From Planctomycetia bacterium (GTDB lineage: Bacteria > Planctomycetota > Planctomycetia > Planctomycetales > Planctomycetaceae), in contig JACQFH010000105.1 in the NCBI GenBank assembly GCA_016200145.1, forward strand, positions 1-37,567: a stretch of DNA of 37,567 nt, written 5' to 3'. Positions 1-37,567 of the stretch are shown one piece after another. Within the stretch, counting starts at the first letter, position 1; each line of letters opens with the position of its first letter. Below the pieces are notes generated by a model that was given only the letters and a program-made list of their open reading frames with translations, had not been told where the DNA came from and searched no databases. Position numbers and translations under genes: made by a program.

Positions 1-279
1 AAGACCATCCTGGCATCCTCCTGTGAAGTTTTCCTTAACTCCAACAGGCGCAATGAATACCAAATTAATCCTCGGTCCCAAACGTCACGTTCAAACGGCT
101 GGCTTTCCAGCCTGACAGCGCTGTGCCCCGAACGTCAGTTTTGGGTCGCAAGCCAGTGGCAATGGCGTTCCCCGAAGGCGTCCCCTCCGCCGCGACATTG
201 ACTTGAAATCTCCCGGCCCGTTCAATGTTTACAGTCAACATTGCATTCGATTTCCGACCCGTCGCACAGGTTTTAATCG
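1..279. other. left-edge region without a convincing gene
   Basis: No frame here shows a recognisable domain or a convincing start. The minus-strand open frame covering 65-352 reads as low-complexity arginine/serine-rich sequence and overlaps the next gene's start, so I treat it as a shadow. The stretch is less GC-rich than the coding sequence to its right, and it may hold the promoter of the gene starting at 280. Confidence 0.5.
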
Positions 280-987
280 ATGGTCCACGTTCATGGCGGG
301 TTGGACACCTACGGCAAAGTGAAAAAGGTCGGAGGGACGCCGATCGTGACAAGATTCGTCATGGTCGCGCTAATTCCGCTCGTTCCCCTGGAGTCGTATT
401 ACTTCATGGGTGAAGGCAAAGACGAGGGAATTCTCTTCGTCTACACCTCGAAGTCGATCTACGGCCTGCCGCTTGAGCACCTCGACCCACTTTCAGTGCT
501 CATGGCGTATGCGCGGGGCGTCTTTGGAGCGTTTCTTGTCATGGGAGTCTTTTCCCTTGCCATCGTGTACTCGAACTGGGGTGGCGTCAATCGCGCGCGC
601 CCGAACGATTTTGACACTGTCGCGCAGTATGTGATGGCAGGCGGCCTCGGCATCGGCATTCCCGGAGGACTCATCACGTACCTCTGGCCATTTCAAACGA
701 CGCGTCGGGAACGGGAGATTCGACTCGCCTGCGGCGAGGGACTTGGAATCTGCGCAGACCCGGCCTTCGTGCAGGAAGACGTGGCAGAAACCATAATGAA
801 CGACACCCTGGAACTCGCATGGGCAGACAATTCTGACGCAGGCCTGCCCCAAAAGCGTCCCGCGCTGGTCCGTCGGTTGATCATAGCCCGCGCGCGAATT
901 GCGCTGGGACTTGCAGAGTCGCGGGAAGATCTCGAAAGCGAGACCGACGACGTGCTGCGCGAGCTCGAAATTGCGACGCCGGGCTGA
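280..987 (+). CDS. small membrane protein, planctomycete-type, unknown function
   Basis: The gene encodes 235 aa from an ATG start. The N-terminus (residues 3-45) has the pattern YGKVKKVGGTPIVTRF followed by a hydrophobic IPLVPLESYY stretch. I recall this layout from planctomycete proteins that begin with a 'YGKV..V.G..VVTRF..L..IPL.P' module, but I cannot name a family. Two clear membrane segments follow at about residues 77-97 and 117-136. The last ~95 residues are soluble and charged and include a C-G-E-G-L-G-I-C stretch at 141-148. No catalytic motif is visible. The gap to the next gene is about 215 nt, so an operon with the MATE gene is not evident. The gene looks real because the frame gives a coherent membrane topology; the function is unknown. 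Confidence 0.6.
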   Translation: MVHVHGGLDTYGKVKKVGGTPIVTRFVMVALIPLVPLESYYFMGEGKDEGILFVYTSKSIYGLPLEHLDPLSVLMAYARGVFGAFLVMGVFSLAIVYSNWGGVNRARPNDFDTVAQYVMAGGLGIGIPGGLITYLWPFQTTRREREIRLACGEGLGICADPAFVQEDVAETIMNDTLELAWADNSDAGLPQKRPALVRRLIIARARIALGLAESREDLESETDDVLRELEIATPG

Positions 988-1202
988 CATCCCCGGCCTA
1001 CGATTCCGCGAACCCACCCGCAGCGCCCGGTGTCTGTGGGGGCAGGCTGCAGTCGTACGGCCTTTTGCTAGGCCCTCTGAGTACTGAGCACCCAGGCCTG
1101 CGTGCCGCATCCCCAGCCTCGCCGAGCGACGCTGAATCCCGTACAACCCGGGAGAGCAGTATTGACTACTCAGTACGGCTTTCCACAGCCCGCACAACTT
1201 CC

Positions 1203-2645
1203 ATGACTCCCTTGGACCATAGCCCGCGCTTCCGCGCCATGGCCGGTGAGGCCATTGGCCTCCTCCGTCTGGGGGGGCCGATCGTCGCAGCTCAGCTTGC
1301 GCAGATGTCGATGGGGTTTGTCGACACGGTGATGGCGGGCCGATTGAGCGCGCTGGACCTGGCCGCCGTGGCGGTCGGCAACAGCATCTGGATGACCGTT
1401 TTGATCTTCGGATGGGGCCTGCTGCTGTCGGTCTCGCCGACTGTCGCCCACTTCTACGGCGCGCGGAAGATCGAAGAAATCGGTCCTGCGGTCAGGCAGG
1501 GATTATGGCTGAGCCTGGCTGTTGCTGTCTGCACATTTGCCGGCGTTCATAGCGCGGCTCCCGTATTTCACTGGCTCCAAGTCGAGCCGGAGATCGTCCC
1601 CACCGCTGTCGGGTTTCTGAACGCGAGTTCGTGTGGACTGCCGGCGACGTGTGCGTTCACCGTGCTGCGCGGTTTCAGCGAAGCGGTCGGCAAGAGCCGC
1701 CCGATCATGGTCATCAGCCTGATCGGCGTGGCCTCGAACGTTGCCGGCAACTTGATCTTCATGTACGGCCGGTTCGGCATGCCGCGGTTGGGAGCCATCG
1801 GTTGCGGAGTCGCTTCCGCCATCACGATGTGGATCATGGCTGCCAGCCTTGCCGTTTGGATCGTCTGCGACAGGTACTATCGCCCGTACGCCGTGTTCGG
1901 CCATTGGGAACTGCCGCGCCGCGCGCAACTGGCGCGGCTGCTGAAGCTGGGAGGCCCGATTGGCATCGGCCTGCTGATGGAAGTCAGCATGTTCGCGACC
2001 GTTTCGCTGCTGATGGGGCACCTGGGGACTGAAATTGTCGCCGGCCATCAGATTGCGGTGAACGTCGCCTCGATCACGTTCATGGTTCCGCTCGGACTGT
2101 CGGTGGCGATGACGGTGCGCGTGGGGCACGCGATGGGCCGCCGCGATCCGCGCGCCGCCCGGCGGAGCGGTGCAGTCGGGGCGACGTTGTGCGCGGGATT
2201 CATGTCGCTGATGGCGCTCGCCATGGCGTTCTTTCCGCACCTGATCGCCTCGATCTATTCAGATGATGAAGCGGTTCGTTCGACCGCGGTTGGTCTGCTC
2301 TTGATGGCGGCGATCTTTCAGATCTTAGACGGCTTGCAGGTGGCGGGGGCGGCCGCCTTGCGCGGGCTGAAAGACACGGCGATCCCGATGGTCATCACCT
2401 GCGTCGCGTACTGGGGTCTGGGGTTACCGCTGGGCTACACGCTGGGAATGGTCCACGAGCGCGGTCCACAAGCGTTGTGGATCGGCCTGATCGCAGGCCT
2501 GACGGCTGCCGCGCTGCTCCTCAACATGCGCTTCTGGCTCGTGACGCGCCGGCTGGTGCGACAGGCGGAATGCGAGGCCGTCGACCCAGGGATCGTCAAC
2601 GACCCGGCCGACGTCGAACCCGATATGTGCACGCCGGCCTACTAA
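1203..2645 (+). CDS. MATE family efflux transporter (NorM-like)
   Basis: The product (480 aa) is a polytopic inner-membrane protein of the multidrug and toxic compound extrusion family, which exports cationic drugs or metabolites using Na+ or H+ gradients. The family signature is clear near the N-terminus: LLRLGGPIVAAQLAQ, then SMGFVDTVMAGRLSALDLAAVAVG, with the second half-repeat starting near LLKLGGPIGIGLLMEVSMF. About twelve membrane segments are readable, and the length matches the family's usual 450-480 aa. The frame is open from 1065, but the 46 residues before 1203 are Ser/Arg/Pro-rich and unlike any MATE N-terminus, so I place the start at ATG 1203; ATG 1239 is also possible. No strong ribosome-binding site precedes either. 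The substrate cannot be predicted from sequence. A strong hairpin lies about 45 nt after the stop. Confidence 0.92.
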   Translation: MTPLDHSPRFRAMAGEAIGLLRLGGPIVAAQLAQMSMGFVDTVMAGRLSALDLAAVAVGNSIWMTVLIFGWGLLLSVSPTVAHFYGARKIEEIGPAVRQGLWLSLAVAVCTFAGVHSAAPVFHWLQVEPEIVPTAVGFLNASSCGLPATCAFTVLRGFSEAVGKSRPIMVISLIGVASNVAGNLIFMYGRFGMPRLGAIGCGVASAITMWIMAASLAVWIVCDRYYRPYAVFGHWELPRRAQLARLLKLGGPIGIGLLMEVSMFATVSLLMGHLGTEIVAGHQIAVNVASITFMVPLGLSVAMTVRVGHAMGRRDPRAARRSGAVGATLCAGFMSLMALAMAFFPHLIASIYSDDEAVRSTAVGLLLMAAIFQILDGLQVAGAAALRGLKDTAIPMVITCVAYWGLGLPLGYTLGMVHERGPQALWIGLIAGLTAAALLLNMRFWLVTRRLVRQAECEAVDPGIVNDPADVEPDMCTPAY

Positions 2646-2690
2646 CCCGAAGCGCCAGCGAGAGAATGCGTTGTCGTGGCCGCGATGCAG

Positions 2691-2720
2691 TGCCCCGGCC
2701 GCCGCGAAGCGGCCGGGGCA
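2691..2720. terminator. perfect 12-bp hairpin after the MATE gene
   Basis: TGCCCCGGCCGC (2691-2702), a six-base loop, and its exact reverse complement (2709-2720) form a very GC-rich hairpin 45 nt after the MATE stop and 100 nt before the patatin gene. There is no T-run on either side, so it may be a Rho-independent-like terminator without a U-tract or a member of a dispersed palindromic repeat family. Confidence 0.5.
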
Positions 2721-2820
2721 CAGAGACCATGCTTGATTTCGCCGGCAAGGGGCGTATGCTGCAATGACCTCCTCTCAGCCAGGTTGACCAGTTCGTGCAC
2801 TTCCGCCGGGGGCCAGGTCA

Positions 2821-5800
2821 ATGTCGTCGGCATCCAGCAGCAGCGAGCCGCAGCGCGATTTACCCGAATTGCACCTGCGGCAGTCCGAATACCTCAGGCC
2901 GGCTAAGTTGCAGGCGGCCCTGTTCATCGTGGCGATCTTGGCGGCGCTCACGCTGCTCCTGCTGATCCTGCCCGATGAAAGCGAATTGAAACAGGCCACA
3001 CCCGGCCAGGGGACCGTCAGCCTGCAACTGGCTGCCGACGAGAACGAGGCGGCCGGACTGCTCTTCCGTTGGAACAAGGCCAAAGTCCTCAAGGCGGCCA
3101 TCCGCTCGGTACAGCTCGACACCGGCTATTTCATTCTGTCGTACGTCGCCGTTTTCCTGATCGCCGGGTTTGCCGTACGCACGAAATTGAAATGCGAAGA
3201 CATTGCATCGCGTGCCGCTCTGCGGTGGTTCGCCGTCGTGTACGTCGTGTGCCTGGTCGGGGCGGCCCTCGCCGATTCGCGGTACGAGAATCCGGCCCAG
3301 TTGCGGCTGCTACAGCAGGCCGACGGCGTCACCCTCGGCGACAAGGAGCAGGACACCGGGCAGTTCGTGCCCCTGGTGCGGCTGCACCTGCCGGCGATTC
3401 GCCAGGCGGCGCAAATCAAGTTCACGCTGTTGACAGTCGTGTGGGGACTGCTAGTCGCCGGGACACTGGGGGCGGCGCGACGAATCGTCTTCGACCGCAA
3501 GCAGACGGCCAGCGGGGCGCCGAAATTGAAGGGTGATTTCGACAAGCTGGTGAAAGAGGAACGCACCCTGCTGGGCCTGTGCGAAGTGTCGAAGTCGTCG
3601 GTTTGGGAGTCCGAACCGTGGACAAGTGCCGTGCAAACCGACCTGGTGGGACTGGCCTTCTCCGGGGGCGGAATCCGCAGCGCCACGTTCAGCCTCGGAT
3701 TGCTCCAGGGACTGGTGGGGCTGAACGTCCTGCCCCTGCTGCACTACCTGTCAACCGTCTCCGGGGGCGGGTACATCGGCGGCTGGTGGTCGGCCTGGCG
3801 GCTGCGGATCGAAGAGGAACATCAGGCAGGATTGAAAAAGGATCCCCAGCACCCTGTGCCACCCATCCTGCCCGGCGCCAGAGGCCAACCCGAGGCCGAA
3901 GAGGTACGGCACCTGCGCGAGTTCAGCAATTTCCTGGCCCCGCGCTGGGGGTTCTTCGAAATTGAAATGTGGACCGCCTTCATCGCCGTTCTGTTCGGGC
4001 TCGTTCCCACGCTGCTGTTGGCGCTGGCGACGCTGGCGACGATGCAGTTGCTGTGGGTGTCGTCGACGGCGTACCTTTCAACCGGCAGTCTGCCACTGTT
4101 TCTGGCGGCGGCTGTGGTGCCGGCCGCGGCGGTTTTCGTGTGGGGGGAGCTGGCCTGGCGGAAACGGCATCTCGCACAGGGAGCGGATCAAGGCCATGAG
4201 TTCGCCTACGAGCTGTTCGCCTTTCTCGGGCTGGCTTTGGTCGTCGGCGCCTGCGTGGTGTTTCACCGGTATTCGCCGACGCCGGACGGGAGCGCGTGGA
4301 ATCGCGTCTACCGCTGGGGTGGCTTGTCGTCACCGGCGGTCTCCGACTGGATCGGCTGGATGCGATGCCTAGGGGCGACGCAACTCGACAACGTCACCCA
4401 TTTCTGTCCGCGGCTGTTCGACCTGCCGGCGATCTGGCTGATCGCCGGCGCGCTGTTGAGCGTCGTGCGGCTCGTATCGGCGTCAACTCTCACGATCGAG
4501 TATGCGCGGGTCTGGATGCCCCCGGTCGATCGCGTCCTGACGCGGCTGATGGCGCTGGCCGTCGCCTGGGGCGCCGCCGGCCTTTTATGGGAAGCGGCCG
4601 TTTACTTAAACAGCCACGACCTGACCGAGCTGGCTTTCGGCGGCGCCGCGGGCGGGGCCGGCACATTCGCGCTGCTGCGCAACTGGCTGGTGCGCGTCCC
4701 CCGTCTGAGCGGATCGGGAGGCCGGGTCACCAAGCTGCTCAAGCCGATCTTGCCGCAGGTGGTGGCGTATGCCACCGTCGCGCTCGTGTACATTGTAACC
4801 GCCAGCGCCGCCCTGAACCTGCTGGGCACGAGCCCGGTCGCCTGGCAATGGGCGTGGCTCGCGGTCGTGGCGGTCGCCGCGCTGGGCCTGCAGCTTCTCC
4901 CCTCGGAATTCGGTCTGCACGCGTTCTACCGGAACCGCATCACCCGCGCCTACCTGGGGGCGTCGAACCGCGCCGCGCACAACGAGGCCGGCACCGCGTT
5001 CGCCGCCGACAAGAACCGCCAGACCGATCTGCGCCCGGGAGACAACCTGACTCTCGCCTCGCTCGCCGGGGCGCCACAGCCGCTGCATCTGGTCTGCTGC
5101 ACGGCGAACCACCTCTCGGGCGATCAGCTTTCGCTGCTCGGCCGCGGCGGACGCAGCGCCGTGCTGTCGTGTCATGGGATCTCAATCGGCAACAACTGGG
5201 CGGAACGGCCGCGGCTCACGCTGGGTTCGGCGCTCACTGCGTCGGCCGCAGCGTTCAATTCCGAGATGGGCTCGGTCTCGGCGAAAGTCGGGCCGGCGGT
5301 TTCGTTTCTGATGAGCGCGCTCAACCTGCGGCTGGGGCTGTGGGTCTCGCATCCAAGTTTGACCGAAGACGAGCCCAAATGGTTTCCTGGGCTGCAATTC
5401 TACAATGAGCTGTTCGGCCTTTCCGACTGCCTGGATCCGGATGCGGTCGACGTGCACCTCTCAGACGGGGGCCACTTCGAAAACCTGGCGCTGTACGAGT
5501 TGATTCGCCGGCACTGCCGTTACATCATCGTCTCGGACTGCGGCGCCGATCCGCTGGTGCAGTTCGAAGATTTCGGAAACGCCGTCCGCCGCATCCGCGA
5601 GGACTTCGGCGTCGATATCGAGATCGACCTCGATCCGCTGCGGCCCGATTCCAGCGGCCGCTCGAAGCAGCACGCCGTCGTGGGGACGATCCGCTTCGAC
5701 CCCGGCGGCGGAGACCGCGACGTCGGCACGCTGGTGTATTTCAAACCCACGCTGACCGGAGACGAACCGTGCGATATCGCAAATTACCGCACTCTCAACC

Positions 5801-7011
5801 CGGCATTTCCTCACGAGACGACGGGGGACCAGTTTTACGACGAAGCGCAATGGGAATCGTACCGCCGGCTGGGCTCGCATGCTGCGTTCGAGACGTTCAA
5901 CTTTCTCGAAGGCAGGGCCAGCCCGAAAGTCCATGCGGTCTTCAGCGAGGTGCGCGACCGCTGGTATCCGACGCCGCCGGACTTCGACCAGAAACTGACG
6001 GCCATCAATCAACGGTTCATTGATTTCGACCACCGCCTCGCGCAGTCGGCGCCGGCCGGGTTCCTGAAGCAGATCTTTCCCGAGTTGTCGACCGTCACAA
6101 GGGCGGTCCAATCGGCGGCCCAGGCAGCGCAGCCGGCCGCGCAGACGGGCGTAGCCGGCGGACAGCCTTCCGATGAGATTGCTGCAGAGCTGCACCTGTT
6201 GCTCGAGATGATTCAGATCATGGAAGACACGTTCCTCAGCGTTGATTTCCGCAAGAATTTCAATCACCCGCTGATGCTGGGCTGGGTCAACGTGTTCCAC
6301 CGCTGGGCGCATGCGCCGAGCTTCCGGCTGTGGTGGCCGATACTCTCCCCGCTGTATTCCCCCGCGCTGCGGCGCTTTGCCGAGGAGCGGTTCGATCTGT
6401 CTCACACAGCCCTGGAGAGCGTTTTGAAGTTTGACGTCGCGCTGCGGTCCGAATCGGCCGGCGATGAGGAGAAGAGACAGTTCGACGAGGCTCGCAAATC
6501 TCTCCTGCAGCGTGCGGGGATCGCGCCTGGCAAATGGGAGGACGGCGAATCGATCGACTTTGCCCTGTTCTATCTCGTGGGAACTATCGACGGCACGACG
6601 GTTCGGGGCCCGGTTGGTGCTGCGCGATTCCAGTTTAAAACCGAAAGGGAGAGGCGATTGGCCGAGTGGCGCGATTCCCACTTCCTGATCATTCCTGGTC
6701 TATGGGGGGCGGGCCTGGGGGGACGGTTCCTGAAAGAGCTCATCCAGCGGTTGCCCGAGGCGTCAGTGTCATCGGCGCAGGAAGGTCAGCCCGCACCGTC
6801 GCCGATCGACACGCTGCGCGTCGTGATCGATCTCAATCGCACCGAGAACACCGGGTACATACGCCGCGACGTAGGGCACCGGCGTGAGCGCAACGACCTC
6901 CTGGTGTTCTACAAGTTTCACGGCTTTGCGGCGCCCGCCGCGTCCCAACCCTCGGGCGAAGCGGAAAATCCCATGCTGATCGAGTTGGAACGGCCGCTCG
7001 TCATGCCGTAA
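2821..7011 (+). CDS. patatin-like phospholipase, large polytopic membrane protein; candidate effector of the RADAR-like locus
   Basis: The protein has 1396 aa. Four N-terminal membrane segments (about residues 34-53, 103-120, 136-153 and 200-218) lead into a patatin core. The oxyanion-hole motif is S-GGG-I-R-S at 281-287 and the nucleophile elbow is STVSGGGYIGG with Ser314. A large insertion rich in membrane helices (about 385-720) follows. The fold resumes near 810 and reaches the D-G-G motif, with catalytic Asp882 in HLSDGGHFEN. The Ser-Asp dyad is therefore complete but about 570 residues apart. Patatins hydrolyse phospholipid acyl esters; bacterial ones serve as toxins and as membrane-degrading defence effectors such as CapV of CBASS. 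The ~450-residue C-terminal part is unrecognised. It is the first of three large same-strand genes, 157 nt before the ATPase. The lipase fold is well supported; the defence role is inferred from context. Confidence 0.85.
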   Translation: MSSASSSSEPQRDLPELHLRQSEYLRPAKLQAALFIVAILAALTLLLLILPDESELKQATPGQGTVSLQLAADENEAAGLLFRWNKAKVLKAAIRSVQLDTGYFILSYVAVFLIAGFAVRTKLKCEDIASRAALRWFAVVYVVCLVGAALADSRYENPAQLRLLQQADGVTLGDKEQDTGQFVPLVRLHLPAIRQAAQIKFTLLTVVWGLLVAGTLGAARRIVFDRKQTASGAPKLKGDFDKLVKEERTLLGLCEVSKSSVWESEPWTSAVQTDLVGLAFSGGGIRSATFSLGLLQGLVGLNVLPLLHYLSTVSGGGYIGGWWSAWRLRIEEEHQAGLKKDPQHPVPPILPGARGQPEAEEVRHLREFSNFLAPRWGFFEIEMWTAFIAVLFGLVPTLLLALATLATMQLLWVSSTAYLSTGSLPLFLAAAVVPAAAVFVWGELAWRKRHLAQGADQGHEFAYELFAFLGLALVVGACVVFHRYSPTPDGSAWNRVYRWGGLSSPAVSDWIGWMRCLGATQLDNVTHFCPRLFDLPAIWLIAGALLSVVRLVSASTLTIEYARVWMPPVDRVLTRLMALAVAWGAAGLLWEAAVYLNSHDLTELAFGGAAGGAGTFALLRNWLVRVPRLSGSGGRVTKLLKPILPQVVAYATVALVYIVTASAALNLLGTSPVAWQWAWLAVVAVAALGLQLLPSEFGLHAFYRNRITRAYLGASNRAAHNEAGTAFAADKNRQTDLRPGDNLTLASLAGAPQPLHLVCCTANHLSGDQLSLLGRGGRSAVLSCHGISIGNNWAERPRLTLGSALTASAAAFNSEMGSVSAKVGPAVSFLMSALNLRLGLWVSHPSLTEDEPKWFPGLQFYNELFGLSDCLDPDAVDVHLSDGGHFENLALYELIRRHCRYIIVSDCGADPLVQFEDFGNAVRRIREDFGVDIEIDLDPLRPDSSGRSKQHAVVGTIRFDPGGGDRDVGTLVYFKPTLTGDEPCDIANYRTLNPAFPHETTGDQFYDEAQWESYRRLGSHAAFETFNFLEGRASPKVHAVFSEVRDRWYPTPPDFDQKLTAINQRFIDFDHRLAQSAPAGFLKQIFPELSTVTRAVQSAAQAAQPAAQTGVAGGQPSDEIAAELHLLLEMIQIMEDTFLSVDFRKNFNHPLMLGWVNVFHRWAHAPSFRLWWPILSPLYSPALRRFAEERFDLSHTALESVLKFDVALRSESAGDEEKRQFDEARKSLLQRAGIAPGKWEDGESIDFALFYLVGTIDGTTVRGPVGAARFQFKTERERRLAEWRDSHFLIIPGLWGAGLGGRFLKELIQRLPEASVSSAQEGQPAPSPIDTLRVVIDLNRTENTGYIRRDVGHRRERNDLLVFYKFHGFAAPAASQPSGEAENPMLIELERPLVMP

Positions 7012-7168
7012 TCGTCGTCGCAGGACCGAACTCCCCAGAATTCGCAGCGTCGGATTCCCAAAAAAGGCGCTTGCTTCGCGTCCCCGGCCATGCCTACTGT
7101 AGGGGGTTGCGGTTCGCGTTCTGCGCCGGCCAGCAGATTGGCACCGGCGGAGGCGCAGCACCGCGAGC

Positions 7169-10100
7169 GTGACGTCCGTGGGCCCAGCACAACAGTCCGC
7201 CGCTATGACAGCCGACCGGAATCCCACCCTTCGCCCTGAAGCCCAGCCGGTCGGCGACTGGGAGCGCTTGACCGACGATCAGCGGCGCGGCCTCGAGCGC
7301 TTGCTGGCGATGATGCAGGAGTCGCTCGTCCGGCTGGCCAACGCGCCGCCGCGCGACGATCGATCGCTGCCGTGGCTGTTCGACGAACGCCACTCGCAAC
7401 TGGCGTTCATCAATGGCCGCCGGGGAACCGGCAAGACGACACTTCTGACAACGCTCGCCAAGGCCCTCGACGATCAACGGTTCCGCGCCTCGCTGACTGC
7501 CGGCGCGAAGAATGACACCGAACGGGCAATCCGCGTGGCCGAGCGCGGCGCAGGCCTGAGCGGGCGCGTCGTGATTCTGGAGCCGCTCGATATGGAGCCG
7601 CTCCCGCGAGCCACCCCGCTCCTGGCGGCGATCCTGGCGCGGCTGAATCAGGCAGTCCGCCGATTGAGCAGTGCGGGGCACTCCGAGTCGCGCCTGCTGA
7701 CGGGAGACTGGCACGACGAGCGCGAATTTCTGCGTTTGCAGCAGTACCAGGCACGCGTCGCCGGCGCGCTCGAAACCAACCTTCCCGAGCGGCGCTCCCA
7801 GCTCGACGGTGAGCAGTACTCGCGCGAAGTCATGGACCAGGAGCATAACCGCCTGGAGCTGCTGGCGAATTTCGAACAGGTGCTGTACGGACTTTCGGCC
7901 GACTTGCAGAGGCGGCGGCAGGGTGCAGCCAAGGACACGCGGGACGCTCCGCTCCTGTTCCTGGTCCCGATCGACGACGTCGACCTGAATCCCGCGCGCT
8001 GCGTGGACCTGCTCCGCCTGCTGCGCTCGTATTCGCCCCCGCAGCTCTTTTTCGTGCTCCTGGGCCAGTACGACCTGGTCGAGCAGATCATGAAGCTGAA
8101 AATGGCCGACGAGTACTACAATGTGCACCCGCGCCTCGAAGCGTTGCCGGTCGTGCCCGTCGAAGAGCTGACGAAGGAGCTGGTGGAAGTCGCCGCGTCG
8201 AACGTGCGGAAGCTGGTCCCTCCCTCGGGGCGCATCGAACTGGCATCGATCGGCATCGGGCAGATCATGGAATTCAGACCGCTGCTGGATGATCGCCTGA
8301 TTCAGCCCGCACCGGCCCCCACGCTGGCCGACCTGTGCGCCCGGTTTGAATTGCCGAGCGTGACGGTCGGCGGAAAAAGCTTTGGCACGCTCGATCGCCT
8401 GCTGCGCGGTCAACCGGTCTGGCTGGAAGATCCTCTGCCGATCACGACCCAGGACGCAGCCCAGTTTCCGTGGAGCGAATACTGCGGGCTGGGCGCGCTG
8501 CAATCGTCGGCGCGCCGGCTGGTCGACCTGTGGCTCGAGATGCAGAAACTGGATGCCGAGAATGAGACGGCCAGCACACCTCAAGACTCCGCGCGTCCGC
8601 CCGTGCTGGTGCTGGTTGAGCGGCTCTGGAACCGGGTCGTCGACGAGGATGCACAGTTGACAGTGGACATGCGAAAACGGCTCAAAGAGGAAAAGCAGGC
8701 TGCGTGTGAGCTGTCTCCGCAGACGGAATTCATGGCCGAGCGTGATTTCGAAATCGAAGGGTCGGCGATCACGGTCGCGTCGGGCGGGACAGACCGGACC
8801 AAGCCGCGTTATCAGCCGCGGTTTCAGACGGCGTCCCTTGTGCCGAGGTCCGGTGTTCCCCGAGCCGCCATGCGAAACCGGGGAGCCCCCGGCACCAGCC
8901 CGCCCGATGCGGGAGAAATCAGGGATCCGCGGACGCGCTGCGCCCTGGTCCTGCTGCACGACGTGGCCGCGATGTGCCCCAGACCGGTGCGCGACATGCT
9001 GCCCTCCGCGTCGGCGCCGATCTTTCCCATTCGACTGGTGTGGCCGGATGCTGCCGGGAAGTTGCAACCGATGTCCTGGCCCCTGCCTCCGCTCACGACG
9101 CTCGCCGAAATGGTGCTGTTTTTCGGTCGCGTGCGCCACGCGCTGCAGCCCATCCTGTCGAGGCAGGCGACGGCTGCGCCGGCGATTCCCGTGAACGACA
9201 TCTGCGACCTCGTGCAGGCCTGGATCGCCGCCGGGTTGGTCGGGCTCGAGGTTCAGGAAGCGGCGACAGAATTCTTGGGCCGCCTCGCGGCGCAGGCCCG
9301 CAATGAGCTTGCGGACGACTCCGACGAAGTGGAAATCGCCCGCTGGCGGACGATGATCGTCGAGGTGCACAACTTGCGCGAGCAGGCGGCGGCCGACCGC
9401 AGCGAATGGCGCCTGGCACAGATCGACGAGTGGCTGCGGCAGGTCGCGCTGCTGCTCATGCCGGAAATGTGCTCGCTGCCGGTTTCACGCAGGCTCATCC
9501 ATCAGATCGAGAAGGCCGACGTCAATCACTCCCTCGAAAGACTTCTGAAGCAGAACGTCGGGTTGCTTCGCAATCGCCGCGAACAGCAGCTCTCTGTATT
9601 CAATAGTCCCGACGATCGTGGTCTCAAACAGGCGCTGAACGTGCCGCCCGAGGCCGATTCCTGGCTGTTTATCAGCCTGCCCGAGGTGACGTCGAAACCT
9701 CCCGAGGAAGCAGCCACGGCGTCGGCGGTGCAAAACGTCAAAGCCGAGGTGCAACGCTCGCAGTTGTATTCTCTCCTGGAGCGCGGCAAGACCGAGGAAA
9801 TGACGAATCCCTCGACCTCACGGGCCACTTACCAGCGCGCCTGTGAGATTGCTGAAGAAATCGTCCACGAAAATCCGAACGACAGCAAATCACTGCGCGA
9901 CCTGTCGCTGGCCTTTGACAGTCTGGGGAATGTCCTCTTGCGACTCGATAAGGTCGAAGCCGCGCGCGACGCGTACCTGCGGGCTCTCGAGATCGATGAA
10001 CGGCTGGCGCAAGTCAATCCTCGCGACATCCAGTTGCAGCGCGGACTTTCGGTATCACACAGCCGCATGGGAAACGTGCTGCTGCGCCTGAACAAGCTCG

Positions 10101-11014
10101 ACGCGTCGCGTGAGGCGCACCTCCGCGGGCTGCAGATCGCCGAGGAGCTCGCTCGATCGCATCCCGACGACCTGCAGATCCAGCGAAGTCTGTCGCTCTC
10201 GTATAACAAGATCGGGGACGTCTATCTGCGATTGAATGATCTCCAGGCGGCCCGCGAGGCCTACCGTCAGGCGATGGAGATTCGACAGAGGCTGGCCGAA
10301 AGCGACCCCGATTCCACCCAGTCGCAACGAGATCTGGCCATCTCGCACGGCAAGCTGGGCGATGTCTTCCTGCGACTGAATCAACTCTCGGAAGCGCAGA
10401 ACGCCTACCGCCGCGCGCTGCAGATCGACAAACAACTGGCCCGTGAACATCCCCGCGACAGCCAGACCCAGCGGGACCTGTCTGTTTCCCACGGGAAGAT
10501 GGGCGACGTGTCCCTGCGACTGGACCGGATTGACGAAGCGCGAGACTCGTACAACCGGGCCCTGACGATCGACAAACGGCTCGCCAAAGCCAGTCCCAGC
10601 GACAGCCGGGCTCAGAGGGACCTGGCGGACTCCTTGACCAAGATCGGCGACGTGTTTCAGCGGCTCAACAAGAAAAGCGAAGCCCAGGCGTCATTCCGTC
10701 GCGCCCTGGATATGATCGAGAAGCTCCTGCGAACGAACCCGACAGACAACCTGTCACGCGTCGAACTGGCCAAGATCAGCGGGAAACTGGCGGAAGTGGC
10801 CGAGTCGAAGTCCGCTCAACTGTCGCTGCGGAAGCGGGCTTTGGCGCTGCTCCAGGCCGAACGTGTCCGCGACATCCCCTTCGACCCGGATGTGGAAGAG
10901 ATTTATCTGCACCTGAAAAGCATTTTTGAAACCGAGACGGAAACAGCCCCAACTTCCGGCACGGACCGGAAACGGCAAACCGCGAAGAAACGCGCGAGCA
11001 AGAAGGCGAATTGA
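7169..11014 (+). CDS. RdrA-like P-loop ATPase with C-terminal TPR array (RADAR-like system)
   Basis: The frame gives 1281 aa from GTG 7169, with GGAGG at 7149-7153 upstream; ATG 7205, twelve codons later, is an alternative. The Walker A motif GRRGTGKT is at residues 83-90 (preceded by LAFIN). The Walker B region LLFLVPIDDVD is at 262-272, followed by a sensor-like FFVLLGQYDLVEQ. This is the KAP/STAND/AAA+-like arrangement seen in conflict-system NTPases. Residues ~1-880 have roughly the size expected for RdrA of RADAR. Residues 910-1197 hold six uninterrupted 48-residue TPR-like units, a C-terminal extension I do not associate with standard RdrA. The C-terminus is basic (KKRASKKAN). The next gene, 125 nt downstream, encodes a divergent adenosine deaminase, which is the main reason for the RdrA call. 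RdrA is known to form ring oligomers that act with RdrB. The ATPase call is certain; RdrA orthology is inferred. Confidence 0.75.
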   Translation: MTSVGPAQQSAAMTADRNPTLRPEAQPVGDWERLTDDQRRGLERLLAMMQESLVRLANAPPRDDRSLPWLFDERHSQLAFINGRRGTGKTTLLTTLAKALDDQRFRASLTAGAKNDTERAIRVAERGAGLSGRVVILEPLDMEPLPRATPLLAAILARLNQAVRRLSSAGHSESRLLTGDWHDEREFLRLQQYQARVAGALETNLPERRSQLDGEQYSREVMDQEHNRLELLANFEQVLYGLSADLQRRRQGAAKDTRDAPLLFLVPIDDVDLNPARCVDLLRLLRSYSPPQLFFVLLGQYDLVEQIMKLKMADEYYNVHPRLEALPVVPVEELTKELVEVAASNVRKLVPPSGRIELASIGIGQIMEFRPLLDDRLIQPAPAPTLADLCARFELPSVTVGGKSFGTLDRLLRGQPVWLEDPLPITTQDAAQFPWSEYCGLGALQSSARRLVDLWLEMQKLDAENETASTPQDSARPPVLVLVERLWNRVVDEDAQLTVDMRKRLKEEKQAACELSPQTEFMAERDFEIEGSAITVASGGTDRTKPRYQPRFQTASLVPRSGVPRAAMRNRGAPGTSPPDAGEIRDPRTRCALVLLHDVAAMCPRPVRDMLPSASAPIFPIRLVWPDAAGKLQPMSWPLPPLTTLAEMVLFFGRVRHALQPILSRQATAAPAIPVNDICDLVQAWIAAGLVGLEVQEAATEFLGRLAAQARNELADDSDEVEIARWRTMIVEVHNLREQAAADRSEWRLAQIDEWLRQVALLLMPEMCSLPVSRRLIHQIEKADVNHSLERLLKQNVGLLRNRREQQLSVFNSPDDRGLKQALNVPPEADSWLFISLPEVTSKPPEEAATASAVQNVKAEVQRSQLYSLLERGKTEEMTNPSTSRATYQRACEIAEEIVHENPNDSKSLRDLSLAFDSLGNVLLRLDKVEAARDAYLRALEIDERLAQVNPRDIQLQRGLSVSHSRMGNVLLRLNKLDASREAHLRGLQIAEELARSHPDDLQIQRSLSLSYNKIGDVYLRLNDLQAAREAYRQAMEIRQRLAESDPDSTQSQRDLAISHGKLGDVFLRLNQLSEAQNAYRRALQIDKQLAREHPRDSQTQRDLSVSHGKMGDVSLRLDRIDEARDSYNRALTIDKRLAKASPSDSRAQRDLADSLTKIGDVFQRLNKKSEAQASFRRALDMIEKLLRTNPTDNLSRVELAKISGKLAEVAESKSAQLSLRKRALALLQAERVRDIPFDPDVEEIYLHLKSIFETETETAPTSGTDRKRQTAKKRASKKAN
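9896..10759 (+). repeat. six in-frame 144-nt (48-aa) TPR-like units in the ATPase gene
   Basis: Units start at 9896, 10040, 10184, 10328, 10472 and 10616 with no insertion or deletion. The consensus is R-D-L-[SA]-x-S-x-x-K-[ILM]-G-[DN]-V-x-L-R-L-[ND], followed by an A-x-x-x-Y-x-R-A-L-x-I-D helix. A degenerate seventh unit starts at 10760 (VELAKISGKLAEV). Each unit is one helix-turn-helix pair plus a long linker helix, as in TPR solenoids. Confidence 0.9.
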
Positions 11015-11139
11015 TCCTCTGACGGCCGGTCGCGAGCATAGGTCCGGGACCAGACGGCATTTCCGGCGATTTCGGGCAGTTCAATCCAACCACCCGGCGG
11101 CGAGCAGCGCTTCGCGGCTTATTCTCGAGTCATCACAGC

Positions 11140-13842
11140 ATGGCCAACGCGCGGACGATTCTGATTTCGCTCGATCATCTTGTCGCCGAGATGACGGCGT
11201 TTCCGTTCGCCGCCGAGCCGGCGCTGCGGTTCCCGGTCGAGGAGTTGTCGCCCGGCCTGGATCGGCCGACGGCCGCCCTGTGGCGCGAGACCGAGCGCTA
11301 CTTCGTCGCCCATTTTCCCCACACGCATCTCGACGAGCTGATCGCCCTTCGCAATTCAGTGTGGTTCGCCCGCGCCGATCAGCGGCCGATCCCGCTGCAC
11401 GCCGCCCTGCAGGGGGCGGCCGCCGCGGTCCTCGTCAATCACGGGGCGATCGCCGAACCGACGCTGCCCGACGGCTCTCTGAATGCCGAGCCGTGCGATC
11501 CGGCTGCGCGGCGGGCCTGGCGCTGGCTGACGTTCGCGATGCCCGCCGACCTGCTGCTGGCGGGGCTGTCCCGCGGCGGCTCGGGGCCGCTGCGCGTCAA
11601 TCTCCTGTCGCCGGCCGTCGCCGCAGTCCTGGAAGACGGGGGCTATGCCGAAACGCACCTGCACTATGGAATTGCCCTCAACTTTCCCACAGCGTGGGCC
11701 TCGGCTGTCAACATCGTGGGCCGCGCGCCGGGGGCGGGGCCGAGCCTGAACTTCAACGCCTTCAGCAGCCCCGGCGCCGAACATGCCGAAGGCGAGCGGC
11801 TGGCCAGCTGGCTCGTGCGCGGGGCGATCGTCCGCTACCTGCTCGCCGCGTTTCTCACGAACTATTCGCATCTGGCGGGGTTGGACGAGTTCCTGAAATC
11901 GGGCGCGCAGGCCCTGCCGGCAATCCTCACGGCCGCGTTCTGGACGTTCGAGCAGATCGACGCGCTCCGCGCCGCGATCCGCGATCTGTTTCTCGGCCAG
12001 CTCAACTCCGCACCGTGGGACCAGGTTCCGATCAGGCGCTCGTTCGTCGCCCTGCAGCGGATTTACAACCGGCTCACCCGGGTTTCGCTGCAACGCCCGC
12101 CGAGCCGGCTCGATGACGTGCAGCGCCTGGACCCGCTGTCTGACTTTTTCCCCGCCCAGGGATTTCACGGCGCCTCGGTGCAGTTGCAGTTCCTGTGGAA
12201 GGGGCTCGATTACCTGGAACGCCGCGCGCAGGATCGGACGTTTGCGCGACTGTTCTGGCAGGTCGAACGGGTGCGGGGGCAGGTGTACCGGCACTGCATC
12301 CAGCGGCCGCTCACTCCGGGGCTGATGAATTTCATTCGCTTCTACGAACGCAAGGGGCCGGTCGCCCAAATGCTGGAAGATGTGACGCTGGAATCAGCCG
12401 GCGTCCTGGGGGGCATCGGCCATGGCCTGCGGTCCCTCGAAATCCGCACGAGCCCCGTCACGAACCGCGATGCCCAGCTCAAATTGATCCGCAGGCTCCA
12501 GAAGCACTGGAGAACGCTGCACACCACCGCCGGGCAGACCCGCGACGGCCGCCTGCGCGCCACCGGCTGGCGGCAGACCGAATGCGGCCTGGTGCTGCAC
12601 TTTCTCAAGTTCCGCGGCAAACACTCCGACCGCGGGGAACCGCGAGCCTTCGACGCGGGGAATTTCGCCGATCCGTCGGCCCGCGGGAATCTCCACGGGT
12701 ATCGCTGGGGCGAGTTCTTCCTCGCGCGGCGAAAAGAAGCGCGGGCCATCGCCAGCGCCGTCCGGCACGACCTGACCAGCCCGCTCCCCCGCAACACGCC
12801 GCCGATCGTGTATTTTCTGCGGGGGATCGATGTCTGTCGCGACGAGCATGGCGTACCGGCCTGGGTCGTCGCGCCGCTGTTTCGCCTGGTGCGCCGCGCC
12901 ATCGAAGAAGCGATCGGAGAATACCGCGGCCGGCGCGGCATCGAGCTGCCGTTGCCGCGGACCACCGCCCACGTGGGGGAAGACTTCGTCCACCTGGCGA
13001 CCGGCCTGCGGTACATGGACGAGGCGCTGGATTACCTGCCGTTGCGATCGGGGGATCGCGTGGGGCACGGCCTGGCGCTGGGCGTGCGGCCGAAAGAATG
13101 GGCCCGTAAATCGACGCGCCTGGCCATGCCGCGCGAAGACCGCTGGCTCGACCTGATCTGGGAGCGCGCCTGGCACGCCCGGACCGGCGCGAATTTCGCC
13201 CCCGACCGGCGGGCCTGCGTCGAAGACGAGATCATCCGCTTGTCGCGGGAGATGTTCGCCGACGGCGAGCCCTGGACGCCCGACGACGCGCAGCAGCTCG
13301 TCCGCGGTCTGTATTCCGCAGAGTCGCTGCAGGCCGCCGGCTTTCCCAACGGCAGATTGCCGGCTGCCGCGCCCACCGGGATCCGGCGCCGGCTCGAACG
13401 CTACCTGACCGATCGCATGGTCTATCGCCGCGGGCGTGAAATCGAATGGGTACGGACCGAGACGGAAGGGGACTCGATCAAGGAACTGCAACGGCTGGTC
13501 CGCAAGCGATTTGCCGAAACGGGGATCACAATCGAAGTCAATCCGATCTCGAACCTGCTGGTGGGAGACCTGACCGAGCTGACGAGCCATCCGCTGTGGC
13601 GACTGGCGCCGGGACTGGGAAACGACAAGGGACTGACACTCAGAATCTGCGTCGGCTCCGACGATCCGCTGCCGTTCGCCACGACGCTCCCCGAGGAGTA
13701 CCAGTTCCTCTACGACTCGCTCGTGCTCGCCGGGCAGTCTCAAGCCGAGGCCCGCGCGTGGCTAGAGCACGTCCGCAAGTTGAGCTGGGAATCGCGGTTC
13801 ACCGTTTCCGCTCCCGGCATCGCGGCGTCGGCTGGGAACTGA
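11140..13842 (+). CDS. RdrB-like divergent adenosine deaminase (RADAR-like system)
   Basis: The product (900 aa) carries every metal-binding and catalytic motif of the adenosine deaminase (amidohydrolase) superfamily. These are HLH at residues 173-175 (family HxH), HVGE at 611-614 (family HAGE: His ligand and proton-shuttle Glu), RVGHG with His643 (family RIGHG), an EVNPISNLLVG stretch (family C/NPTSN), and SDDP with Asp841-Asp842 followed by F-A-T-T-L-P-E-E-Y. Classical adenosine deaminases are about 350 aa. Here a ~435-residue segment separates the HxH and HxGE motifs, so the barrel carries a large insertion. Long, insert-bearing deaminases next to an ATPase are characteristic of RADAR, where RdrB forms large assemblies and converts adenosine to inosine in RNA and/or ATP to ITP. 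The ATG start has no obvious ribosome-binding site. Metal-site integrity argues for an active enzyme; the substrate is not determinable here. Confidence 0.82.
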   Translation: MANARTILISLDHLVAEMTAFPFAAEPALRFPVEELSPGLDRPTAALWRETERYFVAHFPHTHLDELIALRNSVWFARADQRPIPLHAALQGAAAAVLVNHGAIAEPTLPDGSLNAEPCDPAARRAWRWLTFAMPADLLLAGLSRGGSGPLRVNLLSPAVAAVLEDGGYAETHLHYGIALNFPTAWASAVNIVGRAPGAGPSLNFNAFSSPGAEHAEGERLASWLVRGAIVRYLLAAFLTNYSHLAGLDEFLKSGAQALPAILTAAFWTFEQIDALRAAIRDLFLGQLNSAPWDQVPIRRSFVALQRIYNRLTRVSLQRPPSRLDDVQRLDPLSDFFPAQGFHGASVQLQFLWKGLDYLERRAQDRTFARLFWQVERVRGQVYRHCIQRPLTPGLMNFIRFYERKGPVAQMLEDVTLESAGVLGGIGHGLRSLEIRTSPVTNRDAQLKLIRRLQKHWRTLHTTAGQTRDGRLRATGWRQTECGLVLHFLKFRGKHSDRGEPRAFDAGNFADPSARGNLHGYRWGEFFLARRKEARAIASAVRHDLTSPLPRNTPPIVYFLRGIDVCRDEHGVPAWVVAPLFRLVRRAIEEAIGEYRGRRGIELPLPRTTAHVGEDFVHLATGLRYMDEALDYLPLRSGDRVGHGLALGVRPKEWARKSTRLAMPREDRWLDLIWERAWHARTGANFAPDRRACVEDEIIRLSREMFADGEPWTPDDAQQLVRGLYSAESLQAAGFPNGRLPAAAPTGIRRRLERYLTDRMVYRRGREIEWVRTETEGDSIKELQRLVRKRFAETGITIEVNPISNLLVGDLTELTSHPLWRLAPGLGNDKGLTLRICVGSDDPLPFATTLPEEYQFLYDSLVLAGQSQAEARAWLEHVRKLSWESRFTVSAPGIAASAGN

Positions 13843-13870
13843 ATTAAGCTCTGTTCCGGCCCCCCCTCGA

Positions 13871-13890
13871 TCCCCCCGTGGACGGGGGGA
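13871..13890. terminator. hairpin between convergent genes
   Basis: An 8-bp perfect stem (TCCCCCCG, loop TGGA, CGGGGGGA) lies between the end of the deaminase gene (plus strand) and the end of the Gly/Tyr-rich gene (minus strand). Its position suggests a bidirectional terminator, but no T-tract follows on either strand. Confidence 0.45.
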
Positions 13891-13918
13891 AGGATTTGAG
13901 GCAAGGCGACTCTGGTCA

Positions 13919-14566
13919 CTACCACCCGTAAACGTTGTTGTAGCCGCCGTATGTTCCCAGCGCGAGGGCTGACGGGTATCCGTAGCTAGGGTAGCCGCCG
14001 TAGAACGAACCGTACATGGGTGTGTAGCCATACATCGGAGCGTAGGAGTTGCCCCAGCCGGAGGACGGATAACCCCAGCCGTAACGGTAACTGTAATACC
14101 CCGGACCGGCGTATCCGTAGCCGTTGTGTGCATTGGCGACGTAGCCATAGCCGGGCGGCGCGATGTAGCTGTAGCCGCCGTACGTCGGAGTCGCATAGCC
14201 ATAGCTGCCGTATGAGGGTCCGGCATAGCCATAGCCACCCGCGTAGGGTGCCGAATACGCGCAGCCGCCGTAATACGGCTGGGCGTAGTTGTATCCGCCG
14301 TAGTAGTACGGGCTGGCATAACCATAGCCGAAGTAGCCGTCCCAGCCGTAACTCGAATAGCTGTAGCCGTACGAGCCGGAATAACACCGCCGGCAGACCT
14401 GCCGGATTTTCGCGGCCGATTCGCCCGATGCATTCAGACGGTTGATGGCCGGCGCCACGGTCACCGAGCCATCGTCAGCCGCGGCACTGCCCGGTGCGAA
14501 CGTGAAGACTGCCCCGGCGGCCAGACAAACGACTCCAATTCCCGTCAGACTGTTGGCGAAACGCAT
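13919..14566 (-). CDS. secreted Gly/Tyr-rich low-complexity protein
   Basis: The product is 215 aa when started at ATG 14566, which follows a good ribosome-binding site (GAGAGGTG, read on the minus strand). The longer open frame to 14671 adds 35 residues with no signal character. Residues 1-31 (MRFANSLTGIGVVCLAAGAV... ending in SAAADD) form a clear signal peptide. After a ~30-residue spacer and a C-R-R-C motif, the rest is built from Tyr, Gly, Ser, Ala and Pro in short motifs such as GYGYAGP, YGGY and SYGYA. No fold is recognisable. Such composition is seen in secreted structural, adhesive or cell-surface proteins. A surface role is inferred only from export and composition. The frame is convergent with the deaminase gene and not obviously part of that locus. 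Confidence 0.75.
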   Translation of the reverse strand: MRFANSLTGIGVVCLAAGAVFTFAPGSAAADDGSVTVAPAINRLNASGESAAKIRQVCRRCYSGSYGYSYSSYGWDGYFGYGYASPYYYGGYNYAQPYYGGCAYSAPYAGGYGYAGPSYGSYGYATPTYGGYSYIAPPGYGYVANAHNGYGYAGPGYYSYRYGWGYPSSGWGNSYAPMYGYTPMYGSFYGGYPSYGYPSALALGTYGGYNNVYGW

Positions 14567-15017
14567 TTTGCACCTCTCATTGATGGTCGTGTCGTCGATG
14601 GTCGATCGATGCGGTCGCACCGACCTACCCGGCCAGAATTCCAGTGGAACATTGTGTCCCGAACGCCGCACGTGCGACGCGCCACAGACCGCACAACGTG
14701 GCTGTTTATAACGATTATGCCGGATGTAGGACCAATTGCAATAGGAATAGGGGCAATAGGAGTTTTAGGGTATTTCGCTGCAGAGAGGCTAATCCGCGCA
14801 ACGACGGTTTCATGGAATTCAGAATGCCCACGGATGGCGTGGCAATCCCACGGATGAAGACGGCAGAAACACGAAATACGCGAGCGACGCGCCATGAGCC
14901 TTACGAAAATGCGTTCCACAGATTTCTAAGATTTCCGCAGATGATCCTGATCCAGGGCCTGCTTCGATCTGTGAAAATCTGCGCAATCTGTGGATAGGGC
15001 AGGTCGTCGCGACTTCA
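14567..15017. other. 451-nt intergenic region with nested inverted repeats
   Basis: I see no gene here. The part next to 14566 presumably carries the promoter of the Gly/Tyr-rich gene. Around 14700-14790 it is unusually AT-rich, with short direct repeats of AATAGG. The right part holds two nested inverted repeats, listed separately, whose outer right arm enters the 3' end of the glycosyltransferase gene. Confidence 0.7.
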
Positions 15018-15039
15018 CTATCCGTGGGATTGCCACGCC
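14836..15039. repeat. nested inverted repeats (20-bp perfect outer, 27-bp imperfect inner)
   Basis: The outer arms are GGCGTGGCAATCCCACGGAT (14836-14855) and its exact reverse complement (15020-15039). The inner arms are 14916-14942 and 14967-14993, starting with CCACAGATT and ending with AATCTGTGG, and match at 22 of 27 positions. The right outer arm encodes the last residues of the glycosyltransferase. Confidence 0.8.
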
Positions 15040-16067
15040 GCGAAAACTGCGCTCCATGACTCCGCGGACCGATCCAGGCCCCATTCGCGCTCCAGCCGCT
15101 CGCGCGCGGCACGGCGCATCGCCTCGCGTTCGGGGGATTCGAACGCGCATCGCGACGCCTTGTACACAAATTCGCGGTCGTCGTCGCACAGCCATCCGGT
15201 CCGGCCGTCCTCGACCTGCAGTATCCAGCCCCCGCGGCGATCGACGACGAGAATAGACCCCGAGGCCATCGCTTCGAAGCCGACGCGCGGCAGGTTTTCG
15301 TACGTCGCGGTGTGCATGATGATCGCTTCGCAACGGGCGTAGAACTCCTGCTGCGTCATGCCCCCTTCGGGCAGGGTGCGGATGTACGAGTCGGGCTGTC
15401 TGCCGAATCGCCGCTCGGCGTTGGCGCCCCAACCCAGGATGATCCCTTCCTTCAGCACGGGCGCGGTCATCGTCTCGTAGATCCAGAGCTGGCGCTCGCC
15501 GTGTTTATCGTGGTCGTCGCGCGAGATGCGCCCGAAGCGGAATTTGTCGGTCGGCCGGTTGTCGACGTAGGGAAACTCCGCGGCATGAAAGTAAGGACGG
15601 AAGAAGAGCGGCCGGTAATTGACGCCGGCCTCTTTCAGTCGCGGGCCGATGCGCTCGAACGCGTGCTCGGTCTGGTACAGGTGAAAATCGATCAGGCCCC
15701 GCGCGTGCATTTCGACTTCCTTGTCGAAGTTCCAGGTCATGCAGTTCACGAATGTCGTGCTCCGCGCGTGCGTGCGGATTTCAGGAAGCGCGTTCAGAAA
15801 CTCGCCGTTGCAGAACGAGATGCAATGCAAGCCCTCCAGAGACGCCCAGTCGCGAGGCGCATGGTAGATGCAGCCGCGCTCGGCGAGATTCATCCGCTCG
15901 AGGTTGGCGTCGAGGGGCGCCGTGTGGCAGATGTGGACTTTGACGCCCATCGCCTGCCAGCAGCGAATCTGGTGGTCGAGCTCGGTGTCGGCCCCACCCA
16001 GCCGGCTGGGGTGCCCGATGACGCAGAGCTCGGCGACCGGGCAATCAGGCGCATAATTCAATCTCAC
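15018..16067 (-). CDS. glycosyltransferase (GT4/GT-B-like)
   Basis: The product is 349 aa from GTG 16067. The N-terminal Rossmann half begins VAELCVIGHPSRLGGADTEL, where GGADTEL resembles the GG-x-x motif of GT-B enzymes that bind acceptor or phosphate. The C-terminal half has HTATYENLPRVGFEAMASG followed by DRRGGWILQVEDGRTGWL, the pattern of the nucleotide-sugar-binding E-x7-E region in GT4-type transferases. These enzymes move a sugar from an activated donor onto glycans, lipids or proteins in the cytoplasm. The start overlaps the upstream RDD gene's stop by four bases (GTGA), implying translational coupling. The frame stays open to 16268, but those extra residues fall inside the RDD gene. 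The C-terminal residues AWQSHG and the stop come from a repeat arm. The acceptor is unknown. Confidence 0.82.
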   Translation of the reverse strand: MRLNYAPDCPVAELCVIGHPSRLGGADTELDHQIRCWQAMGVKVHICHTAPLDANLERMNLAERGCIYHAPRDWASLEGLHCISFCNGEFLNALPEIRTHARSTTFVNCMTWNFDKEVEMHARGLIDFHLYQTEHAFERIGPRLKEAGVNYRPLFFRPYFHAAEFPYVDNRPTDKFRFGRISRDDHDKHGERQLWIYETMTAPVLKEGIILGWGANAERRFGRQPDSYIRTLPEGGMTQQEFYARCEAIIMHTATYENLPRVGFEAMASGSILVVDRRGGWILQVEDGRTGWLCDDDREFVYKASRCAFESPEREAMRRAARERLEREWGLDRSAESWSAVFAAWQSHG

Positions 16068-16660
16068 GCTCCCGAAGTCTGGAGACTTCGCCTGTACTTT
16101 GCAACCAGCCGGCGTGGCGCCACTATCGTGCCGGCCAGGCGGTCGCCAATTCGCTGGCGGTTCTGCGAGGAGACGATGCATACCGCCGCGGGAAGGCCGC
16201 CCAGCAGCAGGGGATTGACTTCGACGATCCGCAGCAGTGTGCGAATGCCGACCTGCCGCCACGTACATGGGCGGCCATCGAATTGCACGACGACGATCCC
16301 CGTCAGGAGTTTCCCCGGTGTCGCTGAAATCAGCCGCTCAAAAAACAGATAGTACGCCAGGTAGGCGCTGACACCGATCGCAAGTCGTACGATCGGAAAG
16401 GATTCGGGAACGGCGGCACCTGCCCCGACTGCGACGATCATTGCGACGAAATTGTCTGCGATGGCTGCCAGATGTCGCGGCAGGACTGTGCCAATAAGAG
16501 AGACCGCGGGCGCGAGGATTGGTTCAGCCGCTCCATCGTCGCGGTCTGCCCCTGGATGAGCCCTGCCGCCCAGTGACTCGCCGCACGATCGGCATCTGCG
16601 CTCCAGCGGGTCGCTGATCTCGCCGCACATGGGGCAAATCGTACTGCCGGAGGAGCTCAT
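16064..16660 (-). CDS. RDD family membrane protein with N-terminal zinc ribbon
   Basis: The product is 198 aa from ATG 16660 (MSSSGSTICPMCGEI). The frame continues upstream to 16828, but that extension crosses a palindromic repeat and has no domain character. Residues 9-27 hold two CxxC pairs (CPMC, CRSC), a zinc ribbon. The RDD part follows, with membrane helices around ILAPAVSLIGTVLPRHLAAIADNFVAM, IVRLAIGVSAYLAYYLFFERL and a later hydrophobic stretch, and the conserved ATPGKLLTGIVVV and QRIGDRLAGTIVAP motifs. RDD proteins are small membrane proteins, some implicated in transport. The stop overlaps the glycosyltransferase start. The last residues (SLQTS) are encoded by a short palindrome present again at 20492. 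Confidence 0.85.
   Translation of the reverse strand: MSSSGSTICPMCGEISDPLERRCRSCGESLGGRAHPGADRDDGAAEPILAPAVSLIGTVLPRHLAAIADNFVAMIVAVGAGAAVPESFPIVRLAIGVSAYLAYYLFFERLISATPGKLLTGIVVVQFDGRPCTWRQVGIRTLLRIVEVNPLLLGGLPAAVCIVSSQNRQRIGDRLAGTIVAPRRLVAKYRRSLQTSGA
16073..16090. repeat. short palindrome CGAAGTC-TGGA-GACTTCG, copy 1
   Basis: A 7-bp perfect stem with a four-base loop lies inside the 3' end of the RDD gene. With its flanks (CTCCCGAAGT... ...GACTTCG) it is nearly repeated at 20492-20515, which suggests a dispersed repeat family. Confidence 0.7.
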
Positions 16661-16898
16661 TCTGATTCGCGCTGTGCGGGCCCTGGAAAAATGCGATTGT
16701 ACACCCGCGACATCGTGAAGCAACTCTTCGGACCATTCAGTAAAAGCTGTATGTCGGTTCTCGCTCCGCGAAAGGGCGCACTTTCGCGGAGCGAAAGGCA
16801 ACTCTGTTTCGAGGGGTCTTGGTTTCAAAGAATCAGACGGCTATCATGCAGATTCTCAATCAAATTTCGCTGGCTACCATGCCGCCTTGGGAGAAATC
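16661..16898. promoter_or_regulatory. divergent intergenic region
   Basis: This 238-nt gap separates the minus-strand RDD/glycosyltransferase pair from the plus-strand nitrilase gene, so promoters for both should lie here. I cannot assign -35/-10 boxes with confidence. It contains a 14-bp perfect palindromic repeat at 16761-16794. Confidence 0.45.
16761..16794. repeat. 14-bp perfect stem palindrome (TCGCTCCGCGAAAG)
   Basis: TCGCTCCGCGAAAG (16761-16774), loop GGCGCA, and the exact reverse complement (16781-16794). I recall similar 'CTTTCGCGGAGCGAAAGG' sequences as dispersed repeats in planctomycete genomes, but cannot confirm that here. Confidence 0.85.
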
Positions 16899-18329
16899 AT
16901 GCAATTGCCGTCCACGGTTTGCTGCTGCCTGATTGTCAGTGGTGTGATAACAACGATCGCGGATTCGAGCGCGGTGTGCCGAGCGAACGACGACTGGCAA
17001 AAGGGCAATCTGGTTGCCAATGGGGAATTCAAGGCCCCGGCGCGGGGCGAACTGCCCGAGGGCTGGTCGGTCGTTGCGCCCAATCCGGCGCTGCGACCGA
17101 AGTTCGTGGTGGATTCCGGAAATGGCGGCGGGCCGCGACTCGCGGCGCAGGGCAACGGCCGGTCGGAGTGCTACGGGTACGTCAAGCACGCCGTCCACCT
17201 GACCGGCGGCAAGACTTACCGGCTGCGCGTGCGCTTTTCGATCGACGGGCTGGAAGACGTCAACCGGCATCTCGTCCATGGAATTTTTGGCCACGGATTC
17301 AACGAGGGAATCTTCGAGTATCTTCGCGACGGGCACGAGATCATCGGCGAGAGGTCGTTCAAGGGGCCGGCCGGCGACGTCGACGCCGAGGTGCGGCTCT
17401 GTTTTCGCTACTCAAAGGACGGCAAAGCCGCCTGGCACGCTGTCTCGTTGCAGGAGCGAGAGCCCCTTCCGGCGCGACCCGTGAAGATGGCGGTGAGCTG
17501 GGGCTGGGGCGGGAAAGACCCGGCAGCCAATTTGGCGCACTGGACCGAATTCCTCGACGAAGCCGGCAAGCGCGGCGCCGATATTGCGCTGCTTCCTGAA
17601 GTCTTCAACGTCGCCGAGAAGAATGCCGCCGAGCCCGCTGCCGCCGAAACGATCGACGGCCCGGCGGCCCGCTTCATGGCCGCCAAAGCCCGACAATGGA
17701 AGATGTACGTCAGCGGCAGCTTCAAGCGGCAGGACGGCGATGTCTATTACAATTCTGCGCCGCTCTTCGACCGGCAGGGCAAACTGGTCGGCGTTTACGA
17801 CAAGAACATGCTGTTCGACCCCGAGCTCGACCAGGGGACCAGTCCCGGCGTCGGTTACCCGGTCTTCGAGACCGATTTCGGAAAAGTCGGCGTGATCATC
17901 TGTTACGACAGTTGGTTTCCCGAGCCGGCGCGACTGCTGGGCTATCAGGGGGCCGAGCTTGTGCTGTTTCCCAACGCAGGCTATGCCCGCGAGCTGATGC
18001 CCGCCCGCGCATCCGACAACGGGCTGGTGATCGCGGTCAGCAGCCTGAATTGCCCGGCCGGTGTCTGGGATTCGGGTGGAAATCAGGCGGGCGAATCGAA
18101 AGCCGAGGAAACCCGGTATGCTCCCAACAACGCCATCCTGGCTCACGATAAGATCGACTCGCTGCGTATGGTGTTTACCACGGTCGATCTGGCGCAAAAG
18201 CCCAGCCCGCATTACTGGGGCGGGCCGATGCTTTCGGCGCCGGCGGCGCGGCGCGTGCGGCAGACTTGGCGCGTGCCGCTCGAGCGCGACATCGAGCGCG
18301 AGGCCCGCCGCTGGTTGAAGATTCGATGA
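16899..18329 (+). CDS. secreted carbon-nitrogen hydrolase (nitrilase superfamily) with N-terminal accessory domain
   Basis: The product is 476 aa from ATG 16899, four bases after GGGAGA. A signal peptide covers about residues 1-28. Residues ~35-185 form a beta-rich region (VANGEFKAPARGELPEGWSV..., KTYRLRVRFSIDG) like carbohydrate-binding or jelly-roll modules in exported planctomycete proteins. The catalytic part starts near VKMAVSWGWGG and has the nitrilase triad: Glu234 (LLPE), Lys302 (YDKN) and Cys335 (IICYDSWFPE). The superfamily hydrolyses amides or nitriles. An exported member with an accessory module suggests an extracellular or periplasmic amide substrate, possibly in cell-wall or polysaccharide material. 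The stop overlaps the next gene's ATG (ATGA, 18326-18329), so the two are probably co-translated. Confidence 0.88.
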   Translation: MQLPSTVCCCLIVSGVITTIADSSAVCRANDDWQKGNLVANGEFKAPARGELPEGWSVVAPNPALRPKFVVDSGNGGGPRLAAQGNGRSECYGYVKHAVHLTGGKTYRLRVRFSIDGLEDVNRHLVHGIFGHGFNEGIFEYLRDGHEIIGERSFKGPAGDVDAEVRLCFRYSKDGKAAWHAVSLQEREPLPARPVKMAVSWGWGGKDPAANLAHWTEFLDEAGKRGADIALLPEVFNVAEKNAAEPAAAETIDGPAARFMAAKARQWKMYVSGSFKRQDGDVYYNSAPLFDRQGKLVGVYDKNMLFDPELDQGTSPGVGYPVFETDFGKVGVIICYDSWFPEPARLLGYQGAELVLFPNAGYARELMPARASDNGLVIAVSSLNCPAGVWDSGGNQAGESKAEETRYAPNNAILAHDKIDSLRMVFTTVDLAQKPSPHYWGGPMLSAPAARRVRQTWRVPLERDIEREARRWLKIR

Positions 18330-20476
18330 ACAACCTGCTGATCGCCGTATTGAGCTGCCAGGCGTATCCGCAGCGGCGGGAGCGATGCCTGGCGACGTGG
18401 ATCCCCAAGGCTCGCGAGCTGGGGATTGACGTGGTGTTCGTCGTGGGGTCGCCCTCGCAAACGCGCGCGGTTCGTGACGGCGACTTGCTGATTGTTCCCG
18501 CGGGCGACGACTATGCATCGCTGCCGCAAAAAGTTGCGGAGCTGTGTCGCTGGGCATTGGCTGAGACCGACTGCGATTACCTCTTTAAATGCGATGACGA
18601 CACGTACGTTCGCCCCGAGCGCCTGCTGGCGGTGGACGTGGAGGGGGCAGACTACATCGGCGCCGAATGGGCTCCCGGCGCCGGCTACGCCAGCGGCGGC
18701 GCGGGATACCTGCTGAGCCGCAGGGCGATCGAGACCGTTTCCGCGACAATGCTGCAGTTCGTGAACGACCCGACGCCGACCGATGCCGAAGACGTGCTGG
18801 TCGGGCGGTGCCTGTTCCGGTCCAATCTCCCCCTGCGGATTGACGGGCGATTCCTGCCTTATGGAAACGACGAGCTGCGCCCCCGGCCGGGAAATCATTA
18901 TGTCACGGCGCATGCTTGCCAGTGGCCGTGGCTTGGACATCACGTCGATTTCGAAGGGCGAAGCCCGGTCGTCACCTGCCGGCCGCTGGGAGGCCTCTGC
19001 AACGTGATGTTTCAGGCGGCGGCGGCGGCGGCGTTTGCCCAGCGACACGGCACGCACCACGCCGTTTTCGATTCTGCGAGCTTCGGCCGTCACAGAAACA
19101 CCGTCTTTCGCAGCCTCACGTACGGGAGAATTCCGGGCGAGGTCTTGTCGGTCGACGACCCCGAGGATTTTTCGTTCCGCTCGATCCCGAACAATCCCAG
19201 CTACAGCGTTGCCGTCTGCGGGCATGTGCAATCTGAAAAGTATTTCGACGACTGCGGGGAGCTGATTCGAAATCTGTTTCAGCCCGCGCCCGCTGAGCGG
19301 AGGCAACTGGGCAGGAAATACGGTGCCCTGCTCGGCCGGAATACGGTCAGCCTGCACGTCCGCCGCGGCGATTACGTCGGCAAACAGAACTACCACCCGC
19401 TCTTGCCGCTCGATTATTACGACCAGGCGCTGCGCCATATCAAGGGTCTCGATTCGATCGAAAACGTGCTCTGCTTTTCTGATGACCTGCCCTGGTGCCG
19501 CGAGCACCTGCGGCTCGACCGGCCCGTGCACGTCATCGACGGCGAGCCCGACCACCTGGATCTGGCGCTGATGTCGATGTGCCGGCATCACATCATCGCC
19601 AACTCGACGTTTTCGTGGTGGGGGGCGTGGCTCAATCCGGATCCGACGAAAATCGTGGTGGCGCCCCGGCGCTGGTTCGGCCCGGCGTACGGGTCGCTAT
19701 CGGACCGCGATCTGGTGCCCGCCGCGTGGACGCGTATCGGCTGGCCAGACCAGGAATCAATCCGTGCGCCGTGCGGATTGCGCACCGGCAGCCGGCGGAT
19801 TGCCGAGGCGCCGCGATTCTCCCACGGGCTGACAGCGGCCGAAATGCGGGCTCTCGTGGGCCGCGACGATCCGCTGGTCTTCGAACTGGGCTGCAACGAC
19901 GGTATCGATTCAGCCAATTTCCTGCGGGAGTTTCCGGGGATTACTTTGCATTGCTTCGAGCCCGATCGCCGGCCCCTGGCGAGGTTTCGCGAGCGCATCT
20001 CAGACCCGCGCTGCACGCTGCACGAGTTCGCCATCGGCGCGGCCGACGGCGAGGTGGAGTTTCACTTGAGCGGCGGCAACCCGCCCGACGGCCGCATGAA
20101 CGACTGGGACCTGTCGTCTTCGCTGCGGCGGCCGACGGGTCACCTGGCGGCCCATCCCTGGTGCACGTTCGATCGCAAGATGACTGTGCAAACCCGCTCG
20201 CTCGATTCGTGGCTCGCCGGGCGGCCGGAAATCACCGTCGTCGATTTTATCTGGGCCGACATTCAGGGGGCCGAATGTGATTTGATTGCCGGCGGGGCCG
20301 CCGCTCTGCAGGAACGCACCCGGTATCTGTACACCGAGTTCTACGAGCAGCCGATGTACGACGGGCAGATTGCCGGGCAGGAGATTCTCGACCGCCTGCC
20401 CGCGTTCGAGTGCATCGGCGTCTACGAGGGCTACAACATGCTGTTGCGAAACAGGCAATTGTCGTCGCAGGACTGA
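18326..20476 (+). CDS. three-domain glycan enzyme: GT31-like transferase, GT11-like fucosyltransferase, FkbM methyltransferase
   Basis: The product has 716 aa. Residues ~1-210 resemble beta-1,3-galactosyltransferases (GT31): CQAYPQRRERCLATW at the N-terminus, a metal-binding DDD at 90-92 in CDDDTYV, and GGAGYLLSRRAIE plus TDAEDVLVGRC later. Residues ~218-475 resemble GT11 alpha-1,2-fucosyltransferases: GGLCNVMFQ, HVRRGDYV (344-351) that would contact GDP-fucose, and NSTFSWWGAWL (426-436). Residues ~500-700 form an FkbM-type SAM methyltransferase: FELGCNDGIDSANFL (519-533), then CFEPDRRP and WADIQGAECDL. One chain could thus add two sugars and methylate a glycan. The ATG overlaps the nitrilase stop by four bases. 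All key motifs appear intact. The stop lies in a 14-bp palindrome. Domain calls are firm; substrates are unknown. Confidence 0.88.
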   Translation: MNNLLIAVLSCQAYPQRRERCLATWIPKARELGIDVVFVVGSPSQTRAVRDGDLLIVPAGDDYASLPQKVAELCRWALAETDCDYLFKCDDDTYVRPERLLAVDVEGADYIGAEWAPGAGYASGGAGYLLSRRAIETVSATMLQFVNDPTPTDAEDVLVGRCLFRSNLPLRIDGRFLPYGNDELRPRPGNHYVTAHACQWPWLGHHVDFEGRSPVVTCRPLGGLCNVMFQAAAAAAFAQRHGTHHAVFDSASFGRHRNTVFRSLTYGRIPGEVLSVDDPEDFSFRSIPNNPSYSVAVCGHVQSEKYFDDCGELIRNLFQPAPAERRQLGRKYGALLGRNTVSLHVRRGDYVGKQNYHPLLPLDYYDQALRHIKGLDSIENVLCFSDDLPWCREHLRLDRPVHVIDGEPDHLDLALMSMCRHHIIANSTFSWWGAWLNPDPTKIVVAPRRWFGPAYGSLSDRDLVPAAWTRIGWPDQESIRAPCGLRTGSRRIAEAPRFSHGLTAAEMRALVGRDDPLVFELGCNDGIDSANFLREFPGITLHCFEPDRRPLARFRERISDPRCTLHEFAIGAADGEVEFHLSGGNPPDGRMNDWDLSSSLRRPTGHLAAHPWCTFDRKMTVQTRSLDSWLAGRPEITVVDFIWADIQGAECDLIAGGAAALQERTRYLYTEFYEQPMYDGQIAGQEILDRLPAFECIGVYEGYNMLLRNRQLSSQD

Positions 20477-20540
20477 GTACTCAGTAGATAACTCCCGAAG
20501 TTTGGCGACTTCGGCTACGACCGGTGGCTTCGGCTACGAC
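20472..20540. repeat. palindromes and direct repeat between convergent genes
   Basis: ACTGAGTACTCAGT (20472-20485) is a perfect 14-bp palindrome containing the upstream stop codon. Copy 2 of the CTCCCGAAGT...GACTTCG repeat spans 20492-20515. CTTCGGCTACGAC occurs twice (20509-20521 and 20528-20540), the second time across the stop codon of the minus-strand gene. Confidence 0.8.
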
Positions 20541-22054
20541 GCGGGCGACTTGAGCGTTTCGAGCAACCGGTCTCTCTCGATAAACGGGTCGAGTGGCACG
20601 TAGGCTTCGAGCGACGTGACGCGCGACTTGATCTGGTCGGGAGAGAGCGCGGCGCGTTCGACGTCTTTCAGCCGAGACGCGCATTCCTGGCTCTTTCGCC
20701 GAGCTTCCCGCAAGTCCGTTTGCTTCGACGCAATGGCATTCCGCATGTCGGAATGTGCCTTATCGCGCTGCTTGCGCGCTTCGGCCATGCTCTGCCTGGC
20801 GTTTTCGACGGTCGTCCGCAACTGCTGCACTTGCTGGTTGGCGGTGGCCAGTTGCGCTTCGCGGGACTTCCGCTCCTGATTCGTTTCGGGCCGCGTGCGC
20901 GGCGCGTAGGGGATGCCCCCATACGTGCGGAAGCCATTTTGGATCTGCCGCGGAATCGACAGGTCGTCGACACGGGCCTGGGCTTCGGGAATCTCATGCG
21001 CCGCGCGGCTGGCCTTCTGGCCGTTGGCGCGGATTTCGACGTTCGCTTCCGCGATCTGCTGTTCGAAGGGTTTTTTCGCGTCGCGAATTTCGTCGTTGAT
21101 CCGTTTGATGTCCGCCTCGGCCGCTTCGACGGCCGAGCGGGCCTCCTGACGCTGTGCCTTCATTTCACTGACGACTTCTGAGACGGGTCGGGCCGCCAGC
21201 GCCTTGAGCTCTTTGTTCCGGTTGCGGATCGCCTTGCGGCCCAGTTCAAAGGCCTGTTTGCGCTCGCCGGTGAGCTTTCCGGCAATGCTCGCTGCCATCT
21301 CACCGGCATTGTCTTTGATTTCCGGCGCTTCGGCAGAGCCGGCCAGAAACGCCATGACGCGCCCCAGCCATTCGGCCGAATTCCTGCGATCGCGATCGTT
21401 CGGCCACGGATCTTTCGATTCTTCGATTTGCCGGGCGAGTTCGACCATGCCCGACAGGGCCGGAGCGTACTCGGCCCGCCTGATTTGCGTCCACACGACG
21501 GCCTGCAACCCCGGTAAAAACATCTTCCGCGAATGTTTGACCGATTCCCGGAACTGATCCAGGGCGTCCTTCGAGTTCTTCTGTTCAAGATACGCAAGCC
21601 CATACGCGTACGCGGCACGGGGATCGGCCGCACAAGCCTGGTGCGAAGATTCATAGTACCGCTTGGCTGCCGCGGCGCCGTCGGCCGAAATTCCTTCCTG
21701 GAGCAGCCGCCGCAGTGACTGCGTAAATCGCAGACGACTGGCCTTGTCGACCTTTCCCAGCGCTTCGGGCGGAACGACCAGCGATGTCAATTCTTCGTCG
21801 AGGTCGAAAAATTCCTCAGTGTCGTCGGGTTCCTCGATGATCTCGACGGCCTTGGCTTTGTCTTTGGCTTTCGACTTTTTCGCCGCCCCCTTGCCGGACG
21901 ACTGGTCGGCCGACATGTCGGCGGACTTGCCGACCGGTTTACCGGCGGGCTTGTCGGCGGCCTGAAGTTCGACGGCGCACAAGCCGTACACCGAAAGCAG
22001 CGCGAGGGCCACGACGGCCCGACCGATCCAGTTTCGCTTGCAGAGACTCGTCAT
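20534..22054 (-). CDS. secreted protein with helical repeats and a long coiled coil
   Basis: The product is 506 aa from ATG 22054 (MTSLCKRNWIG), preceded by GAGGG; the open frame to 22132 adds 26 residues that spoil the signal peptide. Residues ~1-34 form a signal peptide ending LQAAD. A Lys/Ala/Asp-rich low-complexity linker and an acidic stretch (EEPDDTEEFFDLDEELTS) follow. Residues ~95-270 look like TPR-type helices (ADPRAAYAYGLAYLEQKNSKDALDQFRESVKHS). Residues ~290-470 form long heptad-like helices rich in Glu, Lys, Gln and Ala, interrupted by a proline-rich turn (GGIPYAPRTRPETNQ), so an antiparallel coiled coil is likely. No catalytic motif is seen. It is probably an envelope scaffold. 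Its stop lies in a direct repeat shared with the convergent gene's 3' flank. Confidence 0.75.
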   Translation of the reverse strand: MTSLCKRNWIGRAVVALALLSVYGLCAVELQAADKPAGKPVGKSADMSADQSSGKGAAKKSKAKDKAKAVEIIEEPDDTEEFFDLDEELTSLVVPPEALGKVDKASRLRFTQSLRRLLQEGISADGAAAAKRYYESSHQACAADPRAAYAYGLAYLEQKNSKDALDQFRESVKHSRKMFLPGLQAVVWTQIRRAEYAPALSGMVELARQIEESKDPWPNDRDRRNSAEWLGRVMAFLAGSAEAPEIKDNAGEMAASIAGKLTGERKQAFELGRKAIRNRNKELKALAARPVSEVVSEMKAQRQEARSAVEAAEADIKRINDEIRDAKKPFEQQIAEANVEIRANGQKASRAAHEIPEAQARVDDLSIPRQIQNGFRTYGGIPYAPRTRPETNQERKSREAQLATANQQVQQLRTTVENARQSMAEARKQRDKAHSDMRNAIASKQTDLREARRKSQECASRLKDVERAALSPDQIKSRVTSLEAYVPLDPFIERDRLLETLKSPAS

Positions 22055-22406
22055 GCGACCCTCACGACAATGCCAGGCAAAACGGTGGATGATGCAATCC
22101 TTTTTTGTACTCGGAGATCCAATCGAATGCAAACTGAATCAGGCTTGAGGCTTGAGTCGTGAGACTTGAGGTTTGGGGAGCCCGCTTCAACCTGTAACCA
22201 CAAGCCACAAGCCTCAGGCCTCAACATGGCGTGCCCCAAGACGTTGCGGGCGAGTCCAGCCCCCCGTTCGCAGCGCAACTCGTTCGTCCAAAAGAGCTTG
22301 ACGGATTTCGCCGGTCGTCCTATAAATCGCCCCCCTTGTTCCCCAGGTGCGGTCGATTTCGGGGCAAACCACGGTCGGTGACTTTTTCATTCGGGAGATG
22401 CGGGTT
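22055..22406. promoter_or_regulatory. 352-nt divergent intergenic region with heptamer repeats
   Basis: The gap between the coiled-coil gene (minus) and the PpiC gene (plus) must contain both promoters. I see no gene. 22141-22172 holds repeated GGCTTGAG/ACTTGAGG heptamer-like units, and 22200-22224 holds the inverted form (CAAGCCTCAGGCCTCAA), making a loose inverted repeat. Confidence 0.6.
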
Positions 22407-23558
22407 ATGGCCGAACGGATGCATTCCACAGAACGATCGAAAGCCGCGAAGAATAAGACCTGGACGATGGTCATCGCCGGAACGGCCATCATGCTGCTGG
22501 CCGCCGGAGTCATGCTGCAGGTGACGCGCCCCACGTCGGCCTATCCCGAAGACGGCAATGCCGCCGCGCGATCAGCCAGGTCGACGAGCGCCGCCGGCGA
22601 TCAGGCAAAAAAGGGATCCAGGGTCGTGTCAAAAGTCGGCAAAAAGGACATCACTTACGACATGCTCGCCGCCGAATGTGTCGACCGCTTTCACAAAGAT
22701 GTGCTCGACGACCTGATCAACCGCGAGATCATTCAGCAAGCCTGCGACGCCAAGGGAATCGAAGTCAGCGAAGGCGAAGTCCAGGCCGAAATCCAGAAGA
22801 CGGCCAAGAAGTTCGGGCTCGCCGTCGACCAGTACGTACAGATGCTTGCCGCCGAACGAAACATCCCGGAACAGAAATATCGCCGCGACATCGTGTGGCC
22901 GATGCTGGCCCTGCGAAAGCTGGCCGGCGGAAAAATCGAAGTCACCAAGGATGACATCAAGAAGGCGTTCATTCGCAATTACGGGCCGCGCGTGCGGGCC
23001 AAGGCGATCGTGCTTAATAATTCCCGCCGCGCCCGCGAAGTCTGGGAGCAGGCGCAGGAACATCCCGAAGAATTCGAAAAACTCGCCCGGATGCACTCGG
23101 CCGACCGCAACAGTGCGGCGATGGACGGCGTGATTCCCCCGATCGCCCGTTACGGCGGCAGCGATAAGCTCGAAGAGGTCGCGTTTAAGCTGAAGGAAGG
23201 GGACATTTCGGCCATGGTTCAGGTGGGGCCCGACCAGCACATCATCCTGAAATGCGAAGGCCGCACCGTTCCCACCGTCACCGACATCAGTCAGGTGGAG
23301 AGTATTCTGATTGAAGAGCTGCGCGAAGAAAAAATGCAAATTGCCGTCGCCCAGGTCTTCAAGAAGCTCAAGGATGAGGCGCGCGTCGACAACTACATCG
23401 CCCACACGTCAACAGGCGGCAAAACGGCCGCCGCGAAGGCGCAAGCTGACGACAACGGTATCCGCCCCGTCGGCGGCAACGACGACGAAGCGCCGGCCGC
23501 AACCAGCAAGCCGGCGCCCCGCACTTCGAAAACGAAGAGCCGCGCCCAGGCCGAGTGA
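22407..23558 (+). CDS. parvulin-type peptidyl-prolyl isomerase (PpiC/SurA-like), membrane-anchored
   Basis: The product is 383 aa from ATG 22407, which sits nine bases after GGGAG; ATG 22398 and the open frame back to 22347 are less likely. A single hydrophobic segment (about residues 19-37, MVIAGTAIMLLAAGVMLQV) anchors or exports the protein. Residues ~75-185 match a SurA-like N-terminal chaperone region (LINREIIQQACDAKGIEVSEGEVQ). Residues ~195-290 match a PpiC rotamase domain (RAKAIVLNN, FEKLARMHSADRNSAAMDGVIPPIARYG, EVAFKLKEGDISAMVQVGPDQHIILK). Such proteins help fold exported proteins outside the cytoplasm. The C-terminal ~55 residues are Ala/Lys/Pro-rich and disordered. The 'MDGVIPPIARYG' segment departs slightly from the usual GGDLGWF pattern, so isomerase activity may be weak. 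A hairpin terminator follows. Confidence 0.85.
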   Translation: MAERMHSTERSKAAKNKTWTMVIAGTAIMLLAAGVMLQVTRPTSAYPEDGNAAARSARSTSAAGDQAKKGSRVVSKVGKKDITYDMLAAECVDRFHKDVLDDLINREIIQQACDAKGIEVSEGEVQAEIQKTAKKFGLAVDQYVQMLAAERNIPEQKYRRDIVWPMLALRKLAGGKIEVTKDDIKKAFIRNYGPRVRAKAIVLNNSRRAREVWEQAQEHPEEFEKLARMHSADRNSAAMDGVIPPIARYGGSDKLEEVAFKLKEGDISAMVQVGPDQHIILKCEGRTVPTVTDISQVESILIEELREEKMQIAVAQVFKKLKDEARVDNYIAHTSTGGKTAAAKAQADDNGIRPVGGNDDEAPAATSKPAPRTSKTKSRAQAE

Positions 23559-23593
23559 CCACCTTTTCGTAGACGTCAATCACGAATCTCCCG

Positions 23594-23631
23594 CGACCCC
23601 GGTTTCCCTTCGAAGCCGGGGTCGTTTCGTT
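23594..23631 (+). terminator. hairpin terminator after the PpiC gene
   Basis: CGACCCCGG (23594-23602) pairs perfectly with CCGGGGTCG (23616-23624). The stem can extend inward by four more pairs, one of them a wobble. TTTCGTT follows. It lies about 35 nt after the stop, a good candidate Rho-independent terminator with a weak U-tract. Confidence 0.65.
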
Positions 23632-23702
23632 GAAGGCCGGACCTCAGAATGCAGGTGTCGTCTGCCGGGTGGGAATCACCCGCCGCGTATTCATGCCCGG
23701 AT

Positions 23703-23763
23703 GGTAGCCTGACGCGTCAGCGAGGGGTGATGATACTTTCCCTCGCTGACGCGTCGGGCTACC
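23703..23763. repeat. 24-bp inverted repeat (GACGCGTCAGCGAGGG family)
   Basis: The arms at 23703-23726 and 23740-23763 match at 23 of 24 positions and share the core GACGCGTCAGCGAGGG; the loop is 13 nt. I recall 'TAGCCCGACGCGTCAGCGAGGG' as a very common planctomycete dispersed repeat. Confidence 0.85.
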
Positions 23764-23818
23764 GTGCTGAGGCGTCGGATTCCTCGCCTTGCTGAAAACG
23801 TAGAAACAAGATGCGGCA

Positions 23819-23843
23819 AGGTCCCGCCTGGCAGGCGGGACCT
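23819..23843. repeat. palindrome at the methyltransferase stop codon
   Basis: AGGTCCCGCCT (23819-23829), loop GGC, and its exact reverse complement (23833-23843). The right arm overlaps the TAG stop (23842-23844) of the minus-strand methyltransferase gene. It could double as a terminator for that gene. Confidence 0.8.
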
Positions 23844-25032
23844 ACTTGAGACCCAGCGCGGCGTCGAGATAACTCGATTTGATCCCCAGCAGGCGCTGCA
23901 GCGCGCAGTACTCGGCGAGGCGCGCGGCGTGCAATTCCGGATCGGCGCGATCGCGGCGCACGGCACGAATCAGCAGGTTCTTGGCCGTGTGTTCCAGGTC
24001 GATGAATTCGACAATCTGCGTCGCGTAACCGCAGGCTTCCAGCGCGAGCGACCGCAGGCCGTCGGTCGCCAGCGCCGCAAACTGTTCGTGCAGTATGCCG
24101 TGCCGCAGCAGCGGAGCCAGCTCGGCGCAGTCGATCTGCCCGGCGAGCTCGTGCTGACAGCAGGGAACCGCCAGGATCACGCGCGACTGCCAGCGTACGG
24201 CCTGCGCCAGTGCGTCGTCGGTCGCCGTGTCGCAGGCATGCAGTGAGACGGCCAGGTCGACCGGCTCGGACTCGTGGTGCGTGGCGATGTCCCCCTGGCG
24301 GAATTCCAGGCCCCGACATCCGAGCCGCGCAGCGATGCCCGCGCACTCGGCCATGACATCGGCCTTGCGATCGAGGCCGACGATTCGCACCGGTCGGCCG
24401 TGAATGTCCGTTAAGAGGTGGTGCAGGGCAAACGTCAGATAGCTCTTGCCGCAGCCGAAGTCGACGACGCGCAGCTCGCGCCCCGTTTCGAGCGACGGCA
24501 CCACGTCATTCACCAGCTCCAGAAACCGGTTGATCTGTCGGAATTTGCGGGTCATCGTGCTGCGCACGCGGCCATCGGCAGTCATCACGCCGATTTCAAC
24601 CAGGAACGGGCAGGGGACGCCTTCCGGGATCAGATGCGACTTCGGCCGGTTGTGGACGCCCGGCGCGCCCGGCGATGCGCCCCGCGACGGGGGCTTGCGC
24701 GTGCAGCGATAACCGCCCTCGGAGTTCGCGCGAATCGAGAAATCGGCCTGCGGAGTGTACAGGGCGGCATCGCGAAAGGTCGTCTCCAGCAGCTCAACGG
24801 CGCACTGGGCCGCTTGTACCGGCTCCAGGTTTTCGTGAATCGTGCGATCGGTCAGGTGCCGAGTGAACTGAAACATCCGCTGCCGTTGCACCTCGACCGG
24901 GCGCACCGAGATTTTCGAACAAGTGTCATCAACCCCGTCGCGCTTCCGGCTCAGCACGAGCAGCAGGCAGTCTCCGGTCGAGAGAGAATGTTCGACAGTC
25001 TGGAGCGGGTCGTCAGCCACGGGATGGTGCAT
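23842..25032 (-). CDS. class I SAM-dependent methyltransferase
   Basis: The product has up to 396 aa. Motif I is VVDFGCGKSYLTFALHHLL at about residues 189-207, followed by an acidic-loop motif VGLDRKADVMAECAG. An SLHACDTATDDAL segment and AVPCCQHEL near the active site recall the Methyltransf_32 group (relatives of eukaryotic METTL25), a link I make from memory. The ~185 residues before motif I are less conserved and contain a basic TRKPPSRG segment and an IPEGVPCPFLVEIGVM stretch; this region may bind substrate, possibly RNA. ATG 25032 overlaps the 3' end of the upstream GNAT gene by 20 bases on the same strand, suggesting coupling; a later in-frame start cannot be excluded. The substrate is unknown. 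Confidence 0.8.
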   Translation of the reverse strand: MHHPVADDPLQTVEHSLSTGDCLLLVLSRKRDGVDDTCSKISVRPVEVQRQRMFQFTRHLTDRTIHENLEPVQAAQCAVELLETTFRDAALYTPQADFSIRANSEGGYRCTRKPPSRGASPGAPGVHNRPKSHLIPEGVPCPFLVEIGVMTADGRVRSTMTRKFRQINRFLELVNDVVPSLETGRELRVVDFGCGKSYLTFALHHLLTDIHGRPVRIVGLDRKADVMAECAGIAARLGCRGLEFRQGDIATHHESEPVDLAVSLHACDTATDDALAQAVRWQSRVILAVPCCQHELAGQIDCAELAPLLRHGILHEQFAALATDGLRSLALEACGYATQIVEFIDLEHTAKNLLIRAVRRDRADPELHAARLAEYCALQRLLGIKSSYLDAALGLK

Positions 25033-25624
25033 TTACCGCGGGAGGGGAGCTGTGTGCCGAAACGCCATGCCGGGCGCGGCCCTGTGCGCCGCTCAACGTA
25101 TCATTCGTGATGTCGATGACGTACTTCGCGGAGTAGTCGCCCAGATACTCCACGAAGCCGGCGAAGGTGAATCCCAGTTTCTCCAGGACTCGAATCGATG
25201 CGGTATGTTCCGGTACGACCAGGCCGATGACTTGCTGGCGGTCAAGATGCTCTCGGGCGAAGCACATGACGGAACGGCTCGCTTCGGTTGCAAATCCCTG
25301 ACCCCAGCAGTCCGGCAGGAACCGATATCCGAGATCGACCTCCTGCAATTCTTCGAGATATTTCAGCCCGGCGAACCCGATCACCAAGCCAGTGGCCTTG
25401 TGAATGCAGGCCCAACGGCCGAAACCGTGCTTCCGATAGTCGGCGATCGGCCGGTCGCGCAGCACCTCGAGCGCCTGTTCGAGGCTTTTGAGTCCTCCCC
25501 CCGGGTCGGCCGTGTAGCGAATGACCTCGGGATCGCTGCCGAGGGCAAAGAACGCCTCCGCGTCGTCTTCGTCGAATTCGCGAAGGATCAATCGTTCGGT
25601 TTCGAGTATCTGCCTGCCAGCCAT
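25013..25624 (-). CDS. GNAT family N-acetyltransferase (RimJ/RimL-like)
   Basis: The product is 203 aa from ATG 25624, five bases after AAGGGA; the longer frame to 25747 runs through the upstream gene. The opening LETERLILREFDEDDAEAFFALGSDPEVIRY is the classic start of RimJ/RimL-type acetyltransferases. The acetyl-CoA-binding region is readable as LGYRFLPDCWGQGFATEASRSV, followed by ENxxSIRVLEKLGF-like sequence (EHTASIRVLEKLGFTFAG). Family members acetylate protein N-termini, small amines or antibiotics using acetyl-CoA. The last ~25 residues (SGAQGRARHGVSAHSS...) look like an unstructured tail. The gene starts 10 nt after the small membrane protein gene ends and overlaps the methyltransferase start, so the three genes form a likely operon. 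Confidence 0.88.
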   Translation of the reverse strand: MAGRQILETERLILREFDEDDAEAFFALGSDPEVIRYTADPGGGLKSLEQALEVLRDRPIADYRKHGFGRWACIHKATGLVIGFAGLKYLEELQEVDLGYRFLPDCWGQGFATEASRSVMCFAREHLDRQQVIGLVVPEHTASIRVLEKLGFTFAGFVEYLGDYSAKYVIDITNDTLSGAQGRARHGVSAHSSPPAVNAPSRG

Positions 25625-25634
25625 GCAAGTCCCT

Positions 25635-25877
25635 TCAATCAATCCACATGGCGCCTTCGTCGGAGTCATCGCTCGGTGGTCGCTTTCGGGAGAAGCTGCG
25701 ATCTCCAATGAGAACGCCGGCGACGAAGCCGATTGACCCGAAACCAATCACGAACCAGAACAGCGAGTCGAGGGGGAGTCCCACTGACATAGCCCCGATG
25801 ATGTGGAGCACCATGCCGAAAGCGGTGCCTGCCATAGCAGCCACTACGCCGGTCCACAATCGACTCAGGAATTTCAT
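25635..25877 (-). CDS. small two-helix membrane protein
   Basis: The product is 80 aa from ATG 25877 (MKFLSRLWTG); an upstream in-frame ATG at 25889 would add four residues. Two hydrophobic helices are evident: VVAAMAGTAFGMVLHIIGAM and SLFWFVIGFGSIGFVAGVLIG, the second glycine-rich, with a charged soluble tail (DRSFSRKRPPSDDSDEGAMWID). No family is recognised. The gene ends 10 nt before the GNAT start and begins 61 nt after the hydrolase gene ends, all on the minus strand, so it probably shares a transcript with the GNAT and methyltransferase genes and possibly the hydrolase. Confidence 0.65.
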   Translation of the reverse strand: MKFLSRLWTGVVAAMAGTAFGMVLHIIGAMSVGLPLDSLFWFVIGFGSIGFVAGVLIGDRSFSRKRPPSDDSDEGAMWID

Positions 25878-25938
25878 GCAGGTCATCGATGGTGTCTTTG
25901 CCGAACTCAGCAAGAGCGCGATTCCACGAACTGACGTA

Positions 25939-28128
25939 CTACTGCAGCAGCCACTCAGCAGCGGCCGTCTCGATTTGTGTGGCGTCCCCCGTATACGCGG
26001 TCAATTGTTTCGGCTGGCCGGACTTGCCGTACAGGTCGGAAACGAGAGGCGGCTCATTTCCTTCCCCGGCCAGCCACAAGCGCTGTGGTGCGCCCAACGC
26101 GAGAATCCCCGGAAGGTCGAGGTATTTCGCACCGCCCGGCAGAAACTGCGGCGATCGGTAATCGAGCAGCTTGCCGAACCGGAAGCCCGAGGTGCTCACC
26201 GCCGCGCGGCTGATGGCATCCCCCGACACGGCCCGGGCCAGCGCGACAATGGGACCGGCCCCGCCGAATCCCGCGACTTCAACCGAAGTCGGCTTCGGAT
26301 GCCCGGCCACTTCGGCGCTGCGCAGGTATTTCACCAGTGACAGCACGTCGTGCATTCGCTGGGCAAACAGCGCATGGTTGTAACCCAGGGTGTAACCGGC
26401 AAACTCGCGGTTGTTGGCGACCTTCCGCGTCTGTTTGACGGGCTGCCCTTCGGCCACGAACTCGCCCTGGAACAAGAGGTCGGCCCCCAGCACCGTCGCG
26501 CCGGCAGCAACCAGTTTCTGCACGGCAGCCTTCACCGTGCCGTCGGCGTTGTACAGCGCCGATTTGCCCGAATCGTCGAGCCAGACGATGGCCCGGCCGT
26601 TCCACTTTTTCGGGTACAGCCACACGACCGGCAGCTCTTCGCTGTAGGTCTTGTTTCGCAACAGGCCGTTCATTTCGACGTAGCTGTCGCGGTCCTGTTT
26701 GTTTTTGAGCTGCCACTCGACGTCCCCGGCGTTCGCCAGCGTGCGGCCCGCCACGACCTCGATCGCCCCGCCGATTGCCGACCTCAGGCTTTCGGGCGAA
26801 CCGGCGCTGGCGCGCAACTGTTTCTCGGCGTCGTCGGTGAACCACTTCAGCAGGCCCCGTTCAAAATCGGGGTCTTCGGCTTTGGGGGCAGGGTGCATCG
26901 AGTCCCACACAGTGAGCCGGTCGCGCCCCAGAAATTCGTAGTCGCGCTCGATGACCGGTTCTTTATGTCCCAGCTTGAAATGGCGATTGACCCAGCCGTA
27001 AAACGCCGATCGCGAGACGGCATTGTAGTTGTGCGGAAAATGTTCTCCCCGCTGGAGCATCACATTGTCGGGCGCGCCAAGCAGCGAATAGAGCTGCTTC
27101 AGCTCGGGAAAGCCCTTCGTCGCCATCTCTTTCGTCCAGTCGTTGGCGCTCGTCATCCCCTGCGGCTTGGGAGCAAAGAGCGCGGCGAACTCGATATTGC
27201 CCGTGTTCACTCGCAACAGCGACGAATTTTCGCAGGTGCAGCCTCCCTGCATGGCCGTGCTGACCATCACCGCCGGAAACGACAACTTGACGCGCGGGTC
27301 GATCGCCGCCAGCAGCATCGTCTGGGTGCCGCCGCCGCTCGCGCCGGTGATCGCCGTCCGTTCGGGGTCGACTTCGGGCAGACTCAGCAGAAAGTCGAGC
27401 GAGCGGATCGAATTCCAGGTCTGCAGGCCCATCACGCTCTGCAAGTGGGCCTCGGCCTGCGGGCTGTAGAGGCCCCAGTTCTCGACGGCGTTCATTTCCG
27501 GGCGCTGCTTTTCAAACGTGTGAATCACCAGCCGCGAAAGCTGCCGCGAATCCGAATCGCTCAGCATGTCGTACTGCCAGACGACGCAGCCCATGCGGGC
27601 CAGTTGCACGCACATCGACTGGAACCGGCTGCGGCCGCCGCGCTCGAAGCGCTCTTCGCCCGTCGAGATCTCACGCAGCAGGTTGGCCTCGGATTCTTCC
27701 GAAAGCCTGGCGTTCTGCCAGTGTCCGTGCGCGAACAGGACGCCGGGCACTTTGCCCTTCACGTCTTTCGGGCGGTACAGATTGCCGGTGACGAAAAAGC
27801 CCGGCGCGCTTTCGAAGAATCCCTTTTCAACCGTGTAATCAGGCTGGTCGATCTTGCCGTGCAGCACGACGTTGAGCGGCCCCCGCGTGGGCATCGGCGA
27901 GAGGCCCTGTGACACGAGCACCTGCCTGCGGACGTACTCGGCTCGCGCGTCCCATTCGGCCTTCGACTTGGGGACGACGAACGGGAAATACCCATTCAGA
28001 TCTTTCGGGGGCTGGAGCCTGACGTCATTGGGAAGCGTGCCGTCCGGCAGCGAACGCGGGGCAGCCGCCTCGGCGAAAGTGAACGTGGCAAACCACAGGC
28101 CGGCAGAAACGATCAGGGTGAGTTTCAT
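25939..28128 (-). CDS. secreted tandem alpha/beta-hydrolase (acetyl-xylan-esterase-like), second domain degenerate
   Basis: The product has 729 aa. Residues 1-22 form a signal peptide (MKLTLIVSAGLWFATFTFAEA). The first hydrolase domain starts near APGFFVTGNLYRP, has an oxyanion-type FAHGHW, and carries the nucleophile elbow GASGGG with Ser264. RGEHFPHNYN (about 360-370) may supply the catalytic His. The ~240 residues after the first domain lead to a second fold with WLYPKKWNGRAIVWLDDSGK and VLGADLLFQGEF, whose elbow reads GFGGAG (620-625): the expected Ser is Gly, so this half is probably non-catalytic. Such two-domain exported esterases are common in planctomycetes and are thought to deacetylate plant or algal polysaccharides. 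The promoter faces that of the cytochrome gene across a 311-nt divergent gap. Confidence 0.8.
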   Translation of the reverse strand: MKLTLIVSAGLWFATFTFAEAAAPRSLPDGTLPNDVRLQPPKDLNGYFPFVVPKSKAEWDARAEYVRRQVLVSQGLSPMPTRGPLNVVLHGKIDQPDYTVEKGFFESAPGFFVTGNLYRPKDVKGKVPGVLFAHGHWQNARLSEESEANLLREISTGEERFERGGRSRFQSMCVQLARMGCVVWQYDMLSDSDSRQLSRLVIHTFEKQRPEMNAVENWGLYSPQAEAHLQSVMGLQTWNSIRSLDFLLSLPEVDPERTAITGASGGGTQTMLLAAIDPRVKLSFPAVMVSTAMQGGCTCENSSLLRVNTGNIEFAALFAPKPQGMTSANDWTKEMATKGFPELKQLYSLLGAPDNVMLQRGEHFPHNYNAVSRSAFYGWVNRHFKLGHKEPVIERDYEFLGRDRLTVWDSMHPAPKAEDPDFERGLLKWFTDDAEKQLRASAGSPESLRSAIGGAIEVVAGRTLANAGDVEWQLKNKQDRDSYVEMNGLLRNKTYSEELPVVWLYPKKWNGRAIVWLDDSGKSALYNADGTVKAAVQKLVAAGATVLGADLLFQGEFVAEGQPVKQTRKVANNREFAGYTLGYNHALFAQRMHDVLSLVKYLRSAEVAGHPKPTSVEVAGFGGAGPIVALARAVSGDAISRAAVSTSGFRFGKLLDYRSPQFLPGGAKYLDLPGILALGAPQRLWLAGEGNEPPLVSDLYGKSGQPKQLTAYTGDATQIETAAAEWLLQ

Positions 28129-28439
28129 GTTCGATGGTTCCCGTGTGATGCAGGATTCAGGAGCAGGTCTGATGGATTCGGCTGATGACTTGGCAATTCA
28201 AATGCGTCTCGTTTAACCCGGAGCCATCGGCGACGGCGCGTCGGGTGCCGGCAATAAACGTCGTCGGACCACCGCGACTCGCGGCGGTGCCAGACTCCGG
28301 GTTAAACGACAGGTGGGAGTAAAACGACTGCCATACTACCAATCCGATACGCATGAATCACGCCACTGTTGATTCTCAATCACGGCGCGGCGACACTGGG
28401 GCGAAATCGCGACTTCTTCATCCATTCGCAGGTTCATCG
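28129..28439. promoter_or_regulatory. 311-nt divergent intergenic region with a MITE-like element
   Basis: The gap separates the minus-strand hydrolase from the plus-strand cytochrome gene. It holds the 100-bp inverted-repeat element listed next. The remaining ~200 nt should carry both promoters, but I see no clear boxes. Confidence 0.6.
28209..28308. repeat. 100-bp element with perfect 15-bp terminal inverted repeats
   Basis: TCGTTTAACCCGGAG (28209-28223) and CTCCGGGTTAAACGA (28294-28308) are exact reverse complements. The interior is GC-rich with a smaller palindrome (CCGCGA-C-TCGCGG). It has no coding capacity. It resembles a MITE or long REP-type element. Confidence 0.85.
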
Positions 28440-31400
28440 ATGTCTGTGAAATCAGCAGTGTTCCTGGCCTTCGTCCTGTCGCTCGTTCCGGCGTTTCTAA
28501 TCAGGGCAGACGACGCAGGCAAGGCGCTGTTCGATGGAAAATCGCTCGAGGGCTGGAGCGGAAACACGGCCCACTGGCGCATCGCCGACGGGGCGATCAC
28601 CGGCGAGATTCCCGACGGCAAATCGCTCGACCGCAACGAGTTTCTGTTCTGGGACGGGACGGTCGCCGATTTCGACCTCTCGCTCGAATTTCGGATCAGC
28701 GGCGGCCGCGACGCCAATTCGGGGATCCAATTTCGGTCGCAGCGAACGGAAAACGGCGGCGCCGCGGGCCTGCAGGCCGATCTTGACCAGGGCCAGACCT
28801 GGCTCGGCAGAATCTACGACGAGCACGGCCGGGCGCTGGTCACCGAGCGCGGGACCGTTGTGTCGATCGCGCCCGACGGCAGGCGCTGGGTCGACAAATT
28901 CGCCGAGCCGGCGGATTTCGCCAATTTGCTTTCTGCCGACGGCTGGAACGTGTATCGCATCCGGGCGGCGGGCCCGCATGCCGAAATCTGGATCAACGGC
29001 CGGCGCGTCTCGGTCCTCGACGACCACCAGATCGGTCAGGCAGAATATTCCGGGCGACTGGCGTTTCAGCTTCACAGCGGGGCAGGGCCGGCCAAAGTCC
29101 AGTTCCGCAATATCCGGCTGGTGAACCTGGGCGAGACGGCATTCCCCTCGGCCCCTGCCACGCCGGAAGCGAAAGGGAATCGCCCGACGGAAAGTGCCGT
29201 TCTGTGGCACCTGCGCGCCAACCCCGCGACGCCGTCGGTGGTCGACAACAACGAAGCCCAGGCGGTCGTCGCAGGCATGAAATTGACCGACGGGTTCCAG
29301 GCCGAGCTGGTCGCCGCGGAGCCTGACTTGCACCAGCCGATTGCCTTCGCCATCGACGAGCGCGGCAGGCTGTGGGTTGTCGAGGCCTTTTCGTATCCGA
29401 ACCGGCAGCCCGAAGGAAAAGGGAAGGACCGCATTCTGATCCTCGAAGATCGCGACGGCGACGGGACATTCGAAACAAAGAAAACGTTTATCGAGGGGCT
29501 GAACCTGGTGAGCGGCATTGAAGTCGGCTTCGGCGGCGTGTGGATTGGCGCGGCCCCCGAGCTGTTGTTCATTCCCGACCACAATGCCGACGACAAGCCC
29601 GACGGACCGCCCGAGGTCCTGCTCGACGGATTCGGCTACCAGGATACGCACGAAACGCTCAACAGCTTCACGTGGGGCCCCGATGGCTGGCTGTACGGGA
29701 ACCAGGGGGTGTTCAACACGGCACAGATCGGAAAGCCCGGCGCTCCGTCGGACCGGCGCACGACGCTGCGCGCCGGCATCTGGCGCTATCACCCCGTCCG
29801 CCACGAATTCGAAGTCTTCGCGCACGGCGGCAGCAACCAGTGGGGCCTGGCATTCAACGAATGCGGCGACCTCTTTATGACCCATTGCCGCAGCTATTGG
29901 GGCGGCGGCGGAACGACTCACGTCATCCGCAACGGTCATTTCTGGAATCAGACCAACTCGGAATATCCCGATTTCATTTCGAACGCGGCGCCGCGCGACA
30001 TTCCCCACTTGCGGAATTACCTGCCCGCCTCGGCGCGCTACGACAGCGGCGAAGGCGGAGCCGGCAAGCCGGGGACGGGGGCCGTGTACGGCGGCCATTC
30101 GCATGTCGGCACGATGATCTACGGCGGCGACAACTGGCCCGAAATCTATCGCGATCACCTGTTTACTCACAACCTGCACGGCCATCAGATCAATCACCAG
30201 GTCAACGTGCGTCTCGGTTCTGGTTATCAGACGTTTCATGCGGGTTACGATCTGGCCTATGTTCCGCATCCGGCTTACGTGGCCGTCGAGCTCAAGTACG
30301 GCCCCGACGGCAGCGTGTACGTAACCGACTGGGTCGACGGCCAGCATTGTCACAACCCGCGTCCCGAGACGTGGGACCGCACGAACGGACGCATCTATCG
30401 CATCTCATGGGCGAAATCGTGGCGCCCGCTGCAGGTCGATCTGGCGAAGAAGACTGATGCGGAGCTGGCGAAGCTGCTGGGGCACCGGAATCGCTGGTTC
30501 GCGAATACAGCGCGGCGGTTCCTGCAGCATCGCGCGACGGGGCGCGAGATCGCCCCGGCCGTCGTTGCCAGTTTGCGAAAGACCGCGGCTGCGCCCGGAG
30601 ATCGGCGGATGGCGCTGGAATCCCTGTGGGCCCTGCACGCCATCAAAGCGCTCGATGCCCCGCTGGCGACGGCGCTGCTCGAACATCCCGATGAAACCGT
30701 GCGCGGCTGGACCGTGCGCCTGGCGACCGAATCGCGCGGCGCGCGCCTCGTGGCGGCAGACAGATTACAAAAGCTGGCAACCGACGACGCGTCGCCGCAG
30801 GTGAGACTGGCGGTGGCCTCGGCTTTGCCCACGCTGCCGCCGGCCGAGCGCTGGCCGATCGTCGCGGCGCTCGCGCGTCACGCCGAAGACGCCGGTGATC
30901 GGTATCTGCCGTCGATGATCTGGTACGGACTGGCCCCGCTCGTTGCCGGCGACGTGCCGCGGGCAATGACAATTGCCGAATCAACCCCGCTCCCTGTCCT
31001 CAAAGATGCCGTCGACTGGTACTCCGCCAGAATTCCCGCCGGGCGCGACGTGCTCGTGAAGCGACTCGGCACGCTCGACGGCGAACCTGCCGCGAGGCTT
31101 TTGAGCCTCGTTCATTTCAGTCTCGAACGCGAGTCGAGCCTGCCGCAGCCGCGGGGTTGGCAGGCCGTTCGCGACAGGTTTCGGGAGGGAGGCTCCGGGG
31201 CGACGCGGCGGGCGTGCGACGAACTGTCGGCCGTGTTCGGCGACGAAGAGGTCTTGAAAAGAATGCGCAACGTGCTGACCGACGACAAGGTGGCGGTTGA
31301 AGAACGACGGTACGCTCTCTCGATCTTGAACCGCACCGGCGACCGCGAGGTCGTCGCGGCCTTTCCGAAACTGCTGGAGGTCCGCGCGCTGCGGGCGAAT

Positions 31401-32138
31401 GTCATTCCGCTGCTGGGCCGCAGCTCAGACGTGGCGCTGGCAAATTCGCTGCTGAAGGAGTTCCCTTCGTTGACCGCCGATGAGAAAAACGCCGCGCTGA
31501 GCGTTCTGACCAGCCGCAAAGAGTTTGCGCTCGAGCTGGTGCGAGCCGTCGATCAGAAGCAATTCGACCAAAAGGAGCTTTCGGCGCTGCAGATCCGCCA
31601 GATGCACAGCCTGGGGCAGCCGGAAGTTACGAAACTGCTGGAAAGAATCTGGGGCAAGATCGGCGTTTCGTCGGAAGACGCCCGCAAGCTGATTGCCAGG
31701 ATCCGCAAGACGTACACCACCGCACCGCTCTGGGCCTACGACGATCGCCGTGGCAAGCAGATTTACGAAAAAACATGCGCCGTCTGTCACCCTCTGGACG
31801 GCACGTCGGTTCCCCTGGGACCGGGCCTGAAAGGGTCGTGGCGCAACGGCCTTGATTACTTCCTCGAGAACATCGTCGACCCGAATGCCGTCGTCGGCGA
31901 AAATTACCGCGTCACCGTCGTCGAAACCAATTCCGGCCAGGTCGTCACGGGACTCTTCGACAGCGAGTCGGCGACAGCCCTCGTGCTGCGCACGGCCGAG
32001 AAGATGATCTCGATTCCGAAGAAAGAGATCGTCGAGCGCAAGCTGGGCGATCAGTCGCTGATGCCCAAGGGGCTGCTCGACAAGATGTCTGAGATCGAGG
32101 TGATTGAACTGCTGAAATTCCTGCTGCGCCGCGAATGA
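28440..32138 (+). CDS. secreted DUF1080 - propeller dehydrogenase-like - HEAT - PVC-type cytochrome c protein
   Basis: The product is 1232 aa from ATG 28440; the frame opens at 28353 but only this start gives a signal peptide (MSVKSAVFLAFVLSLVPAFLIRADD). Residues ~25-225 form a DUF1080 (3-keto-disaccharide hydrolase/LamG-like) domain (LFDGKSLEGWSG, NSGIQFRSQ). Residues ~260-650 match the PVC-type membrane-bound dehydrogenase propeller (KLTDGFQAELVAAEPDLHQPIAFA, DRDGDGTF, FTWGPDGWLYGNQG). Residues ~660-1090 are HEAT-like helices. The C-terminus has a haem c site CAVCH (Cys1113, Cys1116, His1117) and a likely axial Met1208 (SLMPKGL). Proteins of this kind are expanded in Planctomycetes and linked to periplasmic sugar oxidation. 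A ceramidase-like gene follows 54 nt downstream, probably in the same operon. Confidence 0.9.
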   Translation: MSVKSAVFLAFVLSLVPAFLIRADDAGKALFDGKSLEGWSGNTAHWRIADGAITGEIPDGKSLDRNEFLFWDGTVADFDLSLEFRISGGRDANSGIQFRSQRTENGGAAGLQADLDQGQTWLGRIYDEHGRALVTERGTVVSIAPDGRRWVDKFAEPADFANLLSADGWNVYRIRAAGPHAEIWINGRRVSVLDDHQIGQAEYSGRLAFQLHSGAGPAKVQFRNIRLVNLGETAFPSAPATPEAKGNRPTESAVLWHLRANPATPSVVDNNEAQAVVAGMKLTDGFQAELVAAEPDLHQPIAFAIDERGRLWVVEAFSYPNRQPEGKGKDRILILEDRDGDGTFETKKTFIEGLNLVSGIEVGFGGVWIGAAPELLFIPDHNADDKPDGPPEVLLDGFGYQDTHETLNSFTWGPDGWLYGNQGVFNTAQIGKPGAPSDRRTTLRAGIWRYHPVRHEFEVFAHGGSNQWGLAFNECGDLFMTHCRSYWGGGGTTHVIRNGHFWNQTNSEYPDFISNAAPRDIPHLRNYLPASARYDSGEGGAGKPGTGAVYGGHSHVGTMIYGGDNWPEIYRDHLFTHNLHGHQINHQVNVRLGSGYQTFHAGYDLAYVPHPAYVAVELKYGPDGSVYVTDWVDGQHCHNPRPETWDRTNGRIYRISWAKSWRPLQVDLAKKTDAELAKLLGHRNRWFANTARRFLQHRATGREIAPAVVASLRKTAAAPGDRRMALESLWALHAIKALDAPLATALLEHPDETVRGWTVRLATESRGARLVAADRLQKLATDDASPQVRLAVASALPTLPPAERWPIVAALARHAEDAGDRYLPSMIWYGLAPLVAGDVPRAMTIAESTPLPVLKDAVDWYSARIPAGRDVLVKRLGTLDGEPAARLLSLVHFSLERESSLPQPRGWQAVRDRFREGGSGATRRACDELSAVFGDEEVLKRMRNVLTDDKVAVEERRYALSILNRTGDREVVAAFPKLLEVRALRANVIPLLGRSSDVALANSLLKEFPSLTADEKNAALSVLTSRKEFALELVRAVDQKQFDQKELSALQIRQMHSLGQPEVTKLLERIWGKIGVSSEDARKLIARIRKTYTTAPLWAYDDRRGKQIYEKTCAVCHPLDGTSVPLGPGLKGSWRNGLDYFLENIVDPNAVVGENYRVTVVETNSGQVVTGLFDSESATALVLRTAEKMISIPKKEIVERKLGDQSLMPKGLLDKMSEIEVIELLKFLLRRE

Positions 32139-32192
32139 TTCGGTATTAGATCGCTGCCAATTCCACCCGAATTCTTTACAGGTCACCTGACG

Positions 32193-33713
32193 ATGAACAC
32201 CCAGGCATTGCAAATCCGCGTTTCGCTGTTTCTCGTCGCGCTGTGCGCCGGCCTGTGCCTGCACGCCGAACTTGCGTGCGCCGCACAACTGCGCGCGGGG
32301 GCGGCAAAGGTCGACATCAGCCACCCCGACGAGCCGTCGAACGATCCGCTGTACGTGAAGGCCCTCGTGCTGACCGACGGTACGACAACTGCCGTGATCG
32401 CGACGGTCGACGCAGTGGCCATCGGCGAAATCGGCCACATCAAGAACGAATACCTCTCCAAAGTCCGCACGCAGTTGCAGAAGGACCTGAATATCCCGCC
32501 CACGGGAGTCATGATCAACGCCAGCCATTGCCACGGCGTCGTGTGTTCCGACGTTGCCGAGCGAACGGTCAAGGCCGTGAAAGAAGCGCACAAGAACCTC
32601 GTGCCGGTCACCGTCGGGGCAGGCGCCGGGCATGAAGACCGGATCATGGAGAATCGGCGGTTGAAGCTGAAGAACGGCCGCGAAGCCGATGTCCGCCACG
32701 CGTACTCACCCCCCCCCGATGATCAGGTCGCGGGCGTGGGGCCGGTCGATCCGCAGATCGGCGTGCTGCGGCTGGATCGCGAGAACGGTCAGCCGCTGGC
32801 CGTCGTTTACAATTTTGCCTGCCACCCGATCCAGGGGGTTCCCAGCGGGCGCAACACGGCCGACATGACTGGGTTCGCATCGCAGGTCATTGAAGACAAT
32901 CTCGGCGCGGGCGCGATCGCGCTATTCGTGCAGGGCTGCGCCGGCGACATCAACCCTGCCACCTACAAGGCGGTGGCCCATCCCCGGGATGCCGAGCCGC
33001 TGGGGAATCTACTGGGTCTCAGCACGCTGAAAGCCGTCCGCACGACGAAAACCCGCGCGGGCGCTGCGCTCAAGGTGGTCAACGAGACGCTTGCACTTCC
33101 GAGGTCGGATCTCGCGGCGCGGATCGAGCAGGTGGAGGCCGAACAATTGCGACTGCTCAAATCGCTGCAGGGGACGAGCCTTAACTTCAAGACATTCATG
33201 CCGCTGTACGTGCAGTACAGCCTGTCGGCCGAATTTCCCTCGTATTATTCGCACCGCTACATGCACGACCGCAAACTGGGCCGCGACGACCTCGACAAGC
33301 TCGACGCCAGCAATCGCAAGAACATGGAGCAGTACCTGCAGAACATCCGCATCATGGAAGAGCTGACGCGGCTCCAGACGAATCTGGCGCTGCTCAAGAA
33401 ACATCATGCTCAGAACATCGCGGCGGGCAAGCGCGAGATCGACGTCGAACTCCTGGGCCTGCGGATCGGCGATTTCGTGCTGGTCACGTTCCCCGGCGAG
33501 CTGACGGTGCAGATCGGGATGAACATCAAGAAGCGGTCGCCGCACCCCTCAACGTTTGTGGCGGGTTACACGAACGGCTACATCTATTATTCGCCCACGG
33601 CGGAGCAGTTGATGAACGTGGGGGGCGCTCAGGAAGACAGCGATTGCATCCTGGCCCCCGAATGGCAGGCACTGTTCGAAGCCAGGGCGGCCGAGATTCT
33701 GAAGAAGCTGTAG
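32193..33713 (+). CDS. secreted neutral/alkaline ceramidase-like hydrolase
   Basis: The product has 506 aa. A signal peptide covers about residues 1-31 (ending ELACAAQ). The mature start LRAGAAKVDISHP is typical of the neutral/alkaline non-lysosomal ceramidase N-terminal domain. Putative zinc ligands are His112/His114 in NASHCHG, His211 in FACHP, Glu436 in FPGELT and Tyr463-466 in TNGYIYYSP, by analogy with the known ceramidase site. The serine-containing motif around the ceramidase nucleophile is not obvious, so the substrate may not be a ceramide; many planctomycete homologues are of unknown specificity. A run of nine C (32709-32717, coding PPP) is slippage-prone. The gene lies 54 nt after the cytochrome gene and ends three bases from the convergent small gene. 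Confidence 0.85.
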   Translation: MNTQALQIRVSLFLVALCAGLCLHAELACAAQLRAGAAKVDISHPDEPSNDPLYVKALVLTDGTTTAVIATVDAVAIGEIGHIKNEYLSKVRTQLQKDLNIPPTGVMINASHCHGVVCSDVAERTVKAVKEAHKNLVPVTVGAGAGHEDRIMENRRLKLKNGREADVRHAYSPPPDDQVAGVGPVDPQIGVLRLDRENGQPLAVVYNFACHPIQGVPSGRNTADMTGFASQVIEDNLGAGAIALFVQGCAGDINPATYKAVAHPRDAEPLGNLLGLSTLKAVRTTKTRAGAALKVVNETLALPRSDLAARIEQVEAEQLRLLKSLQGTSLNFKTFMPLYVQYSLSAEFPSYYSHRYMHDRKLGRDDLDKLDASNRKNMEQYLQNIRIMEELTRLQTNLALLKKHHAQNIAAGKREIDVELLGLRIGDFVLVTFPGELTVQIGMNIKKRSPHPSTFVAGYTNGYIYYSPTAEQLMNVGGAQEDSDCILAPEWQALFEARAAEILKKL

Positions 33714-33716
33714 GCC

Positions 33717-34187
33717 CTACCGGTTCGGAAAATAATAGATCGACCCTTTTCCGCCGTTGATCTCCCACGTGTCGGGTGCGATCGTCGTCTGGATCAGGTT
33801 GATGAGTTCCTGCGCCCCGTTGACAACTCCCCCGCCGAGTGACGGGCCGCCGCGCTCCTCACGCCGTCGCAGCGTCTGGCGCTGATCTGACAGGCGCGCG
33901 CGGAGGCGGGACTGCAACTGGCGGCGCTCGACCGCCGGGAGATTTTCCGAACGCTCCACCCGCTGATAGGCGGCCAAAACCAGTGGCGCGGTCTCCGACG
34001 GATCGCGGCCGCTGGCCCGGTTCGACGCCAACAGCACTTCGCTGACCGCCTCACGAGCCTCGCGCACTGAAGTGAAGGCGGCCTCCGTTTTCTTCTGGAC
34101 GTTCGCAGCCTTCGCGCCCGTCGGTAGCTCAGACTCGAACCCCGGCCCAACCAGCGCCGCCAGAACCAGTGAAAGTGTCGGTGACAT
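33717..34187 (-). CDS. small exported protein with C-terminal IAPDTWEINGG motif
   Basis: The product is 156 aa from ATG 34187, preceded by AGGAG; the ten residues upstream to 34217 are not needed. A short hydrophobic N-terminus (MSPTLSLVLAALVGPGF) suggests export. Residues ~25-115 are charged and helical (VREAREAVSEVLLASNRASG, VERRQLQSRLRARLSDQRQTLRRREERGG), probably a coiled coil. The C-terminus LIQTTIAPDTWEINGGKGSIYYF resembles a short motif I know from planctomycete secretin-like proteins (I-x-P-x-[ST]-W-x-x-x-G-G-x-G-[ST]-I); the link is from memory. No enzyme function is seen. The gene is convergent with the ceramidase gene; 370 nt of mostly non-coding sequence lies upstream. Confidence 0.7.
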   Translation of the reverse strand: MSPTLSLVLAALVGPGFESELPTGAKAANVQKKTEAAFTSVREAREAVSEVLLASNRASGRDPSETAPLVLAAYQRVERSENLPAVERRQLQSRLRARLSDQRQTLRRREERGGPSLGGGVVNGAQELINLIQTTIAPDTWEINGGKGSIYYFPNR

Positions 34188-34557
34188 GTTTCGCTCCTGA
34201 TGGGTTACCCAGCGCACGGATGCCGTTCGGAATCAGTCCCCGTCGGCACGCTTCCGCGTGTCAGGCGCAATCTGGCGCGCCAAATTGGGCGGGGCCCTGA
34301 GTCATGAAACGATTTCTCGAGTCAGGTCTCAACATCCGTACGCAAGAATTCTGGATGGGATGGCAAGAATGGCCTCATGACTGTGACACGCACGCGCCGT
34401 GCATTGCCGAACGGCGCAGGGCCAGCACTCCCGTTGCCAGGGGAATCAGAAACTGACCGAACTTCTTCAGGTGGAAGGTGTTCGTGCCAATATCGAGGCC
34501 GAACATCATCGTGCTCTTTCCGGGAAAATCTGAAAACGTCAGTTGCACGTTGCCCGA
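34188..34557. other. 370-nt region between minus-strand genes; possible small gene or remnant
   Basis: The part nearest 34187 probably holds the promoter of the small exported protein; a 10-bp palindrome TGGCGCGCCA lies near 34266-34275. Directly after the LamG stop, the same minus-strand frame stays open for 60 codons (34557 down to a stop at 34375). It encodes a plausible but unrecognised peptide that includes MMFGLDIGTNTFHLKKFGQF. Whether that is a gene, a remnant or chance is unclear. Confidence 0.4.
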
Positions 34558-36252
34558 TCACTTGGCCTGTTCCTGAAACAGATTCAAAACCTGTCCAGGC
34601 GACAGGGCGCCGCGATACAGCTGGACATCGGTCAAGTCCCCTCGGAAATAGTCCTGGGCGCCGAATCCAATCCGCAGTGGCTGGCGGTTCGTGAGATTGA
34701 AGTCGCCCGGCGTCAACACAGCCGATTCACCGACGAGTTTCCCATCGACGTACAGTTGCAGCTTCCCGCCTCCCCGAACGGCGGCGACGTGATGCCAGCC
34801 AGCGGCCAGTTCGCGGTCGTACGTCGCATTGCGGCCGGCTTCGATCGACAGCACTCGCCCGGAAGGCAGAGCGCCCACGAACAGCCGTCCTTGAAAAACC
34901 GCCATCGACCACGCGCGTCGGTATTTGACGTCGGGCGTATGGTCGACCCGCCCGATTTTTGTCCAGTTCGTGTCGCCGTCGAATCGATAGACTGCGGCTG
35001 AGGGCAACGTCCCGCCGTACATCTGGCCGTTGTAAACCAGCAGCGGCATCGTTTCGAGTTCCTCGCCCAGCCGGCCGGCGTCGACCCAGTTTGTCCCGCC
35101 GGCATAGCGGTAAACGTGGGCCTTGGGCCACTCGCTGACGAACAGGCTGCCCCGATGTACGGCGAAACCATACGTCTGCGTCGCCTCGGGGATCTTGCCG
35201 ACATGTTCCCAGGCGCTGCCATCGAAGCGGAAGACCGAGCCTTCGTCATAACAGGTCGCGAAAATCGCGCCATTGAAGACCGTCAGGGCCTCGACCCGCT
35301 TGCCGTCGGGCGTGGCACAGGCCGTCCAGCGTTCGCCCCCTTCGTACCGGAAGAAACCGGCTGGCTTGTAGAGTGACCCGGCATACAGGCGGCCGCGAAA
35401 GACGATCAGGCTGGCGACCGCTTCAGTCTCGGGTGAGAGCACGCCGCACGGAACCCACTTGTCGTCGTCGCCGAGCCGATACACCTTGCCGCCGAAGTTC
35501 GGGTTCTGCGATTCAGCCAGCGCTGAACCGGCGAGGCGATACTTGCTCGACGCGACGTACAGTGAACCATTGAACGTGGCCATCGCCGAAATCGCGTTTG
35601 CTTTGTCCGGACTGCCGAGGTCCTTCCAGCGATTCCCCCCCTCGAACCGAAAGACACGTCCCGATTCGCCCGCGCCGGCATGGCACGTCGAGGCGTACAG
35701 CCGGCCGTCGTGCACGCACAGCGAGAAAACGTACACCGCGTTCCCGAGCCGGCCGTGATCGGTGAATTCCGGTTCGAGACGCCCCTGGTCGATCCCAAAA
35801 TGGAGCTGCTTCGAATTCGACTGCGCGTTCGTCACGCCGCCGTGGCTGTACAACCCCAGATGAAACCCGTTGCGCGTCGCAGGGTCGTACTGGCTGACGA
35901 GGTCGCCCGGAACATCGTCGGTCTCGGCGGCCGTGTTGACCCACAGCGAGATGGAAAAATCACCCGTTCCCAGGCGCAGCGCCTCGGCATCGGCGACTTC
36001 GACGACGCCATCGCGACCATTGAACCGGGCAGCCGTACGCGCGGCACCTCCCGGTCCGGCCGCGTCGAATTCGACGCCGCGCGACGTGATTTTCAGCGCC
36101 GCCCCGGTCTGTTCGCGGTCGCTTCCCCGCAGCGGCCAGTGGCCGATCAGCACAGGCTCTGCAGCCCGTGCGGGCATCGACAACGCGAATCCGATGAGAA
36201 CAGTCGCAAACGTGGCTTCAATATTCGGCAATACGAGATAATGGAGTTTCAT
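34558..36252 (-). CDS. secreted LamG-domain protein interrupted by a seven-repeat propeller
   Basis: The product has 564 aa. A signal peptide covers about residues 1-31. A LamG (concanavalin-like jelly roll) domain begins near GHWPLRG and RFNGRDGVVEVADAEALRLGTGDFSISLWV (about 35-165). It breaks off and resumes at about residue 475 with AGWHHVAAVRGGGKLQLYVDGKLV and continues to LSPGQVLNLF. Between the halves are seven repeats of the type V-x-x-G-x-[LI]-[YF]-[AV] followed by [VF]-[FY]-R-[FY]-x-G-G-x-x-W, centred near residues 192, 228, 287, 328, 368, 409 and 455, as expected for a seven-bladed beta-propeller. The protein likely binds an extracellular glycan or surface ligand; no catalytic site is visible. 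It lies downstream of the kelch and DUF1501 genes on the same strand, so it may share their transcript. Confidence 0.8.
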   Translation of the reverse strand: MKLHYLVLPNIEATFATVLIGFALSMPARAAEPVLIGHWPLRGSDREQTGAALKITSRGVEFDAAGPGGAARTAARFNGRDGVVEVADAEALRLGTGDFSISLWVNTAAETDDVPGDLVSQYDPATRNGFHLGLYSHGGVTNAQSNSKQLHFGIDQGRLEPEFTDHGRLGNAVYVFSLCVHDGRLYASTCHAGAGESGRVFRFEGGNRWKDLGSPDKANAISAMATFNGSLYVASSKYRLAGSALAESQNPNFGGKVYRLGDDDKWVPCGVLSPETEAVASLIVFRGRLYAGSLYKPAGFFRYEGGERWTACATPDGKRVEALTVFNGAIFATCYDEGSVFRFDGSAWEHVGKIPEATQTYGFAVHRGSLFVSEWPKAHVYRYAGGTNWVDAGRLGEELETMPLLVYNGQMYGGTLPSAAVYRFDGDTNWTKIGRVDHTPDVKYRRAWSMAVFQGRLFVGALPSGRVLSIEAGRNATYDRELAAGWHHVAAVRGGGKLQLYVDGKLVGESAVLTPGDFNLTNRQPLRIGFGAQDYFRGDLTDVQLYRGALSPGQVLNLFQEQAK

Positions 36253-36348
36253 TCCGGAATTCTAGCCGTGCGGCGCGGAGAGCGAAAAGGAATAAGGTTT
36301 CCGAGGGCGGCTTCCTGCCTGCGGACACAAACGTCGAGGCGTCGCGGT

Positions 36349-37266
36349 CTATTTCTCGGGCTCATATCGCCAAACTTTGAACGGCGCCGACTCGTCCTGC
36401 TGTCGTTCACCGCCGACAAGATAGATTCGCTCATCGAAAACAGCGATGCCGAAGCGATTCAGGATCTCGCCTGGCATTGGGTCGAGACGCTTCCAGCTGT
36501 CGGAGCCTGGGTCGAAGCGTTCGACGGGCCGCCCGCCGGGGACACGCCCGGCAATTGCGAACACGTAACCCTTCGCCGCCGCGGCGCCAAAAAAGCCGCG
36601 GGGGGTCGGCATATCGGCTTTCTTCGTCCATCGGTCGTTGGCCGGATCGTATTCTTCAACGGTTGCCACCGGGCGCGGACCATACCCGCCCAGAGCCAGA
36701 ACTTTTCCGTCGATAGCGACTGCAGAAAGACCATGCCGGGCGGACGGCATCGGAGCCCGGCTCGTCCAGCGTCCGGTGGCCGGGTCAAACTCTTCAACGG
36801 CAGCCGAGTCGCCATCCTTGTCCATGCCGCCCAAAACCAGGATCTTTTCGTGAATCGCCAACGCGGCCAATCGGTTTCTGGGAGTTGGCAGCTCACAGCA
36901 GCTTTGCCAGGCCTGCCTGTCGACGTCGAAACACTCGACGACAGCAACTGTTTTTTGCTTATCGTCGAGGCCCCCGAAGACGTAGATCCGGCGGCCGACG
37001 GCGGCGGCGGCTGGAAATGCGCGCTGTGTTGGAATTTGCGGCAGCAAACTCCATGTATCGTTCTCGGGGTCGTATCGCTCGCAGGCTCCCTGTCCGTATC
37101 CACCCAGAGCATAGATCTTGCCGTCGGCAGTTACGCAGGCATGATACTGTTGCGGCGAATTCAACTTGGCCACGGGCTTCCAGCGCGGCTCTAGTTGCGC
37201 CGCCGCGGTCGCAGCGGCAGCAATCGAGACGATCAGCGTCAGACAAATGGCTCTCAAGTCTATCAT
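36349..37266 (-). CDS. secreted kelch-repeat protein (six blades)
   Basis: The product has 305 aa. Residues 1-23 form a signal peptide (MIDLRAICLTLIVSIAAAATAAA). Six kelch repeats follow, each with a [LIV]-x-[GA]-G turn and a later E-x-[FY]-D-P-x-x-x-x-W: KIYALGGYGQG, RIYVFGGLDDK, KILVLGGMDKD, KVLALGGYGPR, YVFAIAGRVPG and RIYLVGGERQQ. Six repeats complete a six-bladed propeller that usually mediates protein or glycan binding. The start lies 16 nt after the DUF1501 stop, so the two genes are almost certainly co-transcribed; the LamG/propeller gene follows 96 nt further on. The function is unknown beyond a likely extracytoplasmic binding role. Confidence 0.85.
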   Translation of the reverse strand: MIDLRAICLTLIVSIAAAATAAAQLEPRWKPVAKLNSPQQYHACVTADGKIYALGGYGQGACERYDPENDTWSLLPQIPTQRAFPAAAAVGRRIYVFGGLDDKQKTVAVVECFDVDRQAWQSCCELPTPRNRLAALAIHEKILVLGGMDKDGDSAAVEEFDPATGRWTSRAPMPSARHGLSAVAIDGKVLALGGYGPRPVATVEEYDPANDRWTKKADMPTPRGFFGAAAAKGYVFAIAGRVPGGRPVERFDPGSDSWKRLDPMPGEILNRFGIAVFDERIYLVGGERQQDESAPFKVWRYEPEK

Positions 37267-37282
37267 CGTATCCGGATTGCGC

Positions 37283-37567
37283 TCAAAACAGCGTTGTCAC
37301 CGGGATGCCGGTGGAGATCCGCACGGGGCGGCCGTTCGGGTCGTCGATTGCGGCTTCGGGGGACAGACCGAATGCGTGCAGGATCGTCGCTGCAAAATCG
37401 TCGGGGGTGACCGGAAAATCTTTCACGTACGCCCCGTTTTTGTCGCTTGCGCCGTACACCTGGCCGCCGCGGATTCCGCCCCCCGCCAGCAACTGCGTGT
37501 AGCAATGCGCCCAATGATCGCGCCCGTTCGTGGCGTTGATCTTGGGAGTGCGTCCGAACTCGCCGGC
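37283..37567 (-). CDS. DUF1501 protein, 3' end only (runs off the right edge)
   Basis: Only the last 94 codons and the stop are in the window. The visible sequence begins AGEFGRTPKINATNGRDHWAH, a hallmark of the sulfatase-like DUF1501 family. It continues through LLAGGGIRGGQVYGASDKNGAYV and VTPDDFAATILHAFGL and ends in PVRISTGIPVTTLF, all typical of the C-terminal region. DUF1501 proteins are exported, often encoded beside DUF1549/DUF1553 cytochrome proteins in planctomycetes, and their reaction is not established. The 16-nt spacing to the kelch gene indicates an operon. The 5' part and any signal peptide lie outside the window. Confidence 0.9.
   Translation of the reverse strand, partial: AGEFGRTPKINATNGRDHWAHCYTQLLAGGGIRGGQVYGASDKNGAYVKDFPVTPDDFAATILHAFGLSPEAAIDDPNGRPVRISTGIPVTTLF

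Follow-up and report, generated by a model that had tools for sequence, protein, structure and literature searches.

In a planctomycete-like bacterium, the 716-residue protein P0001 joins a GT31-like glycosyltransferase, a GT11 fucosyltransferase and an FkbM methyltransferase in a single chain, with intact catalytic motifs from the three families, modeled GT31 and GT11 folds, and a subfamily-level similarity of the methyltransferase to the rhizobial enzyme NoeI. We propose, with more confidence than doubt, that P0001 works in the cytoplasm and caps a glycan in three steps, in which the GT31 domain would add a hexose or HexNAc, the GT11 domain an L-fucose and the NoeI-like domain a 2-O-methyl group. 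The likely product is a sugar chain with 2-O-methylfucose at its end, predicted because GT31, GT11 and a close NoeI relative are joined in one protein. The novelty lies in the combination and in the 2-O-methylfucose prediction, as the parts were already known.

Organization of P0001 and its gene

P0001 is translated from one uninterrupted frame of the window, which is the whole stretch of 37,567 nucleotides analyzed here (Table 1). As the first-pass annotation had claimed, the GT31-like, GT11 and FkbM domains follow each other in this order with their motifs intact: the three Pfam families all score above their cut-offs, and CDDDTYV, HVRRGDYV, NSTFSWWGAW, FELGCNDG and DIQGAE are all present in the translation. 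P0001 keeps 29 of the 31 columns conserved among relatives in GT31, 38 of 41 in GT11 and 17 of 18 in the methyltransferase. The presence of the three domains is far beyond chance.

The ATG of P0001 overlaps the stop codon of an upstream carbon-nitrogen hydrolase gene (atga, 18326-18329), and the two genes are probably co-translated. No obvious polysaccharide locus was seen around the P0001 gene, whose partner is this hydrolase gene; hydrolases in the genomes of P0001 relatives are only 31-42% identical to that of the window. The three parts of P0001 have a GC content of 0.643, 0.635 and 0.648, respectively, compared to 0.633 for the window, and the GC3 of the gene (0.797) matches that of the neighbor genes (0.78-0.84). 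A recent foreign import of the gene is unsupported, because its GC3 equals that of its neighbors.

Table 1. Positions of P0001, its domains and motifs, and the adjacent upstream gene in the window
Feature	Position	Strand	Evidence
Carbon-nitrogen hydrolase gene, upstream of P0001	16887..18329	+	Pfam CN_hydrolase, E 1.1e-34; 4-base overlap with P0001 start
Three-domain protein P0001	18326..20476, stop included	+	Single open frame
GT31 (beta-1,3-glycosyltransferase-like) domain, residues 1-205	18326..18940	+	PF01762, phmmer, AlphaFold
CDDDTYV, metal/nucleotide-sugar motif (D90-D92)	18590..18610	+	D90-D92 invariant in 27 GT31 relatives
E155-D156, GT31 catalytic acidic pair position	18788..18793	+	E155 invariant, D156 at least 90% (27 relatives)
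H196, candidate metal-binding His of GT31	18911..18913	+	Invariant in 27 relatives
GT11 fucosyltransferase domain, residues about 215-472	18968..19741	+	PF01531, AlphaFold fold match
HVRRGDYV, GT11 GDP-fucose binding motif	19355..19378	+	R346, R347 invariant; G348, D349, Y350 at least 90% (40 GT11 rows)
NSTFSWWGAW, GT11 signature	19601..19630	+	10 of 10 residues invariant in 40 GT11 rows
GT11-methyltransferase linker	19742..19822	+	No family match; pLDDT low at GT11 model end
NoeI-type FkbM methyltransferase domain, residues about 500-712	19823..20461	+	PF05050, TIGR01444, NoeI identity
FELGCNDG, SAM-binding motif	19880..19903	+	Aligned with LDIGCNDG of NoeI
DIQGAE, FkbM signature	20258..20275	+	Aligned with DVQGAE of NoeI

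The N-terminal GT31 domain

The first domain belongs to GT31, a membership that is settled at the family level. Pfam Galactosyl_T (PF01762) matches residues 17-102 with 39.3 bits over a cut-off of 23 (E 7.6e-10), and phmmer with this domain retrieved Drosophila C1GALT1 (PDB 7q4i, E 9.3e-10) and human B3GALT6. With a six-sequence profile, B3GALT5, B3GNT2, a chondroitin synthase and Fringe were retrieved as well. As the full-length alignment for structure prediction smeared single-domain fragments across the other domains, the GT31 and GT11 domains were modeled separately in AlphaFold. The top PDB matches of the GT31 model (pLDDT 90.2) are all GT31 enzymes, namely B3GalT5, B3GalT6, CHSY3, C1GalT1, B3GNT2 and Fringe, with Z scores of 17-20.5; domain 1 of chlorovirus A064R is a more distant fold (Z 14.8, 11-12% identity). 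The pair E155-D156 aligns with AEDV of Drosophila C1GALT1. The domain would act as a metal-dependent inverting GT-A enzyme that transfers a hexose or HexNAc, probably in beta-1,3 linkage; its donor and acceptor are unreadable from the sequence, since GT31 enzymes use several sugars.

The GT11 domain and the supply of GDP-fucose

Pfam Glyco_transf_11 (PF01531) covers residues 283-448 with 85.1 bits over a cut-off of 23.9 (E 6.6e-24), and domain searches uphold both glycosyltransferase memberships proposed by the first-pass annotation. The best matches of the AlphaFold model of this domain (pLDDT 86.7) are the GT-B, GDP-fucose-using enzymes FUT8, AtFUT1, NodZ and POFUT1 (E about 1e-6). The GT11 domain would transfer L-fucose from GDP-fucose onto the newly added sugar, probably in alpha-1,2 linkage.

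GDP-fucose could plausibly be supplied by candidate genes of the source genome, which carries a gmd gene above cut-off on contig C301. On contig C164, an fcl-like gene neighbors a gmd fragment truncated by the end of the contig; this fcl-like gene scores best against GDP-L-fucose synthase, although its 294 bits do not reach the NCBIfam cut-off of 500.

The C-terminal NoeI-type methyltransferase domain

The third domain matches Pfam Methyltransf_21/FkbM (PF05050) at residues 535-691 (56.4 bits over 22.7, E 5.2e-15) and NCBIfam fkbM_fam (TIGR01444; 73.9 bits over 37.7), and judging from its closest matches it can be named more narrowly than FkbM, as NoeI-like. It shares 42.5% identity with NoeI of Sinorhizobium fredii NGR234 over 90% of the length (E 3e-45), and in the reverse comparison the best match of NoeI among the open reading frames compared in this analysis is P0001. 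When 72,556 plasmids were searched, the proteins that matched strongly were NoeI-type ones from Rhizobium, Bradyrhizobium and Sinorhizobium (42-45% identity), NGR234 NoeI among them, and the remaining FkbM matches are only about 27% identical.

The noeI gene of NGR234 sits within the nodBC-nodIJ-nolO cluster. PMC4881576, citing Jabbouri 1998, reports that NoeI 2-O-methylates the fucose of Nod factors, and NoeI is likewise credited with methylation of the Nod-factor fucosyl residue, as 2-O-methylfucose (PMC6275314). In the tree, the P0001 methyltransferase pairs with a viral-contig FkbM protein (support 87), with NoeI nearby and no strongly supported set containing both. We infer on good grounds that domain 3 acts at O-2 of fucose; because the clade support with NoeI is not strong, this assignment falls short of a demonstration. 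In P0001, domain 3 would methylate O-2 of the fucose just added, leaving a terminal 2-O-methylfucose.

Relatives and recurrence of the mosaic

The layout of P0001 is rare, not unique. The first-pass annotation had known of no described enzyme with this layout and had called GT31-like domains much commoner in eukaryotes; parallels to the layout do occur, and GT31-like domains are no oddity in bacteria. L067, a Verrucomicrobial protein of 1374 aa (MAG UWPOB_VERRUCO3), has the GT31-GT11-FkbM order of P0001 in addition to further domains; in nine Verrucomicrobial genomes a single chain carries both GT31 and GT11, and further genomes encode them as adjacent genes; chloroviruses possess three-domain glycosyltransferase chains. 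Few Planctomycetota have GT31-like domains (Pfam, 2/392 genomes; profile search of the class, 4/398), which are more frequent in the phylum to which L067 belongs (22/289 genomes), and 46 GT31-like loci, often multidomain, are found in IMG/VR viral contigs. In addition, a Pfam scan revealed Verrucomicrobial proteins of 765 and 1104 aa with a class I methyltransferase between GT31 and GT11, and further partners of GT31 include pyruvyl transferase, sulfotransferase, GT2, GT32, core-2 branching GT14 and GT10 domains. An FkbM-like open reading frame lies directly beside the GT11 frame at 14 of the 79 viral loci, a number that includes near-duplicates. In a second Pirellulaceae genome, Roseimaritima (L007), the GT31-to-GT11 junction is repeated in one frame, which then runs into an RHS-repeat open reading frame.

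Despite the same order of domains, L067 differs from P0001 in that it is longer, its GT31 part lies on another branch, and its FkbM domain is so distant from domain 3 of P0001 as to be barely alignable (24% identity, E 0.42). A common origin of the two chains was rejected, because a single clade for their GT31 parts has p 2e-10. For separate origins of the GT11 fusions, the analysis gave neither statistical nor phylogenetic proof, because the AU test leaves one clade of the P0001 GT11 and the Verrucomicrobial GT11 unrejected (p 0.58). The search for the architecture in other genomes thus recovered the same order in L067 but no intact whole architecture with a NoeI-type domain outside the source genome among the relatives searched, and no whole-length relative of P0001 among the phages and plasmids searched. 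Searches of the literature for GT31 proteins of bacteria, or for glycosyltransferase-methyltransferase fusions, returned none beyond chloroviruses.

We tentatively suggest that P0001 might belong to a class of modular GT31-centered glycan-building polyproteins of Planctomycetota, Verrucomicrobiota and mobile elements, in which fucosyl-, methyl-, pyruvyl- and sulfotransferases and branching enzymes are swapped, and of which P0001 would be the member that writes a beta-1,3-hexose capped by 2-O-methylfucose.

Proposed pathway and alternative explanations

The assembly line of hexose, fucose and methyl transfer that the domain order had suggested stands as the most economical model, and it is strengthened by the similarity of domain 3 to NoeI and the proven precedent of chlorovirus A064R; the reaction order and the activity remain at the level of prediction. 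GT31, GT11 and methyltransferase domains recur in differently built chains, which supports a shared substrate. We infer the activity, cytoplasmic location, donors and acceptors, linkages and step order of P0001, and a glycan common to its three domains.

The assembly line might be real and its product another one, the methyl group being placed on a different sugar such as the hexose transferred by GT31, or the GT11 domain having drifted to another GDP-sugar. FkbM enzymes methylate many substrates, the tree neighbors of domain 3 include viral-contig proteins of unknown substrate, and the methylated position may vary between chains, as the Verrucomicrobial relatives use a different methyltransferase family between GT31 and GT11. 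We consider this unlikely, given that most other FkbM proteins found share much less identity with domain 3 than does NoeI, a fucose 2-O-methyltransferase, and that the methyltransferase domain directly follows the fucosyltransferase in P0001. Still less probable is a fusion that is neutral or serves co-expression, with the three domains acting on separate glycans. The very varied partners of GT31-like domains, ranging from pyruvyl transferase and sulfotransferase to GT2, GT32, GT14 and GT10, suggest that such domains may fuse at little cost and without specificity; against this, GT31, GT11 and methyltransferase domains come together again in separate lineages, and A064R shows that such chains can be sequential.

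An artificial fusion of separate genes by assembly or binning, also raised by the first-pass annotation, is very improbable. The source genome comprises 742 contigs, and the exact three-part chain with a NoeI-type domain occurs in this genome only; however, a chimera is hard to reconcile with the unbroken open frame, the GC content and codon bias even with those of the neighbors, and the recurrence in Roseimaritima of the junction between GT31 and GT11.

Comparison with known systems

The GT31 domain of P0001 resembles animal C1GALT1, B3GALT5/6 and B3GNT2 in fold, DDD motif and the positions of the ED pair and His. Animal GT31 enzymes are membrane-anchored Golgi proteins, whereas that of P0001 is a soluble-looking domain inside a bacterial fusion. 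The rhizobial pair NodZ and NoeI also places a fucosyltransferase and an FkbM fucose 2-O-methyltransferase in sequence, and NodZ shares its general fold with the GT11 model; however, the pair is encoded by separate genes, lacks a GT31 step and modifies a lipochitooligosaccharide, and NodZ is an alpha-1,6 fucosyltransferase from a family other than GT11. P0001 would link a Nod-factor decoration enzyme to organisms beyond rhizobia.

Among one-chain systems, A111/114R of chlorovirus PBCV-1 likewise has three domains, starting with a galactosyltransferase and finishing with a fucosyltransferase, but it has a xylosyltransferase in the middle and no methyltransferase, and its domains 1 and 3 were modeled on a GT8 enzyme and an alpha-1,3-FucT, respectively (PMC7826918). 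The precedent for the proposed route is PBCV-1 A064R, in which two glycosyltransferase domains precede a methyltransferase in one chain of about 640 aa. Its domains act from the N- to the C-terminus, the last one methylating O-2 of the terminal rhamnose, with all steps carried out in vitro, so that the methyl group sits at O-2 of the last 6-deoxyhexose as predicted for P0001 (PMC9614988). A064R differs in being viral, in adding two L-rhamnoses in place of the predicted hexose and fucose, and in a first domain that is like that of P0001 at the fold level only.

P0001 would extend this one-chain assembly logic to bacteria, and it offers a sharp product prediction, a terminal 2-O-methylfucose, from sequence alone. 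Reading domain order as a glycan recipe would aid in decoding uncharacterized glycans of Planctomycetota and Verrucomicrobiota, and P0001 could serve as a one-pot enzyme. Altogether, these comparisons place P0001 as a putative bacterial counterpart of single-chain enzymes for glycan assembly, one for which a specific product is predicted.

Multidomain GT31 proteins at other loci

Several carriers of the chains in which a methyltransferase stands between GT31 and GT11 have genomes of about 3 Mb. Within the Planctomycetota, a second GT31 chain, 645 aa long, accompanies one of 733 aa in a genome (G368) from the family to which the window belongs; a copy of the 733-aa type on a viral contig (L101) possesses an N-terminal GT2. 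At the Roseimaritima locus L007 (5287-8683), the GT31-GT11 frame stops and an ORF with RHS repeats starts in a different frame, a switch that reflects either a rearrangement or a misjoin of the contig.

Coordinates of GT31 multidomain proteins and of genes upstream of the three-domain gene
Locus	Positions	Strand	Feature	Remark
Window	2821-7011	+	Large protein	Candidate patatin-like and membrane-bound, judged by eye
Window	7169-11014	+	Large protein with TPR repeats	Putative P-loop, by eye
Window	11140-13842	+	RdrB adenosine deaminase match	PADLOC E 5.7e-31
Window	16887-18329	+	Carbon-nitrogen hydrolase, additional N-terminal part	Overlaps three-domain gene by 4 bases
L196	2400-4694	-	GT31-methyltransferase-GT11
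L185	3004-6315	+	GT31-methyltransferase-GT11	Pyruvyl transferase ahead of GT31
L133	5014-8370	+	GT31-methyltransferase-GT11	Pyruvyl transferase ahead of GT31
L190	3564-5762	-	GT31 chain, 733 aa	G368
L191	3680-5614	-	GT31 chain, 645 aa	G368
L170	2383-5730	+	Core-2/I-branching GT14, GT31, GT10 fucosyltransferase	Verrucomicrobial, 1116 aa
L171	660-4139	-	GT31, GT32-like domain, pyruvyl transferase, nitroreductase	Single 1160-aa frame

Genes upstream of the three-domain gene

The window also carries a RADAR-like gene cluster at 2821-13842 on the forward strand.

Comparison with animal glycosyltransferases

In animals, the GT14, GT31 and GT10 families, which are combined in the verrucomicrobial protein at L170, make mucin and Lewis-type glycans.
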